64,000 nt of DNA from the NCBI GenBank assembly GCA_020439745.1, contig JAGQSC010000017.1, positions 186,001 through 250,000 on the forward strand, in the 5' to 3' direction. Both the position numbers and the translations under genes were made by a program. The stretch is from Acidobacteriota bacterium (GTDB lineage: Bacteria > Acidobacteriota > Holophagae > Acanthopleuribacterales > Acanthopleuribacteraceae). The notes under the pieces are model-generated. The model was given only the letters and a program-made list of their open reading frames with translations. It made no database searches and was not told the DNA's origin. Below are positions 1 to 64,000 of this stretch, piece after piece; position 1 is the stretch's first letter; every line of letters begins with the position of its first letter.

Positions 1-694
1 TGACTTCGCCTAAGACTGAGTTCTGGATGCCCATTCTTACGAGAAACGGTAGACATCGTTCGTGATTGATCAACTCAGACATGGTTCCTTGAAAACAAGG
101 GCCTGAACCTGTAATGACCAGAAATTGGTCTGTGAAATACATCAATTCATGCATGTGATGGGTGGTGATGAGCATGTCCATATCATGTTCGACGCACCAT
201 TGATCGATGAATTGCATGATTGACGCACGATGTGTGGCGTCGAGACCTGTGAACGGTTCATCCAGCAGCAGCAAGCGTCGCCGGCTGATTAGTGCACGAC
301 CAATGCTGAGTCGTTGCTGTTGGCCGCCCGATAAGTGCCTGGGCAATTTTTGAAGCACTGATTCAAGACCCAGTGCTTCAACAACTCGATCATCCAGCGC
401 CCCAGCAAAGGTCAGGTTGTCTCTCGCAGTTAGATGGGGGAACAAACGAGGTTCCTGAAACACATACGCGATGCTTCGTTGATGAGGTGCCCATTTCGAT
501 GACCCGCCGTGCCACAGCTGGCCCCGATATTCGATGGTCGCTTGCTCGGGATACGTCAGACCGGCAACGGTTCTGAGAAGGGAAGTTTTTCCGGCACCCG
601 AAGGGCCCAGGACAGCCAGACGATTGCCTGAGATATGGCTGTCGACGTGGAGATGAAACCCGTGGTAATTCAGTTTGAATCGAACAATCATCAT
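1..694 (-). CDS. modC: Molybdate ABC transporter ATP-binding protein ModC (partial, 3' end outside window)
   Basis: This is the ATPase subunit of a molybdate-type ABC importer and powers uptake through ModB. Reading left from ATG at 694, 231 codons stay open to the window edge, so the C-terminus (including any Mop/TOBE domain) is not seen. Visible motifs are Walker A GPSGAGKT (residues 30-37), Q-loop Q80, signature LSGGQQQR (121-128) and Walker B LLLLDEP (141-147). The ATG overlaps the modB stop as ATGA, indicating translational coupling. The ATPase motifs alone would fit any ABC importer; the molybdate assignment comes from the adjacent modA and modB. Tungstate specificity is possible. Confidence 0.9.
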   Translation of the reverse strand, partial: MMIVRFKLNYHGFHLHVDSHISGNRLAVLGPSGAGKTSLLRTVAGLTYPEQATIEYRGQLWHGGSSKWAPHQRSIAYVFQEPRLFPHLTARDNLTFAGALDDRVVEALGLESVLQKLPRHLSGGQQQRLSIGRALISRRRLLLLDEPFTGLDATHRASIMQFIDQWCVEHDMDMLITTHHMHELMYFTDQFLVITGSGPCFQGTMSELINHERCLPFLVRMGIQNSVLGEV

Positions 695-1362
695 CGATCT
701 TTCCGTCCTGATACCCATTCACTTGCTGCCACTGCAACCACTGATACGGCGGCACATATCAGGGTAAGGCGCAGGGCAGCTGCATCGCCATCCGGTTGTT
801 GCACGGCATTGTAGATGGCCAAGGGAAGGGTTTGCGTTTCGCCAGGAATGGATGCGCATAGTGTGACGGTGGCGCCGAATTCGCCGAATGCGCGGCTAAA
901 TGCCAGCACCGATCCGCCAATTAGGCCGGATTTCAGGAGCGGTAGCGTGATTCGACCAAACGTTTTGAGTGGCGAACTGCCAAGGCATATGGCGGCTTCT
1001 TCAAGCCGCCAATCGTGTCGTTCAATCGCAACGACCATAGACCGAATCATAAGTGGGAAACTTGTGATCCAACTGGCCAAGACGGCGCCTTTCCAATTGA
1101 AGGCGATAACCAGCCCAACCTGGCTCAGCAAGGCACCCAGGCTATGGTTGGGCGAGAACATGAGCAATAAAAGGTATCCCATCACCACGGGCGGGACTAC
1201 CAGTGGCAGCAGGGTCACGGACCGCCAGAATGGTTTCCAGGGTATGGCGCTGCGTGTGAGTGCCCAAGCGACTGCGAATCCGGTGGGCAGGTTCAATGCC
1301 GTTGCGGCCAAGGCTACTTTGATCGACAGCCAGAGGGCCTGCCATTCCAGGTCAGAGAGCAT
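691..1362 (-). CDS. modB: Molybdate ABC transporter permease ModB
   Basis: Inner-membrane permease of the molybdate importer, 223 aa, with several hydrophobic segments and the cytoplasmic EAA-type coupling loop (EEAAICLGSSPLKTFGRITLP, near residues 141-161) followed by a C-terminal helix pair. The ATG at 1362 is chosen because it overlaps the modA stop (TGATG) and yields the usual N-terminus (MLSDLEWQALWLSIKVAL). A longer reading frame up to 1425 would lie inside modA. The length matches the ModB family (about 220-230 aa). It sits between modA and modC with overlaps at both ends. Confidence 0.92.
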   Translation of the reverse strand: MLSDLEWQALWLSIKVALAATALNLPTGFAVAWALTRSAIPWKPFWRSVTLLPLVVPPVVMGYLLLLMFSPNHSLGALLSQVGLVIAFNWKGAVLASWITSFPLMIRSMVVAIERHDWRLEEAAICLGSSPLKTFGRITLPLLKSGLIGGSVLAFSRAFGEFGATVTLCASIPGETQTLPLAIYNAVQQPDGDAAALRLTLICAAVSVVAVAASEWVSGRKDR

Positions 1363-2039
1363 CAACGACAAGGTTGGAAACCTTGGCGCCCGAATACGTC
1401 TGAGTTGGCAAGGCTCGTGAACCATTCCGGTGGAGGATCGAGGAAAACGGCCTGGTAGCGAATCGGGTCATGGGTATCTGAATCGATGGGTTGATGGATG
1501 TGCAAGTGATATCGGATGGCATCTGACTTGTAAACCACAGCATAGGCGACCATGCCCGTGCTGAGGTAACGAATACACGTGCGTGCATCAGGTGCTGGGA
1601 CGATTCTGTGTTCCATGTGTTTCCACAGGTTCATAGATGTAAGCGCCTGTCGACCGTACATGCCTTGTGGCACATGAACGGGGTCTCCCATGGCAATACG
1701 GACGTTGTCGGTAAAGGGGTCATCGTCCCTTGGACCGCTCGAGGCAATTACCAACTGGTTAGACCACAAGCACATCACGGGAAGGGCGGTATGGACCCTT
1801 TTCGTCCATCGGTCGTGCGCGGAGATGAATAGATCTGCCGAGGCACCAGCCTCTAACTGCCGCGCTAACTGCGAGGAACTGCCATATACCACTTGTATCT
1901 TGCTAGTGAGGTTGAGCTCTTCTATGGCTTGGTCAAGTGTACCTGCCAAACTAGAGGCTGCATAGATGGTGTACGTCTCTTGGCGCGTGTGACATTCAAC
2001 CGTGATGGCGAGGCAAACGTAGGCCAACAGACGAATCAC
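1362..2039 (-). CDS. modA: Molybdate-binding periplasmic protein ModA
   Basis: Substrate-binding protein of 225 aa that captures molybdate or tungstate in the periplasm. It has a short hydrophobic signal (MIRLLAYVCLAITVE), then the family's first binding-loop region YAASSLAGTLDQAIEEL and YGSSSQLARQLEAGASADLF, where backbone and Ser hydroxyls hold the oxyanion. The start is GTG at 2039, overlapping the upstream gene's TGA by GTGA. The Cys after the signal sequence is preceded by Glu, so a lipobox is not convincing. The gene is slightly short for the family (about 230-260 aa). Confidence 0.9.
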   Translation of the reverse strand: MIRLLAYVCLAITVECHTRQETYTIYAASSLAGTLDQAIEELNLTSKIQVVYGSSSQLARQLEAGASADLFISAHDRWTKRVHTALPVMCLWSNQLVIASSGPRDDDPFTDNVRIAMGDPVHVPQGMYGRQALTSMNLWKHMEHRIVPAPDARTCIRYLSTGMVAYAVVYKSDAIRYHLHIHQPIDSDTHDPIRYQAVFLDPPPEWFTSLANSDVFGRQGFQPCR

Positions 2040-2734
2040 AGGGTGCGTTTCATCTGGTAACCTGAAGGAATGGACATCAATTGCATCTCGTCCTCATAGT
2101 AAGGCTCGATTTGAGTGAGTGTAGATGTGGTCTTTATTTTGTGTCCTTCTAACTCCACCGATGTGATGGTCTGAACCGGTACGCCGCGTATGGCGCGAAG
2201 GATCTCGTTGATCAGATATTTCACATCACCAGGAGGAGCGGTTCCGATAGCTGAATACCAGATTTTGCGCACGTAGCTTTTGGTCATCAAATGGTGGTAG
2301 GCAGTCCAGATTGTCGTTTCCATCCCGTATTCAGGGGGATAGAGCAGACGATATTCCTCACACACAAATGATCCAATTTTCTTGCGATTTCCCGTTTTTT
2401 CAGCGATCGGCGATCGCCGTTCCAGCGTACCTTCCTTGATGGGGGCGAGCCCAATCAAACTCAGTCTTGATTCGTCCTTAGGCACCGGCGCACGAGAGAT
2501 TTGATAGGTTTTCGTGTTGTGATCAATGACGTAGACAATATGTATATCCAAATCGTAAATGATGGTCGTGTTTAGGTCCAACCGATCGGTTCTAACTCGG
2601 TTCTTTCCTACCCAGGTGTGATTCTCAAGGACAATCGCCTCGGATCCGGGGTAGTCGATCTTAACGACTTCTTTGAGATAGAACCCAGTAGGTTTTTCTG
2701 TTTGAGCTAAGAGCCCGAAAAGCGCGAGCAGCAA
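2036..2734 (-). CDS. Secreted protein of unknown function (DUF4412-like layout)
   Basis: A 232-aa protein with a hydrophobic N-terminus (MLLALFGLLAQ) and a mainly beta-strand body. Its repeated pattern of 'KNRVRTDRLDL', 'YVIDHNTKTYQI' and 'CEEYRLLYPP' resembles DUF4412/outer-membrane lipoprotein-sorting-like domains that bind lipid in other proteins; this is a loose resemblance only. The start is TTG at 2734, 3 bases after the stop of the GWxTD gene and without a clear ribosome binding site, suggesting coupling. Its stop overlaps modA. The protein at 24876-25502 has a similar layout (VALDHINKTY, then CEVYFYRQ). Function unknown. Confidence 0.7.
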   Translation of the reverse strand: MLLALFGLLAQTEKPTGFYLKEVVKIDYPGSEAIVLENHTWVGKNRVRTDRLDLNTTIIYDLDIHIVYVIDHNTKTYQISRAPVPKDESRLSLIGLAPIKEGTLERRSPIAEKTGNRKKIGSFVCEEYRLLYPPEYGMETTIWTAYHHLMTKSYVRKIWYSAIGTAPPGDVKYLINEILRAIRGVPVQTITSVELEGHKIKTTSTLTQIEPYYEDEMQLMSIPSGYQMKRTL

Positions 2735-2737
2735 GGT

Positions 2738-4234
2738 TTAGTCTTTTTGAACCTCTATTTCAGTTTGAGACACAAGAATATCACCGTTTGTCAACTCTAC
2801 CTCAGCGCGAAACTGGTAGGAACCGCTTTTGAGGTTGTTGGTACTGATCTCAGGGTGACAAATCATGGCTGATTCGCCCAAAGGCGTCATCTCTTCAGGG
2901 TAGAGCGTCCAGCTCTTGACGGTTTGGTCGCCACTCAACAGGAGAATCTTGATGTCGTCGGTCGTTGGAAGAGGTTTTTGATTGACGATTTCAAAAATCG
3001 GGTAAAACACATCGCCCTGCCGAATGAGGTTGCTGAGCTTGGGTGTAAAGGGCCTGTTATCAAGTTTGAAGTTGGCCTTATCTAAAGAAATGTCAGGGTC
3101 CATAATGGCGACCGGTGTCATGGCAGGAGTGTCTTGAGGAAAACCCTCCACGTCAATTTGGTTTTGCCAATATGAAAGCTCGCCCTTCGAGTCCTTCAAT
3201 TGTATTTGCAGGGTGTAACGTCCCGGTTCCAGCATTCGGGCAACTTCAAAGGTGTAATGGGATTGCCTTTTCCAGGCCGCACGGTTGGGAAAACTAAGTT
3301 GTTGATTCTGATCGTCAGAAATAATGGTCTTGTGTTCCTTCGTCAATGCGTACTTCAACTGAAAGGCCAAAGTGATCTCTTTACCGTCATCGACAGGAAG
3401 CGTATCGGTGGGGAACCCGACGCGAATTAAGGTCAGTGTCTTGCCACTGGCGCTAAAAAAACGTGCGGATCGTGCTGCGATACCCACGCGATTAGCGGCT
3501 TGTGTGTCGAAGGCCGTAGTGGTGGTGGTGGTTTCTGTGGGTGTGGGTACGGGTATCGCCCGCGTTGGTACGGCGGAGCTGGTGGCAGCTTCCACGACGT
3601 CGACTGATTGCAAGTTTTCTGAGGTTGCGTGAACAGGTGCTTCCTCCAGATCCGGATGAACGATAAATTCGTACTTAATTCGCCGAAGCAGACGATCCAT
3701 CTGAGCATCCACCAGGGCTACATAGTCACCGAAACTGTTCTTGGGGACCATTTGAACGAGCGCGCGCCGTCTTCCGTTACCAAAGTCGAGATCGTTGTAA
3801 ATCCATAGTTCGGCAGGAAAATGGGGGAAGGGGTTTCTGTAGTTGAAACCAACGAGCATGGGATCCGTGCGATACTCAACGGCATCCGGTTTCCCCAACA
3901 ACATATAGACATAACCTCGATCAGTTCGAGGAGGGCGTCCGACAAATTCGCGGTAGTGTGTGACGACATAATCCATGCGCGCTTCGTATTCTTCTTTAAA
4001 AGCATTGCGATCATCGTCTAGGTTTTCGTCTCGTTTGGCCCAAAAAAGGTCCACAAAGGCTTTTCGCTCCAAATGAGTATTGCATTCTTTCTTAAAAGCC
4101 TTGCGTTCGTCAGGTGTAATAATCAATTCCACCGATTTCAACCAGGCCTTTTCGTCGTCAGTCATGGGCAAGTTGCCAGCGATCAGTGGCATTGCTGCCC
4201 CGATTAATGTGATGGTGAGCACAGTTAGCTTCAT
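2738..4234 (-). CDS. GWxTD domain-containing secreted protein
   Basis: A 498-aa protein with a signal peptide (MKLTVLTITLIGAAMPLIAG). The N-terminal half carries the GWxTD domain: FWAKRDENLDDDRNAFKEEY near residues 64-83, then GRPPRTDRGYVYMLLGKPD, the family's conserved 'tDRG...GkPd' core (the GWxTD motif itself is altered to PPRTD). A Pro/Thr-rich linker with a run of Thr (VPTPTETTTTTT) at about 230-245 separates it from a beta-rich C-terminal half. GWxTD proteins are typical of Acidobacteria and have no established biochemical role. It has a good GGAGG ribosome binding site and is the first gene of the unit that continues into modABC. Confidence 0.88.
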   Translation of the reverse strand: MKLTVLTITLIGAAMPLIAGNLPMTDDEKAWLKSVELIITPDERKAFKKECNTHLERKAFVDLFWAKRDENLDDDRNAFKEEYEARMDYVVTHYREFVGRPPRTDRGYVYMLLGKPDAVEYRTDPMLVGFNYRNPFPHFPAELWIYNDLDFGNGRRRALVQMVPKNSFGDYVALVDAQMDRLLRRIKYEFIVHPDLEEAPVHATSENLQSVDVVEAATSSAVPTRAIPVPTPTETTTTTTAFDTQAANRVGIAARSARFFSASGKTLTLIRVGFPTDTLPVDDGKEITLAFQLKYALTKEHKTIISDDQNQQLSFPNRAAWKRQSHYTFEVARMLEPGRYTLQIQLKDSKGELSYWQNQIDVEGFPQDTPAMTPVAIMDPDISLDKANFKLDNRPFTPKLSNLIRQGDVFYPIFEIVNQKPLPTTDDIKILLLSGDQTVKSWTLYPEEMTPLGESAMICHPEISTNNLKSGSYQFRAEVELTNGDILVSQTEIEVQKD

Positions 4235-4347
4235 TGCTTACCTCCAGCAAAGCGGATATTGAATAGAAGCATGAGCCTTGCCAAATCCGCGGAAACGCGC
4301 ATGGTTAAGAGTTTAGCTCATATTTGTATGGGAACCACCCCATGGTT

Positions 4348-4365
4348 TGTCCACCATGGTGGACA
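4348..4365. promoter_or_regulatory. Perfect 18-bp palindrome in a divergent intergenic region
   Basis: TGTCCACCATGGTGGACA reads identically on both strands, with no spacer. It lies in the 216-bp gap between the divergent GWxTD gene (minus) and the receiver-FapA gene (plus), about 85 bp before the latter. No T-run follows it, so an operator for a dimeric regulator is more likely than a terminator. The regulator is unknown. Confidence 0.4.
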
Positions 4366-4450
4366 CCTGCTGTGCCTCTGAAAGCTGGCAGTGAGGTGCA
4401 ACCACTGATAGAATGAGCCACCGATTGAGATTTGATGTTTAGGCGTGTTC

Positions 4451-5656
4451 ATGGATTCAATTCGTGTACTGCTCTTACAACCTGACTTGGAGAAAGCCCA
4501 GGTTGCGGCCGATAGCCTCGCAAAGCTTGGGGTCCATGAACTGGAGTGCGTTGCCAACGGCATGGAATGCATTGCCTGTTATGAGTCTTATCGCCCACAT
4601 TTGGTGGTCGTCGATGCGACTACCGACGAGATGCCGATCCGTTTTATTGTGCAGGCCATGCGTCAATTGGACTCGGGCCCCCACATATTCGTTTGGTCAG
4701 AAACATCAGACATCGGCGCTCAGTCGGAGGCACGTGCCATTGGGGCCCATGGTGTGGTGACGATTCCACTTGATATTGCAGACATTACACAACTGCTGGG
4801 TGACTTGACTGCCATGGACGAACCCACAGATGACGAGACCATTGCAGGGTTTGTGGATGATTCGTCTTCTCTGTGGGACATACGTGCCGAACGCAGGCAA
4901 CGGCTTGACGTAGAAGGCGCCGAACTCAATCGCCGGCGGTCCTTCTATCACGAGGGTGACTTACGCGTGGTTGGCAACCTGAGGGGTATTGAGTCCCTGG
5001 AAGTGACTGGACTCCTGGAGATCAATGGAAATGTCCAAGACGCTCATATCCTTTGTAAGGGTGATTTGGTGGTTCGCGGTGGCATCAATGACTGCGGCCG
5101 AATGGGAATTTTTGCAAGGCGCTCCATGGAAGTGGGTCGCATCAAAGACTCGATGATCGTATGCGGTGGGGCCTTGTTGTTGGGCGAAACCTGCGAGAAT
5201 TCAGTCGTCAATGTGGCGGGTCGGTTTATTGGTAAGTCACGCTCAAGCGTGCTTGCCGGCGGGAAAACGCGCGTAGGTGAGCACTTGATGATCGGCATCC
5301 TGGGGGATGAAAGTGCGGTCGAGACCGAGGTTGAATTAGCTGCAAAGATCTTTTATCAACACTGGATCGCACACCGTCGAAAACTGTTCCGTGAGGCTGG
5401 CTCGATGAACGTCATCGACCGGGGACGTCAGCAATGGTTTGAACGACAGGTTTCCAGTCGACTGTGTTACCATCTTCAAGCTGACCTTTGTGCTCAGTGG
5501 ATTTATCCTGGCATCAAGGTGAGAGTGGGCGAACTCGAGGAGATGATTGTGCATCCTCTTTCCGCGCCCGTACGCGTCCATTTGGCGCAACAGTCCAATG
5601 GGTACACGATCGCCTTCGCCAGACGAAAAGATCCGGTGACCATTGCGACGAAGTAG
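4451..5656 (+). CDS. Degenerate response-regulator receiver fused to FapA (DUF342)-like beta-helix domain
   Basis: A 401-aa cytoplasmic protein. Residues 1-120 fold like a CheY receiver (LLLQPD after strand 1, VVVDAT with the candidate phosphoacceptor Asp55). However, the acidic pair is reduced to one Asp and the conserved Lys-Pro is VTIP, so phosphorylation is doubtful. Residues about 165-290 show the FapA/DUF342 ladder: LEINGNVQDAHILCKGDLVV, RGGINDCGRMGIFARRSME and VNVAGRFIGKSRSSVLAGGK. FapA domains are repetitive beta-helices of unclear biochemistry. ATG at 4451 is preferred to GTG at 4445 because it begins exactly at strand 1. The next gene starts 9 bp downstream. Confidence 0.8.
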   Translation: MDSIRVLLLQPDLEKAQVAADSLAKLGVHELECVANGMECIACYESYRPHLVVVDATTDEMPIRFIVQAMRQLDSGPHIFVWSETSDIGAQSEARAIGAHGVVTIPLDIADITQLLGDLTAMDEPTDDETIAGFVDDSSSLWDIRAERRQRLDVEGAELNRRRSFYHEGDLRVVGNLRGIESLEVTGLLEINGNVQDAHILCKGDLVVRGGINDCGRMGIFARRSMEVGRIKDSMIVCGGALLLGETCENSVVNVAGRFIGKSRSSVLAGGKTRVGEHLMIGILGDESAVETEVELAAKIFYQHWIAHRRKLFREAGSMNVIDRGRQQWFERQVSSRLCYHLQADLCAQWIYPGIKVRVGELEEMIVHPLSAPVRVHLAQQSNGYTIAFARRKDPVTIATK

Positions 5657-5664
5657 GAGTGATT

Positions 5665-6132
5665 GTGATATCCAAGTGGATAGAACATCTAGATGAATGG
5701 GCCGAAAGCGGTGATTTGGCGCTTGTCAAAGTGAAGGCGCTATTGCAGTCCGACACCTTGAATCCGACCAAGCTGCGGGAATTGGCCGACGAGCCCCAGA
5801 AGGGCCAGTATGTCCGACAGGTTCTTCACCATCATGATGGCTATGAACTGGTGTTATTACGTTGGGGTGCGGGTTCAGAAACCTTAACGCATGACCACGG
5901 GTGTGCCGGAACAAGAGGTGCTGTGCTCATTGTGGATGGCATGGTGGGCAATCGCGTCTTTTCGGAGAAGGACGGTAAATTGACATTCCATCGATCGTTT
6001 GATGTACCTGCAGGTGACGTTTTAACCTTTGGTCCCGGGCTCATCCATCAAATGGTGAATGCGCAGCCGGACAAAGAGTCCATGAGTATTCACGTGTACT
6101 TTCCCTGTCTGGAACAAGTCACTTATTTCTAA
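5665..6132 (+). CDS. Cysteine dioxygenase-type cupin
   Basis: A 155-aa mononuclear iron cupin of the cysteine dioxygenase family, which oxidises thiols (cysteine to cysteine sulfinate, or 3-mercaptopropionate in relatives). Metal ligands are visible as H76-D-H78 in 'TLTHDHGCAGT' and H128 in 'GPGLIHQM'. R51 in 'QYVRQVL' matches the residue that binds the substrate carboxylate in family members. GTG at 5665 is chosen because AGGAG ends five bases before it; GTG at 5659 is the alternative. The protein is shorter than mammalian CDO (about 200 aa) but normal for bacteria. Substrate cannot be decided from sequence. Confidence 0.85.
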   Translation: MISKWIEHLDEWAESGDLALVKVKALLQSDTLNPTKLRELADEPQKGQYVRQVLHHHDGYELVLLRWGAGSETLTHDHGCAGTRGAVLIVDGMVGNRVFSEKDGKLTFHRSFDVPAGDVLTFGPGLIHQMVNAQPDKESMSIHVYFPCLEQVTYF

Positions 6133-6227
6133 TTCGCTGCGATTCGGGATTGGCAAGGGGCCGCTTCTCGTTTAGAATGCGGACTTTCGCCGTCGCAACG
6201 GCCCTACTGTTGGCGTCAGCGAAAGTG

Positions 6228-6256
6228 TTGACACGTATCTTGCCCCGTGCTAGCAT
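6228..6256 (+). promoter_or_regulatory. Sigma-70 type promoter of the ribosomal superoperon
   Basis: TTGACA (6228-6233), a 17-bp spacer, and TAGCAT (6251-6256). This is a perfect -35 box and a good -10 box at ideal spacing, 62 bp before the rpsL start. It is the best match to consensus seen in the window and fits the high expression expected of the str/S10 genes. The predicted transcript would have a leader of roughly 55 bases. Confidence 0.8.
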
Positions 6257-6318
6257 CACCGGGTTTGCGCGCACGTTCAGCAATGTGCCGTAACATCGAA
6301 CGATTTCAGGAGTCTGTC

Positions 6319-6699
6319 GTGCCTACCATTAACCAGCTGATTCGCAAAGGTCGAGTCAAGCAAACTGCGAAAACGAAATCACCCGCGTTGCAGGCTTCAC
6401 CGCAACGTCGCGGCGTCTGTACCCGCGTTTACACCACTACGCCCAAGAAGCCGAATTCGGCACTGCGCAAGGTGGCTCGTGTGCGTCTTACCAATGGTAT
6501 TGAAGTGACGAGTTATATTCCGGGTATTGGTCACAACCTCCAGGAGCACTCCATTGTGCTGATTCGTGGAGGCCGTGTAAAAGACCTGCCTGGTGTTCGT
6601 TATCACATAGTTCGTGGCACGTTGGACTCTGTGGGTGTGAACAACAGGGCTCAGGGTCGGTCGAAATACGGCGCGAAGCGCCCGAAGGTCAAGAAGTAA
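6319..6699 (+). CDS. rpsL: 30S ribosomal protein S12
   Basis: 126-aa decoding-centre protein of the small subunit. It begins [11 protein letters not shown] after a GTG start at 6319, placed by AGGAG at 6308-6312; the frame extends further upstream but over the promoter. The universally conserved [12 protein letters not shown] and [12 protein letters not shown] segments are intact. The lysines in these segments are the positions where substitution gives streptomycin resistance in other bacteria, so a sensitive allele is expected. It is the first gene of the str-S10-spc-alpha superoperon, 19 bp before rpsG. Confidence 0.98.
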
Positions 6700-6718
6700 G
6701 GCTGGGAGAATTTAAGTC

Positions 6719-7189
6719 ATGCCGAGAAGACGCAAAGTAGCACCGCGCGAAGTTATACCTGATCCTGTATACAATTCCACCTTGCTCGCCAAGTTTGTTA
6801 ATTGCTTGATGAAGCAGGGTAAGAAGTCGACCGCTGAATCCATTCTTTATGGAGCGTTCGACATTGTTAAAGACAAGAGTGGCGAAGATCCGTTGCGGGT
6901 CTTCAAGAAGGGCTTGGACAACATCAAGCCTTCGCTCGAAGTTAAATCTCGCCGCGTGGGCGGTGCCACCTATCAGGTGCCCATCGAAGTAAGCCCTCGC
7001 CGTCAACTTTCACTTTCAATCCGATGGCTCATCGACTATTCCGCCGCACGCGGCGAAAAGACGATGAGAGAAAAACTCGCCGCCGAAATCCTTGAAGCAG
7101 CGAATAACCGCGGCAATGCCGTCAAGAAGAAGGAAGATACGCACCGTATGGCCGATGCCAACAAGGCTTTCGCCCATTATCGTTGGTAA
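6719..7189 (+). CDS. rpsG: 30S ribosomal protein S7
   Basis: 156-aa primary 16S rRNA-binding protein that nucleates head assembly and contacts E-site tRNA. It shows the family start [15 protein letters not shown], the central [16 protein letters not shown] beta-hairpin region and [15 protein letters not shown]. The length is standard. ATG at 6719 has GGGAGAA upstream. It is followed by a 182-bp gap before fusA that contains inverted repeats. Confidence 0.98.
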
Positions 7190-7260
7190 AGTAGGTCGGC
7201 GCGCTACCTTAGGTAGTGGGTTGAAACCGCTTTGCAACCGCCTTTTTCTCAACATAGGCA

Positions 7261-7293
7261 CAGGCAAGCAATGGTGCAACGCTAACTTGCCTG
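7261..7293 (+). promoter_or_regulatory. Inverted repeat between rpsG and fusA
   Basis: CAGGCAAG (7261-7268) and CTTGCCTG (7286-7293) can form an 8-bp perfect stem around a 17-base loop. It lies in the largest gap of the superoperon (7190-7371). A weaker stem, GGTTG/CAACC followed by a T-rich stretch, lies just before it at about 7219-7247. Together they could attenuate or process the transcript between rpsG and fusA. No T-run directly follows the 8-bp stem, so its role is uncertain. Confidence 0.35.
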
Positions 7294-7371
7294 GATAAAG
7301 AATCCGTTAGAAAACATTAAACCTATGACCCGGGTAACTGGGTTTTGTCTCGATTCGCGAGGATTGTTGCT

Positions 7372-9456
7372 GTGGCTCGAACCATGTCACTCGAACACAT
7401 CCGAAACATCGGTATTATGGCGCACATCGATGCGGGGAAAACGACCATTACGGAACGTATCCTCTACTACACCGGCGTAAGTCATAAGATTGGCGAAGTC
7501 CATTACGGTACCGCCACGATGGATTGGATGGAACAGGAGCAAGAGCGGGGTATTACCATTACCAGCGCTGCAACAACCTGTTCCTGGAAGGATGTGCGCA
7601 TCAATATCATCGATACGCCCGGCCACGTGGATTTCACGGCCGAGGTGGAGCGTTCGTTGCGCGTGCTCGACGGTGCCATCGCTGTGTTCGATTCGGTTGC
7701 GGGTGTGGAACCGCAATCGGAGACGGTCTGGCGACAAGCGAATCGTTATCATGTTCCGCGCATCGCGTTTTGTAACAAGATGGATCGCGCAGGCGCCGAC
7801 TTCGAACGGACCATTGAAATGATCCGCACCCGATTGAACGGTAACCCGGTTGCGATTCAGTTGCCCCTTGGTAGTGAAGATCAATTTAAAGGTGTCATCG
7901 ATCTCATTCATATGCAGGCGTGCATCTGGGAAAGCGACGACCAGGACGAAAAGTACCAGGTTGTCGAGATTCCAGAGGCATACCTGGAAGCGGCTCGAAA
8001 GGCTCGCGAAGTGTTGGTAGAGCGCGTGGCTGAAGAAAACGAAGATCTGTTGGATTCGTATTTGGAAACAGGTACGTTGACGTCCGAACAGATTGTGACG
8101 GGTTTGCGCGCAGCCACACTCAAACACAAGTTGTCGCCTGTTTTGTGTGGCGCAGCCCTTAAGAACAAGGGTGTTCAGAACCTCTTGGATGCAGTCCGCG
8201 ACTTCTTGCCCAGCCCTACGGATGTGGGTGCCATCAAGGGCCATCCCGCTAATTCTGATGATGTGATTGAGCGACAGCCATCCGACCAGGCACCGTTTTC
8301 TGCACTGGTTTTCAAAATCATGAGTGACCCCTATGTGGGTAGTTTGGCGTTCATTCGCGTGTATTCCGGTGTGGCCAACGTGGGGGATTCGCTGTTGCTG
8401 GTCAACAAGCAAAAAAAGGAGCGCTTGGGTCGCCTTTTGCAAATGCATGCCAATAAGCGCGAAGACATCACTGAAGTCAGAACGGGCGACATCGCCGCTG
8501 TCAGCGGATTCAAGTTTGTGGTCACCGGAGACACTGTTTGTGATCCTTCTGAGCCGATTGTTTTGGAGCGGATGCAGTTTCCTGAGCCGGTAATCCACAT
8601 CGCTATTGAGCCAAGAACCAAGGCTGATGAGGAGAAACTGACTCAAACATTGGCGCGCTTGACCCAAGAAGACCCTACCTTTTGCGTGCGTACCGATGCC
8701 GATTCGGGTCAAACAATTATTTCTGGCATGGGTGAACTGCACTTGGAAGTGCTGGTGGATCGCATGCTGCGTGAGTTCAAAGTTGAAGCCAACGTCGGCA
8801 AACCGCAAGTGGCCTATCGTGAGTCGATTGCTGGTACAGCGATCATGGACGAGCATTACGAGCGTCACTTGGCAGGTAAGAACCTGTTTGCCGTGTTGCG
8901 TCTCAAGGTAAGACCTGCCGAGCGGGGAGCTGGTATTGTTTTCCGCTCTGAGCTCAAGGCGGATGCAATACCTCCTTCGTTCGTGGCAGCCGTCAAAGAA
9001 GGCATCATGCAGTCAAGTAAATCCGGTGTGCTTGCCGGTTATGAACTGATGGACTTGGAAGTTGTGTTACTTGACGCCGAAATGCGCGATGACGAGTCGA
9101 CTGAGGTCGCGTTTAAGACCGGTGCCGCCATTGGCTTCAAACGGGCGCTCAAAGAAGCGCATCCAATTATTTTAGAACCAGTTATGACCGTTGAAGTGGT
9201 GACGCCTGAAGAATATATGGGTGCCATCGTCAACGATCTCAATGCCCGCCGCGGCCAGATTCAACAGATGGCTTCACGGCCCGATGCCCAGGTAGTCACT
9301 GCTGAAGTGGCTCTGGCCCAAATGTTCGGTTACTCAACGTCCTTGCGCTCGCTCTCGCAAGGTCGTGCGAGTTACGCGATGGAGTTTTCTCGATATGAGG
9401 AAGCGCCAAAAGACGTTCAAGAGCGATTCGCCCCACAACAGCTGTTAATGGAATAG
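7372..9456 (+). CDS. fusA: Elongation factor G, spdEFG2 (recycling-type)-like
   Basis: A 694-aa translational GTPase. GTG at 7372 is chosen because it follows GAGGA by eight bases and gives the family N-terminus [21 protein letters not shown]1 AHIDAGKTT (17-25), DTPGHVDF and NKMD are intact. Domain IV differs from the canonical translocase: the KQ(S/T)GGRGQYGHV loop is [12 protein letters not shown] (from R498), and the SYHDVDSSE tip is EMRDDESTE, with R572 where E. coli has His583. The AGKN loop matches what I recall of spdEFG2, which acts with ribosome recycling factor. It occupies the normal fusA position, but no tuf follows; rpsJ starts 15 bp later. Confidence 0.93.
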
Positions 9457-9471
9457 CGTGAGGAGACCCAA

Positions 9472-9807
9472 ATGATCAATGAAACAATTCGGATCAGGCT
9501 TAAAGCTTATGATCATCGCATTTTGGATCAGTCCACAAAGCAAATTGTGGATACTGCCAAGCGCACTGGCGCTGTGATTGCGGGACCGATTCCGCTCCCC
9601 ACGCGCATACGTAAGTACACCGTTCTGCGTTCGCCGCACGTCGACAAGAAGTCGCGCGAACAGTTCGAAATGCGTACGCACAAACGCTTGCTCGACATTC
9701 TCGAGCCTACCCCCCAAACCGTGGAGGCTCTGATGAAGTTGGATCTCCCAGCCGGTGTGGATGTAGAGATCAAAGCGTTTGGCAAAGACAAAAACGGCGC
9801 CCGTTAA
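9472..9807 (+). CDS. rpsJ: 30S ribosomal protein S10
   Basis: 111-aa head protein of the small subunit, also the NusE antitermination factor. Family signatures are [18 protein letters not shown] and [35 protein letters not shown]. About eight residues of charged C-terminal tail (GKDKNGAR) extend beyond the typical 102-105 aa. It directly follows fusA, without the intervening tuf found in many bacteria. Confidence 0.98.
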
Positions 9808-9825
9808 CAAGCGAGGTAATGAAAC

Positions 9826-10449
9826 ATGATTAAAGGACTCATTGGAAAAAAAGTCGGCATGACTCAAGTTCACGACGAACAGGGTCGCGTGGTTCCCGTC
9901 ACGGTGCTTGAAGTGGGACCTTGTGTCGTCACACAGGTCAAGACTTCCGAGCATGACGGCTACAACGCGGTTCAGGTTGGACTCGTCGAAGAGAACACGC
10001 CGCGAAAACTGTCCAAGGCGGAAGTGGGACATTTGGGGAAAAGCCAAATTGCACCCATGCGTCATCTACGCGAATTCCGCTTGAATGAAGCCAGTGACGC
10101 CAAAGTCGGTGACCAGTTGTCCGCTACGGTTTTTGAGAAAACCGACAAGCTGACGGTGACCGGGACCTCCCGCGGTAAAGGGTTTCAGGGTGTGATTCGG
10201 CGCCACGGTTTCGGTGGAGGTCGCATGACCCACGGCAGTAACTTCAAACGCGCTCCGGGCTCGATTGGTCAATGTGCCACGCCCTCACGCGTGTTCCCAG
10301 GTAAAAAGATGCCCGGCCAAATGGGTAACAAACGGGTTACGGTTCGCAATCTCGAGGTCGTTGAGATCATCGAAGACAAGAACCTGATTTTGGTGAAGGG
10401 TGCGGTTCCAGGCTCTAAAGGCGGAATCGTGACCATTCGCAAGAGTTAA
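9826..10449 (+). CDS. rplC: 50S ribosomal protein L3
   Basis: 207-aa large-subunit protein near the peptidyl-transferase centre. It has the start MIKGLIGKKVGMTQVHDEQG and the long central extension GFGGGRMTHGSNFKRAPGSI, including the Gln-containing loop (GSIGQCATPSRVFPGKKMPG) that is methylated in some bacteria. Length and domain order are standard. It lies 18 bp after rpsJ. Confidence 0.98.
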   Translation: MIKGLIGKKVGMTQVHDEQGRVVPVTVLEVGPCVVTQVKTSEHDGYNAVQVGLVEENTPRKLSKAEVGHLGKSQIAPMRHLREFRLNEASDAKVGDQLSATVFEKTDKLTVTGTSRGKGFQGVIRRHGFGGGRMTHGSNFKRAPGSIGQCATPSRVFPGKKMPGQMGNKRVTVRNLEVVEIIEDKNLILVKGAVPGSKGGIVTIRKS

Positions 10450-10461
10450 GGAGCGATTCAC

Positions 10462-11088
10462 ATGGCTACTGCGAAAGTATTTAACCTAGAGAACAAAGAG
10501 ACCGGCTCCATCGAATTGCTGGACGACGTGTTCGCCGCTCCGGTCAACCGCCACCTGATGTGGGAAGCGGTGAATCATTACCTTGCTTGCGGTCGTGCTG
10601 GAACAGCTTCCACAAAGACCCGTGGCGAAGTAGCAGGCTCCGGTCGCAAACTGTGGAAACAAAAAGGCACAGGTCGCGCACGCGTGGGTGATATCCGTAC
10701 CCCGAAATGGCGCGGTGGTGGTACCGTTCATGGACCCAAGCCCCGCGATTTTTCCTATGCGTTTCCCAAAAAGAAGCGCCGCGGTGCATTGCGTTCTGCC
10801 CTGAGTATGAAATTGGCCGAAGGCCAGATCAAAGTGATGGAGAATCTGGATCTCGATTCTCACAAGACCAAGGCATTCATTTCCACCATGTCCGTGATCA
10901 ACGAGCATCCCCGTGCCCTGATCGTGGATTCAGCCGAAAACAAGAATCTGGTGCTCGCATCACGTAATGTGCCCAGTGCAAAGTTCACGGCGCCCGCAGG
11001 CCTTTCGATTCACGATCTGTTGAAGTATGAAGGGCTGATCATTTCCGCCAGTGCGGTTCAAGAACTACAGGAGGTACTGTCCAAATGA
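10462..11088 (+). CDS. rplD: 50S ribosomal protein L4
   Basis: 208-aa large-subunit protein lining the exit tunnel. The tunnel loop is evident as TKTRGEVAGSGRKLWKQKGTGRARVGDIRTPKWRGGG. In E. coli L4 also represses its own S10 operon; there is no sequence evidence here for or against that. Its stop overlaps the rplW start (ATGA at 11085-11088). Confidence 0.97.
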   Translation: MATAKVFNLENKETGSIELLDDVFAAPVNRHLMWEAVNHYLACGRAGTASTKTRGEVAGSGRKLWKQKGTGRARVGDIRTPKWRGGGTVHGPKPRDFSYAFPKKKRRGALRSALSMKLAEGQIKVMENLDLDSHKTKAFISTMSVINEHPRALIVDSAENKNLVLASRNVPSAKFTAPAGLSIHDLLKYEGLIISASAVQELQEVLSK

Positions 11089-11381
11089 GCGAACGGTTGT
11101 TTCAAGTGCTCCTGGCTCCGCACCTTTCGGAAAAGGGCATGGAAGAAAAATCCCGTCGCAACGTACACGTGTTTCGCGTGCGAACGGATGCGACCAAAAC
11201 AGAAATTAAACGCGCTGTCGAGCTGGCTTTCGATGTGAAAGTGGAATCGGTGCGCACGGTCAACGTACTGGGCAAAACTCGCCGGGTAGGACGTAACCAA
11301 GGGAAGCGTCCTGACTGGAAGAAGGCCTATGTTACGGTAAAGCCCGGATCGGGTGAGATCGAGTACTTCGAAGGTACTTGA
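11085..11381 (+). CDS. rplW: 50S ribosomal protein L23
   Basis: 98-aa protein at the tunnel exit, the docking site for trigger factor and SRP in other bacteria. It shows LLAPHLSEKGMEE, the KTEIKRAVELAFDVKVESVRTVN core and GRNQGKRPDWKKAYVTV. The start overlaps rplD, indicating translational coupling. Confidence 0.97.
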   Translation: MSERLFQVLLAPHLSEKGMEEKSRRNVHVFRVRTDATKTEIKRAVELAFDVKVESVRTVNVLGKTRRVGRNQGKRPDWKKAYVTVKPGSGEIEYFEGT

Positions 11382-11405
11382 TAGGGTTCAACGAGGAGCA
11401 ATAAG

Positions 11406-12230
11406 ATGGTTATGAAATCGTATAAACCAACGTCACCCGGTGTTCGCCAACTAAAGCAGCCCGTGCACAAGGAACTGGCTAAGACAGGTCCCCGCAAGTC
11501 GCTGACTGAAGGGTTGTCATTCAAAGCTGGCCGCGACAACAAGGGCCGCATTCGCATCCGATTTCGCGGTGGTCGCCACAAGCGCTTGTATCGTTTGGTG
11601 GACTTCAAACGCAACAAAGTGAATGTACCTGGTCAGGTGGTTCAACTCGAGTATGATCCGAACCGTTCCGCGCACATTGCGCTGATCAAGTATGCCGATG
11701 GAGAGTTCGCCTATATCCTTGCACCACAAGGTCTGAAGGCGGGCGCCACGGTGGTAGCTGGACCTGAGTCTGATATTTTGCCCGGTAACTCACTGCCGCT
11801 GCGCAATATCCCCGTAGGTACCAACGTGCACAACATCGAATTGAAGCCCGGCAAGGGTGGTCAAATGGCCCGCAGCGCAGGTGCTTACGCACAGCTGTTG
11901 GCCAAAGAGAACAACTACGCAACACTGCGATTGCCATCCGGTGAAATGCGTCTGGTCCTCTTGGATTGCCGCGCATCCATTGGTCAGGTCAGCAATCCGG
12001 AGCATGAAAACCGCAGCATCGGCAAAGCCGGTCGTACTCGTTGGATGGGTTTCCGTCCCCACAACCGTGGTGTGGTCATGAACCCCGTCGATCACCCCAT
12101 GGGTGGCGGCGAAGGTCGTTCTTCTGGGGGTCGTCACCCCTGTACACCTTGGGGTAAGCCAACCAAGGGTTATCGCACGCGCCGTAGCAAACCGAGCGAC
12201 AAGATGATCGTTCGGCGCCGAAAGAAATAA
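11406..12230 (+). CDS. rplB: 50S ribosomal protein L2
   Basis: 274-aa protein needed for subunit association and peptidyl transfer. The C-terminal region carries [17 protein letters not shown]: the first His, matching the functionally important His229 of E. coli, is present, while the second His of the E. coli DHPH motif is Met here, as in a number of other phyla. Standard length, with a clear GAGGAG-type site before the ATG at 11406. Confidence 0.98.
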
Positions 12231-12248
12231 GGTAGGGAAGGAGATACC

Positions 12249-12536
12249 ATGCCTCGTTCATTGAAAAAAGGGCCTTTCATAGATCATCACCTGGAAAAAA
12301 AGGTGACGGTTGCCCGCGAAAAGCAGGATACGCGCGTGATCAAAACTTGGTCGCGTCGCTCAACCATCCTTCCCGAAATGGTGGGTTTGACCATTGCTGT
12401 CCATAACGGCCAGAAGTTCATTCCCGTCTATGTCACAGAAAACATGGTCGGTCACAAACTCGGAGAGTTTTCGCCGACCCGCACCTGGCGTGGCCATGCC
12501 GGTCAAAAAGACGGCAAAGGCTCCAAGCGCCGCTAA
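12249..12536 (+). CDS. rpsS: 30S ribosomal protein S19
   Basis: 95-aa head protein that forms an intersubunit bridge and pairs with S13. It reads [40 protein letters not shown] and [18 protein letters not shown]. Typical length. It is preceded by AGGGAAGGAG. Confidence 0.98.
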
Positions 12537-12552
12537 TTAGAGAGGAAGCGAT

Positions 12553-12891
12553 ATGATTTCACGAGCAAAATCCAGATTCATCCGCGGCTCCGCTCAAAAG
12601 GCGCGCCTGGTGATCGATCAAATTCGCGGTTGCCGTGTGGAAGAAGCGTTTGCGATACTCAAGTTTTCGCCCAAACGCGCCGCCCACACCATTGAGGAAT
12701 GTCTCAAATCGGCCGTAGCTAACGCACAACAAAAAGACAGCATGGTGGATGTCGACGATCTGCGCATCTCCAAGGCCGTCATCGAGGGTGGCCCCATTAT
12801 GAAGCGAATTCGCCCAGCCCCAATGGGTCGCGCGTTTCGCATCTTGAAACGGTTTCATCACGTCACCATCGAAATCTCCAACGAAGGATAA
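12553..12891 (+). CDS. rplV: 50S ribosomal protein L22
   Basis: 112-aa protein whose beta-hairpin reaches into the exit tunnel. The sequence has ISRAKSRFIRGSAQKARLVID, ILKFSPKRAAHTIEECLKSAVANA and the hairpin tip GGPIMKRIRPAPMGRAFRI. Macrolide-relevant hairpin residues appear ordinary. It lies 16 bp after rpsS. Confidence 0.98.
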   Translation: MISRAKSRFIRGSAQKARLVIDQIRGCRVEEAFAILKFSPKRAAHTIEECLKSAVANAQQKDSMVDVDDLRISKAVIEGGPIMKRIRPAPMGRAFRILKRFHHVTIEISNEG

Positions 12892-12903
12892 GGGGAGGAT
12901 ACC

Positions 12904-13518
12904 TTGGGTCAGAAAGTACATCCCACCGGCTACCGCCTGGTTGTGACTCGTGATTGGTCTTCTAAATGGATCGCCAAACACGAATATGCAAATTACTTGC
13001 ACACCGATCTTCGCTTACGCGGCGAGTTAAAAAATCGTCTGCGCCATGCGGCGATTGCAGGTATCGACATTGAGCGGGCAGCCAACAAGCTAAAAATCAA
13101 TATTGTCACGGCACGTCCGGGCATCATCATCGGCAAGAAGGGCGCTGAAGTGGAAAAGCTGAAGCAGTGGATTGCCGATCAGACCACACACGATGTAACC
13201 ATTAACATCAAAGAGGTCAAGAAACCTGAAATCGAGGCCCAGTTGATCGCAGAATCCATCTGCAACCAGTTGGAACGCAGGATTTCTTTCCGCCGCGCCA
13301 TGCGCAAAGCGCAAGAAAATGCGTTGAGATTTGGTGCAAAAGGAATTAAAATCAAAGTTTCGGGCCGGCTGAACGGAGCGGAAATCGCGCGATCTGAAGA
13401 ATACCTTTCAGGTCAGATGCCGCTGCAAACGCTTCGCGCCAACATTGACTATGGATTTGCCGAAGCGTTGACGACCTACGGCATCATCGGCGTCAAAGTC
13501 TGGATCAACAAACCCTGA
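12904..13518 (+). CDS. rpsC: 30S ribosomal protein S3
   Basis: 204-aa protein at the mRNA entry channel, with a KH domain ([21 protein letters not shown]-type GxxG loop: [10 protein letters not shown]). It starts at TTG 12904 after GGGGAGG. It is shorter than the E. coli protein (233 aa) because it ends at VKVWINKP with no C-terminal tail; many bacteria have intermediate lengths. Confidence 0.97.
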
Positions 13519-13573
13519 TCCGTGTTCGGGTTGTGAACCAACCTGAAGGTCGCTACGAGAAGGAGCAAACATC

Positions 13574-13990
13574 ATGTTAATGCCAAATCGCACGAAGTAT
13601 CGCAAAATGCAAAAGAGAGCCAAAAGCCGCAACGCAACGCGCGGTACGGATCTTTCATTTGGCGAGTACGGACTCAAGGCGCTTGAGTGTGGCTGGTTAA
13701 CCAACCGCCAAATCGAAGCGGCCCGTATTGCCATGACGCGTCATATTAAACGCGGTGGCAAGATTTGGATCCGCATGTTCCCTGACAAACCCATTACTGC
13801 GAAGCCTGCTGAAACCCGGATGGGTAAAGGTAAAGGCTCGGTTGAAAAGTGGGTATGCGTGGTGCAAGCCGGTCGGATCCTTTTTGAGATGGAAGGTGTG
13901 AACACTGCGTTGGCTCGGGAAGCGTTTGAAATCGCTGCTCAGAAGCTGCCAATCAAGTGCAAGTTCGTCACCCGGCATGAGGAGGAGTAA
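13574..13990 (+). CDS. rplP: 50S ribosomal protein L16
   Basis: 138-aa protein organising the A-site elbow of the large subunit. It shows [41 protein letters not shown] and the [21 protein letters not shown] segment that holds the hydroxylated Arg in some bacteria. The ATG at 13574 is preceded by AGAAGGAG. Confidence 0.98.
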
Positions 13991-13993
13991 GTC

Positions 13994-14191
13994 ATGAAGA
14001 TGGATGAAATCCGTGAAATGAATGACGGCGAGTTGCGTGCTCAGCTGCTGGAAACACAGCGTGAAATCATGCACCTCCGCATGCAAAATGCCATCGGTAC
14101 CTCGGAAAGTCCGGTCAGCATTCGTCACAAGAAGCGCGATGTCGCGCGGATCAAGACCGTTCTGCGTCAGCGCGAATCGGTAAAGCAGTAA
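13994..14191 (+). CDS. rpmC: 50S ribosomal protein L29
   Basis: 65-aa helical-hairpin protein near the exit tunnel. [31 protein letters not shown] and the closing [18 protein letters not shown] match the family. It starts three bases after the rplP stop, with GGAGGAG inside the rplP end. Confidence 0.97.
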
Positions 14192-14201
14192 GGGGCTAGC
14201 A

Positions 14202-14465
14202 ATGGAAAATCAACGAGGACAACGGGTTAAGCGTATCGGTACCGTCGTCAGCAACAAGATGGACAAGACGATCGTGGTTCAAGTAGAACGCCGCATGGCG
14301 CACGCTTTGTATCAGCGCACCATGAAAAAGTCCAAGAAGTTCGTCGCACATGACGAGCGCAACGAAGCCAATATCGGTGATCGCGTAGAGATCATCGAAT
14401 CGCGGCCCTATTCGAAGCGCAAGCGCTGGCGTCTGGTGCGCGTTGTCGAGCAGGCTCAAGCCTGA
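14202..14465 (+). CDS. rpsQ: 30S ribosomal protein S17
   Basis: 87-aa primary assembly protein with an OB fold. [27 protein letters not shown] and [33 protein letters not shown] are characteristic. It lies 10 bp after rpmC. Confidence 0.98.
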
Positions 14466-14495
14466 TCATTTGGAAGTTGAAGGAAGGGATCTGCC

Positions 14496-14864
14496 ATGAT
14501 TCAGATGGGAACAATCCTCAGTGTTGCTGACAATTCGGGTGCGAAGAAGATTATGTGTATTCGCGCTCATGGCGGCAGCGTGGGCAAATATGCCCAGCTC
14601 GGCGACATCATTACTGCTTCTGTGAAAGAGGCGCAACCGGGTGGGACGATCAAGAAGAAGAAAGTCGTAAAGGCTGTGATTGTCCGCCAAAAGAAGGAGT
14701 TCCGCCGTAAGGACGGCTCCTACATCCGCTTCGACGAGAATGCGGCAGTCATTGTGAAAGAAGACGGTGAACCTATTGGTACCCGTGTTTTTGGTCCTGT
14801 GGCCCGCGAACTTCGTGACAAAAAGTACATGAAGATCGTCTCGTTGGCGCCAGAAGTTCTGTAG
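14496..14864 (+). CDS. rplN: 50S ribosomal protein L14
   Basis: 122-aa protein at the subunit interface, where it contacts 16S helix 14 and can bind the silencing factor Rsf[23 protein letters not shown] and the [24 protein letters not shown] ending are diagnostic. Standard length and position. Confidence 0.98.
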
Positions 14865-14880
14865 AAGTGAGGGCTCGTTC

Positions 14881-15192
14881 ATGGCGATGAAGATAAAAAA
14901 AGGCGATACGGTGCAAATCATGGTGGGTAAGGACCGTGGACAGCAAGGTAAGGTTCTGGATGTCATTCTGGAAAAGAACCGCGTGCTGGTAGAAGGTCTG
15001 AACCTGGTGAAAAAGCACCAACGCGCTGGTGGCGGCCAGGAGGCCGGCATCATTGAAAAGGAAGCACCACTGAATCTGTCCAACGTGATGTTGGTAGACC
15101 CCAGTGACAGTAAGCCGACACGCGTGGGCTTCAAGGTTGACAACGGCAAGAAGCACCGCTTCAGCAAGCGAACCGGCCAGTTGCTGGATTGA
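14881..15192 (+). CDS. rplX: 50S ribosomal protein L24
   Basis: 103-aa KOW-domain assembly initiator of the large subunit. [26 protein letters not shown] holds the KOW motif, and [25 protein letters not shown] follows. ATG at 14881 or 14887 could start it; both give a family-like N-terminus. Confidence 0.97.
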
Positions 15193-15206
15193 TTTGGAGT
15201 ACAATC

Positions 15207-15749
15207 ATGGATCGTTTGGACAAGCAATATTTATCGGATGTCAGGCAGAAGCTCAAAGATGAGTTGGGTCTGACCAATGTCATGCAGGTTCCCCGCCTCA
15301 CCAAGGTAGTGATCAATATGGGTGTTGGTGAAGCCATTGGCAACATCAAGACCTTGGACGCGGCTGTCGCTGAATTATCGGCACTGGCTGGGCAGAAGGC
15401 AGTTGTGACTCGCGCCACCAAGTCGATTTCGAACTTCAAGTTGCGTGAAGGCATGCCTATTGGTTGCCGGGTGACCCTGCGTGGACAACGCATGTATGCC
15501 TTTTTGGAGCGGTTGGTGAATATAGCGCTCCCGCGGGTACGCGACTTCCGCGGCGTCCCGACCAAGTCATTTGACGGTCGCGGTAACTACACATTAGGTC
15601 TTAAGGACCAAGTCATCTTTCCAGAGATTGACTACGGCAAAATTGACAAGGTACGTGGCATGAACGTTTGTTTCGTGACCACGGCCAACAATGACGATCA
15701 GGCGCGGGCCCTGCTGACCCATCTGGGTATGCCGTTCCGCAAGGCGTAA
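15207..15749 (+). CDS. rplE: 50S ribosomal protein L5
   Basis: 180-aa 5S rRNA-binding protein of the central protuberance. ATG at 15207 gives [20 protein letters not shown] and is preceded by TTGGAGT; the open frame extends back into rplX and is not needed. [35 protein letters not shown] and [20 protein letters not shown] are intact. The next gene, 12 bp downstream, is rpsH: the usual rpsN (S14) is absent. Confidence 0.98.
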
Positions 15750-15761
15750 AGGAGCAAGATC

Positions 15762-16163
15762 ATGATTGTTACAGATCCTATTTCTGATCTTCTGACCCGC
15801 ATTCGCAACGGTCATATGGCAAAACACGACAAGGTGGACATCCCGTCTTCCCGCGTGAAACAGGAAATCGTCCGCATCCTGAAGGATGAGGGTTACATCA
15901 AGAATTTCAAAGTCGTGGAGCCGAAGGGTTCATTCCCCTCGATTCGCGTCTATCTCAAGTACAACAACGACGGCCACCCGGTAATTCATGGGCTGAAACG
16001 GGTATCCAAACCCGGCCGCCGTATGTATCGCGGAAAAGACAAGCTTCCCAAGGTTTTGGGTGGACTTGGGATTTCCATCATCACCACGTCACAAGGCATC
16101 ATGACCGACCGCCAAGCCCGAGAATTGGGTGTGGGTGGCGAAATCTTGTGTAGCGTGTGGTAA
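15762..16163 (+). CDS. rpsH: 30S ribosomal protein S8
   Basis: 133-aa 16S rRNA-binding protein and, in E. coli, repressor of the spc operon. It has TDPISDLLTRIRNGHMAKHDKVDIPSS and the C-terminal GISIITTSQGIMTDRQARELGVGGEILCSVW. It immediately follows rplE, with no room for rpsN between them. Confidence 0.98.
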   Translation: MIVTDPISDLLTRIRNGHMAKHDKVDIPSSRVKQEIVRILKDEGYIKNFKVVEPKGSFPSIRVYLKYNNDGHPVIHGLKRVSKPGRRMYRGKDKLPKVLGGLGISIITTSQGIMTDRQARELGVGGEILCSVW

Positions 16164-16173
16164 GGGAGCGGAC

Positions 16174-16725
16174 ATGTCTCGTATTGGAAGATTACCGATC
16201 GCCATCCCCGGCAATGTAAAAGCCACCATTCAGGGTGGAACCATTCAAGTCGAGGGCCCTAAAGGCAAATTGCAGGCTCCGGTTCCTGAAGGTATTACAG
16301 CCAGCTTGGAAAACGGTGAGTTGGTTTTTTCACGCAATTCAGAGTTGGGGCCGATTCGGGCGCGCCATGGATTGGCAAGGTCCTTGGCAGCCAACTGCGT
16401 GAAGGGTGTCACCGAAGGTTTTGAACGTAAGTTACGTGTTGTGGGCGTGGGTTATCGCGTGGCTGTTCAAGGCAACAACATTGAGTTTCACCTGGGCTAT
16501 TCACATCCCATCAACTTCGCCTTGCCGAAAGGCATTTCCGCAACGGCAGACATCGACAAGGCCTCCAAGGCCACCATTCTGACATTGCAGGGCATCGACA
16601 AGCAGTTGATTGGCCAGGTAGCAGCAAATATCCGTTCCCTGAGAAAGCCGGAACCCTACAAGGGTAAAGGCATTCGTTATGAGGAAGAGAAGATACGCAT
16701 CAAAGCCGGTAAGTCCGGGAAGTAA
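16174..16725 (+). CDS. rplF: 50S ribosomal protein L6
   Basis: 183-aa two-domain protein near the sarcin-ricin loop. ATG at 16174 ([19 protein letters not shown]) is preceded by GGGAG. The family hallmark [25 protein letters not shown] lies at the C-terminus. Length is typical (about 180 aa). Confidence 0.98.
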
Positions 16726-16736
16726 GCGAGGAAGCC

Positions 16737-17096
16737 ATGAAAATGACCAAGGAAGCCAAACGACAGCGCGTTCATCACCGCGTTCGCAAAATCGTGCATG
16801 GTACACCTGAGCGGCCACGCTTATCGGTTTACCGCAGCAACAGCCAGATCTACGTTCAAGCCATTGACGATTCGGCTGGTACGACTTTGGCCTCTGCCTC
16901 AAGTATTGAGAAAGAGTTCAAATCAAATGCCAAGGGTAGCAATGTGGCTGGCGCTAAAATGGTGGGTACGCATATTGCCCAGCGTTTGCTGGACAAGGGC
17001 ATCACGACCGCTGTCTTCGATCGCGGTGGTTATCGCTATCACGGCCGTGTTAAGGCGCTGGCAGAAGCCGCGCGTGAAGCCGGCCTGAAGATCTGA
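16737..17096 (+). CDS. rplR: 50S ribosomal protein L18
   Basis: 119-aa 5S rRNA-binding protein. The basic N-terminus ([37 protein letters not shown]) and the ending [26 protein letters not shown] are diagnostic. It lies 11 bp after rplF. Confidence 0.98.
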
Positions 17097-17118
17097 CGGC
17101 TGATTGAAGGAGCGAATT

Positions 17119-17625
17119 GTGAGCAAACGTCCAACGAACATCAATGAAATCAATCTAAAAGACCGTGTGGTTAACATCCAACGCGTCACCAAGGTTGTTA
17201 AGGGTGGTAAGAACTTCTCCTTCTCGGCTTTGGTTGTCGTGGGCGATGGGGAAGGACATGTAGGTTACGGTCAGGGTAAAGCCCTGGAAGTACCTGCCGC
17301 GATCAAGAAAGCCGTTGAGGCTGCCAAGCGCGATATGATCCGCATCCCCATCATCAACCACACCATCCCCCATGAGATTACCGAAAAGTTTGGCGGCGCA
17401 GCCGTCATGTTGAAGCCGGCCCAGGAAGGTAAGGGCGTTATCGCAGGTGGCGCTGTTCGCGCAGTTGTGGAAGCAGCAGGCATCCGCGATATCGTAACCA
17501 AGTCACTGGGATCGGATAACAAGATCAATATTGTCAAGGCGACGTTTAGATGCTTGGAGCGACTCAGCGACCCGTTTGAGTACGCCACCACCTTGGGTCG
17601 CGACACACAGGAGATGACTTCATGA
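17119..17625 (+). CDS. rpsE: 30S ribosomal protein S5
   Basis: 168-aa protein acting in decoding fidelity and helicase activity at the mRNA entry. GTG at 17119 is chosen because AGGAG (17108-17112) lies six bases upstream. [38 protein letters not shown] and the [23 protein letters not shown] helix are standard. Its TGA overlaps the rpmD start (ATGA). Confidence 0.98.
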
Positions 17626-17801
17626 GCACCGTAAAAGTTCAACTGGTTCGTTCAACCATTGGCACGCTCAAGAAACATCGGCTCGTGGTTAAATCGCTGG
17701 GCCTGAACAGGCTCCACCAAGTTCGTGAACTCAAGGACTGCCCCGAAGTGCGCGGTCAAATCAAGAAAGTCGACTACCTGGTCAAGGTTCTCGAAAGCTA
17801 A
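17622..17801 (+). CDS. rpmD: 50S ribosomal protein L30
   Basis: 59-aa small large-subunit protein. Its translation begins [19 protein letters not shown], continues [20 protein letters not shown], and ends [12 protein letters not shown]. The ATG overlaps the rpsE stop and it sits in the standard rpsE-rpmD-rplO order. It is easily missed because of its length, but sequence, order and coupling all agree. Confidence 0.96.
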
Positions 17802-17813
17802 GGGAGTATCACC

Positions 17814-18257
17814 ATGAAACTCAACGATTTGAAACCGAACCAGGGCGCCACCCGCACGCGCAAACGCGTCGGACGGGGTCCGGGTTCAGGTCTGGGTAAG
17901 ACCGCAGGTCGCGGTGAAAAAGGGCAGAAATCACGCAGTGGCTATTCGGCCAAGCGCGGGTTTGAAGGCGGTCAAATGCCGCTGCAACGCCGTGTACCGA
18001 AGCGTGGGTTCACCAATATTTTCCGCAAGGAACTGGTGGCCATCAATGTCAGCCGATTGGCGGCATGTGAGGCGACCGAGATCACGTTGGATGATTATCG
18101 CAAGCTTGGACTTGTGAAGAATATGCGCGACGGGATCAAGATCCTCGGACAGGGTGACCTGGAAAAGGCCATCACCGTCCACGCCCACAAATTCAGTCAA
18201 TCGGCCCGCGAGAAAATCGAAAAGGCCGGAGGAACCTGCGTCGTTGTAGACGCATGA
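17814..18257 (+). CDS. rplO: 50S ribosomal protein L15
   Basis: 147-aa protein of late large-subunit assembly. [38 protein letters not shown] and the following [18 protein letters not shown] are diagnostic. It lies directly upstream of secY, as in most bacteria. Confidence 0.98.
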
Positions 18258-18282
18258 TTCAAATCCCCCAAAGAGTGAACTG

Positions 18283-19722
18283 ATGGAAAGATTTATCGAG
18301 ACCGTTAAAAACATCTTTGAAATTCCTGAACTGAGAAAACGTATCTACATGACGTTTTTCATTCTGTTTTTGTACCGCCTGGGTTGCCAGGTGTTGGTGC
18401 CAGGAATCAACAAAGACGCCCTCGCTAGTATGTTCAATTTCGAGTCCGGCCTGCTGAATATGGTGAACCTGTTCAGCGGAGGTGCTTTGGGCAACGCTGC
18501 CGTATTCGCTTTGGGCATCATGCCGTACATCACGGCGTCCATCATTCTGCAAATCCTGCAAAAGTCGGTGCCCTACCTGGAACGGCTATCCAAAGAGGGT
18601 GAGCAGGGTCGAAACAAAATCAACCGCTACACCCGCTATCTCACCGTTGGTTTTGCATTGTTGCATTCCTATGGCATCACGACGCTATTGCTGTCCATGA
18701 ACCAGGAAGGCCAAAGCATTGTCAGTTCGTCAATCAGCAGCACCTTCTTGTTCCGTTTCATTGTGATGCTGACCTTGACCACGGGTGCGATTGTCATCAT
18801 GTGGTTGGGTGAAAAGATCACTGAGCGCGGTATCGGTAACGGTATTTCGTTGATCATCTTCGCAAGTATCGTCGTTCGTCTGCCTTCCTCGGTTCAGTCG
18901 CTGTACCAAGCCATCGTGAACCATCAGGTGTCTGGACCCGTGATGCTGTTGATTATTGCCATGATTATTGGCATTGTGGTCTTTGTGGTGTTCTTCGAGC
19001 TGGGTGTTCGGAGGATTACGATCCAGTACGCCAAACGCGTCACGAACCAAGGTCAGGTAGCTGGGGGCAACAGTTTTCTGCCCTTCAAGGTGAACTCTGC
19101 GGGTGTGATTCCTGTCATCTTTTCGGCATCGGTCATTCAGATCCCCAACATGCTGCAGGGTTTTGGAGGCGCTCCAAATCCTGAAACCGCCACTTCCTTT
19201 TACCACCTGTTGCTGGCCCATTTGGCGGCGGGAAGACCCTTTAGTAACCTACTTTTCTTTGTGGCAACCATGTTTTTCACATTCTTCTACGTGGAGATGT
19301 TGTTCAATCCCAAAGATACAGCGGAGAATCTCAAGAAGCACGGCGGGTCCATTCCTGGCATTCGCCCAGGTCGAGAGACACAAGAGTACATAGAAGGTGT
19401 ACTCAAGCGGCTGACCTTTTGGGGCGGTCTGTATCTCTCATTGGTCAGCATCATTCCCAACTGGATCATTTCGGGTATGCAGTTGAATAGTTTGCCGAGC
19501 TGGTTAGGTGGCGACTTCTTTGACCGCTACCTGCCAACCCTATTCAATACGGGGACGGGCCTGCAAATTGCCCATGTACTCGGCGGAACCAGCCTGCTGA
19601 TTATCATCAGTGTGGCCCTTGACTTCGTTAACCAAGTAGAGAACCAACTCATCATGCGCAAGTACGACGGGTTCACCAACAAGTCCATGCGCACTCGTTC
19701 ACGCACGCGTCGCTATGCATAA
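18283..19722 (+). CDS. secY: Preprotein translocase subunit SecY
   Basis: 479-aa channel subunit of the Sec translocon in the inner membrane, with about ten hydrophobic segments. The region near residues 70-100 (SGGALGNAAVFALGIMPYITASIILQIL) and the cytoplasmic loop SKEGEQGRNKINRYTRY are characteristic. FFYVEMLFNPKDTAENLKKHGGSIPGIRPG and the C-terminal basic tail are normal. The length is slightly above the usual 430-450 aa, with extra residues in the periplasmic loop SGMQLNSLPSWLGGDFFDRYL. Followed by infA after an 83-bp gap; adk and map are not present. Confidence 0.97.
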   Translation: MERFIETVKNIFEIPELRKRIYMTFFILFLYRLGCQVLVPGINKDALASMFNFESGLLNMVNLFSGGALGNAAVFALGIMPYITASIILQILQKSVPYLERLSKEGEQGRNKINRYTRYLTVGFALLHSYGITTLLLSMNQEGQSIVSSSISSTFLFRFIVMLTLTTGAIVIMWLGEKITERGIGNGISLIIFASIVVRLPSSVQSLYQAIVNHQVSGPVMLLIIAMIIGIVVFVVFFELGVRRITIQYAKRVTNQGQVAGGNSFLPFKVNSAGVIPVIFSASVIQIPNMLQGFGGAPNPETATSFYHLLLAHLAAGRPFSNLLFFVATMFFTFFYVEMLFNPKDTAENLKKHGGSIPGIRPGRETQEYIEGVLKRLTFWGGLYLSLVSIIPNWIISGMQLNSLPSWLGGDFFDRYLPTLFNTGTGLQIAHVLGGTSLLIIISVALDFVNQVENQLIMRKYDGFTNKSMRTRSRTRRYA

Positions 19723-19726
19723 GCGA

Positions 19727-19786
19727 TTGCGCCTAAACCGCAACAAGTGATAGAATACGCGGGTTTGACTCTGGCCTCGGGCCAGA
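19727..19786 (+). promoter_or_regulatory. Putative internal promoter and hairpin before infA
   Basis: TTGCGC (19727-19732), an 18-bp spacer and TAGAAT (19751-19756) make a plausible sigma-70 promoter at the end of secY. Downstream, TCTGGCC/GGCCAGA (19770-19786) forms a perfect 7-bp stem with a three-base loop, just before the GGAGG of infA. It could be a 5' leader structure affecting infA translation; no T-run follows, so it is not an obvious terminator. Confidence 0.45.
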
Positions 19787-19805
19787 TAATCCCGTTGGAG
19801 GCCGA

Positions 19806-20024
19806 ATGGCGAAAGAAGATGCGATTGAAATGCAGGCAGTGGTCCTGGAAACGTTGCCCAATGCGACGTTCCGGGTGGAGCTTGACAACAAGCACCAAGT
19901 GCTGGCGCATATCTCAGGAAAGATGAGAAAGAATTTCATCCGCATTTTGCCCGGTGACAAAGTATTGGTGGAACTATCCCCCTACGATTTGAACCGCGGC
20001 CGCATCGTTTACAGGTACAAATAG
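19806..20024 (+). CDS. infA: Translation initiation factor IF-1
   Basis: 72-aa OB-fold factor that occupies the A site during initiation. [53 protein letters not shown] and the RGRIVYRYK end are diagnostic. GGAGG precedes the ATG. rpmJ, normally next, is absent: only 35 bp separate infA from rpsM. Confidence 0.98.
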
Positions 20025-20059
20025 TTTTTTGAAGCACGGGATTCGCACGGAGGTTTACA

Positions 20060-20428
20060 GTGGCTCGTATTGCTGGGGTTGATTTGCCAGCCAGAAAGAG
20101 AGTGGAAGTGGGTTTGACCTATATCTACGGGATTGGTCGCACACGTTCACGCACTATTTTGGATAAAGCCGGCATTCAATGGGACACCAAAGTTCAGGAT
20201 TTGACGGAGGAAGAGGTTTCGCGTCTTCGCCGCATCGTTCAAGAAGAGGGTGAAGTTGAAGGCGATCTGCGAAAGCGTATCGGCCTGGACATTAAGCGCC
20301 TCATGGAAATTGGTTGCTATCGCGGCAATCGACACAAACGCAATTTGCCAGTACGCGGACAGCGCACGCATACCAATGCGCGTACCCGTCGCGGTCGTCG
20401 AATTGCCATTCCGGGCAAGAAGAAGTAA
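20060..20428 (+). CDS. rpsM: 30S ribosomal protein S13
   Basis: 122-aa head protein that touches P-site tRNA with its C-terminal tail. It starts at GTG 20060 after [34 protein letters not shown] and [16 protein letters not shown] are standard. First gene of the alpha-type segment. Confidence 0.98.
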
Positions 20429-20442
20429 GGGAGTAGGAATTC

Positions 20443-20844
20443 ATGGCTAAGGGTAAAAGCGCTACCAAGAAGGTTGTGCGCAAGAAGGATCGCCGCACCG
20501 TTATTCACGGAAAGGCTCACATTCAAGCGACCTTTAATAACACCATCGTTTCCATTTCAGACCAAGAAGGAAACATGTTGTGCTGGGCCTCGTCGGGTGC
20601 GGAAGGATTTCGCGGCTCCCGAAAAGGCACACCGTTTGCCGCACAGGTGGCAGCAACCACCGCTGGCAACAAGGCGCGCGACTATGGTTTGAAGACGTTG
20701 GATGTGGAAGTAAACGGACCAGGTGCCGGTCGTGAATCGACGATTCGGGCTTTGTATGCATGTGGTTTTGAAATCACTTCCATCAAAGACGTAACTCCTA
20801 TTCCGCACAACGGGTGCAGGCCACCCAAGCGCCGCCGCGTCTAA
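20443..20844 (+). CDS. rpsK: 30S ribosomal protein S11
   Basis: 133-aa platform protein. [36 protein letters not shown] and the ending [16 protein letters not shown] are diagnostic. The basic N-terminus is a little longer than in E. coli. rpoA follows after 36 bp; the expected rpsD is missing. Confidence 0.98.
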
Positions 20845-20880
20845 TCGCGGTTCTTTTGACACTTTTTCGGAGGGCAAGGC

Positions 20881-21855
20881 ATGCTTCAGGTTAAGACGTT
20901 TCAACGGCCCAGGCGCGTTGAATTCGTACAGGGCGAATCTACGGATCGCTATGGAAAATTTATTGCACAACCGTTTGAGCGCGGGTTCGGGACCACGATT
21001 GGTAACGCGTTACGCCGCACGCTTTTGAGTTCGGTTGAAGGTGCAGCTATTACGGCCGTCAAGATTGAAGGCGTGCTGCACGAGTTTACGGCGGTTCCTG
21101 GGATCACTGAAGATGTGACGGATATCATCCTCAGCTTCAAGACCATTCCTATCAAGATGCACAGCCCGGAACCTCAGCGTTTGACCATTGATGTCTCGCG
21201 AGCAGGTGTCGTCACTTCTGCGGATATTCAGACGAATGCGCAAGTGGAGATACTCGACAAAGACATCCATATCGCTACCCTGGGTGAGGGCGCGAGCTTC
21301 AAGGCTGAAATGATTGTCCGTATGAATCGCGGTTACGTGGTAGCCGAAGATAACTACGACGACGACTATGAAATTGGTTACATCCCTTTGGATTCAAACC
21401 ACAGTCCCATCAAATTGGTGAATTACCAGGTGGGCGCGGCTCGTGTGGGTCAATCCACCAACTACGACAAACTCACATTGGAAATCCATACTAATGGGTC
21501 CATTCATCCCAAAGATGCACTTGGCTACGCGGGTAGCGTTTTGCGCGACCACTTGAGCATCTTCATTCACTTTGAGAAAACGCCTGCCGTGCCTCAAGCT
21601 GAAGAAATTGATGAGGAACAAGAGCGTCTGGTAGAACAGCTGGAACGTTCCGTGGACGAACTGGAATTGTCGGTGCGCAGTCACAACTGCCTGAAGAACG
21701 CGAACATTCGCACGATTGGCGAATTGGTACAAAAAACAGAGTCAGAAATTCTGAAAACCAAGAATTTCGGCCGTAAATCATTGAATGAAATCAAAGAGAT
21801 TCTGCAGCAAATGGGCCTTACCTTGGGCATGCAGGTCGACCATTTGATGCACTGA
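20881..21855 (+). CDS. rpoA: DNA-directed RNA polymerase subunit alpha
   Basis: 324-aa polymerase assembly subunit. The N-terminal domain has the dimerisation core [38 protein letters not shown]. The C-terminal domain (about 245-324) has [44 protein letters not shown], which binds UP elements and activators. GGAGG precedes the ATG. It stands directly after rpsK rather than after rpsD. Confidence 0.98.
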
Positions 21856-21868
21856 AAGGGTAGACGTC

Positions 21869-22249
21869 ATGCGACATCGCAAAGGTTATCGCCATCTCAA
21901 TCGAAACACCAATCAACGGAAGGCTCTGCTCAAAGGCTTGGCCATCTCGCTGTTGGAACATGGTCGGATCACGACGACAGTGCCCAAGGCACTTGAATTG
22001 CGCCGATACGTAGAGCGATTGATCACGATTGCAAAGCGGCAAACACCTCAAGCGCACCGCTTGGTATTTGCCCGGCTGCAAAACAAAGAGATCACGCAGA
22101 AGCTCTTGACCGAATACGGCCCCCGCTTCCAAGAAAGACCGGGCGGCTACACACGTATTCTCAAGAAAGGCCGTCGTTTAGGCGATGCCGCAGAAATGGC
22201 CTACATCGAACTGGTGGAAGGTCCTTCGTCTGAGGCCGCTGCTTCTTAA
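21869..22249 (+). CDS. rplQ: 50S ribosomal protein L17
   Basis: 126-aa protein at the exit-tunnel rim and last gene of the superoperon. MRHRKGYRHLNRNTNQRKALLKGLAISLLEHGRITTTVPKA is diagnostic. A strong terminator begins 21 bp after its stop. Confidence 0.98.
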   Translation: MRHRKGYRHLNRNTNQRKALLKGLAISLLEHGRITTTVPKALELRRYVERLITIAKRQTPQAHRLVFARLQNKEITQKLLTEYGPRFQERPGGYTRILKKGRRLGDAAEMAYIELVEGPSSEAAAS

Positions 22250-22270
22250 GCTCATTCTAATGCACACCTC

Positions 22271-22300
22271 AAAAAGGGTCGGCTTGTCCGACCCTTTTTT
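22271..22300 (+). terminator. Rho-independent terminator of the ribosomal superoperon
   Basis: AAAAAGGGTCGG (22271-22282), a five-base loop and CCGACCCTTTTT form a perfect 12-bp stem whose G+C core is flanked by A and T runs. The T-run ends the transcript after rplQ. The flanking A-run would also allow termination on the other strand, but no minus-strand gene ends here. Confidence 0.93.
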
Positions 22301-22424
22301 GCGTTATTACGTGCGTATGTCAATAGCTTGATCCTTCAAATCAAATTCATCGGGGTCACCGCCTTTCTCATATCGTATGAATGAGATAGAGTGAAAAGAC
22401 AACCACAAAAGCAAGAGGTGTTCC

Positions 22425-24491
22425 ATGCTTGCACGAATTCAATTGTTGATCTTGATTTGTGCTGGGTTAGCCCAGGCCCAACTCGCATCATTCGAAGCCT
22501 TCGTGCACGAACAGATGAACCGTGACCGAACGCCCGGGTTGACCATAGGCTACATACACAAGGGTGATATGTGGGTAAAGGGATTCGGCTTCTCGGACCT
22601 GGAGAATCAGGTTCCGGCCAAAGAAATCTCTGCCTACCGACTTGCTTCGGTGACCAAGACCATGACAGCCGTAGCCGTGCTGAAACTGGTTGAGGCAGGA
22701 AAGATTAATCTGGATGCCGAGGTTCAAACCTATGTGCCGAGTTTTCCCCGCAAACCCTGGCCTGTCACCGTACGTCAGCTCCTGGGTCACCTGGGTGGAA
22801 TCAGTCACTACAAGAACTACGATTTGGAAGGCCATTTCAAATTTCCCATGGACACAGAAGCGTCCCTAGCTGTGTTCAAGGACTTCGATCTAGTCGCTGA
22901 GCCTGGAACGCACTATACCTATTCGAGCTATGGCTACAATCTCTTGGGTGCCGTGATTGAGGGCGCTTCAGGAGAATCTTATGGTGCGTTTCTGCGTCAT
23001 AACATCTGGTTGCCTGCCGGCATGCTGGCCACACGCATGGACAGTGCTGATGCCTTGATCCCCAACCGCGTGCGTGGTTACAGGTTGAGTGCTTCAGGGG
23101 ATTTGATCAATTCCGAGTTTGTCGATATCAGTTCACGCTTTGCAGCGGGCGGTACCCGTTCCACGGTACCTGACATGCTGCGCTTTGCCCAGTCGTTGAT
23201 GCAAGGTGATTTGCTGACTGATGCGTCCCGAACTTTGATGTGGACCAGCATGAAAACCACCAACGGTGTGTTTACCGATTATGGGATGGGGTGGTCCATC
23301 ACCGATGTGAATGGACGTTTTGCCGTGGCCCATGGTGGCGCTCAAGCGGAGACTCGCACCTACTTGATCGCCTTTCCGAATGATCAACTTGCCATTGCGG
23401 TGGCCTGCAATTTTGAAGGGGCCGATCGCATGCCTTATGTGCAGCGCTTATTCGAGACCGTAGTTGGAGAAACATGGTCGCTGCCTTTGGTGGCTGATGA
23501 GCCTAGAGACCAGTGGTTGCTGGACGCCGTGATCACGTGTTTTCGAAGGGGATTGTCGGCATTTGAGTATTTTGGGCCTCATCCACAAGACCGAGAAGCG
23601 ACACGAGAGGCATTTGCCTATTTGAATCGAGTGGCGACCACCAAAAAAGTGGAAAAGCTTCGCGAACTGGTCAATCAGGGTCGGCATCCCATAGCCAATG
23701 AGGCATTTGTCACAGTTGGCCGTACCATGGCCCAATACCTGGTTGCGGATTTGGGTGCCTCCTGGTTGGCCAAAGTCCATAGCGAAGGTCCCTTGGCCTT
23801 TTTTGTGGCGTTCCAGGAACTGATGAGACGCAATCGAGATATTCCGCGGGCGTTTCAGTTGCCAAAGCGCCTGCAAAAGACCCTCCCTGAATGGTCGGAC
23901 AGCTGGAACAAGTTGTGGACACCAGAGATCCAACATGCATGGAAACAACAACAACTGGACCTTCAGCTAAACGCCAAAGATTGGAAAGATGCGCCCATCA
24001 AACCCGATCTCTCACCGATTTTCGAAGATGAAAGCCAAAGACTGTTTCTGGCCGGTGACTCAAAAGGAGCGATCGAAAGACTGGAGCATTGTTTGGTGCT
24101 TTTCCCCAACGATGATGCCTCAAGAGTACAAGCCGCCATCGGTTATCTGGTTATGGGTGACCTGAAACGAGCGCAATCATACTTGGAACAGGCACACAAA
24201 TTAAGACCAGATGGCCACGCTGGGCCTGGACGATTGAATGGCTATGCCTACATGCTGAAGAACAGAGGGCTGGTCGAGAGTGGTTCATCATTACTGCAAC
24301 TGGCCATAGACCTGCATCCCAAAGTGGCTAATCTCTACGACTCATATGCAGAATTCCTATTGGAGACGGGACATCGAGAAGAGGCCATCGAATGGTACGA
24401 AAAGGCTTTGGAAGTGGACCCTAACTTCAAGAACGCCAGGGACATGCTCCACCAAATCAATCAGACATCGGAATCAGAAGACTCAAAATAG
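22425..24491 (+). CDS. Secreted serine beta-lactamase-like hydrolase with C-terminal TPRs
   Basis: A 688-aa exported protein (signal MLARIQLLILICAGLAQAQ). Residues about 25-345 are a class C beta-lactamase/D-alanyl-carboxypeptidase fold: nucleophile motif S75-V-T-K78, second motif Y166-S-S (Tyr conserved, Asn of the usual YxN replaced by Ser) and third motif H303-G-G. Residues about 530-685 contain tetratricopeptide repeats (AIERLEHCLVLFPNDD, AIEWYEKALEVDPNF). Family members hydrolyse esters, D-amino acid peptides or, rarely, beta-lactams; substrate is not predictable. It has its own transcription after the rplQ terminator and may be followed by the 24492 gene without a gap. Confidence 0.88.
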   Translation: MLARIQLLILICAGLAQAQLASFEAFVHEQMNRDRTPGLTIGYIHKGDMWVKGFGFSDLENQVPAKEISAYRLASVTKTMTAVAVLKLVEAGKINLDAEVQTYVPSFPRKPWPVTVRQLLGHLGGISHYKNYDLEGHFKFPMDTEASLAVFKDFDLVAEPGTHYTYSSYGYNLLGAVIEGASGESYGAFLRHNIWLPAGMLATRMDSADALIPNRVRGYRLSASGDLINSEFVDISSRFAAGGTRSTVPDMLRFAQSLMQGDLLTDASRTLMWTSMKTTNGVFTDYGMGWSITDVNGRFAVAHGGAQAETRTYLIAFPNDQLAIAVACNFEGADRMPYVQRLFETVVGETWSLPLVADEPRDQWLLDAVITCFRRGLSAFEYFGPHPQDREATREAFAYLNRVATTKKVEKLRELVNQGRHPIANEAFVTVGRTMAQYLVADLGASWLAKVHSEGPLAFFVAFQELMRRNRDIPRAFQLPKRLQKTLPEWSDSWNKLWTPEIQHAWKQQQLDLQLNAKDWKDAPIKPDLSPIFEDESQRLFLAGDSKGAIERLEHCLVLFPNDDASRVQAAIGYLVMGDLKRAQSYLEQAHKLRPDGHAGPGRLNGYAYMLKNRGLVESGSSLLQLAIDLHPKVANLYDSYAEFLLETGHREEAIEWYEKALEVDPNFKNARDMLHQINQTSESEDSK

Positions 24492-24848
24492 GTGCACGCA
24501 TTACGTCACGATAGAGTCAAGTTGATTTGTGTTGTGGACCGTTTTGAAATTAAGGGTCGAGGCGTCGTTGTTGCTCCTGATTTCTCTTCACCACAACTTG
24601 GATGGCCATTCCGCGAAGAGACTGTGTTGCTGATCAACGGCTTTGACGAGCGTGAAACCACGGCGCAGCTGTGTCAAACCCATCACCACATCCGCATTCC
24701 CGATGTCGCGTTGGACAATCGTTGGAGAATTGCGATGATATTTCCGAATCTCAGAACAGAGGATGTGCCAATTGGTTGCGAAATTTGGGTTCGTAAGAAG
24801 CTGCGCGATGAGCTCTTACAAAAATCCGAGGCTCAAGGACAATCTTGA
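24492..24848 (+). CDS. Small protein of unknown function
   Basis: A 118-aa frame starting at GTG 24492, immediately after the TAG of the hydrolase gene. The sequence looks protein-like, with VKLICVVDRFEIKGRGVVVA, a hydrophobic strand VLLINGFDE and RIAMIFPNLRTEDVPIGCEIWV. This suggests a small beta-barrel, faintly like EF-Tu domain 2 pieces. I do not recognise the family. The tight junction suggests coupled translation. The reading could start further in (for example VKLICVV). Confidence 0.55.
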   Translation: MHALRHDRVKLICVVDRFEIKGRGVVVAPDFSSPQLGWPFREETVLLINGFDERETTAQLCQTHHHIRIPDVALDNRWRIAMIFPNLRTEDVPIGCEIWVRKKLRDELLQKSEAQGQS

Positions 24849-24875
24849 GCAATCGCCTCAAGTATTGTTTTTTGT

Positions 24876-25502
24876 TCACGGTGAAGGTTGGGGTGTGTAT
24901 TCAGCCGGAATCGCAAACAGTCGTGGGTCGTGGTCGGTCGTGTCGTCGCCGATTAAGGCCAACTCTAATGATTCCCGTAACTGCCCGTCCAATTCGACCT
25001 TGATCAACACGCGTACCGGAAATCCTTTGGGTCGCCCGTCTGCAAACACGGACGTGCCCGCCATGCCCAACGCATAGTCGAGCACTGAATCCCATTTCCC
25101 ATCACCTACATCACTAAACCACAACTCAACTTGGAAAGGAGCATCGCCCTCTGTTTGTCGATAGAAATAGACCTCGCAGGGCAACTCTTGCCAGGTCTGT
25201 TGAAAGGGTTCAAACCGTTGGAACATCATGGCCTGAGTATCGTCGTCTGGCGTGACAGCACCTTGACTATAGGTCTTGTTGATGTGATCTAGCGCCACTT
25301 CGAGTCCATCTCGAAGCTGGATGATTCGCGACGATTCAGTGCCGTAATCGATGCGAAGCTGGTCACCTGACAGGTAAAACTGCTGATAATAAATCGAACC
25401 CAATCGGCCGGGCAGGTTGGCCATTGTTTCCTTGAATTCAAGGTGCACCATGGTGGGGTTCTCACCAAGAACAACGGTCCAAAATAAGACAACGATCATC
25501 AT
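24876..25502 (-). CDS. Secreted protein of unknown function
   Basis: A 208-aa protein with a short hydrophobic N-terminus (MMIVVLFWTVVLG) then a beta-rich body: SGDQLRIDYG, VALDHINKTYSQ, ELPCEVYFYRQTEG and VLIKVELDGQ. The layout resembles the protein at 2036-2734 and loosely DUF4412. It stands alone on the minus strand, convergent with the 24492 gene. Function unknown. Confidence 0.65.
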   Translation of the reverse strand: MMIVVLFWTVVLGENPTMVHLEFKETMANLPGRLGSIYYQQFYLSGDQLRIDYGTESSRIIQLRDGLEVALDHINKTYSQGAVTPDDDTQAMMFQRFEPFQQTWQELPCEVYFYRQTEGDAPFQVELWFSDVGDGKWDSVLDYALGMAGTSVFADGRPKGFPVRVLIKVELDGQLRESLELALIGDDTTDHDPRLFAIPAEYTPQPSP

Positions 25503-25739
25503 TCATCCTCAGTCCACTGAATGGACAAAAAATAGCATAAATCAGCGACAAACCCGCACTCGGGCACAGGAAATTGCTTCCCAAATTGGCATAGGAAGCC
25601 TTGGCATGCGGAGTATTCCCCCGAATTGATTACAACAACTAATGATTCACTGTGTTTGAAATAAACGCTACCATGTGCGTCTCGCCGGGTCTCTGAGCCC
25701 CGCACATCACTTGGGACCCTGTTCCCGTTATTGGAACCC

Positions 25740-26438
25740 ATGAAGAAAAACAACCGCCTTCTTACGTTGATCACCGGTGACGCATCGCCGTATTGCCAAA
25801 AAAAATACGGTGATTACGGCGATCTTTTTGAATCGCTGTTAATGCGGACTGGTGAAACCTGGCTGAAACGAGATGTGGTGCGAGATGGCGTCAGCGATTT
25901 GCCAGACGTGGATGGCGTGATTGTGACAGGCAGTGCGGCGACCGCGCATGATCGATTAGATTGGATGCTGGCCCTGGAAGCGCAGCTGCGCACGTATATT
26001 GGTCAAGAAGTACCCGTGGTTGGTGTGTGCTTTGGCCATCAAGCGCTCGCGTGGGCATTGGGTGGAGAGACCTCCCGCAACAGTGATTGGGAAGTGGGAA
26101 CCAAACCCTTGACAGGTCATATGGCCCTAATGGGTGTTAACGAATGGCCCCGCTTGTTACAGATCCATCGAGACCATGTGACACGTCTGCCCAAAGACTG
26201 CGTGATTCACGCCTCCAGCCAGCAGACCCCGATTCAAGTATTCAGCTATCGAGGGTTGGCGTTGGGCATACAGGGTCACCCAGAATTTTGGGGCGACATA
26301 GTCAGTGATCTGGTCGAAGCACGTGTGGCTCGCGGTTTGATGACGCAGGCTCACTTGGCTCAGGCCCAGAAGGAATCTCCTTCAAAAAATGACCGGTTCA
26401 ACTATCGCCAGTTGATTCGTAGATTCTTAGAGAATTAA
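25740..26438 (+). CDS. Class I glutamine amidotransferase-like protein
   Basis: 232-aa cytoplasmic protein of the GATase1 superfamily. The nucleophile elbow GVC97FGHQALAWALGG and the downstream H180-P-E182 pair (IQGHPEFWGD) complete a Cys-His-Glu triad. Stand-alone members include GMP-synthase-like amidotransferases and gamma-glutamyl hydrolases; the neighbourhood gives no hint of the acceptor. ATG at 25740 is preferred to TTG at 25731. Its last 12 bases overlap the convergent 26427 gene. Confidence 0.85.
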   Translation: MKKNNRLLTLITGDASPYCQKKYGDYGDLFESLLMRTGETWLKRDVVRDGVSDLPDVDGVIVTGSAATAHDRLDWMLALEAQLRTYIGQEVPVVGVCFGHQALAWALGGETSRNSDWEVGTKPLTGHMALMGVNEWPRLLQIHRDHVTRLPKDCVIHASSQQTPIQVFSYRGLALGIQGHPEFWGDIVSDLVEARVARGLMTQAHLAQAQKESPSKNDRFNYRQLIRRFLEN

Positions 26439-26765
26439 GGACCTCAAGAGCAGCGAAAAGAACCATATCAACAGGGCTCCAATGAAAATGGACCCCGGAT
26501 TTTTGGCCTTAAAATCGGTGATCAAGACATCGGTCAAATAGAGAACAAAGCTATTGACAAGCCAACCGATCAAACCCAGCGTTATTACCGATACCAATTT
26601 CAGAAATCCGCCAAAAACGCCCCAAACAATGGCATTGAGAATACTGTAGACCAGCGCAACCCAAAAGTAGGTAGATTTCTTCTTTGCCTCTAGTCCTGGC
26701 ACTAGGGTGAAGGTTAAGAAGATTACCACCGTTAATATGAGCCAATGAGCGAGTAAAGGAAGCAT
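26427..26765 (-). CDS. Phage holin family 4-type small membrane protein
   Basis: 112-aa protein with four hydrophobic segments (residues about 3-24, 33-52, 56-80 and 92-111) and the family-like stretch GLIGWLVNSFVLYLTDVLITDF. It resembles the 'phage holin superfamily IV' set, which is widespread on bacterial chromosomes and not phage-linked in most cases. No other phage gene is nearby, so a lysis role is not supported. Confidence 0.75.
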   Translation of the reverse strand: MLPLLAHWLILTVVIFLTFTLVPGLEAKKKSTYFWVALVYSILNAIVWGVFGGFLKLVSVITLGLIGWLVNSFVLYLTDVLITDFKAKNPGSIFIGALLIWFFSLLLRSLIL

Positions 26766-26950
26766 AGTTGGCAGTCCTGTGTTTGAATATGTTTCATATT
26801 CTAACCAGAACCTGTTTGCGGATCAAAATCAATGAGCATGCGTGACGTTCATCATTCTCTTTTTTCTCGACTTGCGCTAGATTGGTGCCTGTGTAGCTAT
26901 CGTCCAGCCGAGGGGGCGGACCCATTCATAATTTCACCAGGAGAAGGTGT

Positions 26951-28021
26951 GTGTCTAGCGCTGTTTTGGAGCGTGCAGTGAGCTCGCAAGTTGCCTTTTT
27001 GAGATCATTTGTACGCGATTACCTCAATCGATACAAGTTGCTGCCACTTGCTTTTGCATTTGACAAATATCGTTTTGAATTGGCTGGTCGAGCACTTAAT
27101 AACAACCGATTCCGCTTCGAAGGCCATGAGTATGACGTCACGCCTTGGTTAAGTGATTTGGGTGTGGACTCGAGCGTGCGAATCGGTGGCGACTTTGTGA
27201 TTGGCCATGATTATGCCCTGTTAAGTGATTGTGGTGATCGGGTGAAGCAAGACGTGGGTATCTCCATTTTCGATACGGCCAACCATGGCTATGACTCACT
27301 CTTTCTGTCCAGTCATATTCGCAGTTATCTGCTGAATATGATTGACCATCATTTGAGGCGATCGCGGGATATTGAAAGTTCGTTGTTTGAAGAGTTAAAC
27401 GACATGATGCGCGGTCCCATCACTCAAGAACTGTTGATGAACACGGTTCCTTTGCGGCAAAGGTCACGAGGAGCCGCCGGGATACATGGTCAACTGCATT
27501 CAGATACAGGAGACTTCAACTTCTTCTGCGCTGGGCTTCCCCTGTTCTATTATCAGGCCGACGAAAATCAGTTCTATTACTTGGAACCGGATAAAGGCCC
27601 TCCGCTGGGTTATTTTGCCAATCGCGAGCCCCTGCGTAAGCGATATGTGCCCCATAACGTTCGCCTAGGTGAAGGTGATTGGTTAGTGCTTGCAACCGAC
27701 GGATGTTTCGAATCGGAGGTACCTGACGAGTGTTTGTCGCCGGTTGCCATGCCTCGCAAGCCCATCAAACATTTTTCCTTCCAGGCCAATACATCTCTTG
27801 ACGTGATGGCCAGTTTCAATGAGGTCCATCGCAGCCTCAACCACGATTTGCCTAACCACTCTGATCCGGCAATCATGTCCTTTTGTGGTATTTTGGAACC
27901 TTACCTTCGTCAGGGCGCTTCTGCGCGTCGCACGATTGACGATGTGATGGTCCGCATTGATGGCGACGAGTTTTTTCCGCGAGACGATCGATCATTGGTC
28001 CTGGTTCGCCACCACGCTTAA
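26951..28021 (+). CDS. SpoIIE/PPM-type protein phosphatase
   Basis: A 356-aa protein with a SpoIIE-like phosphatase fold: GGDF (79-82), FD108TANHG with the metal-binding Asp, FFCAGLPLFYYQ (the 'nAGhpp' strand), GDWLVLATD250GCFES and the closing RDDRSLVLVR. It lacks N-terminal PAS, GAF or membrane regions; the first 75 residues match nothing I know. Family members dephosphorylate anti-sigma antagonists, but none is encoded nearby. GTG at 26951 follows AGGAGAAGG. It overlaps convergent fbp by four bases. Confidence 0.82.
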   Translation: MSSAVLERAVSSQVAFLRSFVRDYLNRYKLLPLAFAFDKYRFELAGRALNNNRFRFEGHEYDVTPWLSDLGVDSSVRIGGDFVIGHDYALLSDCGDRVKQDVGISIFDTANHGYDSLFLSSHIRSYLLNMIDHHLRRSRDIESSLFEELNDMMRGPITQELLMNTVPLRQRSRGAAGIHGQLHSDTGDFNFFCAGLPLFYYQADENQFYYLEPDKGPPLGYFANREPLRKRYVPHNVRLGEGDWLVLATDGCFESEVPDECLSPVAMPRKPIKHFSFQANTSLDVMASFNEVHRSLNHDLPNHSDPAIMSFCGILEPYLRQGASARRTIDDVMVRIDGDEFFPRDDRSLVLVRHHA

Positions 28022-29058
28022 CGACCTTTTTGCAGAAAATGGTGGACCTGCTCTACGTCCACTTTGCTGCCGATAAAGAGGGGGGCACGCTGATGAAGGC
28101 GTTCGGGCTTGATATCCAAGATTCGTTGGAATCCGTCCGTTGCCGTACCTCCTGCCTGTTCGATAATGAATGCCATTGGGTTGCATTCATACATTAACCG
28201 CAATTTTCCCTTAGGTGCACTGTGGGTGCCCGGATAGAAAAACACGCCGCCGTAGAGCAACGTGCGATGGATATCGGCGACCAACGTGCCAATGTACCGT
28301 AGGCTGTAAGGGCGACCGGTTGCGGGATCATCCTCAATCAAGTAGCGAATATAGTTTTTGAGACCTTCTTCCCAGAGATGGTAATAACCCTGATTGGTGC
28401 TGTAGTATTTGCCTTTGGCTGGTATTTGGATGTTGGGGTGGGACAATAAGAATTCCCCGATCCCAGGATCAAGGGTGAACCCATTGACACCGTGGCCTGT
28501 GGTGTAGACCAACATCGTGCTTGAACCGTAGAGGACATAACCGGCGGCTACTTGGTTGACACCGCGTTGCAAGGCCTCTTTTCGCAAGCCCTCCACCGAA
28601 TCGACCGCAGTTTGGCGGCGGTAAATGGAAAAAATGGTTCCAATAGAGACATTGACGTCGATGTTCGAAGAACCGTCCAAAGGATCGAATAAGACAATGT
28701 ACTCGCCACTGTCCTCGGCGCGAATGGGAATGATGTCTTCCTCTTCTTCGGATCCCAGAACACAGCATTGACCACCTAGTCTCAGAGATTTGATGATCTC
28801 TCGATGGGCAAAGACATCCAGCTTCTTAACCTCTTCACCGTGTACATTGGTTGCGTTGGTAATGCCCATAATATCTACCAATCCAGCTTTGTTAACCTCG
28901 CGGTTAATCACTTTGGCGGCTAATGAGATGTCGTACAGAATGCGCGATAACTCACCGGAGGCATAGCGAAACTCTATTTGGCGGTCGAGTATGAAATGAT
29001 CAAGCGTAACAATGGATCTTCCCAACACGGATACCCTCGTTTTTGGTGATGTCGCCAT
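28018..29058 (-). CDS. fbp: Class I fructose-1,6-bisphosphatase
   Basis: 346-aa gluconeogenic enzyme that hydrolyses fructose 1,6-bisphosphate to fructose 6-phosphate. The metal and substrate site DPLDGSSNIDVNVSIGTIFS is intact, as are EEEEDIIPI and GGAPKGKLRLMYECNP-type C-terminal elements (here SAPKGKLRLMYECNPMAFIIEQAGG). ATG at 29058 gives the usual family length; the frame is open for 24 more codons into the upstream TonB gene. It lies 40 bp after that gene and may be co-transcribed with it. Confidence 0.95.
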   Translation of the reverse strand: MATSPKTRVSVLGRSIVTLDHFILDRQIEFRYASGELSRILYDISLAAKVINREVNKAGLVDIMGITNATNVHGEEVKKLDVFAHREIIKSLRLGGQCCVLGSEEEEDIIPIRAEDSGEYIVLFDPLDGSSNIDVNVSIGTIFSIYRRQTAVDSVEGLRKEALQRGVNQVAAGYVLYGSSTMLVYTTGHGVNGFTLDPGIGEFLLSHPNIQIPAKGKYYSTNQGYYHLWEEGLKNYIRYLIEDDPATGRPYSLRYIGTLVADIHRTLLYGGVFFYPGTHSAPKGKLRLMYECNPMAFIIEQAGGTATDGFQRILDIKPERLHQRAPLFIGSKVDVEQVHHFLQKGR

Positions 29059-29098
29059 TCTATCAGCGGCTTCGGGGTCATTGAAATCCAGTTTTTGT

Positions 29099-31219
29099 TC
29101 AGAACCGAACTTCCAGGCTGATTTGACCATCTCGGCCGCGCACAGGCGACCTTTCTTTGATGAATGAAGTATGGATCAACGCCTCTTCGTCTGTGAGGTT
29201 TGTGCCCTTAAACGTAAGTTCAATTACCGTAGTACCCACAATAAATTGTTTTCCCAGCGCTAGGTTCAACATGTCGTAACCGACGGTGGGAGATTCCAAG
29301 GGTGCGGTTTTGTTTTGACTGTCTGTTGCGATCCACTCAATTTGACCCCACATCTGTGCGCCTTCATATCTCGCGCGTGAACCCCATCGGAAGGGCGGCA
29401 TGCGTGGTAGAGAATGACCGCTTCGGTCAAATTCAGCTCGAACCGCATCGGCAAACAACTCGATCTCCAGGTGGTGGGGGTCCCTGTGGATGGCACTCCA
29501 ATCCAAATGTAGTTCTCCGCCCCAAAAAGATGCGTCCTCTTGAGTAAAAACGTATTCGTCCAATCCTTCACGGCTCCTACCGGACCTCCGTTCGTAAATG
29601 TAGCCGGAGATTTCATTGCGAAATAGGGTCAGTTCGCCTTTGAGCCGGCCCATCTGCTCCTTCATTCCCAATTCCATTCCTAGTCCTGATTCTTTGTCCA
29701 GATCAGGATTACCAACCTCAAATGCGTCGGTGGCCAGATGAGGGCCGAATGCAAATCGTTCTTCGGCGGTTGGGGGACGTTCGGACTGGGAAAGGTTGGC
29801 ACGAAGCACCAGTGGTTGATCCTGATTCATCACCAATCCCGCCGACCAAGACCACGAAGTATCGTTCTTGTCCCGATCTGTGGTCTGTATGTGCTGCATC
29901 TCTATGCGAGACCCCAACTCTACGGACCATGATGGACGCGTGAGTTGCTCGACGATGAAGAGCCCTGTCTGCATGGTTTCGCTTTGGGGCACAAATGCCT
30001 CTTCACCGATGGCTTCAAAATCGCGGAATTGCCACTGCACACCTACTGATCCTTGCCAACTGTGGCGTGGCCGATGAAAAGCTTCAGTTCTGAATTCCAC
30101 ATATTGATTGTTGAAGGTGGTGCCGATTTCTCCTTCTTCAAGCTCGACATGTTGGTAGTCAGTGGCGGCGAGTTGCAGATCCAAATGATGGATGAACCCA
30201 TCTCGGCTCAACGAACTGCGCAAATCCAAACGGCTTTGGTCCTGGTCTATCCGGATATCTTCGTCTCCGGGCAGACCGTATTCGTAATTTAGGGAAGTCA
30301 ACGCCGCACCTATATGCCATTGATCTCGTATGAATGACATGCCTGCTGTCACTTTAGTTCGCTCAGTGGCCGAATTGGCGAGTCGATCTTGGTCCAAGTC
30401 TCCTGGTAGTCTGTAGTCTTCAGTCTGACGATAGTGCCCGTTTACGTGCCAGGCAATGCTTTTCACCGAGCCGCCGCTCTCGGCGCCTAAGCTGAAGTCA
30501 TCCAAGTTGGTGCTGGTGTTTAGTCTGGTAGAGACTTGGTCTTGCAGATATTGAGGGATGCGACTGTCGATCACATTGATGACACCACCAATGGCGCTGC
30601 TACCAAATCGCAGCGTGGCTGGACCGCGGAGGATTTCGATGCGTTCAGCAGCCTCAATATCGGTCGATAATGCGTGATCTGCGCTAACGCTTGATGCATC
30701 ACCTGATTCTGCACCGCTTTCCAAAACACGGACCCGCTTGCCTGATAGTCCTCGAATGATGGGCTGGCTGGAACCCGCGCCGTAAGGTGAAGCATTCACA
30801 CCGGGCTCTGACTTCAAGGTCTCAGCCAGCGTAGGCAGTTGCTTGAGATCCAAGTGATGCGTCGACAAGACCGTCACGGCTTGAGCTAACTCGTTGGTCT
30901 TTATTCCCGGCAAATTGGCCGTAACCGTGATCTCGTTGTGAATAGTGAAATCAAAGACAACCTCAAAGGTTGCTTCAGGTTGCTGCAAATCTGCGGCTAA
31001 GCTCGATCGACCGTAACGATCCGAGCTTACGATTATTTGGTACTGCCCATAAGGCAGATCCTTGAAGGTAAATTGGCCTTTTTCGTCGGAGAGCGTTTGA
31101 AGCTTTCCCGGTGTGAGTTGAACAACGGCATTGTGGATGGTCTGACCATCCTGGGTACGTACCAAACCCTTGATTGTGCCTTGGCCCAGAATGGCCATTA
31201 GCATCAAGAAACACGTCAT
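29099..31219 (-). CDS. TonB-dependent outer-membrane receptor (ZnuD-like)
   Basis: 706 aa. Signal peptide, then a carboxypeptidase-regulatory-like beta domain (TIKGLVRTQDGQTIHNAVVQ, residues about 15-90), then the plug (about 95-230) with IIRGLSGKRVRVLESG, DASSVSADHALS and ILRGPATLRFGSSAIGGVINVID, then a 22-strand-type barrel ending in the outer-membrane C-terminal pattern ISLEVRF. The DASS-DHA...GSSAIGGVINVID wording is typical of ZnuD-like zinc or haem receptors, so metal uptake is likely but not proven. ATG at 31219 has GGAGG five bases upstream. A small Cys/His protein and a dioxygenase-like protein precede it. Confidence 0.9.
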   Translation of the reverse strand: MTCFLMLMAILGQGTIKGLVRTQDGQTIHNAVVQLTPGKLQTLSDEKGQFTFKDLPYGQYQIIVSSDRYGRSSLAADLQQPEATFEVVFDFTIHNEITVTANLPGIKTNELAQAVTVLSTHHLDLKQLPTLAETLKSEPGVNASPYGAGSSQPIIRGLSGKRVRVLESGAESGDASSVSADHALSTDIEAAERIEILRGPATLRFGSSAIGGVINVIDSRIPQYLQDQVSTRLNTSTNLDDFSLGAESGGSVKSIAWHVNGHYRQTEDYRLPGDLDQDRLANSATERTKVTAGMSFIRDQWHIGAALTSLNYEYGLPGDEDIRIDQDQSRLDLRSSLSRDGFIHHLDLQLAATDYQHVELEEGEIGTTFNNQYVEFRTEAFHRPRHSWQGSVGVQWQFRDFEAIGEEAFVPQSETMQTGLFIVEQLTRPSWSVELGSRIEMQHIQTTDRDKNDTSWSWSAGLVMNQDQPLVLRANLSQSERPPTAEERFAFGPHLATDAFEVGNPDLDKESGLGMELGMKEQMGRLKGELTLFRNEISGYIYERRSGRSREGLDEYVFTQEDASFWGGELHLDWSAIHRDPHHLEIELFADAVRAEFDRSGHSLPRMPPFRWGSRARYEGAQMWGQIEWIATDSQNKTAPLESPTVGYDMLNLALGKQFIVGTTVIELTFKGTNLTDEEALIHTSFIKERSPVRGRDGQISLEVRF

Positions 31220-31264
31220 GACATCCTCCATGTCTTTGATTCAAAAAGATACGATGAGAAGAGG

Positions 31265-31570
31265 TCAGTTTGGCGGAGCGCGGCTCTTGGCAATAAGAGA
31301 CGATTTGACGGGCTTTTGGTGTTCAGGACTCGAAAAGGGAGCTGACGAGTATTCACGATCAAACTTGCGATGTGGATTTTGAAGCATCACCACCAGGTGA
31401 CAGAGGCAAAGGCCACAATCGTCAGCAGCCGACTGCAGGGTGGTGAGGCCATCCGGTTGTATCGCTAAGGCGCTGGATTCAGACGGCTTGTGGCTGACAT
31501 GCCAGGCGTGTCCAATTCGGTGAGCCAGTGGCACCCACACCAGGGCACATATGAAGATCGCCTGTTTCAT
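31265..31570 (-). CDS. Small Cys/His-containing secreted protein, function unknown
   Basis: 101 aa with a hydrophobic start (MKQAIFICALVWVPLAHRIG) and several potential metal ligands: HRIGHAWHVSH and CGLCLCHLV. Layout and position, just upstream of a TonB receptor, recall small DUF2946-type proteins found next to copper or zinc receptor genes. That is context-based inference. The start lies six bases after the dioxygenase-like gene with no Shine-Dalgarno site, suggesting coupled translation. Confidence 0.6.
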   Translation of the reverse strand: MKQAIFICALVWVPLAHRIGHAWHVSHKPSESSALAIQPDGLTTLQSAADDCGLCLCHLVVMLQNPHRKFDREYSSAPFSSPEHQKPVKSSLIAKSRAPPN

Positions 31571-31576
31571 GGTTGT

Positions 31577-32044
31577 TTATTGTAATCGAAAATCACGTCG
31601 ACCTGTCTGGATTCCGTCGGTGTTCGTTTCGATCACCAAGATGTCGGAGAAGAATCCTTTGGATTTGGCCTGTTTGGCTTGTTCCTTCGAAACACGAGGA
31701 TCATCGGCAAAGTGGATCGTGGCACCGGCCTTTGTATGGCCCGTTGCTTTCACTTCGAAATGGACATGGGCCGCCATGTTCTCTCCGGCATAGCCACCGG
31801 GGCGAATGGTTTTGAAATGGTACCACCCCGAGCTGTCAGTCACTGCCGTGGCCTTCAATCTGGGAACGCCAGACGCATCTTCACCATAATAACCTTTGGC
31901 GTCCGTATGCCAGGCAGTTACTTCGGCATCAGCAATAGGCTGACCATCGATATTCGTAACTTGGCCTTCCAGGATTAATGCGGTTCCGGGCTCGTTCTCT
32001 GGCGCTATGGATACCTGCGTCAAGAGTGCGAATAAGAAAACCAC
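31577..32044 (-). CDS. Secreted intradiol dioxygenase-like protein
   Basis: 155 aa with a signal-like N-terminus. The body follows the intradiol ring-cleavage dioxygenase fold: GQVTNIDGQPIADAEVTAWHTDAKGYYG, DSSGWYHFKTIRPGGY and AAHVHFEV, where family enzymes use two Tyr and two His to bind Fe(III). Candidate ligands Y (GYYG or GGY) and H-V-H are present. Secreted homologues are common and often of unknown substrate. First of a possible four-gene unit with the Cys/His protein, TonB receptor and fbp. Confidence 0.75.
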   Translation of the reverse strand: MVFLFALLTQVSIAPENEPGTALILEGQVTNIDGQPIADAEVTAWHTDAKGYYGEDASGVPRLKATAVTDSSGWYHFKTIRPGGYAGENMAAHVHFEVKATGHTKAGATIHFADDPRVSKEQAKQAKSKGFFSDILVIETNTDGIQTGRRDFRLQ

Positions 32045-32131
32045 AGGTTGCCTCCGTTTTGATGCAATTTACGGTGTCGGAGGCGAAGTGTTCAGAGGTT
32101 TATCGAAATTTTGCATCCAAAACACATAAGA

Positions 32132-32155
32132 AAGGCGGCTCGAATGAGCCGCCTT
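32132..32155 (-). terminator. Terminator of the proline-rich peptide gene
   Basis: AAGGCGGCTC (32132-32141) and GAGCCGCCTT (32146-32155) form a perfect 10-bp stem with a four-base loop. On the minus strand it begins six bases after the peptide stop codon and is followed by TCTTATGTGTTTT. It separates the peptide gene from the dioxygenase-like gene, so the peptide has its own transcript. Confidence 0.8.
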
Positions 32156-32161
32156 GATGAC

Positions 32162-32272
32162 TTAGGCCTTTGGCGCATCCCGTGGAGGTTTGGGATCGGG
32201 TGATTCACGGGGCGGCTTTGGTGCCGGTGCATCTCTTGGTGGTTTCTGGGTCATGTAGGTTGAGCTTCCCAT
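32162..32272 (-). CDS. 36-residue proline-rich repeat peptide
   Basis: ATG at 32272 follows a strong AAAGGAGAAG ribosome binding site and opens a 36-codon frame ending in TAA. After a nine-residue leader (MGSSTYMTQ) come three nine-residue repeats: KPPRDAPAP, KPPRESPDP and KPPRDAPKA. There is no signal peptide or hydrophobic segment, and no Cys; Ser and Thr cluster in the leader and one Ser lies in repeat 2. A perfect hairpin terminator follows the stop. The site, the strict repeat and the terminator argue that this is a real gene although it is very short. I do not recognise the family. It is divergent from the glycosyltransferase at 32545. Confidence 0.75.
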   Translation of the reverse strand: MGSSTYMTQKPPRDAPAPKPPRESPDPKPPRDAPKA

Positions 32273-32544
32273 GGTTTCTTCTCCTTTGATTGAGCTTTGT
32301 AATCTTTGACTCATGCAGGCGATGTCTTATTCTTGTTCGTGGCCGTGGATTTTTCAACTCGTTTTCTTTTTGCTACCGAATTTATTTTTTATCTAATTTG
32401 CCTTTATTGACTTTTGGATGTGGAAATGCGTACTTTTGGGTACTGTTTTGTGTCGTGAGGTATCCACCCCGATATGTTGCCTGGATGCGTGTTCTTTGCA
32501 ATTATTAATCTTGAAGTTCCGATACGGATGAATGCGGCTTTGTT

Positions 32545-33696
32545 GTGACAGGCGTATTTCCTGAAGAACTCTCACGAGGAATTGGTATCGATCATATTGA
32601 TTATCAATTGCTCGATGGTTTTACCTGGGAAGTCATGGCAGATGATGATCCGGTGGATCTTTATTCCTTCGTTTTGTCGCCTCCATACATGCTGCATGGC
32701 GGTCTGCAAAAAGGGGTATTGATGACCATGGGGCCGGATTACCTTGTGCGTCAGATACCAGAAATCAAGCAGTATTTCTATTTGTTGGCAACAAGTAGGT
32801 GGTGTTCTATTCCTTGGAGCCAGGATGCAGAGGTGTTGGGATGCCTTTACGAGAATCCGGCACGTGAAAGATGGTTTCGAGACAAATACAGCGCCAGGGA
32901 CTGGCAGTTATTCGCGCCGATCCAGGAGGCGGATTGGACAAATGATACATTTTTTTGTCCTGATTCGGTCGAGAAAACCTATGACGTGGTTTGTCTATCT
33001 CGGCTCGCTTCATTTAAGAACCTGGACATTTTTGCTGCAGCCTTGCAGCACTATTGGCGACAATATGGTCAGATTAGGGTTCTCTTTCTGCCTGGTTTCG
33101 ACGGTCCCAACGCAATGGACCAAGACGAGTATGCACTGTGGCGTTTAGTCGTTGAGAGTCTGCCATCAGGTTATGTGGATACAAGGTGGTATACCGACGC
33201 TGAAGGTGTGAGGCGGGCACTCAATCAATCCAAATCCTATGTGTTGACCTCCCTTGTTGAAGGCAAGAATCGCGGACTACATGAAGCAATGTGTTGTGAT
33301 CTGCCCGTTGTGGTGTTTCGCGACTTCAATAAAGCAGCACGTGGAGGCGCATCGGCGTTTCCGGATGGAGCAGGGTTAGTCGCTCAGTTTGATCCTAGCG
33401 ATTTGGCGTCCACTTTGAAGTCCGTAGGATCTCGAACCTTTTCACCTCGACGCAGTTATCTCAATGGCTTTTCAGGGAGACGGTGGAGTGTGGCTCGTGT
33501 TTTTCAGGCGCTCGGGCAGGCCTCACTGGTAGCGGGAGACTTCCGTACATCCCCGCTCGCTCATTGCATAAGAGATCATTACCAACTGGAGCTTGAAGAC
33601 ATCATTTATGATCGAACCGACTTACCAACCTATTGGGTAGGCTTGGCTCACCACCGTGAAGGGTTATCAATCTACAAAGACCGCTGTTTTGTGTAG
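32545..33696 (+). CDS. Glycosyltransferase family 4-like protein
   Basis: 383 aa with a GT-B-type C-terminal half: YDVVCLSRLASFKNLDIFAAAL (donor-domain start, near residue 146) and SLVEGKNRGLHEAMCCDLPVVVF, the E-x7-E region that binds nucleotide sugar in GT4 enzymes. The N-terminal acceptor domain is short and unusual. The frame opens only at 32515; GTG at 32545 is the first usable start and lacks a clear ribosome binding site. It overlaps the convergent sulfotransferase-like gene by 25 bp. The acceptor is unknown. Confidence 0.8.
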   Translation: MTGVFPEELSRGIGIDHIDYQLLDGFTWEVMADDDPVDLYSFVLSPPYMLHGGLQKGVLMTMGPDYLVRQIPEIKQYFYLLATSRWCSIPWSQDAEVLGCLYENPARERWFRDKYSARDWQLFAPIQEADWTNDTFFCPDSVEKTYDVVCLSRLASFKNLDIFAAALQHYWRQYGQIRVLFLPGFDGPNAMDQDEYALWRLVVESLPSGYVDTRWYTDAEGVRRALNQSKSYVLTSLVEGKNRGLHEAMCCDLPVVVFRDFNKAARGGASAFPDGAGLVAQFDPSDLASTLKSVGSRTFSPRRSYLNGFSGRRWSVARVFQALGQASLVAGDFRTSPLAHCIRDHYQLELEDIIYDRTDLPTYWVGLAHHREGLSIYKDRCFV

Positions 33697-34754
33697 CCGA
33701 ACGATTCGGCCAGATGCCAGTCAAAATGGCAATTCATGAAATCCAGCGAAGCGCGACTTAATGCGGGTATCTGCCGCGGGTCCAATGTGGCCTGCTTAAA
33801 TTCAGATGACGTGATCGTTCCTGTTTCGTCGATTCTGCTGGTGTAAATCTTGGGTTGCGCGGCCATGGTGCATTGGGTGCGTTCTTTCAGCGCGGTGAGA
33901 ACATCAAGTGGATGTACCGCGAAATGCTCCAATTTCACAAAGAAGGCGTGTTCCAATTGTCGGTATGCCTGGTATTTGATATTCCACATATCGACGGGAT
34001 GGGCATACCGGTTGTTAAACCCGTCGTCGGCACTGTCACCAATTTCTGATTTCAAGAATTCCTCAAAGCTGCGGTCTGCGCGGAAATGGAAGGGGTTCTT
34101 GTACATAGACCACGCCCAAGTGTAGGGATGCCTGACGGTCACCAAGAATTGAACGGGACAAAATACGGATGCTGCAATTTCAGCGGGATTTGGCGCCAAA
34201 CGGTGTTTCCATCCAAGAAAAGCGTAGCTTGCGACTTGTACGTCCAGGTTGGCGGCAATGGATTTAGATAAAGCGTTTGTGCCCGTCCTGCGTTCACCGA
34301 AAATTTTTACGACCATCTGGTTGTTGGGGTGGCTCCATGCCACGTGATTAAGTAGGTGCCAGGGAGGATCGGCTTCCAAGAAAGGAGGGCCGGGACAGAA
34401 CGAGATTATGGGAATGCGTGCCTTTTGGCAGTGAACAGCAAGATCGAAAGGGTGGTTGAATACTGGAAGTTGATGGACCAGATCTGTGTGCAACTGAAAG
34501 GCATTCCCGAAGAGATGGACAGGTGTACCTCCTGCTGAACATGAGATCATGATTAGATCAGCCGTGTTTCTAACGGGCACCTGATAGAGATCCGCTCCAC
34601 CTGTACAGGCTATGAATTGGTTTCTTGGGGCATTGTGCTCATTTGGGATCCCTTGGAGATGAGCTCCGTTTCGAAACGCTGTCACGAGTCTATCGTTGCA
34701 GTGAACTTTGAATCCGTAGGGTCGAAAGCAGCGTTCAAACTCTTCTAAAATCAT
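33672..34754 (-). CDS. Sulfotransferase-like protein with unknown N-terminal domain
   Basis: 360 aa. The C-terminal 210 residues have sulfotransferase features: a P-loop-like K150-IFGERRTGTNALSKS (5'-phosphosulfate loop) and FLVTVR208HPYTWAWSMYKNP (3'-phosphate-binding Arg/Ser region). Residues 1-145 (IACTGGADLYQVPV, FDLAVHCQKARIPIISF) have an alpha/beta look that I cannot assign. PAPS-dependent sulfation is therefore likely, but the acceptor is open: glycan or peptide. Position between a glycosyltransferase and a DUF6065 gene suggests a shared pathway. Confidence 0.75.
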   Translation of the reverse strand: MILEEFERCFRPYGFKVHCNDRLVTAFRNGAHLQGIPNEHNAPRNQFIACTGGADLYQVPVRNTADLIMISCSAGGTPVHLFGNAFQLHTDLVHQLPVFNHPFDLAVHCQKARIPIISFCPGPPFLEADPPWHLLNHVAWSHPNNQMVVKIFGERRTGTNALSKSIAANLDVQVASYAFLGWKHRLAPNPAEIAASVFCPVQFLVTVRHPYTWAWSMYKNPFHFRADRSFEEFLKSEIGDSADDGFNNRYAHPVDMWNIKYQAYRQLEHAFFVKLEHFAVHPLDVLTALKERTQCTMAAQPKIYTSRIDETGTITSSEFKQATLDPRQIPALSRASLDFMNCHFDWHLAESFGYTKQRSL

Positions 34755-34811
34755 AGTGTCAATCTTAGACTACATGTCAGAGACACAGATATTGATTGCA
34801 GGGGGGCGGAA

Positions 34812-35525
34812 GTGAAATTAGTGGCCTATAAAACTCGGGGGAGCTGTACCATACGTGTTGCTCCGCTTACACGTCGTTGGCTTGACGACCAACCTCAGCG
34901 CTTTGGTTATCGTTGCCTGCCACTGACTATTGGCAACCAATACGGATGGGAGATTTTGTCGTCATGTAGCTTTGAAGTGATTTGGTCTTCGACGAGCAAC
35001 TCCATGGAAATAAAGGATATGGGTGATGGTGATTTACCCGTTGATACCCATTTTGGCCCAGGTATGCTGACTTTTTACCCCGGATACGTGTTTCGGACGG
35101 AGCCGGGATACAATCTCTACATCACGGGTCCTTCAAACCTGCCCAAAGATGGCATTTATCCATTGACTGCGGTGATGGAAACAGACTGGGCATCCACCAG
35201 TTTCTCTATGACTTGGATGGTCACAAGAAAGGACTGTGCCATTCGTTTTGACAAAGGTGAACCGTTCTGCCGCTTCTTTCCACTTCAACGGTCGTTGATT
35301 GAATCTGTGGAACCAGAACTCACGACACTGGACCGAGACCCACACACGAAAGAGAGATTTGAACAGTGGCGTGAAAATCGAAGAAGCGTACTTTCTTCTG
35401 AACATGACGTGTCGTGGGATAAGACGTATATGAAGGGCATCCATGCCGACGGACGTCCCGGAGCCCCTGATCATCAGTCCAAATTGAACTTGAAGAGTTT
35501 TCAAGTGGTCGATGAGTTGCCGTAG
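34812..35525 (+). CDS. DUF6065 family protein
   Basis: 237-aa cytoplasmic protein matching what I recall of DUF6065: RRWLDDQPQRFGYRCLPLTIGNQYGWEIL, the central THFGPGMLTFYPGYVFRTEPGYNLYITGPSN, ETDWASTSFSMTWMVTR and FDKGEPFCRFFPLQ. No catalytic role is established for the family. GTG at 34812 follows GGGGGGCGGA. The start is only 57 bp from the divergent sulfotransferase-like gene, so shared regulation is plausible. Confidence 0.8.
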   Translation: MKLVAYKTRGSCTIRVAPLTRRWLDDQPQRFGYRCLPLTIGNQYGWEILSSCSFEVIWSSTSNSMEIKDMGDGDLPVDTHFGPGMLTFYPGYVFRTEPGYNLYITGPSNLPKDGIYPLTAVMETDWASTSFSMTWMVTRKDCAIRFDKGEPFCRFFPLQRSLIESVEPELTTLDRDPHTKERFEQWRENRRSVLSSEHDVSWDKTYMKGIHADGRPGAPDHQSKLNLKSFQVVDELP

Positions 35526-35598
35526 TCAAAGGTTGGGTGATGGGACAGAAGAAACATTCCCAGCTTGCGCTTGCAATAAAAGACGATATGATCCGTTC

Positions 35599-38500
35599 AT
35601 GATTCGTGCAATGGTGCTTTTGACAATTTCGTATCTTGGATTTGCTCAGGTGCGTCAGATTCAGTTGAACCAGATCAGCACGGACCAGGGCTTGTCTCAA
35701 AGCACCGTTTATGCAGTCACGCGAGATAGCTATGGATTCTTGTGGGTAGGGACTTATGATGGTCTCAATCGGTATGACGGGCGGGAATTCAAACATTTCG
35801 CTAGGTCAAATTCATTCCTACCGGACAACCTCATTAGGTCTCTTTGGGCTGGATCGGATGGAAACCTCTGGATAGGTACTGGTTCTTTCGGATTAGTAAG
35901 GCATCGTATAGGGACAGCCGAGTTCGAGCAAGTGACAATACCTGGTCAAACCGAATCAAACACTGAAATACAATCGATCTTATCGGTTGCAGGCCATCTC
36001 GCTGTGTTGACGGACGGTTCTCTGTATTGGGTGGATGGACATCCGTATGAGGTGGATCATCAAGGTGACATCGTTGCTGTCCTCGCTTATGAATCCCATC
36101 TTTGGTTTGGTGATAGTAATGGACGACTACATATCCATCGATTTGACGCATCAGATCGATTTTTCACGTGCGCGTTGTTGGGTCTTGAGGATGGCGAGCA
36201 GGTGTCCTCGTTGGCGAACTCGGGTAGCGCCCATGCGTTGGTGGGTACGTCAAAGGGTCGATTGTTGCGTGTCAGGCGTGATGGTCAGATTATCGACAAT
36301 TACACGGAATTACTGAAAGAGCCTTCGGAAATTGAGAATCTCTTGCATGACTCCAATGGCTATGTGTGGGTAAGTCAAGCCAACATCGATGCGTTTGTTT
36401 TGGATTTGGCGTCGGCCACACGAATTGAACTTGCGGAAACCAACTATTTTGGGGAGTGGATTTATGCCATGTATGAGGATGCCCAGAATATCGTGTGGAT
36501 GGGTACTTATGGATCGGGTCTACTCAAATTTGACACAACGACAGACTCAGTCAAGTTTTACCGTGGGTTTTCCGCACCAGGTTCGGTCGACGATGTGACG
36601 GCCCTGTGCCACGTAGGTGGGCTTGATTTGGCGTTTGGGACGCACAACGGTGGTTTTTTTGTGGTGGACGAGACATGGGGGACTCCCAAACTACATCATC
36701 GCTTGGACGGTCAGATCACTGTGATTGCGCCTACAGGTTCTGGCGAGTTCATGGTTGGAACATCAAGCGGCCTGCATGTGATCAATGAGTCTGGCGCGCG
36801 GCGTCATGTCCATTCGGCGGCCAGTGCCAAGGGTGTTTCAGCCATTTGTGAATACCAGGGCGACCTTTTGGTTTCCACGAATGGCGATGGTATTTTCCGT
36901 TACAGAAACGATCAATTGGTCCATCATTACGACGCAAGTAGGGGTGAACTTCCCAGTAATCGAGTGTGGGAGTTAATTTGCGACCGTAATCAACGACTAT
37001 GGGTGGGAACGGTGGAAGGGCTTGCTGTAAAGCGGCTCGGCGACGAGTCATTTACGGTATTCAGGGCTGGCGGACACGCAAAGTCACTCCCACACAACAC
37101 GGTAGACGCCATTAGAGAGGACAACGAGGGAAATATTCTTATTGGCACCACAGGTGGGTTGGCCATATTGGCACAAAGCGATGTTGCAGAGGCCATAAAC
37201 AAACCTGAGCAAGCGTCATTTACGGTGCTGGACACCCGTGCAGGTCTGCCCAGCGATGCCATTTTTGCCGTGCTTGAGGATGAAAGTGCTGCCTATTGGA
37301 TATCCACGAGCCGGGGCATTGCTCGCTACGAGACGAATTCAGGTAGAGTGACCTGTTTAGATCGCAGCGACGGATTGCAAGGATACGAATTCAATAGTGG
37401 CTGTGCCCTCAAACTGCCTGATGGAAAACTGGTGTTTGGAGGTGTCAAAGGCATTAATGTCATCGACCCTCCGATGTTTCAATTCAAACGCGAGCCTTCG
37501 GTTGCCCCGCTCATCACACAAGCTCTTTACAATGAACGTCAAGACGCCGTTCCTATAGATGGTTTCAAGCTTGAAGCCATGGAAATTCCAGTGGGACAGG
37601 CTTTGGGCATGTTCATTGATTTTTCGTTGTTGGACCTGAGACGTCCCGATCGGTTTCAGTTCTTCTGGCGACTGGATGGATTGCATGACACATGGTTGCC
37701 ACTTTCGCAAAAACGCAGCTTTGAAATCACTTCTTTGAATTCTGGCGACTATGTCTTGCGACTAAAAACATGCTTCTCCAACGTAGACTGTTTGGAAAGC
37801 CATTTGAGTTTGCCGATACGCGTGATTCCGTCCATATGGGAACGAACTTGGATGCGTGTCCTACTCGTCGTTTTGGCTGCAGCCTTGCTCAATGGTCTGT
37901 ACTTTGTCTTACGTGCGGTGGCTCGCGCCATGGCCCACTGGCGAAGAACCATGTTCATCGGCCCTTACAAGGTGATTCAGGAGATTGGTAAGGGGGGCAT
38001 GGGCACCGTTTATAAGGCCCAAGACGTCACCAATCACGACATGGTCGCGTTAAAAGTGCTCGACCAGTTCGTGCCAGACGACACGCGAAAAAAGCGGTTC
38101 CTGCAGGAAAGTATGATTTGTGAAACACTGCAGCACCCCAATATCGTTCGTATTTTCAACAAGGGTGAACACAGTGATCGCGTGTATTTTGCCATGGAAT
38201 GTGTGGATGGCGTGACCTTGCGACAATGGATCGACAGCGAGGAAGTAAGCCCTCAGGTCGCCTTGATGATGATTGCCATTCTCAAGGACGCCTTGAACTA
38301 TATGCATGGCCAAGGTGTGGTCCATCGTGACTTCAAACCAGAGAACATCATGATCGATCGCAGTATTACGGTTGAGAAATTGCCCGTAAGCGCCAAGGGA
38401 TTGGCCATGTTGGGTAGTAGCGTTCGATTGTTGGATTTTGGCTTAGCCAAGGCCGTAGGCTACGAGTCGATTACACGAACCGGTGTGTTGGCGGGCACGG

Positions 38501-38841
38501 TTTCCTATCTGCCGCCAGAATACATATCCGGGCAAAAGGAGGTTGGACCCTATCTTGATTTCTATGCATTGGGCATCATTCTCTATGAATTGCTCACCGG
38601 TGCAGGCCCGTTCCCGGGTTCGGATTATGTGACACTCATTTACAGCATTATGAAGCGCAAACCCGACGCCGCGTGCGACGTGAATCCAGACGTACCGCAG
38701 GATGTGTCTGATTTCACCATGGCCTTGATTGAAAGAGTCCCAAATGCTCGCCTCATGAATAGCGATGAGATCGATAAATGGTTGACTGGCATGGTAGAGC
38801 GCTATGTGCTCCAACCGGAAGCCGCAGCGCCGACTCTTTGA
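35599..38841 (+). CDS. Reg_prop/Y_Y_Y periplasmic sensor fused to a Ser/Thr protein kinase
   Basis: A 1080-aa membrane receptor. Signal peptide (MIRAMVLLTISYLGFAQ), then a double beta-propeller of Reg_prop repeats (for example SYGFLWVGTYDGLNRYDG, NQRLWVGTVEGLAV) to about residue 640, a Y_Y_Y Ig-like domain (about 655-740), a membrane segment (about 754-775) and a cytoplasmic Hanks-type kinase (787-1060). The kinase has GKGGMG (797-802), K819, HRD911FKPEN916 and D946FG, so it should be active. Such sensors normally end in a histidine kinase. ATG at 35599 begins the signal peptide; upstream codons overlap the DUF6065 gene. Confidence 0.9.
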   Translation: MIRAMVLLTISYLGFAQVRQIQLNQISTDQGLSQSTVYAVTRDSYGFLWVGTYDGLNRYDGREFKHFARSNSFLPDNLIRSLWAGSDGNLWIGTGSFGLVRHRIGTAEFEQVTIPGQTESNTEIQSILSVAGHLAVLTDGSLYWVDGHPYEVDHQGDIVAVLAYESHLWFGDSNGRLHIHRFDASDRFFTCALLGLEDGEQVSSLANSGSAHALVGTSKGRLLRVRRDGQIIDNYTELLKEPSEIENLLHDSNGYVWVSQANIDAFVLDLASATRIELAETNYFGEWIYAMYEDAQNIVWMGTYGSGLLKFDTTTDSVKFYRGFSAPGSVDDVTALCHVGGLDLAFGTHNGGFFVVDETWGTPKLHHRLDGQITVIAPTGSGEFMVGTSSGLHVINESGARRHVHSAASAKGVSAICEYQGDLLVSTNGDGIFRYRNDQLVHHYDASRGELPSNRVWELICDRNQRLWVGTVEGLAVKRLGDESFTVFRAGGHAKSLPHNTVDAIREDNEGNILIGTTGGLAILAQSDVAEAINKPEQASFTVLDTRAGLPSDAIFAVLEDESAAYWISTSRGIARYETNSGRVTCLDRSDGLQGYEFNSGCALKLPDGKLVFGGVKGINVIDPPMFQFKREPSVAPLITQALYNERQDAVPIDGFKLEAMEIPVGQALGMFIDFSLLDLRRPDRFQFFWRLDGLHDTWLPLSQKRSFEITSLNSGDYVLRLKTCFSNVDCLESHLSLPIRVIPSIWERTWMRVLLVVLAAALLNGLYFVLRAVARAMAHWRRTMFIGPYKVIQEIGKGGMGTVYKAQDVTNHDMVALKVLDQFVPDDTRKKRFLQESMICETLQHPNIVRIFNKGEHSDRVYFAMECVDGVTLRQWIDSEEVSPQVALMMIAILKDALNYMHGQGVVHRDFKPENIMIDRSITVEKLPVSAKGLAMLGSSVRLLDFGLAKAVGYESITRTGVLAGTVSYLPPEYISGQKEVGPYLDFYALGIILYELLTGAGPFPGSDYVTLIYSIMKRKPDAACDVNPDVPQDVSDFTMALIERVPNARLMNSDEIDKWLTGMVERYVLQPEAAAPTL

Positions 38842-38848
38842 TCTCGGT

Positions 38849-40522
38849 TCATTTCTCCAGCTTCTTGTAGGTGACGCGGGTGGGGGCGATATCGCCCAGA
38901 CGTTTCTTGCGGTTCTCTTCGTACTCCTCATAGGAACCATCAAAGTAGACGACCTGAGAGTTACCCTCAAAGGCGAGAATATGCGTGGCGACGCGATCCA
39001 GAAACCAGCGGTCGTGTGAAATGACGATGGCAGATCCTGCAAAATGGTCAAGTGCGTCCTCAAGTGCACGCAAGGTGTTTACATCAAGGTCATTGGTTGG
39101 CTCGTCCAAAAGCAACACATTGGCGCCCGATTTGAGCATGCGTGCCAAATGCAGGCGATTGCGCTCGCCGCCAGAGAGGTCCCTAACTTTCTTGGACTGA
39201 TCGGTACCCGAGAAATTGAATCGCGAACAATAGGCGCGACCATTCATGTCCATGTTGCCGAGTTTGATGATTTCGTTGCCATCGGTGATGGCTTCGAAGA
39301 CGGACGCATCGGCGTTCAATGTTTCTTTTTCCTGGTCCACATAAGCTAACTTCACCGTGCTACCCAGTTCGATTTGACCGGCGTCCGGTTTTTCCTGGCC
39401 AGTAATCATGCGAAACAGGGTGGTCTTACCTGCGCCATTGGCGCCTATCACGCCAATGAGGGCCCCTTTGGGCAAATTGAAGTTCAGATCGTCTACCAGA
39501 AGTTTGTCACCATACTGTTTGCGCACGTTTTCGCATCGAATGACGACATCGCCTAATCGGGGTCCAGAGGGGATGAAAATCTCTAATTCTCGTTCTTTGT
39601 CCTTCGTCTCTTCGTTCAGAAGTGACTCGTAGGCCTTGATTCGTGACTTGGACTTGGCGTGACGGGCTTTTGGGCTCATGGAAATCCATTCAAGTTCACG
39701 AGCTAACGTTTTGCGCCGCTTTGAATCCTGACGTTCCTCAAGTGCAAGGCGTTTTTCCTTCTGATCGAGCCATGACGAGTAATTGCCACGCCAGGGTATG
39801 CCTTCCCCTCGATCTAGTTCCATGATCCAGCCAGCGACATTGTCGAGGAAGTAGCGGTCATGAGTTACGGCGATCACTGTGCCTTTATAATCTTGCAGGT
39901 GGCGCTCAAGCCAAGCCACGGACTCGGCATCTAGATGGTTGGTGGGTTCGTCGAGTAACAGTATGTCGGGTTGAGTAATCAGAAGACGGCAAAGGGCTAC
40001 CCTGCGTTTTTCTCCGCCCGATAGTACGTCTATCTGGGTTTCTGCAGGCGGGCAGCGCAAGGCATCCATCGCCATATTCAGCCTCGTGTCCAGGTTCCAA
40101 CCATCCACCGCATCGATTTTGTCTTGCACATCGCCTTGTCGCTGAATGAGCTTTTCCATGGCGTTGACATCCATGGGCTCAGCAAATTTCTCATTAATCG
40201 CATCGTATTCACGAAGGAGTGCCACGGTTTCGGCTGCTCCTTCTTCCACGATTTGCCGAACAGACTTTGTGCGGTCCAATTGGGGCTCTTGTTCCAGGTA
40301 GCCAATGGAATGTCCCGGGCTAAGGATCCGTTCACCTTGAAAGTCATCGTCAATCCCAGCCATGATTCTTAGCACCGTACTCTTGCCGGCGCCGTTTAAT
40401 CCCAGCAGACCGATTTTGGCACCATAAAAATACGAGAGACTGATGTTCTTGATCACGGTGCGATTGGGCGGATACGTCTTGTTTACCCCGACCATGGAAA
40501 AGATAATTTTTTGATCGTTCAA
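38849..40522 (-). CDS. ettA: Energy-dependent translational throttle protein EttA (ABC-F)
   Basis: 557-aa soluble ABC-F ATPase that binds the ribosomal E site and gates the first peptide bond according to the ADP/ATP ratio. Two ATPase domains with Walker A GLNGAGKST and GANGAGKTT, signatures LSGGEKRR and LSGGERNR, and Walker B DEPTNHLD and DEPTNDLD. The inter-domain P-site linker region is present (about 250-315, ELEWISMSPKARHAKSKSR). TTG at 40522 is chosen: GGAGGTG lies upstream and it gives the family's 555-aa size. Its 3' end nearly meets the kinase gene. Confidence 0.95.
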   Translation of the reverse strand: MNDQKIIFSMVGVNKTYPPNRTVIKNISLSYFYGAKIGLLGLNGAGKSTVLRIMAGIDDDFQGERILSPGHSIGYLEQEPQLDRTKSVRQIVEEGAAETVALLREYDAINEKFAEPMDVNAMEKLIQRQGDVQDKIDAVDGWNLDTRLNMAMDALRCPPAETQIDVLSGGEKRRVALCRLLITQPDILLLDEPTNHLDAESVAWLERHLQDYKGTVIAVTHDRYFLDNVAGWIMELDRGEGIPWRGNYSSWLDQKEKRLALEERQDSKRRKTLARELEWISMSPKARHAKSKSRIKAYESLLNEETKDKERELEIFIPSGPRLGDVVIRCENVRKQYGDKLLVDDLNFNLPKGALIGVIGANGAGKTTLFRMITGQEKPDAGQIELGSTVKLAYVDQEKETLNADASVFEAITDGNEIIKLGNMDMNGRAYCSRFNFSGTDQSKKVRDLSGGERNRLHLARMLKSGANVLLLDEPTNDLDVNTLRALEDALDHFAGSAIVISHDRWFLDRVATHILAFEGNSQVVYFDGSYEEYEENRKKRLGDIAPTRVTYKKLEK

Positions 40523-40688
40523 CGGTCCACCTCCAGCGCGCTCCAATCGGCAGCAACGGCAGGCGATCTTAGCAAAGGCACGCCTATCTGGCTAGCCGGG
40601 CTCCTTGGTCTTGTGCGATTCTTGCAAATGCAGTCATAATCCTATAGTTTTCCTGTAAGACTATTGTAAACAACTTGAAAAACAAAGT

Positions 40689-43600
40689 ATGACACTCCGC
40701 AGATTCACAGACCGTCTCTATGCTTGCTTTGCCTGTTTGTGGCTGGTTGCGTTTGCGGGTCTTCCACTTTGGGCACTTGACCCATCCAAACATCTGTCTC
40801 AGTACGTGCATCGGGTATGGCAAGACAGTGAGGGTTTGCCGCAGAACTCGGTGCAGGCAATCGTGCAGGGGCCGGACGGTTATTTGTGGATCGCAACGCA
40901 GGAAGGATTGGTGCAGTTTGACGGTGTCCGTTTCAAGATATGGGACAAACTCAGTCATCCAATCCTGGAGAATCATGATATTCGCGCGGCGACGACCGAC
41001 GATCAGGGTCAGATTTGGTTTGGCAACCGAGCGGGCTCCGTTTTCCATTTAGAGGGCAGAACAGTCCGGGAAATCACGTTACCCACGCAAGGGGCTCCGG
41101 TCACCTGTATGGCGTGGTCCCGCGGCTCGTTGTGGGTAGGTACGTTGGGTGCGGGCCTGTTCCGATGGGACCAAGAGACAAGAAAGGGTGTACACGTCGA
41201 TCAAGTTTATGCGCCCGTCGTGCCTTGCATGCTTTTCGACCGGTCCGGAAATCTGTGGTTGGGCACCAAGAACGAAGTGTTGTTGTGTCTCAAAGAGGAT
41301 GGACGCTTACTTGAGTTTGTGCCTCCCGTTGCGGTGCCCTTTGAAGTGAGTGCGCTGCTTGAGGATCGATTTGGACGTATCTGGATAGGCACAGAAACCA
41401 GTGGCCTGTTCACAATGGTCCAGAGTGAGATGAGCGCGGTTGCATTGCCCCTTCATCAATCGGAAAAGTCGGTGGCCGCCCTACTGGAAGACGATGACAA
41501 CAATCTTTGGATAGCGACAACCGGCGCCGGTCTCATGCGCCTAGCGGACGATCGATTGGACCGATTTGACCCGGGCCCGAGTCTTTCCCATGAGATTCTG
41601 GGCTCGTTGTTCGAAGATCACGAAGGGAACCTGTGGGTCGGTACCTTAGGTGGCGGCTTGAACCAATACACCGATTGTTCCTTTGTTCCCTACACCTCGG
41701 AGCTGGGCCTAAAGAACGAGACAACCTGGACCGTGTTTCCAGATGGAAAGGGGAAATTTTATGTAGGCACCGATGGAGGTCATATCTATCACTTCGACGG
41801 TGCGCGTTTTGAGCGATTTCACGCCGATATCAGTACAGGCGTAGTGGTGCTCGGAGTCGTGGAACGGGCTGGCATCACATGGATAGCAACGGATCAAGCG
41901 GGAGTTTACAAGATTGCAGGAGAAACAGTCACCCGACTAGGTACTAAAGAACTGGGAACGCGATTTATGTCCAGCTTCTTTATGGGTCCCGACGGCCAAG
42001 TTTGGTTGGGCTCCGATGGAAAAGGCGTCTTTTTCTTGGATGGCGACCAATTTGTGAAGGTACCAGGGACCGATGGTCTCACGGTACCGGCCATCATCAG
42101 CGATGGCCGTGATGGTATTTATGCTGGAACACACAGCGGTGTCTTCCACATTCACAAGAGTCTTTCGACATTTGTCGAGGATATTGGCAGTCACCATGTC
42201 AACGACCTGGCCCTGGACGGTCTTGGTAATCTGTGGATCGGGACTTTTGCCGAGGGCCTGTTTGGCTGGGATGGGAATAAGCTCATTCACCTGATGGCAT
42301 CCGATGGACTTTATGACGATTCGCTTTTTGCGCTCACCGCCGATGCGCGCAATGGTTTGTGGTTCACATCTAATCGCGGGGTTTACTATCTGACAAGGGA
42401 GCAAATCAATGGATTCAGCATGGGGCTTCGATCCAGTGTTGAGGTGAAGTCGTTTACCACCAAGGACGGCATGAAGTCGTTGGAGTGTAACTTTCTGGGT
42501 GGCAATTCCATTTGGTCGGATGACGAAGGTCACATTTGGGTCCCGACGATGAAAGGCCTTGTTCAAGTGAATCCCGCGTCGCGGATCGTCAATAACTTCG
42601 CGCCACGGGTTCGAATTGAAGAAATGGGGTATGGTGATCCTTTGACACTCTTGCTGCCAGGTGAAAGTGTGCCAGAAGGGACCGACCACTTCGAGTTTCA
42701 CTTTACGGCACTCAGCTATAAGGCACCAATGGGCATTCATTTTCGGTACCGCTTGCTCGGATATAACGATCAGTGGATCGACGCAGGCACTGATCGCGTG
42801 GCGTTTTACTCCAGTCTTCCGGCCGGCCAGTTCACGTTTGAAGTTGAAGCGGTCAACGAGGACGGGGTCCATTCAGTAGAAGCGGTACGACGATCCATCG
42901 CCGTGGTACCACCGTTCTATCGGCGAACCTGGTTTATCGGGTTAATGGCTCTTTTAGCCATGGGTGGTCTATTTGTTGCCGACCGGTTACGCGTGCGTCA
43001 CCACCGCAAGAAAAGCATTGAAATGGAATCGGTGGTGCGCGAGAAAACACGGGAACTGGACGCCATTCGCGACGAAATTGTCCATATCAATCAGCAACTT
43101 TCCGAAAATGCGCGAATAGCCGGGATGGCAGAAATGGCTACGGAAGTGCTACACAATATTGGCAACGCCCTGAATACCGCTACCACATCTGCCACCTTGT
43201 TGCATCAGATGCTAATCGACCCAACTTCAGTGCGAGTGGTTTCCCGCATTGTCAAACTCATTTCTGATCATCGAGATGACCTTGCCGAATTTATCTCTCA
43301 GCATGAGCAGGGAAGCAAGATGCCCGATGTGTTAGCACGGCTGGCACCCATTTTAGCTGCCAAGCAAGAGGAATTTCTGCTTGAGGTCAAAGTGCTTCGT
43401 GAACAGTTGGAGCACATCAACGATATCATCGACAGTCAGCAAGAAGTTGAATGGTCGAGCCGAACCTTGGAAGCAACCGACATTCCATTCCTGGTAGAAA
43501 ATGTCGTTCAGATGTTCGCTGGTCGATTCGGTGAGCAGGGTATTGAAATCAATCAAGATTTGAAACCACTGCCACAGGTGAGCGTGTATCGTTCCGATTT

Positions 43601-43964
43601 CCTTCAGATCATGACGAATCTGGTGAAGAATGCCGGAGAGGCCATGAGTCAAAATGGTAGCAAGAGGAAAACGCTTACGGTGAAAACCTATCGCCGCGGT
43701 CCCGTGGTCGTTGTTGAAGTGAAGGATACGGGTCATGGAATCGTCGCGTCGGAGTTGGAACGGCTATTTGAGTTTGGTTACTCCACCAAGACAGATGGGC
43801 ATGGATTTGGGTTGCATTATTGTGCCCGCGTCATCGATCGCATTGGAGGGGTGCTGCGAGCGGAGAGTCCGGGTAGGGGAATGGGAGCCACATTTGTGAT
43901 CGAGATTCCCATTCAACCAGTAGAGAACACGCGATCGATCGCCATGGAGCAGGTAAATGAGTAG
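40689..43964 (+). CDS. Reg_prop/Y_Y_Y sensor histidine kinase
   Basis: A 1091-aa receptor. Signal peptide or membrane segment (about 8-29), double beta-propeller with repeats such as PDGYLWIATQEGLVQFDG and EGNLWVGTLGGGLNQY (about 35-640), Y_Y_Y domain (about 670-745), membrane segment (about 748-768), coiled coil, dimerisation helix with phosphoacceptor H822 in EVLHNIGNALN, and HATPase domain (N-box near N981, DTGHGI, GHGFGLHY). No receiver or DNA-binding domain follows, so the response regulator is elsewhere. It overlaps the next sensor gene by eight bases. Confidence 0.92.
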   Translation: MTLRRFTDRLYACFACLWLVAFAGLPLWALDPSKHLSQYVHRVWQDSEGLPQNSVQAIVQGPDGYLWIATQEGLVQFDGVRFKIWDKLSHPILENHDIRAATTDDQGQIWFGNRAGSVFHLEGRTVREITLPTQGAPVTCMAWSRGSLWVGTLGAGLFRWDQETRKGVHVDQVYAPVVPCMLFDRSGNLWLGTKNEVLLCLKEDGRLLEFVPPVAVPFEVSALLEDRFGRIWIGTETSGLFTMVQSEMSAVALPLHQSEKSVAALLEDDDNNLWIATTGAGLMRLADDRLDRFDPGPSLSHEILGSLFEDHEGNLWVGTLGGGLNQYTDCSFVPYTSELGLKNETTWTVFPDGKGKFYVGTDGGHIYHFDGARFERFHADISTGVVVLGVVERAGITWIATDQAGVYKIAGETVTRLGTKELGTRFMSSFFMGPDGQVWLGSDGKGVFFLDGDQFVKVPGTDGLTVPAIISDGRDGIYAGTHSGVFHIHKSLSTFVEDIGSHHVNDLALDGLGNLWIGTFAEGLFGWDGNKLIHLMASDGLYDDSLFALTADARNGLWFTSNRGVYYLTREQINGFSMGLRSSVEVKSFTTKDGMKSLECNFLGGNSIWSDDEGHIWVPTMKGLVQVNPASRIVNNFAPRVRIEEMGYGDPLTLLLPGESVPEGTDHFEFHFTALSYKAPMGIHFRYRLLGYNDQWIDAGTDRVAFYSSLPAGQFTFEVEAVNEDGVHSVEAVRRSIAVVPPFYRRTWFIGLMALLAMGGLFVADRLRVRHHRKKSIEMESVVREKTRELDAIRDEIVHINQQLSENARIAGMAEMATEVLHNIGNALNTATTSATLLHQMLIDPTSVRVVSRIVKLISDHRDDLAEFISQHEQGSKMPDVLARLAPILAAKQEEFLLEVKVLREQLEHINDIIDSQQEVEWSSRTLEATDIPFLVENVVQMFAGRFGEQGIEINQDLKPLPQVSVYRSDFLQIMTNLVKNAGEAMSQNGSKRKTLTVKTYRRGPVVVVEVKDTGHGIVASELERLFEFGYSTKTDGHGFGLHYCARVIDRIGGVLRAESPGRGMGATFVIEIPIQPVENTRSIAMEQVNE

Positions 43965-46900
43965 ACTCCTGGCTGTGTTGCTCGTGTCCACCAGCGTTTT
44001 GGCGCTCGATCCAAATAAACGCCTTACCCAATACGTGTTCGATACATGGTCTGCGGCCAGCGGTCTGCCACAGAACTCGGTACAAGGAATCAACCAAACA
44101 CATTTGGGTTATCTTTGGTTCGGAACACAGGAAGGACTGGTGCGATTTGATGGGGTCGAATTTGACGTTTTTGACAAATTCAACGTCGCGTCCATGTCAA
44201 GCAACCTCGTTAACACGACAAGTCTCGACGACCAGGGTTACATTTGGTACTCCACAGACTTGGGCGAAGTGATTCGTCTAAATACCATGGACCATTCAGA
44301 CAATCTCCGCATGCATCAATTCGAGCGGGGCATCATCACGTTCATACACGTGCAGGGCAAACAGGCATGGGTGGCGACGGCGGGGAGCGGCGTTTGTCTT
44401 TTAGGCGGTGATCAGCCTCAGTTCTTTAATCAAGAAAACGGACTACCGCATAACAGTGTTTGGTGGATGGGTAGTTCGGTTGGGGGCGGTGTGGTTGCTT
44501 GCACCAACGGAGGATTGGCTTCAATCGAAGACGGTATCTTGAAACCCTTAGGACCTCGCAAAGCCACTTGGTCAATCACTCAAAGGTCTGAGGGTGGTTA
44601 TTGGGTAGGCACCGTTGAAGGCCTGTATGTGTTTGATAATGATACCTATACCCCTGTCCCGATTCGCCCTGAAAATGAACCTGCCATCTATACCGTCATG
44701 GAAGATAGGGATGGATGTGTGTGGGCCGGCACACCTCGGGATGGCATATTCAGGATTTGTAACGCGCGGGTGGAGCAGTTCAACGAACAGCAAGGCTTGC
44801 CATACAATTCAATCCTTTCATTGTTCGAGGATCATGAAGGAAGTATTTGGGCTGGTACGGATGGGGGGGGACTCGTTCGCTTTAGAGATGCCAGTGTCAC
44901 GGCCTTCTCAACAACCGAGGGACTTCCCAACGATATGGTTCGTTCCGTGTTGTCGGACCGGGAAGGCCGACTGTGGATTGGTATGGATGGAGGGGGCGTT
45001 GCTTGGCTTGAAGACCCTGCCAACCCAGTGCTTTCCCGAGTTGAAGGCCTAACGGATGATCGCGTTCTAGCGGTCAACCAGGACAACCAGGGCGGCATCT
45101 GGATTTCCACCTATGGTGGCGGACTAAATTTTTTCGACGGCGACTCCTTGGTGGCCTATGGCGTGTCTGATGGACTACCCACCTTGCGCACGGGCACGGT
45201 GATTCAAACCCGAGATGGAGCCATTTGGATTGGGACCCAATTGGGATTGGTTTCCTTGATTCAAGGCGTCATGCGAACCTATACAACTGTTGACGGATTG
45301 ACATCCAATCTCATCAGAAATCTGCATGAGTCGAGAGATGGAACCCTGTGGATTGCCACTCGAGGCGGGGGGTTGAATGCGTTCCGCGATGGAAAGTTCA
45401 GTGCCTTAACCGAAGCGGATGGATTATCGAGCAATCAGATCCTGGCTATTTACGAGCATGAAAATGGCGACCTTTGGGTGGGTACGTCTGATCAGGGGCT
45501 GAACCTGGTTCGCAAAGGTGAAATCGTCGTGGTCGACCGCAAGAAGGGTCTATTTGACGACAAGATCCTAGAGATCCTATACGACCGTCGTGGTCGCTTC
45601 TGGATGAGCTCAAATCGCGGCATCTTTTCCGTCTTGGTAAGTGATCTTTATGACTTGGTTGACGGTAAGACCGATCAAGTTACCTGCCGAGTTCTGCGAG
45701 CCGATGATGGGATGAAGAGTTCGGAATGTAACGGAGGTAGCGCACCGGCAGGAACTGTCGACCCCAATGGCGTCATTTGGTTTCCTACGATCAAAGGCGT
45801 CGTGCGCATTGACCCCGCAGCGTTGGTGATTAATCCGGTGCCGCCAATGATGACCATAAAGCAAGTCATTGCAGACGGAGAGGTGTTAGACGTAACTGAA
45901 AACATGTCACTACCTTCCACCATTTCGAAACTGGAAATCAAGTTTGCCGCACTCAGCCTTCGAGTACCTGACCGCGTGGGCTATAAGTACCGCTTTAAGG
46001 GTCACGGCGATGAATGGAAGGATATGAAGGGGCGTCGAAGTGTGGTACTGACGAACCTCAAAGGTGGTGATTATACATTTGAGGTACTGGGTTGTAATGA
46101 TAGTGGCGTCTGGAGCGAGCAGCCCGCTCGCATCAATTTTCGTTTTGTATTGCCTTGGTATCAGAAGGCCTGGTTCCGATTGCTGGTGGGGATGGGATTG
46201 CTTGCGATCATATGGCGCAGCTACACGGCAAGACAGCAGAAGATGGGCCGACGGGAGTCACAATTGGCGAACCTAATTGAGGCACGGGCCAGCGGGCTGC
46301 GCGAAAGCAGTCGCAGACTGATAGATGCTCAGGACCAAATGGTGGAGGCGGCGCACCGTGCAGGCATGGCGGAAATCGCCAAAAGCGTGTTAGGACAGGT
46401 GCGCGACGCCTTGACTCAAGTAGATGAAGCCTCCAAGGGACTGGTATCGGCATTGGACAGCGTTTCCGTTCCCACTAGGATGTTGCGGTTGTCGGAGCAG
46501 TTGGGTCAAATTGATCAGGACCGGCTGCACTACCTCAAAGAAACGGAGACCGGAAAGCAGATCATCAAAGAACTCTTGGCTTTACCTGAGCATGTGCCAG
46601 ACCAACGACGTCGGCTGCTGGATGAAATTTCTGCAATTACTAAGAGGTTTCAACAGTTGAATCGATTGATTTCAGCCCAGCAGGACTTTGTCAAACTGGA
46701 ACGGGTACATGACCAAATTGACATCAACCAAATAGTTCTTGATGCGCTGAAGATGAAGTCTGATCTGATCCACGAGCATGGGATCGAGATCATTCAGGAT
46801 TTGGCACCGCTTTCACCCATCCAAGGCAGGCGGTCGTTAATGCTCAAGGCACTGATCAACATGATTCAGAACAGCTGTGAGGCGATTGAATCGTCGCACG

Positions 46901-47163
46901 TCGTGAAAAAGACGATCCGGGTTAGGAGCTTTAAAGATCGTCTGGGTATACATGTTGAATTGTCAGACACAGGGCCAGGAATTGCCGAAGCAGATCGGGA
47001 CCGTATTTTTTCTCAAGGCTTTACCACAAAACCAGGCCGCGCCGGACTAGGACTGCACACCACGGCGAATGCAATTGCCCAGTTAGGCGGTGTCATTAGG
47101 GTGGTCAATGGCGATCATCCCGGCACACACATTCGCATATCGTTCTACAACACGAATATCTAG
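43957..47163 (+). CDS. Reg_prop/Y_Y_Y sensor kinase paralogue lacking the phosphoacceptor His
   Basis: 1068 aa, clearly a paralogue of the preceding protein: the mature N-termini LDPNKRLTQYVFDTW and LDPSKHLSQYVHRVW align. Propeller (about 20-630), Y_Y_Y domain (about 650-730), membrane segment (about 739-755), helical region and HATPase domain (N972, DTGPGI, GRAGLGLH). At the H-box, EVLHNIGNALN of the neighbour becomes SVLGQVRDALT, so Gly813 stands where His is needed. The ATP site looks intact. It may trans-phosphorylate or regulate its neighbour as a heterodimer. Start overlaps the previous gene, so they are co-translated. Confidence 0.9.
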   Translation: MSRLLAVLLVSTSVLALDPNKRLTQYVFDTWSAASGLPQNSVQGINQTHLGYLWFGTQEGLVRFDGVEFDVFDKFNVASMSSNLVNTTSLDDQGYIWYSTDLGEVIRLNTMDHSDNLRMHQFERGIITFIHVQGKQAWVATAGSGVCLLGGDQPQFFNQENGLPHNSVWWMGSSVGGGVVACTNGGLASIEDGILKPLGPRKATWSITQRSEGGYWVGTVEGLYVFDNDTYTPVPIRPENEPAIYTVMEDRDGCVWAGTPRDGIFRICNARVEQFNEQQGLPYNSILSLFEDHEGSIWAGTDGGGLVRFRDASVTAFSTTEGLPNDMVRSVLSDREGRLWIGMDGGGVAWLEDPANPVLSRVEGLTDDRVLAVNQDNQGGIWISTYGGGLNFFDGDSLVAYGVSDGLPTLRTGTVIQTRDGAIWIGTQLGLVSLIQGVMRTYTTVDGLTSNLIRNLHESRDGTLWIATRGGGLNAFRDGKFSALTEADGLSSNQILAIYEHENGDLWVGTSDQGLNLVRKGEIVVVDRKKGLFDDKILEILYDRRGRFWMSSNRGIFSVLVSDLYDLVDGKTDQVTCRVLRADDGMKSSECNGGSAPAGTVDPNGVIWFPTIKGVVRIDPAALVINPVPPMMTIKQVIADGEVLDVTENMSLPSTISKLEIKFAALSLRVPDRVGYKYRFKGHGDEWKDMKGRRSVVLTNLKGGDYTFEVLGCNDSGVWSEQPARINFRFVLPWYQKAWFRLLVGMGLLAIIWRSYTARQQKMGRRESQLANLIEARASGLRESSRRLIDAQDQMVEAAHRAGMAEIAKSVLGQVRDALTQVDEASKGLVSALDSVSVPTRMLRLSEQLGQIDQDRLHYLKETETGKQIIKELLALPEHVPDQRRRLLDEISAITKRFQQLNRLISAQQDFVKLERVHDQIDINQIVLDALKMKSDLIHEHGIEIIQDLAPLSPIQGRRSLMLKALINMIQNSCEAIESSHVVKKTIRVRSFKDRLGIHVELSDTGPGIAEADRDRIFSQGFTTKPGRAGLGLHTTANAIAQLGGVIRVVNGDHPGTHIRISFYNTNI

Positions 47164-47239
47164 AAACGATTGCCCAGGGGTCCCCGTTTTGCTGTAATGG
47201 CCAGTTTCAGGGGTGTTCGACGCATCACCGGAGGTCAAG

Positions 47240-48391
47240 GTGATCAGTGCCAGTTATTTCTTTTACTTTGCCATGCTTGGGTTGTTGCTGCCTTATCTGA
47301 CACCGGTATTGCTGGATCTTTCATTCACCAAATCACAGATAGGCCTCATCCATGCAGCCTTCAGTGTGATCTCTGTGATTTTGCCCTCAATCATGGGGCG
47401 AGTATCCGATCGTTGGTACTCTGCAGACCGAATCATCAAATCATCCGCGTGTGTCATGGTAATCATGGCTCTGGGACAATTGTTGACGGCATCGGAGTGG
47501 CGGCTGGGTCTTGTGCTGTGCATGTTGCTGTTTGCGGCAGGCAGGGCACCCATTGTGCCTCTCTTGGATACATTAGCCATGAAGAGCGTAGGTGCCGATC
47601 CCGGTGCCTTTGCCCGGCTTCGTGTCATGGGGAGCCTCGGATTCGCCGTTGCGGCCATCATGTTCAGCTCGGTCCCTTGGGAAAGCCAGGTGGCTCCCTA
47701 TTTTGTGGGATCCCTGTTTTGTTCGGTGGCTACAGCATTTTTTAGTTTTGGCCTTCCAGTCGAACGCAAAGCGATGAATTCGGGGGTCAATCAGAGGTTT
47801 TGGTCCAAATTGGATCGTATCTGGTGGATCTGGCTGCTCTCGATGGTGCTTCACTGGATGTGTTTTGGACCCTATCACTATGGGTTCACCTTGTTGTTGG
47901 AAGAATGTGGTGTTGCCGGATACTGGACGGGCCCTATCTGGAGCATTGGTGTGGGTTCGGAGATATGTGTGTTTCTGCTGACCAGGTGGTTTTTTGCGCG
48001 TTGGCGAACGCGCACCTTGCTCATGATGGCATTGTTTGCCAGCCTCATTCGCTGGACAGCACTTGGTTTGTGGCCAGTGCTTTGGGTTGTGGCTGTCACC
48101 CAAGTGCTTCACGGGTTTGGATTTGCCTTGTTTTATGCTGCTGCAGTCAATGCGATCTCGATCTATTGCGGTGGCCAACAGCAAGCAAGCTACCAATCCC
48201 TTTTTTCGACCTGCCTTGCAGGGGGCGGCAACGTGATTGGCATGGGCATGGCCGGTTATCTTCACGAGTATTTTGCATTCAATCAGGTGCTTCTTTTCTT
48301 CGTACCCGTTCAGCTTGCCGCGATTCTGGTACTGTTACGCGTGAAATTGGTTGAAGCTCGAGCGCCGCATTTGAAAGGAAGTCTTACATGA
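47240..48391 (+). CDS. Major facilitator superfamily transporter
   Basis: 383 aa with about twelve hydrophobic segments, resembling the HcaT/LacY-like MFS_1-like group. The loop 2-3 motif is seen as GRVSDRWYSADRI. GTG at 47240 is preferred because GGAGG lies five bases upstream; GTG at 47213 is an alternative that adds nine residues. Substrate unknown. The stop overlaps the HAD gene start (ATGA at 48388). Confidence 0.85.
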   Translation: MISASYFFYFAMLGLLLPYLTPVLLDLSFTKSQIGLIHAAFSVISVILPSIMGRVSDRWYSADRIIKSSACVMVIMALGQLLTASEWRLGLVLCMLLFAAGRAPIVPLLDTLAMKSVGADPGAFARLRVMGSLGFAVAAIMFSSVPWESQVAPYFVGSLFCSVATAFFSFGLPVERKAMNSGVNQRFWSKLDRIWWIWLLSMVLHWMCFGPYHYGFTLLLEECGVAGYWTGPIWSIGVGSEICVFLLTRWFFARWRTRTLLMMALFASLIRWTALGLWPVLWVVAVTQVLHGFGFALFYAAAVNAISIYCGGQQQASYQSLFSTCLAGGGNVIGMGMAGYLHEYFAFNQVLLFFVPVQLAAILVLLRVKLVEARAPHLKGSLT

Positions 48392-49062
48392 AATTGATCG
48401 TATTCGATTGGGACGGAACCCTCGTAGATTCAGTGGGCCGAATCATTGCTTGTACCCAATGGACTTGTCGTGACTTGGGCTTTTCGCCTCCTACCGATGA
48501 GGCTGTCAAAGATGCCATAGGACTGGACTTGATGAATTTCATGGCGGCAACCGTTCCGCAAGCAGATGAAGGTGAGAAAGCGGAACTCGTTGAAGGATAC
48601 CGAAACAGGTGGCGCAGCGGTGAGCTAGCCGAAAGCGAACTGTTTCCAGGAATCCGTGATCTTCTAGCATCGCTCGCGTCGGGTGGCTACTTGCTAGCTG
48701 TGGCCACCGGGAAATCGCGTGCCGGATTGAACCGTGAATTGGACGTGCATTCGCTCGTCGATTTTTTCCACACGTCGCGTTGTCCTGATGAGAGCAAACC
48801 AAAGCCCCACCCCCTCATGTTGCATCAAATCATGGATGAGCTGTCTGTGCAGGCCGAAGAGACCCTGATGGTGGGAGATACCGAATTGGATATGGATATG
48901 GCGCATCGGGCTGGTGTCGCTCGATTTGCGGTAACCAGTGGCTGTCATGATGAATCGAGACTGTCTCGCTGGAAACCCATTTCTTGTGCTTCGGATGCAA
49001 CCCACATTTGGGCATGGCTGAACGGTTACCAGGACTCAAAGGTAGGGTTCATTGAAAAGTGA
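48388..49062 (+). CDS. HAD-superfamily phosphatase (phosphoglycolate phosphatase-like)
   Basis: 224-aa cytoplasmic hydrolase. Motif I F6-D7-W-D9-G-T (nucleophile and acid/base), motif II ATGKS, motif III Lys in KPKPHP and motif IV VGDTELDM are all present, with a helical cap between residues 15 and 85. Substrates of this group include phosphoglycolate and pyrophosphate. Translationally coupled to the MFS gene. Its last 27 bases overlap the convergent DUF72 gene. Confidence 0.9.
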   Translation: MKLIVFDWDGTLVDSVGRIIACTQWTCRDLGFSPPTDEAVKDAIGLDLMNFMAATVPQADEGEKAELVEGYRNRWRSGELAESELFPGIRDLLASLASGGYLLAVATGKSRAGLNRELDVHSLVDFFHTSRCPDESKPKPHPLMLHQIMDELSVQAEETLMVGDTELDMDMAHRAGVARFAVTSGCHDESRLSRWKPISCASDATHIWAWLNGYQDSKVGFIEK

Positions 49063-49908
49063 GGGCTGGTGTCTCTCCGCGGGGAAAATGGCTAAGGGTG
49101 ACAGCGACTCAATGTGATTTGCAAGTTCACTACTAAGGGATCGAGCAATGACCGGCGAAAGGCGATCAGACGGTATCTGGTGAACAAAGATGTATGCGGT
49201 TTTTCCCTGGTTTACCCAACGTGCTGTATGACGTGCCAATTCGCTCAGACCGTCCTGGTCCTGTTCTGGGTTAGGGTTCCCCACATACCGAACAAAAGCA
49301 AACTGGTTGGTCGTTGCCCATAGCGATGGAACTTTGGGCTTTTCAGCCTGAGAAGCCTTGAGATCTTGATCTTCAAACACGCATCGGTGCAGGTGTTCTG
49401 TCACGAAATTGACGAAACCGATATCGAGTTCCCGGAGGATCTGAAACGCATCACGCTGGAAAGCGCCCTCCTTGAAGAAATCTGCGTGCCTTAACTCAAC
49501 GGCTAGCGGTATGGACGTTTTCGTGGCACTGAGCAATGAGACCAAGTCCACCAGATCGTCATAATGAGGGGGTAGTTGTAAGAACATAGGCCCCAATTTG
49601 TCGCCCAAGACGGAAATGTGGTTCTGAAAGGCATTCATGGCGTCGATCTGATGGGCCAGTTTTCCAGAGTGCGAAATAGTCTTGGGGATCTTAAAGCAGA
49701 ACTTGAAGCCTTGTGGCACGGACGCGCCCCAATCCACAAGCCTCGCACGGTCGGGGGTTGCATGGAAAGTGGTGTTGCCTTCTACGGTCGTGAAACAACT
49801 TGCATAGTGTGCGAGAAAATCCAAGGCAGGGGCTGATTTGGGAAAAAACGACCCTCTCCATTGGGCATTCGCCCACATGGGCAGTCCGATCCTAATCGGG
49901 CTATCCAT
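49036..49908 (-). CDS. DUF72 family protein
   Basis: 290-aa TIM-barrel-like protein of the DUF72/YecE family, biochemical function unknown. IRIGLPMWANAQWRGSFFP, YASCFTTVEGNTTFHATP, GFKFCFKIPKTISH and FLQLPPHYDD match the family; the C-terminal TAYIFVHQIPSD replaces the usual 'vyfnN' strand. ATG at 49908 is chosen over a longer frame because the family begins here and it overlaps the upstream gene's stop by eight bases. Confidence 0.88.
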   Translation of the reverse strand: MDSPIRIGLPMWANAQWRGSFFPKSAPALDFLAHYASCFTTVEGNTTFHATPDRARLVDWGASVPQGFKFCFKIPKTISHSGKLAHQIDAMNAFQNHISVLGDKLGPMFLQLPPHYDDLVDLVSLLSATKTSIPLAVELRHADFFKEGAFQRDAFQILRELDIGFVNFVTEHLHRCVFEDQDLKASQAEKPKVPSLWATTNQFAFVRYVGNPNPEQDQDGLSELARHTARWVNQGKTAYIFVHQIPSDRLSPVIARSLSSELANHIESLSPLAIFPAERHQPSLFNEPYL

Positions 49909-51454
49909 ATCGTTCCGGTACGAGAATTCCCAATTGGAGCAACAAGGCCCGAGTAACCGGATCATCCACCTGGCCATTAAAGAGCGGCTCAGCCAATTCG
50001 GGATCCATGATCTTGATCTCCAGTTCTCCAGAAGAATTGGGTTGGATGGCAAGCAACACAGCACCACCCTCGCCCAGGTCCGCGATCTGAGCGGCCTCAT
50101 TGGATAGATAAATCAAACGGCAATCGCTAGCGATTGCCAACGGACCATGGTCGTCACTTATGTTCGCCAATGTAACCCGATAAACATCCAAGGGTATGGG
50201 TTGGCACAAGGTGGCTTCAAATCGAGCGAGTTCCAAGGCTGTGGATGCGCCTTGCTGCGCCAGCCAATCAGAAAACCTATGGCCCAGGGGCCGCCTTTGG
50301 GGCCCGTCTGCTTGGGAGAACTTTTCTGCCACTGCGAGGCATGACTCTGGCTCGTCAGCGAGATAATTGAGGGCGAGCGGACAAACCGATGTCAGTCCTT
50401 CGAGGATTTGATGAACCGAACGACCTGAATGACTGCCCATAGGATAGCCGGTGGAGAAAACTGTCTCTCGATCAGGAAGGACAAATTCCTCGGTGAGTGA
50501 TTCGTACGTGGACATCAAGTCATTCAAATCCACATCTTCAGAGGCTAGTCGTTCAATCATCTGATCGAGCTCTGCCAAGACATCACCTTCGCTGTCTGCG
50601 GCTACTTGAATAAGGCGCATTCCCAAGTCCTGGCGGATCCAGGTCTTGGGCGATGCGCTCCAGGGTGGGCAGGTCCTCAATCCCAACAAGTCGTCTTTGA
50701 GCAATTGGACGCGGGCGCGCAGCGACTCAAAACTGGGGTGCCAGCCTTGTTCTGGTGCAAAAAAGACATCGATAAAGCGCTGAAATGGTCTGCTCTGTAA
50801 ACGGTTCAATTGAGCATGTACATATTGAGCAGCATCGGATGCCAGGTCTATTACACCGTGGTGGTGGGGCACCATACGTCCGACTCGTCGCGATTCATCG
50901 ATCGCCTTCAATTCTGCTTCGAAAAATCGAAGTCCTTCGTCCATGCGTTGTCCATCGAGAGCCCTCGGGCCCGACTGAGAGGCGCGCTCGCATGCAAGAC
51001 AAGGTGCGCCGTGAAGTGGTCGACCAAACTGATGGAGTTCACAACGCCTTGAACTGGCATCGTCGAAAAAGTAGAAGAGCGTAACTGGCAAAAGCTCAGC
51101 CAGTCGTGCAGCCAATGCATGTGAGAATGGAGACGCATCGGGCTCCCATGCAAATCCCACCAGGCCGTGACACAGCTCATGGCTAGACCAAGCAGATTGG
51201 TGTTGCGGATGATAACTCCCGATCATTAGATCGTTTCGAAAGTGACTAGTCTTGTGTTCTGCTAGGATGCCGTTGTGCCATTGAGGCGCGAGATCTTCTT
51301 CACCTTGTGGAAGCCAGTCTTCCGGTAGTGGAAGAGCGGTGCGATATTCAAAATGGGCGAGAAATAGACCTGAGGCTTGCGCCAGTTCCGCGATTCTTCG
51401 AGAAGCGAAGGAGCGATTGAGCTCCCACTCCGGAATGCCCAACTCATGGTTCAT
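49901..51454 (-). CDS. Protein of unknown function with an HExxH motif
   Basis: 517 aa, no recognised family. Residues 89-98 read SAWSSHELCHG, placing an HExxH zinc-metallopeptidase signature at H92-E93-L-C-H96. A following Cys-containing segment (RRCELHQFG, GAPCLACERA) could add metal ligands. The C-terminal third is acidic and has no motif I know. No signal peptide. ATG at 51454 is preceded by GGAG and overlaps the YkgJ gene by 11 bases. The grouping with YkgJ and DUF72 is operon-like. A peptidase role is only a suggestion; the motif could be chance. Confidence 0.75.
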   Translation of the reverse strand: MNHELGIPEWELNRSFASRRIAELAQASGLFLAHFEYRTALPLPEDWLPQGEEDLAPQWHNGILAEHKTSHFRNDLMIGSYHPQHQSAWSSHELCHGLVGFAWEPDASPFSHALAARLAELLPVTLFYFFDDASSRRCELHQFGRPLHGAPCLACERASQSGPRALDGQRMDEGLRFFEAELKAIDESRRVGRMVPHHHGVIDLASDAAQYVHAQLNRLQSRPFQRFIDVFFAPEQGWHPSFESLRARVQLLKDDLLGLRTCPPWSASPKTWIRQDLGMRLIQVAADSEGDVLAELDQMIERLASEDVDLNDLMSTYESLTEEFVLPDRETVFSTGYPMGSHSGRSVHQILEGLTSVCPLALNYLADEPESCLAVAEKFSQADGPQRRPLGHRFSDWLAQQGASTALELARFEATLCQPIPLDVYRVTLANISDDHGPLAIASDCRLIYLSNEAAQIADLGEGGAVLLAIQPNSSGELEIKIMDPELAEPLFNGQVDDPVTRALLLQLGILVPERYG

Positions 51455-51962
51455 CTGAACTAATCTCCATAAAGAGTTCCCGTAACCCGATACGCTGAAG
51501 CGCTTGATATTTGGCCCTTTGAATTCGCTGCAGTTGATACTCGATGGGTCCCAGTGTCCAGCAGTCATCGGGCGACAATGCCATAATGTCGACTTCATCG
51601 TTCAACGCACATATGTCTCTCAATTCCTCGTCCAAGTCAGTGTGCCAGCGCAATGGCAAACCCTGAGTGCGACACACATACGGCCGTGCATGATAAATGC
51701 GGCAACGCCCATCACTGGACAAGAAAGCGCAGCCCGCAGGGCTGGGTGATGCACCGCGTAGATCGGTCGATGCCTGTTCGCGGATGAGGTCCGCTTCTAT
51801 CTGAAAGACCGTGATTCCATCTAAGCAACACCCGTGACAGCCTGATCTGCATTGCAGTCGGTCGTTGTAGCTTTGACTGACTTCGTCCACGCCGCGATCC
51901 ACGGCGTGATGCAGACGTCTAATGTTGTCCATCGTTTCCCATTCCATCTCATTGAGCATCAT
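51444..51962 (-). CDS. YkgJ family cysteine cluster protein
   Basis: 172 aa. Cysteines are arranged as C-x3-C-x2-CC (LQCRSGCHGCCLDG), then CAFLSSDGRCRIYHARPYVCRTQGLPL, the zinc or Fe-S cluster pattern of the YkgJ/UPF0153 family, whose role is unknown. First gene of a three-gene minus-strand unit with the HExxH protein and DUF72, and divergent from the ECF sigma gene at 52031. Confidence 0.88.
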   Translation of the reverse strand: MMLNEMEWETMDNIRRLHHAVDRGVDEVSQSYNDRLQCRSGCHGCCLDGITVFQIEADLIREQASTDLRGASPSPAGCAFLSSDGRCRIYHARPYVCRTQGLPLRWHTDLDEELRDICALNDEVDIMALSPDDCWTLGPIEYQLQRIQRAKYQALQRIGLRELFMEISSDEP

Positions 51963-51963
51963 A

Positions 51964-52018
51964 CCTGTTAACGCGTCAAAAAATAGTGTGAGATTTTTGG
52001 GACAGATGCGTTAAAGGT
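51964..52018. promoter_or_regulatory. Mirror-image elements in a divergent promoter region
   Basis: ACCTGTTAACGCGTC on the plus strand (51964-51978) and ACCTTTAACGCATC read on the minus strand (52018-52005) face each other across 26 bp, between the YkgJ gene and the ECF sigma gene. Each lies about 45-55 bp before the start codon of the gene it points toward, a suitable place for a -35 element. This suggests divergent promoters read by one factor, possibly the sigma factor itself. The -10 elements cannot be named with confidence. Confidence 0.4.
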
Positions 52019-52030
52019 ATTGAGGGCTGA

Positions 52031-52654
52031 ATGATGAATGGCACGATTCGGGACCGATCAAAAGAACGGTTCCTCGCGACATACGAGCAGACATTCGAAA
52101 CCATCTTCAATTATGTTTGGCGACGCGTCGGAACTAGGTCTGACGCAGAAGACTTGACGGCCACCGTCTATTTGAAAGCCTGGCGTGCATGGCCGAAGTT
52201 CCGAGAGCACAAGGGAACGGCTTTACCCTGGCTGTACCGGATTGCTGGTAATGAAATGAGTAGTTATTTCAGGAAACACCAAAACCTTAAGTTCGAAGAG
52301 TTAACCGATCATGAAGATCCTGTGGCAACGACAGATCTAGAGCGGCGAACTGAATGGCGGCAATTTCGACCTGTGCTCGGACAGGCGATGGCGTCCTTAA
52401 AGACCTTGGATCAGGATCTGCTAGCGCTGAGGTTTTTTGAGGGTCTTTCATTTCGTGAAATAGCCCAAATTACCGGTAAGCGGGAAGGCTCTGTGATCAT
52501 GAGAGTACAAAGAGCATTAGCAAGGCTACAAGAAACCTTGACGAAGAAAGGCTACGACCATGAGAGATTTGAAGGATGTTTTGACGAAAGTGGCGAACGA
52601 ATCCACACACAATCACCCATTCAAGGATCAGCTGCGTGCGCGCCTCCTCGTTGA
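52031..52654 (+). CDS. ECF RNA polymerase sigma factor
   Basis: 207 aa. Region 2: FNYVWRRVGTRSDAEDLTATVYLKAWRAWPKF, with the D-A-E-D-L core; region 4: LALRFFEGLSFREIAQITGKREGSVIMRVQRALARLQE helix-turn-helix. ATG at 52031 or 52034. Its 3' end overlaps the downstream putative anti-sigma gene by 95 bp, which is long for such pairs; the last 30 residues may be a tail or the gene may end functionally earlier. Confidence 0.9.
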   Translation: MMNGTIRDRSKERFLATYEQTFETIFNYVWRRVGTRSDAEDLTATVYLKAWRAWPKFREHKGTALPWLYRIAGNEMSSYFRKHQNLKFEELTDHEDPVATTDLERRTEWRQFRPVLGQAMASLKTLDQDLLALRFFEGLSFREIAQITGKREGSVIMRVQRALARLQETLTKKGYDHERFEGCFDESGERIHTQSPIQGSAACAPPR

Positions 52655-53003
52655 AATGAACGGCGGATCGCGTTTTCGCACCCCTTTCTTGTGGGCGAGT
52701 GCGGCCGCATTGGCGTTCTTCTTTATTACCGCGTTGATGGTCGCAGATCCTGACGTTGCTCACCGTGCGCATCAGCTTCTGGGATTAGCCGCAGAGCCAA
52801 ACAACAGACTGAACGAGATTGATTCGGCGCCGATGGCAGCCCAAACGTCCGACGATGCGCTTCTTTTGGCTGGATGGACAGAAAGTCAAGTCTCACTACC
52901 GTCCGAAACCTACGCCGTGCGACGGTACCGGGTTGCCGATGACAAACACGTGCTTGTGTACGCTCAAACGCCAATTCCTCAACCCAATAAAGTTATCTAC
53001 TGA
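52560..53003 (+). CDS. Probable membrane anti-sigma factor
   Basis: 147 aa: a cytoplasmic N-terminus of about 40 residues (FKDQLRARLLVEMNG), one membrane helix (FLWASAAALAFFFITALMV, about 44-62) and a periplasmic tail. No zinc-binding HxxxCxxC motif is seen, so it is not a ZAS-type anti-sigma; assignment rests on layout and overlap with the sigma gene. Followed at 14 bp by the PDZ protein. Confidence 0.65.
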   Translation: MRDLKDVLTKVANESTHNHPFKDQLRARLLVEMNGGSRFRTPFLWASAAALAFFFITALMVADPDVAHRAHQLLGLAAEPNNRLNEIDSAPMAAQTSDDALLLAGWTESQVSLPSETYAVRRYRVADDKHVLVYAQTPIPQPNKVIY

Positions 53004-53017
53004 TCAAAGGAGGTCAC

Positions 53018-53863
53018 ATGTTAGTGAGTATTTTCATGATTTTGGCTTGGTCTGGACAAGGCGCCGTGATGGGCGTCATGCTACAGCCATTGGATAAAGA
53101 ACTGAAAGACAGCTACGGTTATCAAGGAGAAGGTGTACTAGTCAACCATGTTGTCGAAGGACTGGGTGCCTCCAACGCAGGTATCGAAGCAGGCGACATC
53201 ATAGCGAAGATCAATGCCACTCAAGTCCACGAAGTCGGTGATATCACCAAGGTGCTGGGTGAGTTACATGAAGGTGATACCGCAGTGGTTGAATACATCC
53301 GCAATGGTGACCGACTAAAAGCCAACGTCATTCTTTCACCCATGGCGCTCATGCGCGCAGAGCGTCCGCACAAGCTTGCAGTCTTGTATGAAGATCGAGC
53401 CTATCTGGGTGTTGAGTTTCAAAAGCTCAACGAACAGCTCGCTCGTTACTTTGAGGTTGAGTCTGGTATCTTGGTGACTCGTGTGCTTGAGAACACTGCC
53501 GCCGAACGGTCCGGTCTTGTGGCAGGAGATGTGATCACTGCCGTCAACGGGAACAAGATCGAAGGCGATCTGCATGAAGTGCTTCAGTCTTTCAAGCCCG
53601 ACGATGAAGTTAATCTGACCGTATTTCGGAAGGGCACGCAGATGGATCTGAGTGTCACTCTGGATCGATTTGCGCGTGGACACGAGATGCGTTGGCAGGA
53701 CGCCTCCGGCAACGTGTTTTTCGGTCGATCCGATGAAGACTCGCTTCACCCTCTTATTCAGGACTTCTCGTTTCGACAAGACGATTTGGAATCGATTCAC
53801 GACGAGCTGAAAAAACTGCGTGAGGAAGTCGAACAACTTCGCAACCGCTTGGATCAACGCTGA
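53018..53863 (+). CDS. Twin-PDZ secreted protein without protease domain
   Basis: 281 aa. A hydrophobic N-terminus (MLVSIFMILAWSGQGAV), then PDZ1 (about 20-107: GEGVLVNHVVEGLGASNAGIEAGDIIAKINA) and PDZ2 (about 125-215: AYLGVEFQK, SGILVTRVLENTAAERSGLVAGDVITAVNG), then an acidic C-terminal coiled coil (DELKKLREEVEQLRNRL). No Ser protease triad is seen, unlike DegP or DegS. It follows a sigma/anti-sigma pair, so a sensing or scaffold role in envelope stress is plausible. AAAGGAGG precedes the ATG. Confidence 0.85.
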   Translation: MLVSIFMILAWSGQGAVMGVMLQPLDKELKDSYGYQGEGVLVNHVVEGLGASNAGIEAGDIIAKINATQVHEVGDITKVLGELHEGDTAVVEYIRNGDRLKANVILSPMALMRAERPHKLAVLYEDRAYLGVEFQKLNEQLARYFEVESGILVTRVLENTAAERSGLVAGDVITAVNGNKIEGDLHEVLQSFKPDDEVNLTVFRKGTQMDLSVTLDRFARGHEMRWQDASGNVFFGRSDEDSLHPLIQDFSFRQDDLESIHDELKKLREEVEQLRNRLDQR

Positions 53864-53869
53864 ACATGG

Positions 53870-53898
53870 GACCGGTGGAGAGAGTCTCTTCACCGGTC
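53870..53898. terminator. Bidirectional terminator between convergent genes
   Basis: A 29-bp near-perfect palindrome: arms GACCGGTGGAGAGA and TCTCTTCACCGGTC around one base, with one G-T mismatch that would be a G-U wobble in RNA. It sits between the PDZ gene (plus) and the small membrane protein gene (minus), whose stop codon it overlaps. There is no long T-run, so Rho-independent function is probable rather than certain. Confidence 0.6.
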
Positions 53899-54130
53899 AG
53901 TTCGTCAACTGGTACAGAGCCGTTAACCCAAAATAGACGAAGAAATAGGATACGAAGCCATGCCACAGATCACTTCGCTTTGGTTCTTTAGCAAGGATGG
54001 TCAAGAAGGCTAGGACCCCCGCTCCAAGCCACGCAATGTAGTGCAGATAGTTCAGTTCGGCAACCCACTGCTTGGCCAGGAATATGCCCGCCAAGAGCAC
54101 CAGAGTAATCTGGTATCTCTGAATATTCAC
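53897..54130 (-). CDS. Small three-helix membrane protein
   Basis: 77 aa with three hydrophobic segments (about 8-21, 30-46 and 58-74). No family recognised. The start overlaps the stop of the CpxP-like gene by four bases, so it belongs to the minus-strand sigma operon. Confidence 0.65.
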   Translation of the reverse strand: MNIQRYQITLVLLAGIFLAKQWVAELNYLHYIAWLGAGVLAFLTILAKEPKRSDLWHGFVSYFFVYFGLTALYQLTN

Positions 54131-54597
54131 TGGTTCATCCGATTGACGGGCCGATTGCGCTTTTCCTGCAAATTGCGGACGCGCCTAAATACTTCTTTTT
54201 GGAATTGGTCATAGAATTGAAAGACCTCAATGGTCTCTTTCCCTGAAAGAAAAGCACTCATATCCTGCCAAAGCACGCGCTCCAGCTGATGGATTTGATC
54301 CCGGATTTCCATGAACGATGCGAATGTCGACTTAGCTTCATCTTCAGACAGGCGGCCTTCCATCGCTTTTCGTCGCAGCTCTTGTTCGCTTCGCACCAGA
54401 TCGAAACGTTTTTCCTCAAAAGCGTCAAACAGCTCATTCACTTTGAGCAATTGTTCATCCGACAATGCCAACTTCTTTTTCGTCTCCGCCAGGCGAATGA
54501 ATCGGATGGTCTCTCTGGCATCATCCATACGCCGGTTAGGTTGAGCCAGGGTCGTGAGGCCACACAACGAGACGGTAAGTACAATGGCGATCTTCAT
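54127..54597 (-). CDS. Periplasmic CpxP/Spy-like helical protein
   Basis: 156 aa with a signal peptide (MKIAIVLTVSLCGLTTLAQ) and an all-helical body: KKLALSDEQLLKVNELFDAFEEKRFDLVRSEQELRRK. This recalls the LTxxQ motif region and helical hairpin of CpxP/Spy-type stress sensors and chaperones (ALSDEQ replaces LTxxQ). It is preceded by an ECF sigma and a putative anti-sigma gene, as in many Cnr/heavy-metal or envelope-stress operons. Confidence 0.72.
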   Translation of the reverse strand: MKIAIVLTVSLCGLTTLAQPNRRMDDARETIRFIRLAETKKKLALSDEQLLKVNELFDAFEEKRFDLVRSEQELRRKAMEGRLSEDEAKSTFASFMEIRDQIHQLERVLWQDMSAFLSGKETIEVFQFYDQFQKEVFRRVRNLQEKRNRPVNRMNQ

Positions 54598-54601
54598 TTG
54601 T

Positions 54602-55069
54602 TTAACCCTCCGATCTCCAGGTCTCAGAAAATGCGTCTAGTTCTTCTGGACTCAGGTCCTTTACCTGCCACATGTTCTCGTCATGAAACGCATCAAGAAT
54701 GATATCGCTTCCCTGTCCCAGATCAAATGCCATCAACTCCTGTGATGTTACGTCTGTCTCCAAGACAAGTTCCAGGTAGGCCAACTCCTCGTCTGTCAGA
54801 CGATCTAATGACGGTGATTTGGGTAGCATTGCAAATATGAGCCAGGCAGCCGCCGCCGCAAGAACAGTTAGTGGAAGCCAAGTACGTGACGATTTGTTTC
54901 GCTTGGTTAAGATTGCGGACTGGAGGCGGTGATTGAACTGGTGCCAGTAAAGTGCGCCCGGGTCAGGAGCCGGCTCGTTGCTAAGTTCATCCATCAGGGA
55001 AGCGAGTTGTCTGGTTTCGTCGTCCATTTCGGTAGGCGGTTTATTGAAAAGCTCGTCATGTGTACTCAT
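54602..55069 (-). CDS. Probable membrane anti-sigma factor
   Basis: 155 aa: cytoplasmic N-terminus with LASLMDELSNEPAPDPGALYWHQF (about 25-47), one membrane helix (TWLPLTVLAAAAAWLIFAML, about 64-83) and a periplasmic acidic tail. Start overlaps the sigma gene by four bases (ATGA). No zinc motif. Role inferred from layout and position. Confidence 0.68.
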   Translation of the reverse strand: MSTHDELFNKPPTEMDDETRQLASLMDELSNEPAPDPGALYWHQFNHRLQSAILTKRNKSSRTWLPLTVLAAAAAWLIFAMLPKSPSLDRLTDEELAYLELVLETDVTSQELMAFDLGQGSDIILDAFHDENMWQVKDLSPEELDAFSETWRSEG

Positions 55070-55650
55070 GCCATGTCTCCCAATATGGATCTTATCTTTT
55101 TCAAGGCGTTAAAGACATTTGCTTTGACGGTCCCAACGGAACACTCCATGACGGTCGCGACTTCCTCACAAGTCATATCTTCGTATGTTTTGAGCATTAA
55201 TGCCTCCTTTTGTCTTGGGGGAAGCTGTTTGATTGCTTCGCGAAGGCGCAGAGCCCTCTGTTCGTGGATGAGGTTTTCGTCGCCATGATGGTGATCGGTA
55301 AGACTGAACTCATGCGGGGCTTGGCCGCAATCCTTGGAAATACGCCCGCTTTTTGTGGTGTTGATGCTGAGGTTGGTGGCAATGCGCAACAGCCACGTTT
55401 TGAATGATGCATCTGCCCGAAAACTTGCAAGTGCTTCGTAGGCCTTGATGAAAGTTTCCTGGGCAAGGTCATCGGCTTCGTCGTGATTGCGCGTGTATCG
55501 GTAAGCCACGGCGTACACCACACGACGATATTTTGTGACCAGAGCATTGAACGCATCAGACTTTCCCTTCAGTGCCTGTTGAACAAGATTGAGATCCTCA
55601 CCCATGGCGTTTTGTGTCAACGCTGTATGAGGCGTAAGCGCAATCGCCAT
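55066..55650 (-). CDS. ECF RNA polymerase sigma factor (RpoE-like)
   Basis: 194 aa. Region 2: VTKYRRVVYAVAYRYTRNHDEADDLAQETFIKAYEAL; region 4: LPPRQKEALMLKTYEDMTCEEVATVMECSVGTVKANVFNALKKIR. The linker has a His-rich patch (DHHHGDE). ATG at 55650 is chosen because GAGG lies ten bases upstream; ATG at 55605 (MGEDLNLVQQ) starts exactly at region 2 and is also possible. Upstream, on the minus strand, AACCTTT followed about 12 bp later by GTC resembles an ECF promoter and may be autoregulatory. Confidence 0.9.
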   Translation of the reverse strand: MAIALTPHTALTQNAMGEDLNLVQQALKGKSDAFNALVTKYRRVVYAVAYRYTRNHDEADDLAQETFIKAYEALASFRADASFKTWLLRIATNLSINTTKSGRISKDCGQAPHEFSLTDHHHGDENLIHEQRALRLREAIKQLPPRQKEALMLKTYEDMTCEEVATVMECSVGTVKANVFNALKKIRSILGDMA

Positions 55651-55706
55651 GGTGTGAGGTCCTCGGTCCATCATCACCATTAATGACAACTGAGCGCCAC
55701 AAAGGT

Positions 55707-56663
55707 TTAATCATCCGGTTCAGACATCAGTTCAAGGCGATCATTGCTCGAAAGAGGATGACCGTTTAGGAAGGCGCTGATAGGCATGGCCGATTTGCCG
55801 GCAGGTTGAATCTTGAGAATGTCAAAAACAGTATGCTTGCCGGCGGCCACGCGACACGTCTTTCGATCGCAAAAAATGATCGTACCGGGAGGGAATTGGT
55901 GCGAATGACTCATCGGTAGGATGTCTATCAGTCTTAGGCGATTGCTTCCGTATCGACACCAAACGCCAGGCCAGTCGTGGAAGGCTCTAGTCATGCGTTC
56001 AATGTCGAAGGCCGATTGCTCAAAGTCGACAAATCCCATTTCTTTGGTGATGATGGGCGCAAAGGTCACATGAGACTCGTCTTGTGGTCGCGGTTGTCGA
56101 TGTTCAATGGATTGCAGAACGTCACACAGTAAATCAGCGCCACACCGAGCCAACTGTTCCTCCAGTGAGGTGCGGTCAATACCTTGTGCAATCGAAACTT
56201 TCTCTTGTTGGTATACCGGTCCCGCGTCCAGGCCTGGTGTCATCCGCATAATAGAAATGCCAGTTTCTGAGTCGCCAGCCAGGATGGCTTGGTGAATAGG
56301 AGAAGCACCGCGCCAGCGTGGCAAAAGCGATGCATGAACGTTGATGCAGCCATACTTCGGTAACCTTAGTAACCGCTTGCCGAGGATTTTTCCATAGGCT
56401 GCGACCACGATGACATCGGGATTCAACGATTCAATTTTGGCCAACACGTGTGGGTCCTTGAGACTCGTTGGCTGAAGTACCGTGATCCCCAATTTTAGGG
56501 CAGCACTCTTTACGGGACACATCTGGAGCGCCTTGGATCTGCCTTTTGCGCGGTCTGGCTGGCAAAAGACCGCCAAAAGTTGGTGACCGTTTCGATGTAA
56601 TGCGTTCAAACTGGGCACCGCAAAAGTAGGTGTCCCCATGAACACAATTCTCAAGGGTGCCAA
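55707..56663 (-). CDS. fmt: Methionyl-tRNA formyltransferase
   Basis: 318 aa. Formylates initiator Met-tRNA from 10-formyl-tetrahydrofolate. Catalytic residues N108, H110 and D146 are in INVHASLLPRWRGASP and MTPGLDAGPV. TTG at 56663 is the first codon consistent with the family start (APLRIVFMGTPTFAVP), 13 bases inside the def gene. The C-terminal anticodon-side domain is present. The def-fmt pairing is standard. Confidence 0.95.
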   Translation of the reverse strand: MAPLRIVFMGTPTFAVPSLNALHRNGHQLLAVFCQPDRAKGRSKALQMCPVKSAALKLGITVLQPTSLKDPHVLAKIESLNPDVIVVAAYGKILGKRLLRLPKYGCINVHASLLPRWRGASPIHQAILAGDSETGISIMRMTPGLDAGPVYQQEKVSIAQGIDRTSLEEQLARCGADLLCDVLQSIEHRQPRPQDESHVTFAPIITKEMGFVDFEQSAFDIERMTRAFHDWPGVWCRYGSNRLRLIDILPMSHSHQFPPGTIIFCDRKTCRVAAGKHTVFDILKIQPAGKSAMPISAFLNGHPLSSNDRLELMSEPDD

Positions 56664-57163
56664 GTGCCCGCCTTGACGCGCTTCTGGACTTTTTTCTTGA
56701 TCATCTCGCGTTTGAGACGCGAAACCCGATCCGTCATCAAGACTCCATTGAGATGATCGATTTCATGACAAAATGCCCGGGCCTTGAAGCCTTCGGCTTG
56801 CATTTCAACCACGTGACCAGCCAGGTTCTGAGCCCTAATACGAACACGAAGGGGACGGTCGACCACCGCGGTGATGTCTGGAAAACTGAGGCAGCCTTCT
56901 TCGCCTTTTTGTGCGCCTTCGGCTTCGATGACTTCCGGGTTGATCAGTATGTGCAATTCATCTGGATCTTCGCCCACGGACACATCGACGATCGCCATCT
57001 GAACCGGTACGCCAATTTGGGGTGCGGCCAGTCCCACACCGGGCGCTTTTACCATGATGGCGTGCATTTCTGCTGCCAGCCGCGCCAAGTCCTCATCGAA
57101 GACTTCAACGGGCGAAGCCTTTTCGGTGAGCACAGGGTCTCCATAAACTACTATTTCACGCAT
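56651..57163 (-). CDS. def: Peptide deformylase
   Basis: 170-aa metalloenzyme that removes the N-formyl group from new proteins. Motif 1 G42VGLAAPQ49, motif 2 E89-G-C91-LSFP and motif 3 H133EIDH137 hold the metal ligands Cys91, His133 and His137. Standard length. It precedes fmt and overlaps it, and lies 9 bp after the cyclic-nucleotide-binding gene, so all three may be co-transcribed. Confidence 0.96.
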   Translation of the reverse strand: MREIVVYGDPVLTEKASPVEVFDEDLARLAAEMHAIMVKAPGVGLAAPQIGVPVQMAIVDVSVGEDPDELHILINPEVIEAEGAQKGEEGCLSFPDITAVVDRPLRVRIRAQNLAGHVVEMQAEGFKARAFCHEIDHLNGVLMTDRVSRLKREMIKKKVQKRVKAGTWHP

Positions 57164-57172
57164 GTCCTAACT

Positions 57173-58639
57173 CTATCGAAATCTCGTCGCATTCTGTTGC
57201 AATCTAGCAATATTCACGGTCTGAATGGCTTCGAGAACGGTGGGGTGTTGTTTGACCAGAGTTATGAACTGGTCCTTTTCCAATATTAAGACTTCTGTGG
57301 GGCTTGTGGCAACCACCGTGGCGTTGCGTGGCCGTTTGGTCAATAGCGCAGCCTCGCCGAAGAAGTCGCCTGACTCCAGGCGTGCCACTTTGTTTTTTTG
57401 ACCCTTGGCGTCCACATACACTTCAAATGTTCCCTCGGTAATCAGAAACAGTTCGCGACCCTGATCACCTTGGCGAACTACGACGTCACCTTTGGAGTAA
57501 CTGCGTTCTTCCATGGCCACAATCAGGTCAAGGAACACCTGGCGCGGTAATGTCCGAAACACAGGCCAGTGTTTTTTGTTTTGCTCGTGTCGTTCAGGTT
57601 TGGTTGTTGTTGTGGCGGGCTGGAAGAGTGAGTCAATCGCGTCGTCGAAGCTGGAAAAGAACATGCCGTCATCATCATCGGCACTTGCCGATGGATTTCC
57701 GCTGATCTTGAAAACCGCGGATTCCTTGAGGTTGGTGTCCACAGGATCCTTAACTTCGACGACTGGAGGTGCTTCGGGTGCAGGTTCATCACTGTCGAAG
57801 ATATCCTTTTCCCAAATACTCGAATCTGTATCTGGTAGTGGATTCGCTTGATTGGGAGCGGCTGGCTTTTCAGTTTCCGTATCATCAAATTTGATGGATT
57901 CATCCCAAAGATCCGTAGGCTTGATTTCCAGTGAAGATCCTTCCAAATCCTCCGCTGTCAGTTCCATGCTGGAATGTGAGACAAAGGATACGGGTTCGTC
58001 TTGCTTGGGTGTGGGTGCACTTTCTTCGATGTCGATGATTTCGTCTTCAATTTCCTCAACTGCGTCATCATCTTGTTTCTCTGGACTGTCAACAAGCTCG
58101 TTGACCTTGTCCTCAGCCTCATCGACAACTTCATTCCCGTCGTCGTCTTCCAGATCGATTTCTTCCTCGCTTGGAAGTGGAGCCGGCCCGTCTACCATCA
58201 TCACCATGGAGGACCCTTCAAGGGTCAATTCCAAGGGATCAGCGGGTTGGTCGGGATCTTCACCCTTTAGTTTGCGGATTTGAGCGAGGATCCGCTCGTC
58301 GATCATGTATTTGGGGACCTGATCATTGTATTGGGCCAATTTCACCAATACTTCTTCGTTCTCCGGGAAGATACTCAACGCCTTCTTGAATGCCGCTACG
58401 GATTTGTTGAGGAATCCACGTTTACCGTAGTGGTCACCCATCTTGACGTAGAACTCCACAGCGTGTTCGTTCTTCTCCAGTCGACGATACAAATCCGCAA
58501 TCTGATTCATCAATTGGGGGTCTGACGGCTTCTTCTTGAAGACTTTGAGAAATCCTTGAAGCGCCTGCTCGTATTTGCCTGCAGCTAATAGTTCCTGCGG
58601 CGATTTGTTTTTTCCGCCAAATAGATCTAAGAGTCCCAA
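57173..58639 (-). CDS. TPR and cyclic-nucleotide-binding domain protein with acidic linker
   Basis: 488 aa. Residues about 15-105 form TPR-like helices (YEQALQGFLKVFKKKPSDPQ, SVAAFKKALSIFPENEEVLV). Residues about 130-340 are a long acidic, Pro/Ser-rich linker. Residues about 365-485 are a cNMP-binding domain: GDVVVRQGDQGRELFLITEG and FFGEAALLTKRPRNATVVA. The phosphate-binding cassette has Arg but Asn in place of the usual Ser/Thr after it, so ligand binding is uncertain. No DNA-binding domain, so it is not a Crp-type regulator. Confidence 0.85.
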   Translation of the reverse strand: MGLLDLFGGKNKSPQELLAAGKYEQALQGFLKVFKKKPSDPQLMNQIADLYRRLEKNEHAVEFYVKMGDHYGKRGFLNKSVAAFKKALSIFPENEEVLVKLAQYNDQVPKYMIDERILAQIRKLKGEDPDQPADPLELTLEGSSMVMMVDGPAPLPSEEEIDLEDDDGNEVVDEAEDKVNELVDSPEKQDDDAVEEIEDEIIDIEESAPTPKQDEPVSFVSHSSMELTAEDLEGSSLEIKPTDLWDESIKFDDTETEKPAAPNQANPLPDTDSSIWEKDIFDSDEPAPEAPPVVEVKDPVDTNLKESAVFKISGNPSASADDDDGMFFSSFDDAIDSLFQPATTTTKPERHEQNKKHWPVFRTLPRQVFLDLIVAMEERSYSKGDVVVRQGDQGRELFLITEGTFEVYVDAKGQKNKVARLESGDFFGEAALLTKRPRNATVVATSPTEVLILEKDQFITLVKQHPTVLEAIQTVNIARLQQNATRFR

Positions 58640-58680
58640 ATTGTGCCTCGCTCGTTGTCCCTTGATCCTATTTACTGGTG

Positions 58681-58697
58681 GACATTATATCAATGTC
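58681..58697. promoter_or_regulatory. Palindrome overlapping a TATAAT box
   Basis: GACATT-ATATC-AATGTC, six-base perfect arms, lies 42 bp before the start of the TPR-cNMP gene. On the minus strand it contains TATAAT and is adjacent to TTGACA, but the two boxes are only four bases apart, so they do not form one standard promoter. It could be an operator overlapping a -10 element. Confidence 0.3.
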
Positions 58698-58735
58698 AAT
58701 CATTATTGCGGTTGAGGTGCATTTTGCAGACCTGT

Positions 58736-59503
58736 CTAACGCTGTGCAAATGAGGTCAGATCACGGATGAATTGGTCGGGTTCTTCAAGAGCCAGAGTAT
58801 GTCCGCAGCCCGCATACACCTTCTGCTCACTTTGAGGAATCCATGCCTTGAAGTTAAGCATATCTGAGGTCGCGACTAAGGGGTCGAGTTCCCCTCGAAG
58901 TATGAGGGTTTGAGCATCAATACGTTCTGCATCAATGCGCACTTCTGGATAATCGCGCATGCCTTCAAACATTGCCGTCAGACCTTCGCGACTATTTCGG
59001 GTCGCCATTCCCTTGACCAGCATGTCAAGGTCGTTGAATTTTCGTAGGATCTGAACGCCCACAATCGTGGGTAGTGAGGCCCAAGCCAAGGCGTCCACGC
59101 CGCCAATTTCAAGGCACATGGCCCACGAAGTGATATGGGCACGACGCAAGGGCGAGGTTTCGGATGCACAACTGACCAACACCATTTTGGAGAAACGATC
59201 GGGATGTTGTGCTACGGCACGCAATGAGACCCGACCACCGTGAGAAAAACCGACCAATGTGATATCAGTCCCGCCTGCATGGCTTTCGACCACACGCATA
59301 AGGTCTTCTACATGGTCGTCGAGTGTGTACGGTCTCGCGCCTAGTTCGCTTTTTCCTTGTCCCCGAGGATCGAATATCACCCAACGAAGGTGTGGATTCT
59401 GTCGCGCCATGCCCCGCCAATTGGCGGTCGTCTGGGTTAACCCTGCGCAAAGAACCACGGTTGGGCCCGCTCCATAGGCCTCAACATGTAGATAGGGGGT
59501 CAT
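58736..59503 (-). CDS. Alpha/beta hydrolase
   Basis: 255 aa. Nucleophile elbow GFSHGG (Ser near residue 88), FDPRGQGKSE after strand 4, acidic residue in LRGELDPLV and a closing His in GCGHTLALEEP, completing a Ser-Asp-His triad. No signal peptide. The ATG overlaps the ccmD stop (ATGA), so it is the last gene of the ccm operon, although no link to haem maturation is known. Confidence 0.88.
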   Translation of the reverse strand: MTPYLHVEAYGAGPTVVLCAGLTQTTANWRGMARQNPHLRWVIFDPRGQGKSELGARPYTLDDHVEDLMRVVESHAGGTDITLVGFSHGGRVSLRAVAQHPDRFSKMVLVSCASETSPLRRAHITSWAMCLEIGGVDALAWASLPTIVGVQILRKFNDLDMLVKGMATRNSREGLTAMFEGMRDYPEVRIDAERIDAQTLILRGELDPLVATSDMLNFKAWIPQSEQKVYAGCGHTLALEEPDQFIRDLTSFAQR

Positions 59504-59673
59504 GGAGCCTTGTTTTTCTCCATGTTTGAGACGCGTTGTTCAAGTTGCTCTAGTTCTCGTGCCAACCGACGATTCTTGAGAACCAATACGGTCAAGAAGT
59601 AGGCCAGAATTAACCATATCGCCGAATAGGCAGCAGTTAGATACATCAGATTGTTCGCGGGTTCTTGGTTCAC
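59500..59673 (-). CDS. ccmD: Haem exporter subunit CcmD
   Basis: 57 aa with one membrane helix (YSAIWLILAYFLTVLVL, about residues 16-32) followed by a charged tail (KNRRLARELEQLEQRV). This is the CcmD layout. GTG at 59673 overlaps the ccmC stop (GTGA), and the TGA overlaps the hydrolase start. Position directly after ccmC confirms the call in spite of its short length. Confidence 0.88.
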   Translation of the reverse strand: MNQEPANNLMYLTAAYSAIWLILAYFLTVLVLKNRRLARELEQLEQRVSNMEKNKAP

Positions 59674-60377
59674 GCTTCCTCCTCCAGGGCGTTCATTCGC
59701 ATTCGCAGCTCAGATAACTTGGCATCGCCCTCGGCAAGTTCGGTGCCCCGCCTCCAAAGAAAGAGATAGAGCAATGTGAATGCGGCCAGCGCCAGCAAAA
59801 GGGCAATCACCATGTTGGGGTCTTTGATGCCACTCTCTGCATCACCCATCACCACCGGTTTCGGGTGTTGCACCTCAAACCAGCGGGTTGAGAAATAGAC
59901 AAACGGAACCATAGAGGCACCTATAATGCCAAGCACCGCACTCAACCGCTCTCGCATTTTCTGATCGTCGATATAGTCTCTCATCATGACATAGCCCAAG
60001 AAGATCAGCCACATGATGAGGGTGGAGGTGAGGCGCGCGTCCCAGGCCCACCACACCCCCCAGGTAGGTTTCGCCCAAATAGGTCCCGTGACAAGTACCA
60101 TCGTGCAAAAGGCCAGGCCTACCTGGCCTGAAGCAAATGCGCGGCGGTCCCATTTGGATGCCCGAGAGATGAGATAGCGGATCGAGGCGTACAAAACGTA
60201 AAAGAAGGCGACAAACCCGGGCCAAATACAGCCTAGATGAAAGTAGAAGATACGTTGTACATCGCCCTGGAGCTTATCGGCTGGAGCTATTTGCAGTGCC
60301 CAAATCAGCGCCGTTTCCATGGTCGCAATGGTCAATACCAAGAGTATGGTTTGGGGAAGCAGTGAACCCGTTTTCAT
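59670..60377 (-). CDS. ccmC: Haem export membrane protein CcmC
   Basis: 235-aa inner-membrane protein with six hydrophobic segments that presents haem to CcmE. It has the tryptophan-rich periplasmic domain WGVWWAWDARLTSTLIMWL and conserved His residues (FYFHLGCIWPGF and others). Stop overlaps ccmD; start lies three bases after ccmB. Confidence 0.95.
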   Translation of the reverse strand: MKTGSLLPQTILLVLTIATMETALIWALQIAPADKLQGDVQRIFYFHLGCIWPGFVAFFYVLYASIRYLISRASKWDRRAFASGQVGLAFCTMVLVTGPIWAKPTWGVWWAWDARLTSTLIMWLIFLGYVMMRDYIDDQKMRERLSAVLGIIGASMVPFVYFSTRWFEVQHPKPVVMGDAESGIKDPNMVIALLLALAAFTLLYLFLWRRGTELAEGDAKLSELRMRMNALEEEA

Positions 60378-60380
60378 CGC

Positions 60381-61043
60381 TTATTCCTCAAGTAGGTAGG
60401 CATAGGTCATGAATCCGAGGGAAAGAAAAACCAGGTTCAACACGCAGAGAATCTGAATGCCCGTCCACGAAATCTCGCCCAGCATCGCCTTCTGCGTGCA
60501 GTTTACCCCAGCAATCAGTACTGGCACAACTAGGGGTAAGTGGATGATAGGAAACAAGATGTCACTGATTCGCGTGTTGGCAGATATGACTACGGTTAAC
60601 GTACCGATGGCCACAAACCCAGCGATTCCCAGCACAAGGCCCGGGATCATTTTGAGCAAATTCGAACCGAGATCCAGATTGAAGAAAAGCGCAATCAAGG
60701 GAAGAAGGAGTAAAGACATGATGGTGAGGAGTGTGGCATTTGCGGCGAATTTGGCCAAAAACAACAAGCCAGGGTCGCGGGGCGCCATCATCAACGCCTT
60801 GTAGCAGGCATTTTGTAGTTCCGCTTGATGGGTCCGATGCAAACCTATCGTGCCCGAGAATGCAATACAGATCCATAATGCGGTGTTGGGAAGTTTTTCG
60901 AAGGCCACGCTGCTTGAGGTAGCGGCGTAGTAGAAAATGCACAGCAAAATCAGTGAAAAAAGGAACGACGACAGAAAGACTTCCTTGGACCTGAGTTCAC
61001 GGCGCAGGTCTTTGGAGAGCATCAAGAGAATGAGGTTAGGCAT
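60381..61043 (-). CDS. ccmB: Haem exporter permease CcmB
   Basis: 220-aa membrane permease that, with CcmA, powers release of holo-CcmE. It has six hydrophobic segments and the CcmB hallmarks SKDLRRELRSKEVF (near the start) and MAPRDPGLLFLAKF. ATG at 61043 overlaps the ccmA stop (TGATG); the upstream extension is in ccmA and not needed. Confidence 0.93.
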   Translation of the reverse strand: MPNLILLMLSKDLRRELRSKEVFLSSFLFSLILLCIFYYAATSSSVAFEKLPNTALWICIAFSGTIGLHRTHQAELQNACYKALMMAPRDPGLLFLAKFAANATLLTIMSLLLLPLIALFFNLDLGSNLLKMIPGLVLGIAGFVAIGTLTVVISANTRISDILFPIIHLPLVVPVLIAGVNCTQKAMLGEISWTGIQILCVLNLVFLSLGFMTYAYLLEE

Positions 61044-61759
61044 CAGCGCAGCACTTCTTCTGGCAGATTGGCCTCGCACAGGGACACGTATTCCTTGAAA
61101 TCGAGTTCGCTCTTTTTGAGGTTATGTGCCAATCGACCGTGTTTGAAGATCCACAATCGGTTGGCCATTTCGTATCCCTGACCCAGATCATGAGTGACCA
61201 ATAGCCAACCATGGCGGTACTCAGTCATCAGGATGTTTTTCAGCCGTTCCGTGCCTTTTTTGTCCAATCCTGAAAAGGGTTCGTCCAGGAGCAAAAGGTC
61301 AGGATCTCCCAACATAGCTCGCGCGAAACTAATACGTTGCTGCATGCCCCTTGAACAGGCGCGAAAGAGCGTATCTCCGGCTGCCTTCATGCCCACTTTC
61401 TCCAGCCTTGAGTCGATGCCGTGGTGATCCGTTGAGACGCCATAAAGACCGGCGAAGAATTTCAGGTTCTCGCGTGCTGTGAGATCTGCATACAGCATGG
61501 GCGAATGGGACAACATGGACATGTGGCGGCGGATTTGACCCCGATCTTTGGCAACCGTTCCGTCTATCTCGTAGCATATGGTGCCACGGGTAGGGTTGGT
61601 GAGCGTTGCGGTCAAACCCAGTAGTGTGGACTTTCCGGCTCCGTTGTGCCCGACAATGGTGATTCGGTCACCGGTTTGAATCGTAGCGCTCACTCCTTTG
61701 AGGGCCCAGGTCTCGCCATAAACTTTGTCAATTTTGTCGAGGTGAACCTCGAAAGACAT
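61043..61759 (-). CDS. ccmA: Haem exporter ATP-binding protein CcmA
   Basis: 238-aa ABC ATPase. Walker A GHNGAGKST, signature CSRGMQQR (SRGMQQR is characteristic of CcmA) and Walker B LLLLDEPFSGLD. ATG at 61759 overlaps the stop of the zinc-ribbon gene (TGATG). Works with CcmB and CcmC. Confidence 0.94.
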   Translation of the reverse strand: MSFEVHLDKIDKVYGETWALKGVSATIQTGDRITIVGHNGAGKSTLLGLTATLTNPTRGTICYEIDGTVAKDRGQIRRHMSMLSHSPMLYADLTARENLKFFAGLYGVSTDHHGIDSRLEKVGMKAAGDTLFRACSRGMQQRISFARAMLGDPDLLLLDEPFSGLDKKGTERLKNILMTEYRHGWLLVTHDLGQGYEMANRLWIFKHGRLAHNLKKSELDFKEYVSLCEANLPEEVLR

Positions 61760-62187
61760 CAGGCTTCGACCTTGTTGCCGCAATGAGGGCAGAACTTATA
61801 CAGATCGCTGAGTGGTTCTTCACATGCAGGACAGTTGACACCTGCGGCAGCACGAGGCGCACTGGTCTGCCCGCAACTGTCACAAAATTTGTCTGAAGGT
61901 CGGATGGGGTTACCACAACCCAAACAGGGTTGATCGCCTTGAGGGTCGACCCCCATCTTCTCGTAGTTCCGGGCGATATCCAGCATCAGCCGCCGTTCGA
62001 TGTTTTTGAAGTCATCCTCTGCCAATTTCACTTTGTCCTTGTGAAGGTGACGGAGTGATTGATAAAGAGAACCTAATCTCTCGAATTCGAGGTCGTGGCT
62101 CTGGCGCATCATGGTGGGCATAAGCACCGGGCCTATCACCCATGCCAAACCGACGATCGTGATAACCACACCAATGAATAAGGTCAC
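61759..62187 (-). CDS. Membrane-anchored double zinc ribbon protein
   Basis: 142 aa. One N-terminal membrane helix (FIGVVITIVGLAWVIGPVLMP), a helical segment, then two CxxC-type zinc ribbons: CLGCGNPIRPSDKFCDSCG and CPACEEPLSDLYKFCPHCG (residues about 88-138). It overlaps ccmF upstream (GTGA) and ccmA downstream. This is the position where CcmI or CcmH parts are often found, and the anchor-plus-helix layout is CcmI-like, but the ribbons are unusual there. Function unknown. Confidence 0.8.
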   Translation of the reverse strand: MTLFIGVVITIVGLAWVIGPVLMPTMMRQSHDLEFERLGSLYQSLRHLHKDKVKLAEDDFKNIERRLMLDIARNYEKMGVDPQGDQPCLGCGNPIRPSDKFCDSCGQTSAPRAAAGVNCPACEEPLSDLYKFCPHCGNKVEA

Positions 62188-64000
62188 GCGGTCTCCATAT
62201 CCAGATCAGCCCGTACGGTTTCGCGTACCCTTAATTTCAAAGGTGGCGCATACATACATACAAGCGTGCCAAAGACCATGACGCCAGTTCCGATCCAAAT
62301 CCAAATCACAAGCGGATTGACGTAAATGTGGAAGACCCCAACTGGATGTTCGCGCGTGTGTTTCTCGGCCGTTCCGGCCACCACAACATAGTAATCACGT
62401 GCCAATGTGACGGCAATACCTACTTCCGAGGCATTCATTTCAGAGGCTCGATAAACACGTTGCTCAGGATGGAAACGCTTGATGACTTTGCCGTTTTCGA
62501 TCAGGTTAACATCGGCTACAAGTGCAAAATAGTCGGGCGTATCTCGTTGATCCATGGCGGCCACTTGGAATTGGTAACCACCGACGTCCAGTGTTTGCCC
62601 TATTCCCAGATCGGCCTTAGCTTCATGTTTGAACGCAGCTCCAGTCAGTCCAATGCCAATCAATAGCACTCCGAAATGGACGACGTAGCCACCATATCTG
62701 CGACGATTCATGCGCATTAACGACCAGACCGCGCCGAACCACGACTCGCCGCTGCGCGACCTTCGTCGTTTACTGGCTAGGTAGAACTCGTGGAAGATAG
62801 TGATGCCCAAAAATGTTAATACAGCCGCGGAGACGGTAGCCATGTGGCTGGTTTCATTGAATATAAACCCGGCAATAGCTACGATGAGGCCGAAGATGGC
62901 AGGTACGGTAAAGCGTTTGACTACAGATTGGGCGGAGGTGCGCTTCCATGTGAGAATCGGTCCAGCGGCCATAAGTAGCAAGAGACCCAGGAAAATAGGC
63001 AGTTCCACCGTGTTGTAGAAACCATGACGCAATTCGCGCTTGGTGCCGTAAACCGCTTCGGTCAACATCGGGTACACGGTGGCCAATAACATGGTGACGC
63101 AAATGGTCAGAAGCAACACGTTATTGAAGATCAGACTTACTTCTCGGGAGGCGAAAGAGACGTAGGTGTTGTCGTCACGCAGCTGTCCACGTCTGGTGAT
63201 CACAATGCCTAAAGCCACAACACCGATGATGGCAAGGTAACCCATAAAGTAATTGCCAATACTGCTTTCGGCGAAAGCGTGCACAGACGAGATCAGTCCC
63301 GACCTGGTAATAAACGTGCCAAAAATGCACATCCAGTACGTGCCCGCAATCAACAGAATGTTCCAAACTTTAAACATTCCTCGTGTTTCCTGGGCCATGA
63401 CCGAATGAAGAAAGGCTGTACCCAGGAGCCAAGGCATGAAGGAAGCGTTTTCAACCGGGTCCCATGCCCAATAACCGCCCCAACCCAATTCCATATACGC
63501 CCAGGCGCCACCCAGAACTATACCGACGGTCAGGATTAGCCATGCCCAAAGCGTCCAGCGTCTGATGATGCCAATCCACTCCCGGGCCTCCATGCGCGTT
63601 ACAAGTGCGCCCATGGCGATGGCGAAGGGGAAAAGAAAGCCAATGTAGCCCGTGTAAAGCAGAGGCGGGTGAATGATCATGGCCCAATGTTGCAGTTGAG
63701 GATTGAGGCCAGTTCCGTCTCTTGGTGTAAATGGTATTGCGTTTCCATCGGCGGTTACCTGCGCCCAGAAGTCGAATGGATTTGCCACCACATTGTTAAT
63801 AAGCAGGAAGAAGATCATCGTGATACCGATGAACACGTAGGCCCAGCTCATCATCCATTTCGATGCGGCTTTGGTACGCCACAAGACAAGGTTTGTGTAG
63901 ACGCAAAGGATCAAAGTCCACCACAGAAGAGACCCCTCATGGCCACCCCAAACCGCGGTTAACTTAAAGATCGATGGCAGGGTTCTGTTGGAGAACCTGT
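62184..64000 (-). CDS. ccmF: Cytochrome c haem lyase CcmF (5' end outside window)
   Basis: Large polytopic protein that attaches haem to apocytochrome c. The frame is open to the window edge; the first visible residues include FKLTAVWGGHEGSLLWW, a CcmF hallmark, so the true start is outside. The tryptophan-rich motif GWGGYWAWDPVENASFMPWL (63467-63408) and the His residues flanking it are intact, as is the large C-terminal periplasmic domain near 62350-62620. Stop overlaps the zinc-ribbon gene. Confidence 0.95.
   Translation of the reverse strand, partial: RFSNRTLPSIFKLTAVWGGHEGSLLWWTLILCVYTNLVLWRTKAASKWMMSWAYVFIGITMIFFLLINNVVANPFDFWAQVTADGNAIPFTPRDGTGLNPQLQHWAMIIHPPLLYTGYIGFLFPFAIAMGALVTRMEAREWIGIIRRWTLWAWLILTVGIVLGGAWAYMELGWGGYWAWDPVENASFMPWLLGTAFLHSVMAQETRGMFKVWNILLIAGTYWMCIFGTFITRSGLISSVHAFAESSIGNYFMGYLAIIGVVALGIVITRRGQLRDDNTYVSFASREVSLIFNNVLLLTICVTMLLATVYPMLTEAVYGTKRELRHGFYNTVELPIFLGLLLLMAAGPILTWKRTSAQSVVKRFTVPAIFGLIVAIAGFIFNETSHMATVSAAVLTFLGITIFHEFYLASKRRRSRSGESWFGAVWSLMRMNRRRYGGYVVHFGVLLIGIGLTGAAFKHEAKADLGIGQTLDVGGYQFQVAAMDQRDTPDYFALVADVNLIENGKVIKRFHPEQRVYRASEMNASEVGIAVTLARDYYVVVAGTAEKHTREHPVGVFHIYVNPLVIWIWIGTGVMVFGTLVCMYAPPLKLRVRETVRADLDMETA

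Follow-up and report, generated by a model that had tools for sequence, protein, structure and literature searches.

Small open reading frames (smORFs) of the kind collected in the GMSC catalogue (PMC11364881) encode fewer than 50 amino acids, have their own ribosome binding site, are missed by family-based annotation and belong to one lineage, traits that are all shared by the peptide gene described here. Unlike in that catalogue, the evidence for coding comes from codon changes among internal repeats of the gene rather than from relatives, and species-specific smORFs need not show cross-genome conservation. Another system that invites comparison is mgtL, which, in the account given by PMC5021804, is likewise a short proline-rich ORF lying ahead of a transcription-termination signal and of genes related to metal uptake. 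Unlike the Rho-dependent mgtL switch as described there, the present locus has an intrinsic hairpin and a strict repeat of Lys, Arg and acidic residues; moreover, no competing antiterminator appears in its folds, and the gene is not conserved together with the operon. Lastly, the opposite strand of genes for Gly-rich RGG/GGF tails yields KPPRE-type repeats, and our locus has a similar antisense frame, but here it is the Pro-rich strand that has the start, the ribosome binding site, and the terminator, whereas the Gly-rich frame is closed by stops. Set beside these systems, the gene looks like an unusually clean example of an ordinary kind, the orphan small protein, rather than a new kind of system.

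We favor, with a probability of about 0.6, a true small-protein gene, an orphan restricted to its lineage and equipped with a ribosome binding site and a terminator of its own, the product of which would be a cationic, disordered ligand with three binding sites. The gene is found in the window, by which we mean the whole 64,000-nucleotide stretch of DNA analyzed, and its features are collected in Table 1.

Table 1. Positions in the window of the peptide gene, its signals, and the next gene downstream
Feature	Position	Strand	Basis or remark
36-codon ORF with three KPPR(D/E)(A/S)P units	32162..32272	-	reading frame, codon and repeat tests
Shine-Dalgarno AAAGGAG	32281..32287	-	8 nt ahead of ATG 32272
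Intrinsic-terminator-like hairpin, 10 bp, 4-nt loop, tail TCTTATGTGTTTT	32132..32155	-	folding
Weak sigma-70-like promoter match TTGAAA-17-AAGAAT	32329..32357	-	not above chance
Intradiol-dioxygenase-like protein (Dioxygenase_C), next gene downstream	31577..32044	-	Pfam/NCBIfam scan

The preliminary description of this locus named no strand; the short ORF that it reported, with its strict repeat and clean stop, is real and lies on the minus strand. It reads from ATG (32272-32270) to TAA (32164-32162) and specifies MGSSTYMTQKPPRDAPAPKPPRESPDPKPPRDAPKA, a peptide that divides into a nonrepeat N-terminal part of nine residues and three nine-residue units that make up the last 27 (MGSSTYMTQ-KPPRDAPAP-KPPRESPDP-KPPRDAPKA). 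When the units are aligned (Q-KPPRDAPA / P-KPPRESPD / P-KPPRDAPK), K, P, P, R, and the third P never vary, and the swaps D/E and A/S are conservative. The ribosome binding site that had been called strong deserves the word: the ORF is intact from AAAGGAG through the 8-nt spacing and the ATG to the TAA, and AGGAG or GGAGG at a comparable spacing precedes only 8 of the 616 short ATG ORFs in the window. Starting in frame from the ATG at 32314 would give 50 amino acids, but that codon has no Shine-Dalgarno-like site, so the 36-residue start is preferred.

The claim of a perfect terminator was slightly generous, for while the 10 perfect pairs and the 4-nt loop stand, the T tail is interrupted. The hairpin (-18.7 kcal/mol) begins 6 nt past the TAA. 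Perfect stems of 9 bp or more number only three in the 64 kb, this one included, against 0 to 2 in shuffles. Several other stems in 1.25 Mb of the source genome share its style, with A-rich sequence or AAGGC on one side and GCCTT plus T-rich sequence on the other, and in this respect it looks like a standard terminator of that genome. Upstream of the gene, the sigma-70-like match of Table 1 is no better than chance. The peptide matches no Pfam or NCBIfam family, which bears out the earlier remark that ordinary annotation would miss it. Farther upstream, at 32410-32439, ACTTTTGG (CCAAAAGT as read on the minus strand) is directly repeated with 22-nt spacing and is possibly a regulator site.

The repeat is more than chance. 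In the 5.1-Mb genome, the three repeats of the peptide gene are the sole occurrences of the motif AARCCNCCNMGNGANNCNCCN, and their successive DNA copies are only 57% identical; Tandem Repeats Finder (TRF) reports no DNA array there because the synonymous sites differ between copies. Across the seven core codons, 17 of the 21 pairwise nucleotide differences fall at the third position, 4 at the first, and none at the second. Counted as codons, 14 of 18 differences between the three units are synonymous (including AGA/CGT/CGG for Arg), and only about one in 6,000 random placements of the same changes left replacements that few (about 1e-4), a value that derives from three copies only and from a feature picked before testing. 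The comparison of synonymous with nonsynonymous change that the preliminary description had called for thus favors coding when made between repeat units, and within the limit of three copies the codon changes point to selection at the protein level. Repeat similarity agrees with this, as the proline frame scores 110, the best of six, where the null averages 32; the antisense frame that has the same third positions reaches 76, and the remaining frames fall under the null.

Among 15,011 short ORFs from 1.25 Mb of the 5.1-Mb genome, the peptide ORF ranks second overall for protein repeats. It ranks first, with a score of 72 versus 46 for the next, among those with DNA copies less than 70% identical, a ranking that sets aside one plain DNA tandem repeat with 88% identical copies. 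A 47-aa ORF at L158:16966 (plus strand) has three 13-residue repeats, GRSSRRGRSSRDL; its DNA copies are 88% identical, so it may be no more than tandemly repeated DNA, or a longer gene read in another frame.

Conservation of the repeat in relatives, on which the preliminary description had let its proposal hinge, was found in neither the genus, the family, the phylum, nor the wider collections. A protein search of 61 genomes, relatives included, gave weak compositional matches only. The best of these (E 0.009) sits inside a 261-aa open frame, and short-frame matches in family members look unrelated on inspection. In 84,980 species genomes, a two-unit pattern recovered 11 loci with no short gene with a ribosome binding site among them; they are largely from Opitutae/Verrucomicrobia and mostly start-less Pro-rich open frames, and we read most of them as lying antisense to sequences for Gly-rich tails in RNA-binding proteins. 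A peptide-word search of 84,980 species genomes with the 50-aa version, in which low-complexity filtering may hide weak relatives, produced 595 pattern matches, none of them confirmed. Relaxed patterns run on 396 genomes of the phylum and on seven of the family turned up no convincing relative, other matches differing in composition, and phages, plasmids, and viral contigs held nothing convincing for the repeat. As no relative was found anywhere, the same genus included, the gene has no independent evidence from conservation. A mobile cassette was also considered and set aside, the 500-bp intergenic region having no second copy in the genome.

Downstream on the same strand follow, in order, the Dioxygenase_C-like protein, a 101-aa ORF with CGLCLCH, a TonB receptor, and fructose-1,6-bisphosphatase. 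The receptor is closest to the zinc receptor ZnuD (NF038289, E 4.6e-94, under the model's curated cut-off). In the sole other genome of the genus, G001, broad collinearity extends across about 30 kb, beginning at SecY and RpoA and reaching beyond the propeller sensors. The order of dioxygenase-like gene, CGLCLCH ORF, and ZnuD-like receptor (window 29099-32044, minus strand) is kept there, and this stretch suggests an operon for the uptake of a metal (zinc) in which the intradiol-dioxygenase-like partner is unusual. At the site of the peptide gene, the dioxygenase and glycosyltransferase genes of G001 are divergent with only about 50 bp between them, and the peptide gene is absent; it was therefore either gained in the lineage of the window or lost in G001.

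This arrangement bears on the main functional rival, an attenuator leader peptide for the ZnuD-like receptor operon. A transcript started upstream would run through the peptide into the dioxygenase and receptor genes, and translation of the proline-rich leader, slowed at Pro-Pro by a shortage of proline, prolyl-tRNA, or EF-P, would set termination at the hairpin. The order of elements is the right one, with ORF, hairpin, and, 88 nt beyond, a dioxygenase gene on the same strand; the peptide has three Pro-Pro motifs; and Salmonella mgtL is a proline-rich precedent that works in this way via Rho, as PMC5021804 discusses. The 296-nt leader also folds better than shuffles (z -3.1), with the terminator hairpin itself contributing, and unit 2 (AGCCGCC) can pair over 7 bp with the 5' arm of the hairpin (-15.8 kcal/mol). 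Yet the terminator, at -18.7, beats this alternative pairing and is folded at every ribosome position until covered, so that no antiterminator emerges. The congeneric genome has the downstream genes without the leader, though this is one comparison. Nothing in the locus scored above threshold in Rfam, and a stalling leader needs no strict repeat of K, R, and D/E beside Pro. Moreover, in E. coli without EF-P, strong pausing was seen at only 2.8% of PPX motifs (PMC4140641). We regard an attenuator as rather unlikely.

An absence of any protein gene is unlikely as well. The locus would then be a small RNA or a terminator region in which an ORF is open by chance, or the remnant of a plus-strand Gly-rich (RGG/GGF) tail read backwards. 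The plus strand does read AFGASRGGLGSGDSRGGFGAGASLGGFWVM, in the frame that has its third positions in common with the proline frame; the pattern matches in other phyla, mostly start-less Pro-rich frames, resemble the antisense of such tails; and the repeat lacks conservation. Against this, the plus frame has a TAG at both ends, a TTG as its sole internal start, no ribosome binding site, and no preceding domain, the place where an RNA-binding domain would be is occupied by the dioxygenase gene, and the family holds no good Gly-rich relative. The plus frame also fits the codons worse than the minus frame (11 versus 9 replacements over nine codons; p 0.006 versus 0.0001), and it is the minus frame that has Shine-Dalgarno, ATG, stop, and terminator in register. 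A precursor of a ribosomally synthesized modified peptide (RiPP) or a proline-rich antimicrobial peptide is very improbable. Short repeated units do follow a nine-residue N-terminal part, and the genes nearby include those for a glycosyltransferase, a DUF6065 protein, and a protein in which a sulfotransferase-like P-loop was recognized by eye. However, Pfam scans of 16 neighboring proteins (18.3 to 44 kb) found no RiPP-maturation family or other peptide-modifying enzyme, which leaves no support for the modified precursor once proposed for this locus. G001 carries both the glycosyltransferase and the DUF6065 protein without the peptide, and we rejected them as its partners on that ground. The PRP motif, a feature of apidaecin and drosocin, is missing from the peptide, as are a hydrophobic signal segment and Cys, and the net charge is only about +2.5.

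We return, then, to the small-protein gene, which is probably real and translated. The ORF would be transcribed independently, using its own ribosome binding site and its own terminator, and would give a soluble, positively charged, intrinsically disordered peptide of 36 residues. The composition (pI 9.8, GRAVY -1.6, 11 of 36 residues or 31% Pro) is cationic and very hydrophilic, and on general grounds this leads one to expect disorder with polyproline-II segments. Each KPPR(D/E)(A/S)P copy may form one such short segment with a fixed Lys-Arg-acid pattern, and the presence of three equal units suggests avid binding to a partner that is itself repeated or multimeric. From this composition, we infer that the peptide most likely acts through three sites as a ligand for a cellular partner that is anionic or binds polyproline. 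Of the roles floated earlier, a ligand for SH3-like or polyproline-II-binding domains is the only one that is reasonable, and this by composition, although nothing specific speaks for it; nor does anything specific favor a membrane- or RNA-associated protein, and the peptide has no hydrophobic segment. A bolder variant, which we hold to be quite doubtful, is a recently gained, species-specific trivalent polyproline-type microprotein, the repeat of which was amplified and then held by selection, either as a small multivalent ligand of a new kind or as a lineage-specific attenuator coupling Pro-Pro translation to the zinc-receptor operon.

The wider significance of the gene is modest. It is a clean case of a small gene overlooked by family-based annotation, and, for want of detectable relatives, small-protein searches based on conservation would also miss it. 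Applied to many genomes, the within-gene codon test could bring out other orphan repeat microproteins.

The surroundings of the gene hold several further observations. On the upstream side lie the divergent glycosyltransferase, the DUF6065 protein, and a beta-propeller sensor with a fused Ser/Thr kinase, and the defense-system search with PADLOC matched none of the neighbors. The protein with the sulfotransferase-like P-loop KIFGERRTGTNAL (33672-34754, minus strand, 360 aa) has no Pfam, NCBIfam, or PDB match and is absent at the same place in G001. The DUF6065 gene (34812-35525, plus strand) was found, among 100 relatives, in the two genus members only, and in G001 it is inverted relative to its neighbors. 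A protein that joins a beta-lactamase-fold domain to TPR repeats (22425-24491, plus strand) is encoded in the window, but not in G001, in the interval from the rpoA-region genes to the next gene that is conserved. The beta-propeller sensor (35512-38841, plus strand) is of two-component type (Reg_prop, Y_Y_Y) but ends in a Ser/Thr protein kinase rather than a histidine kinase.
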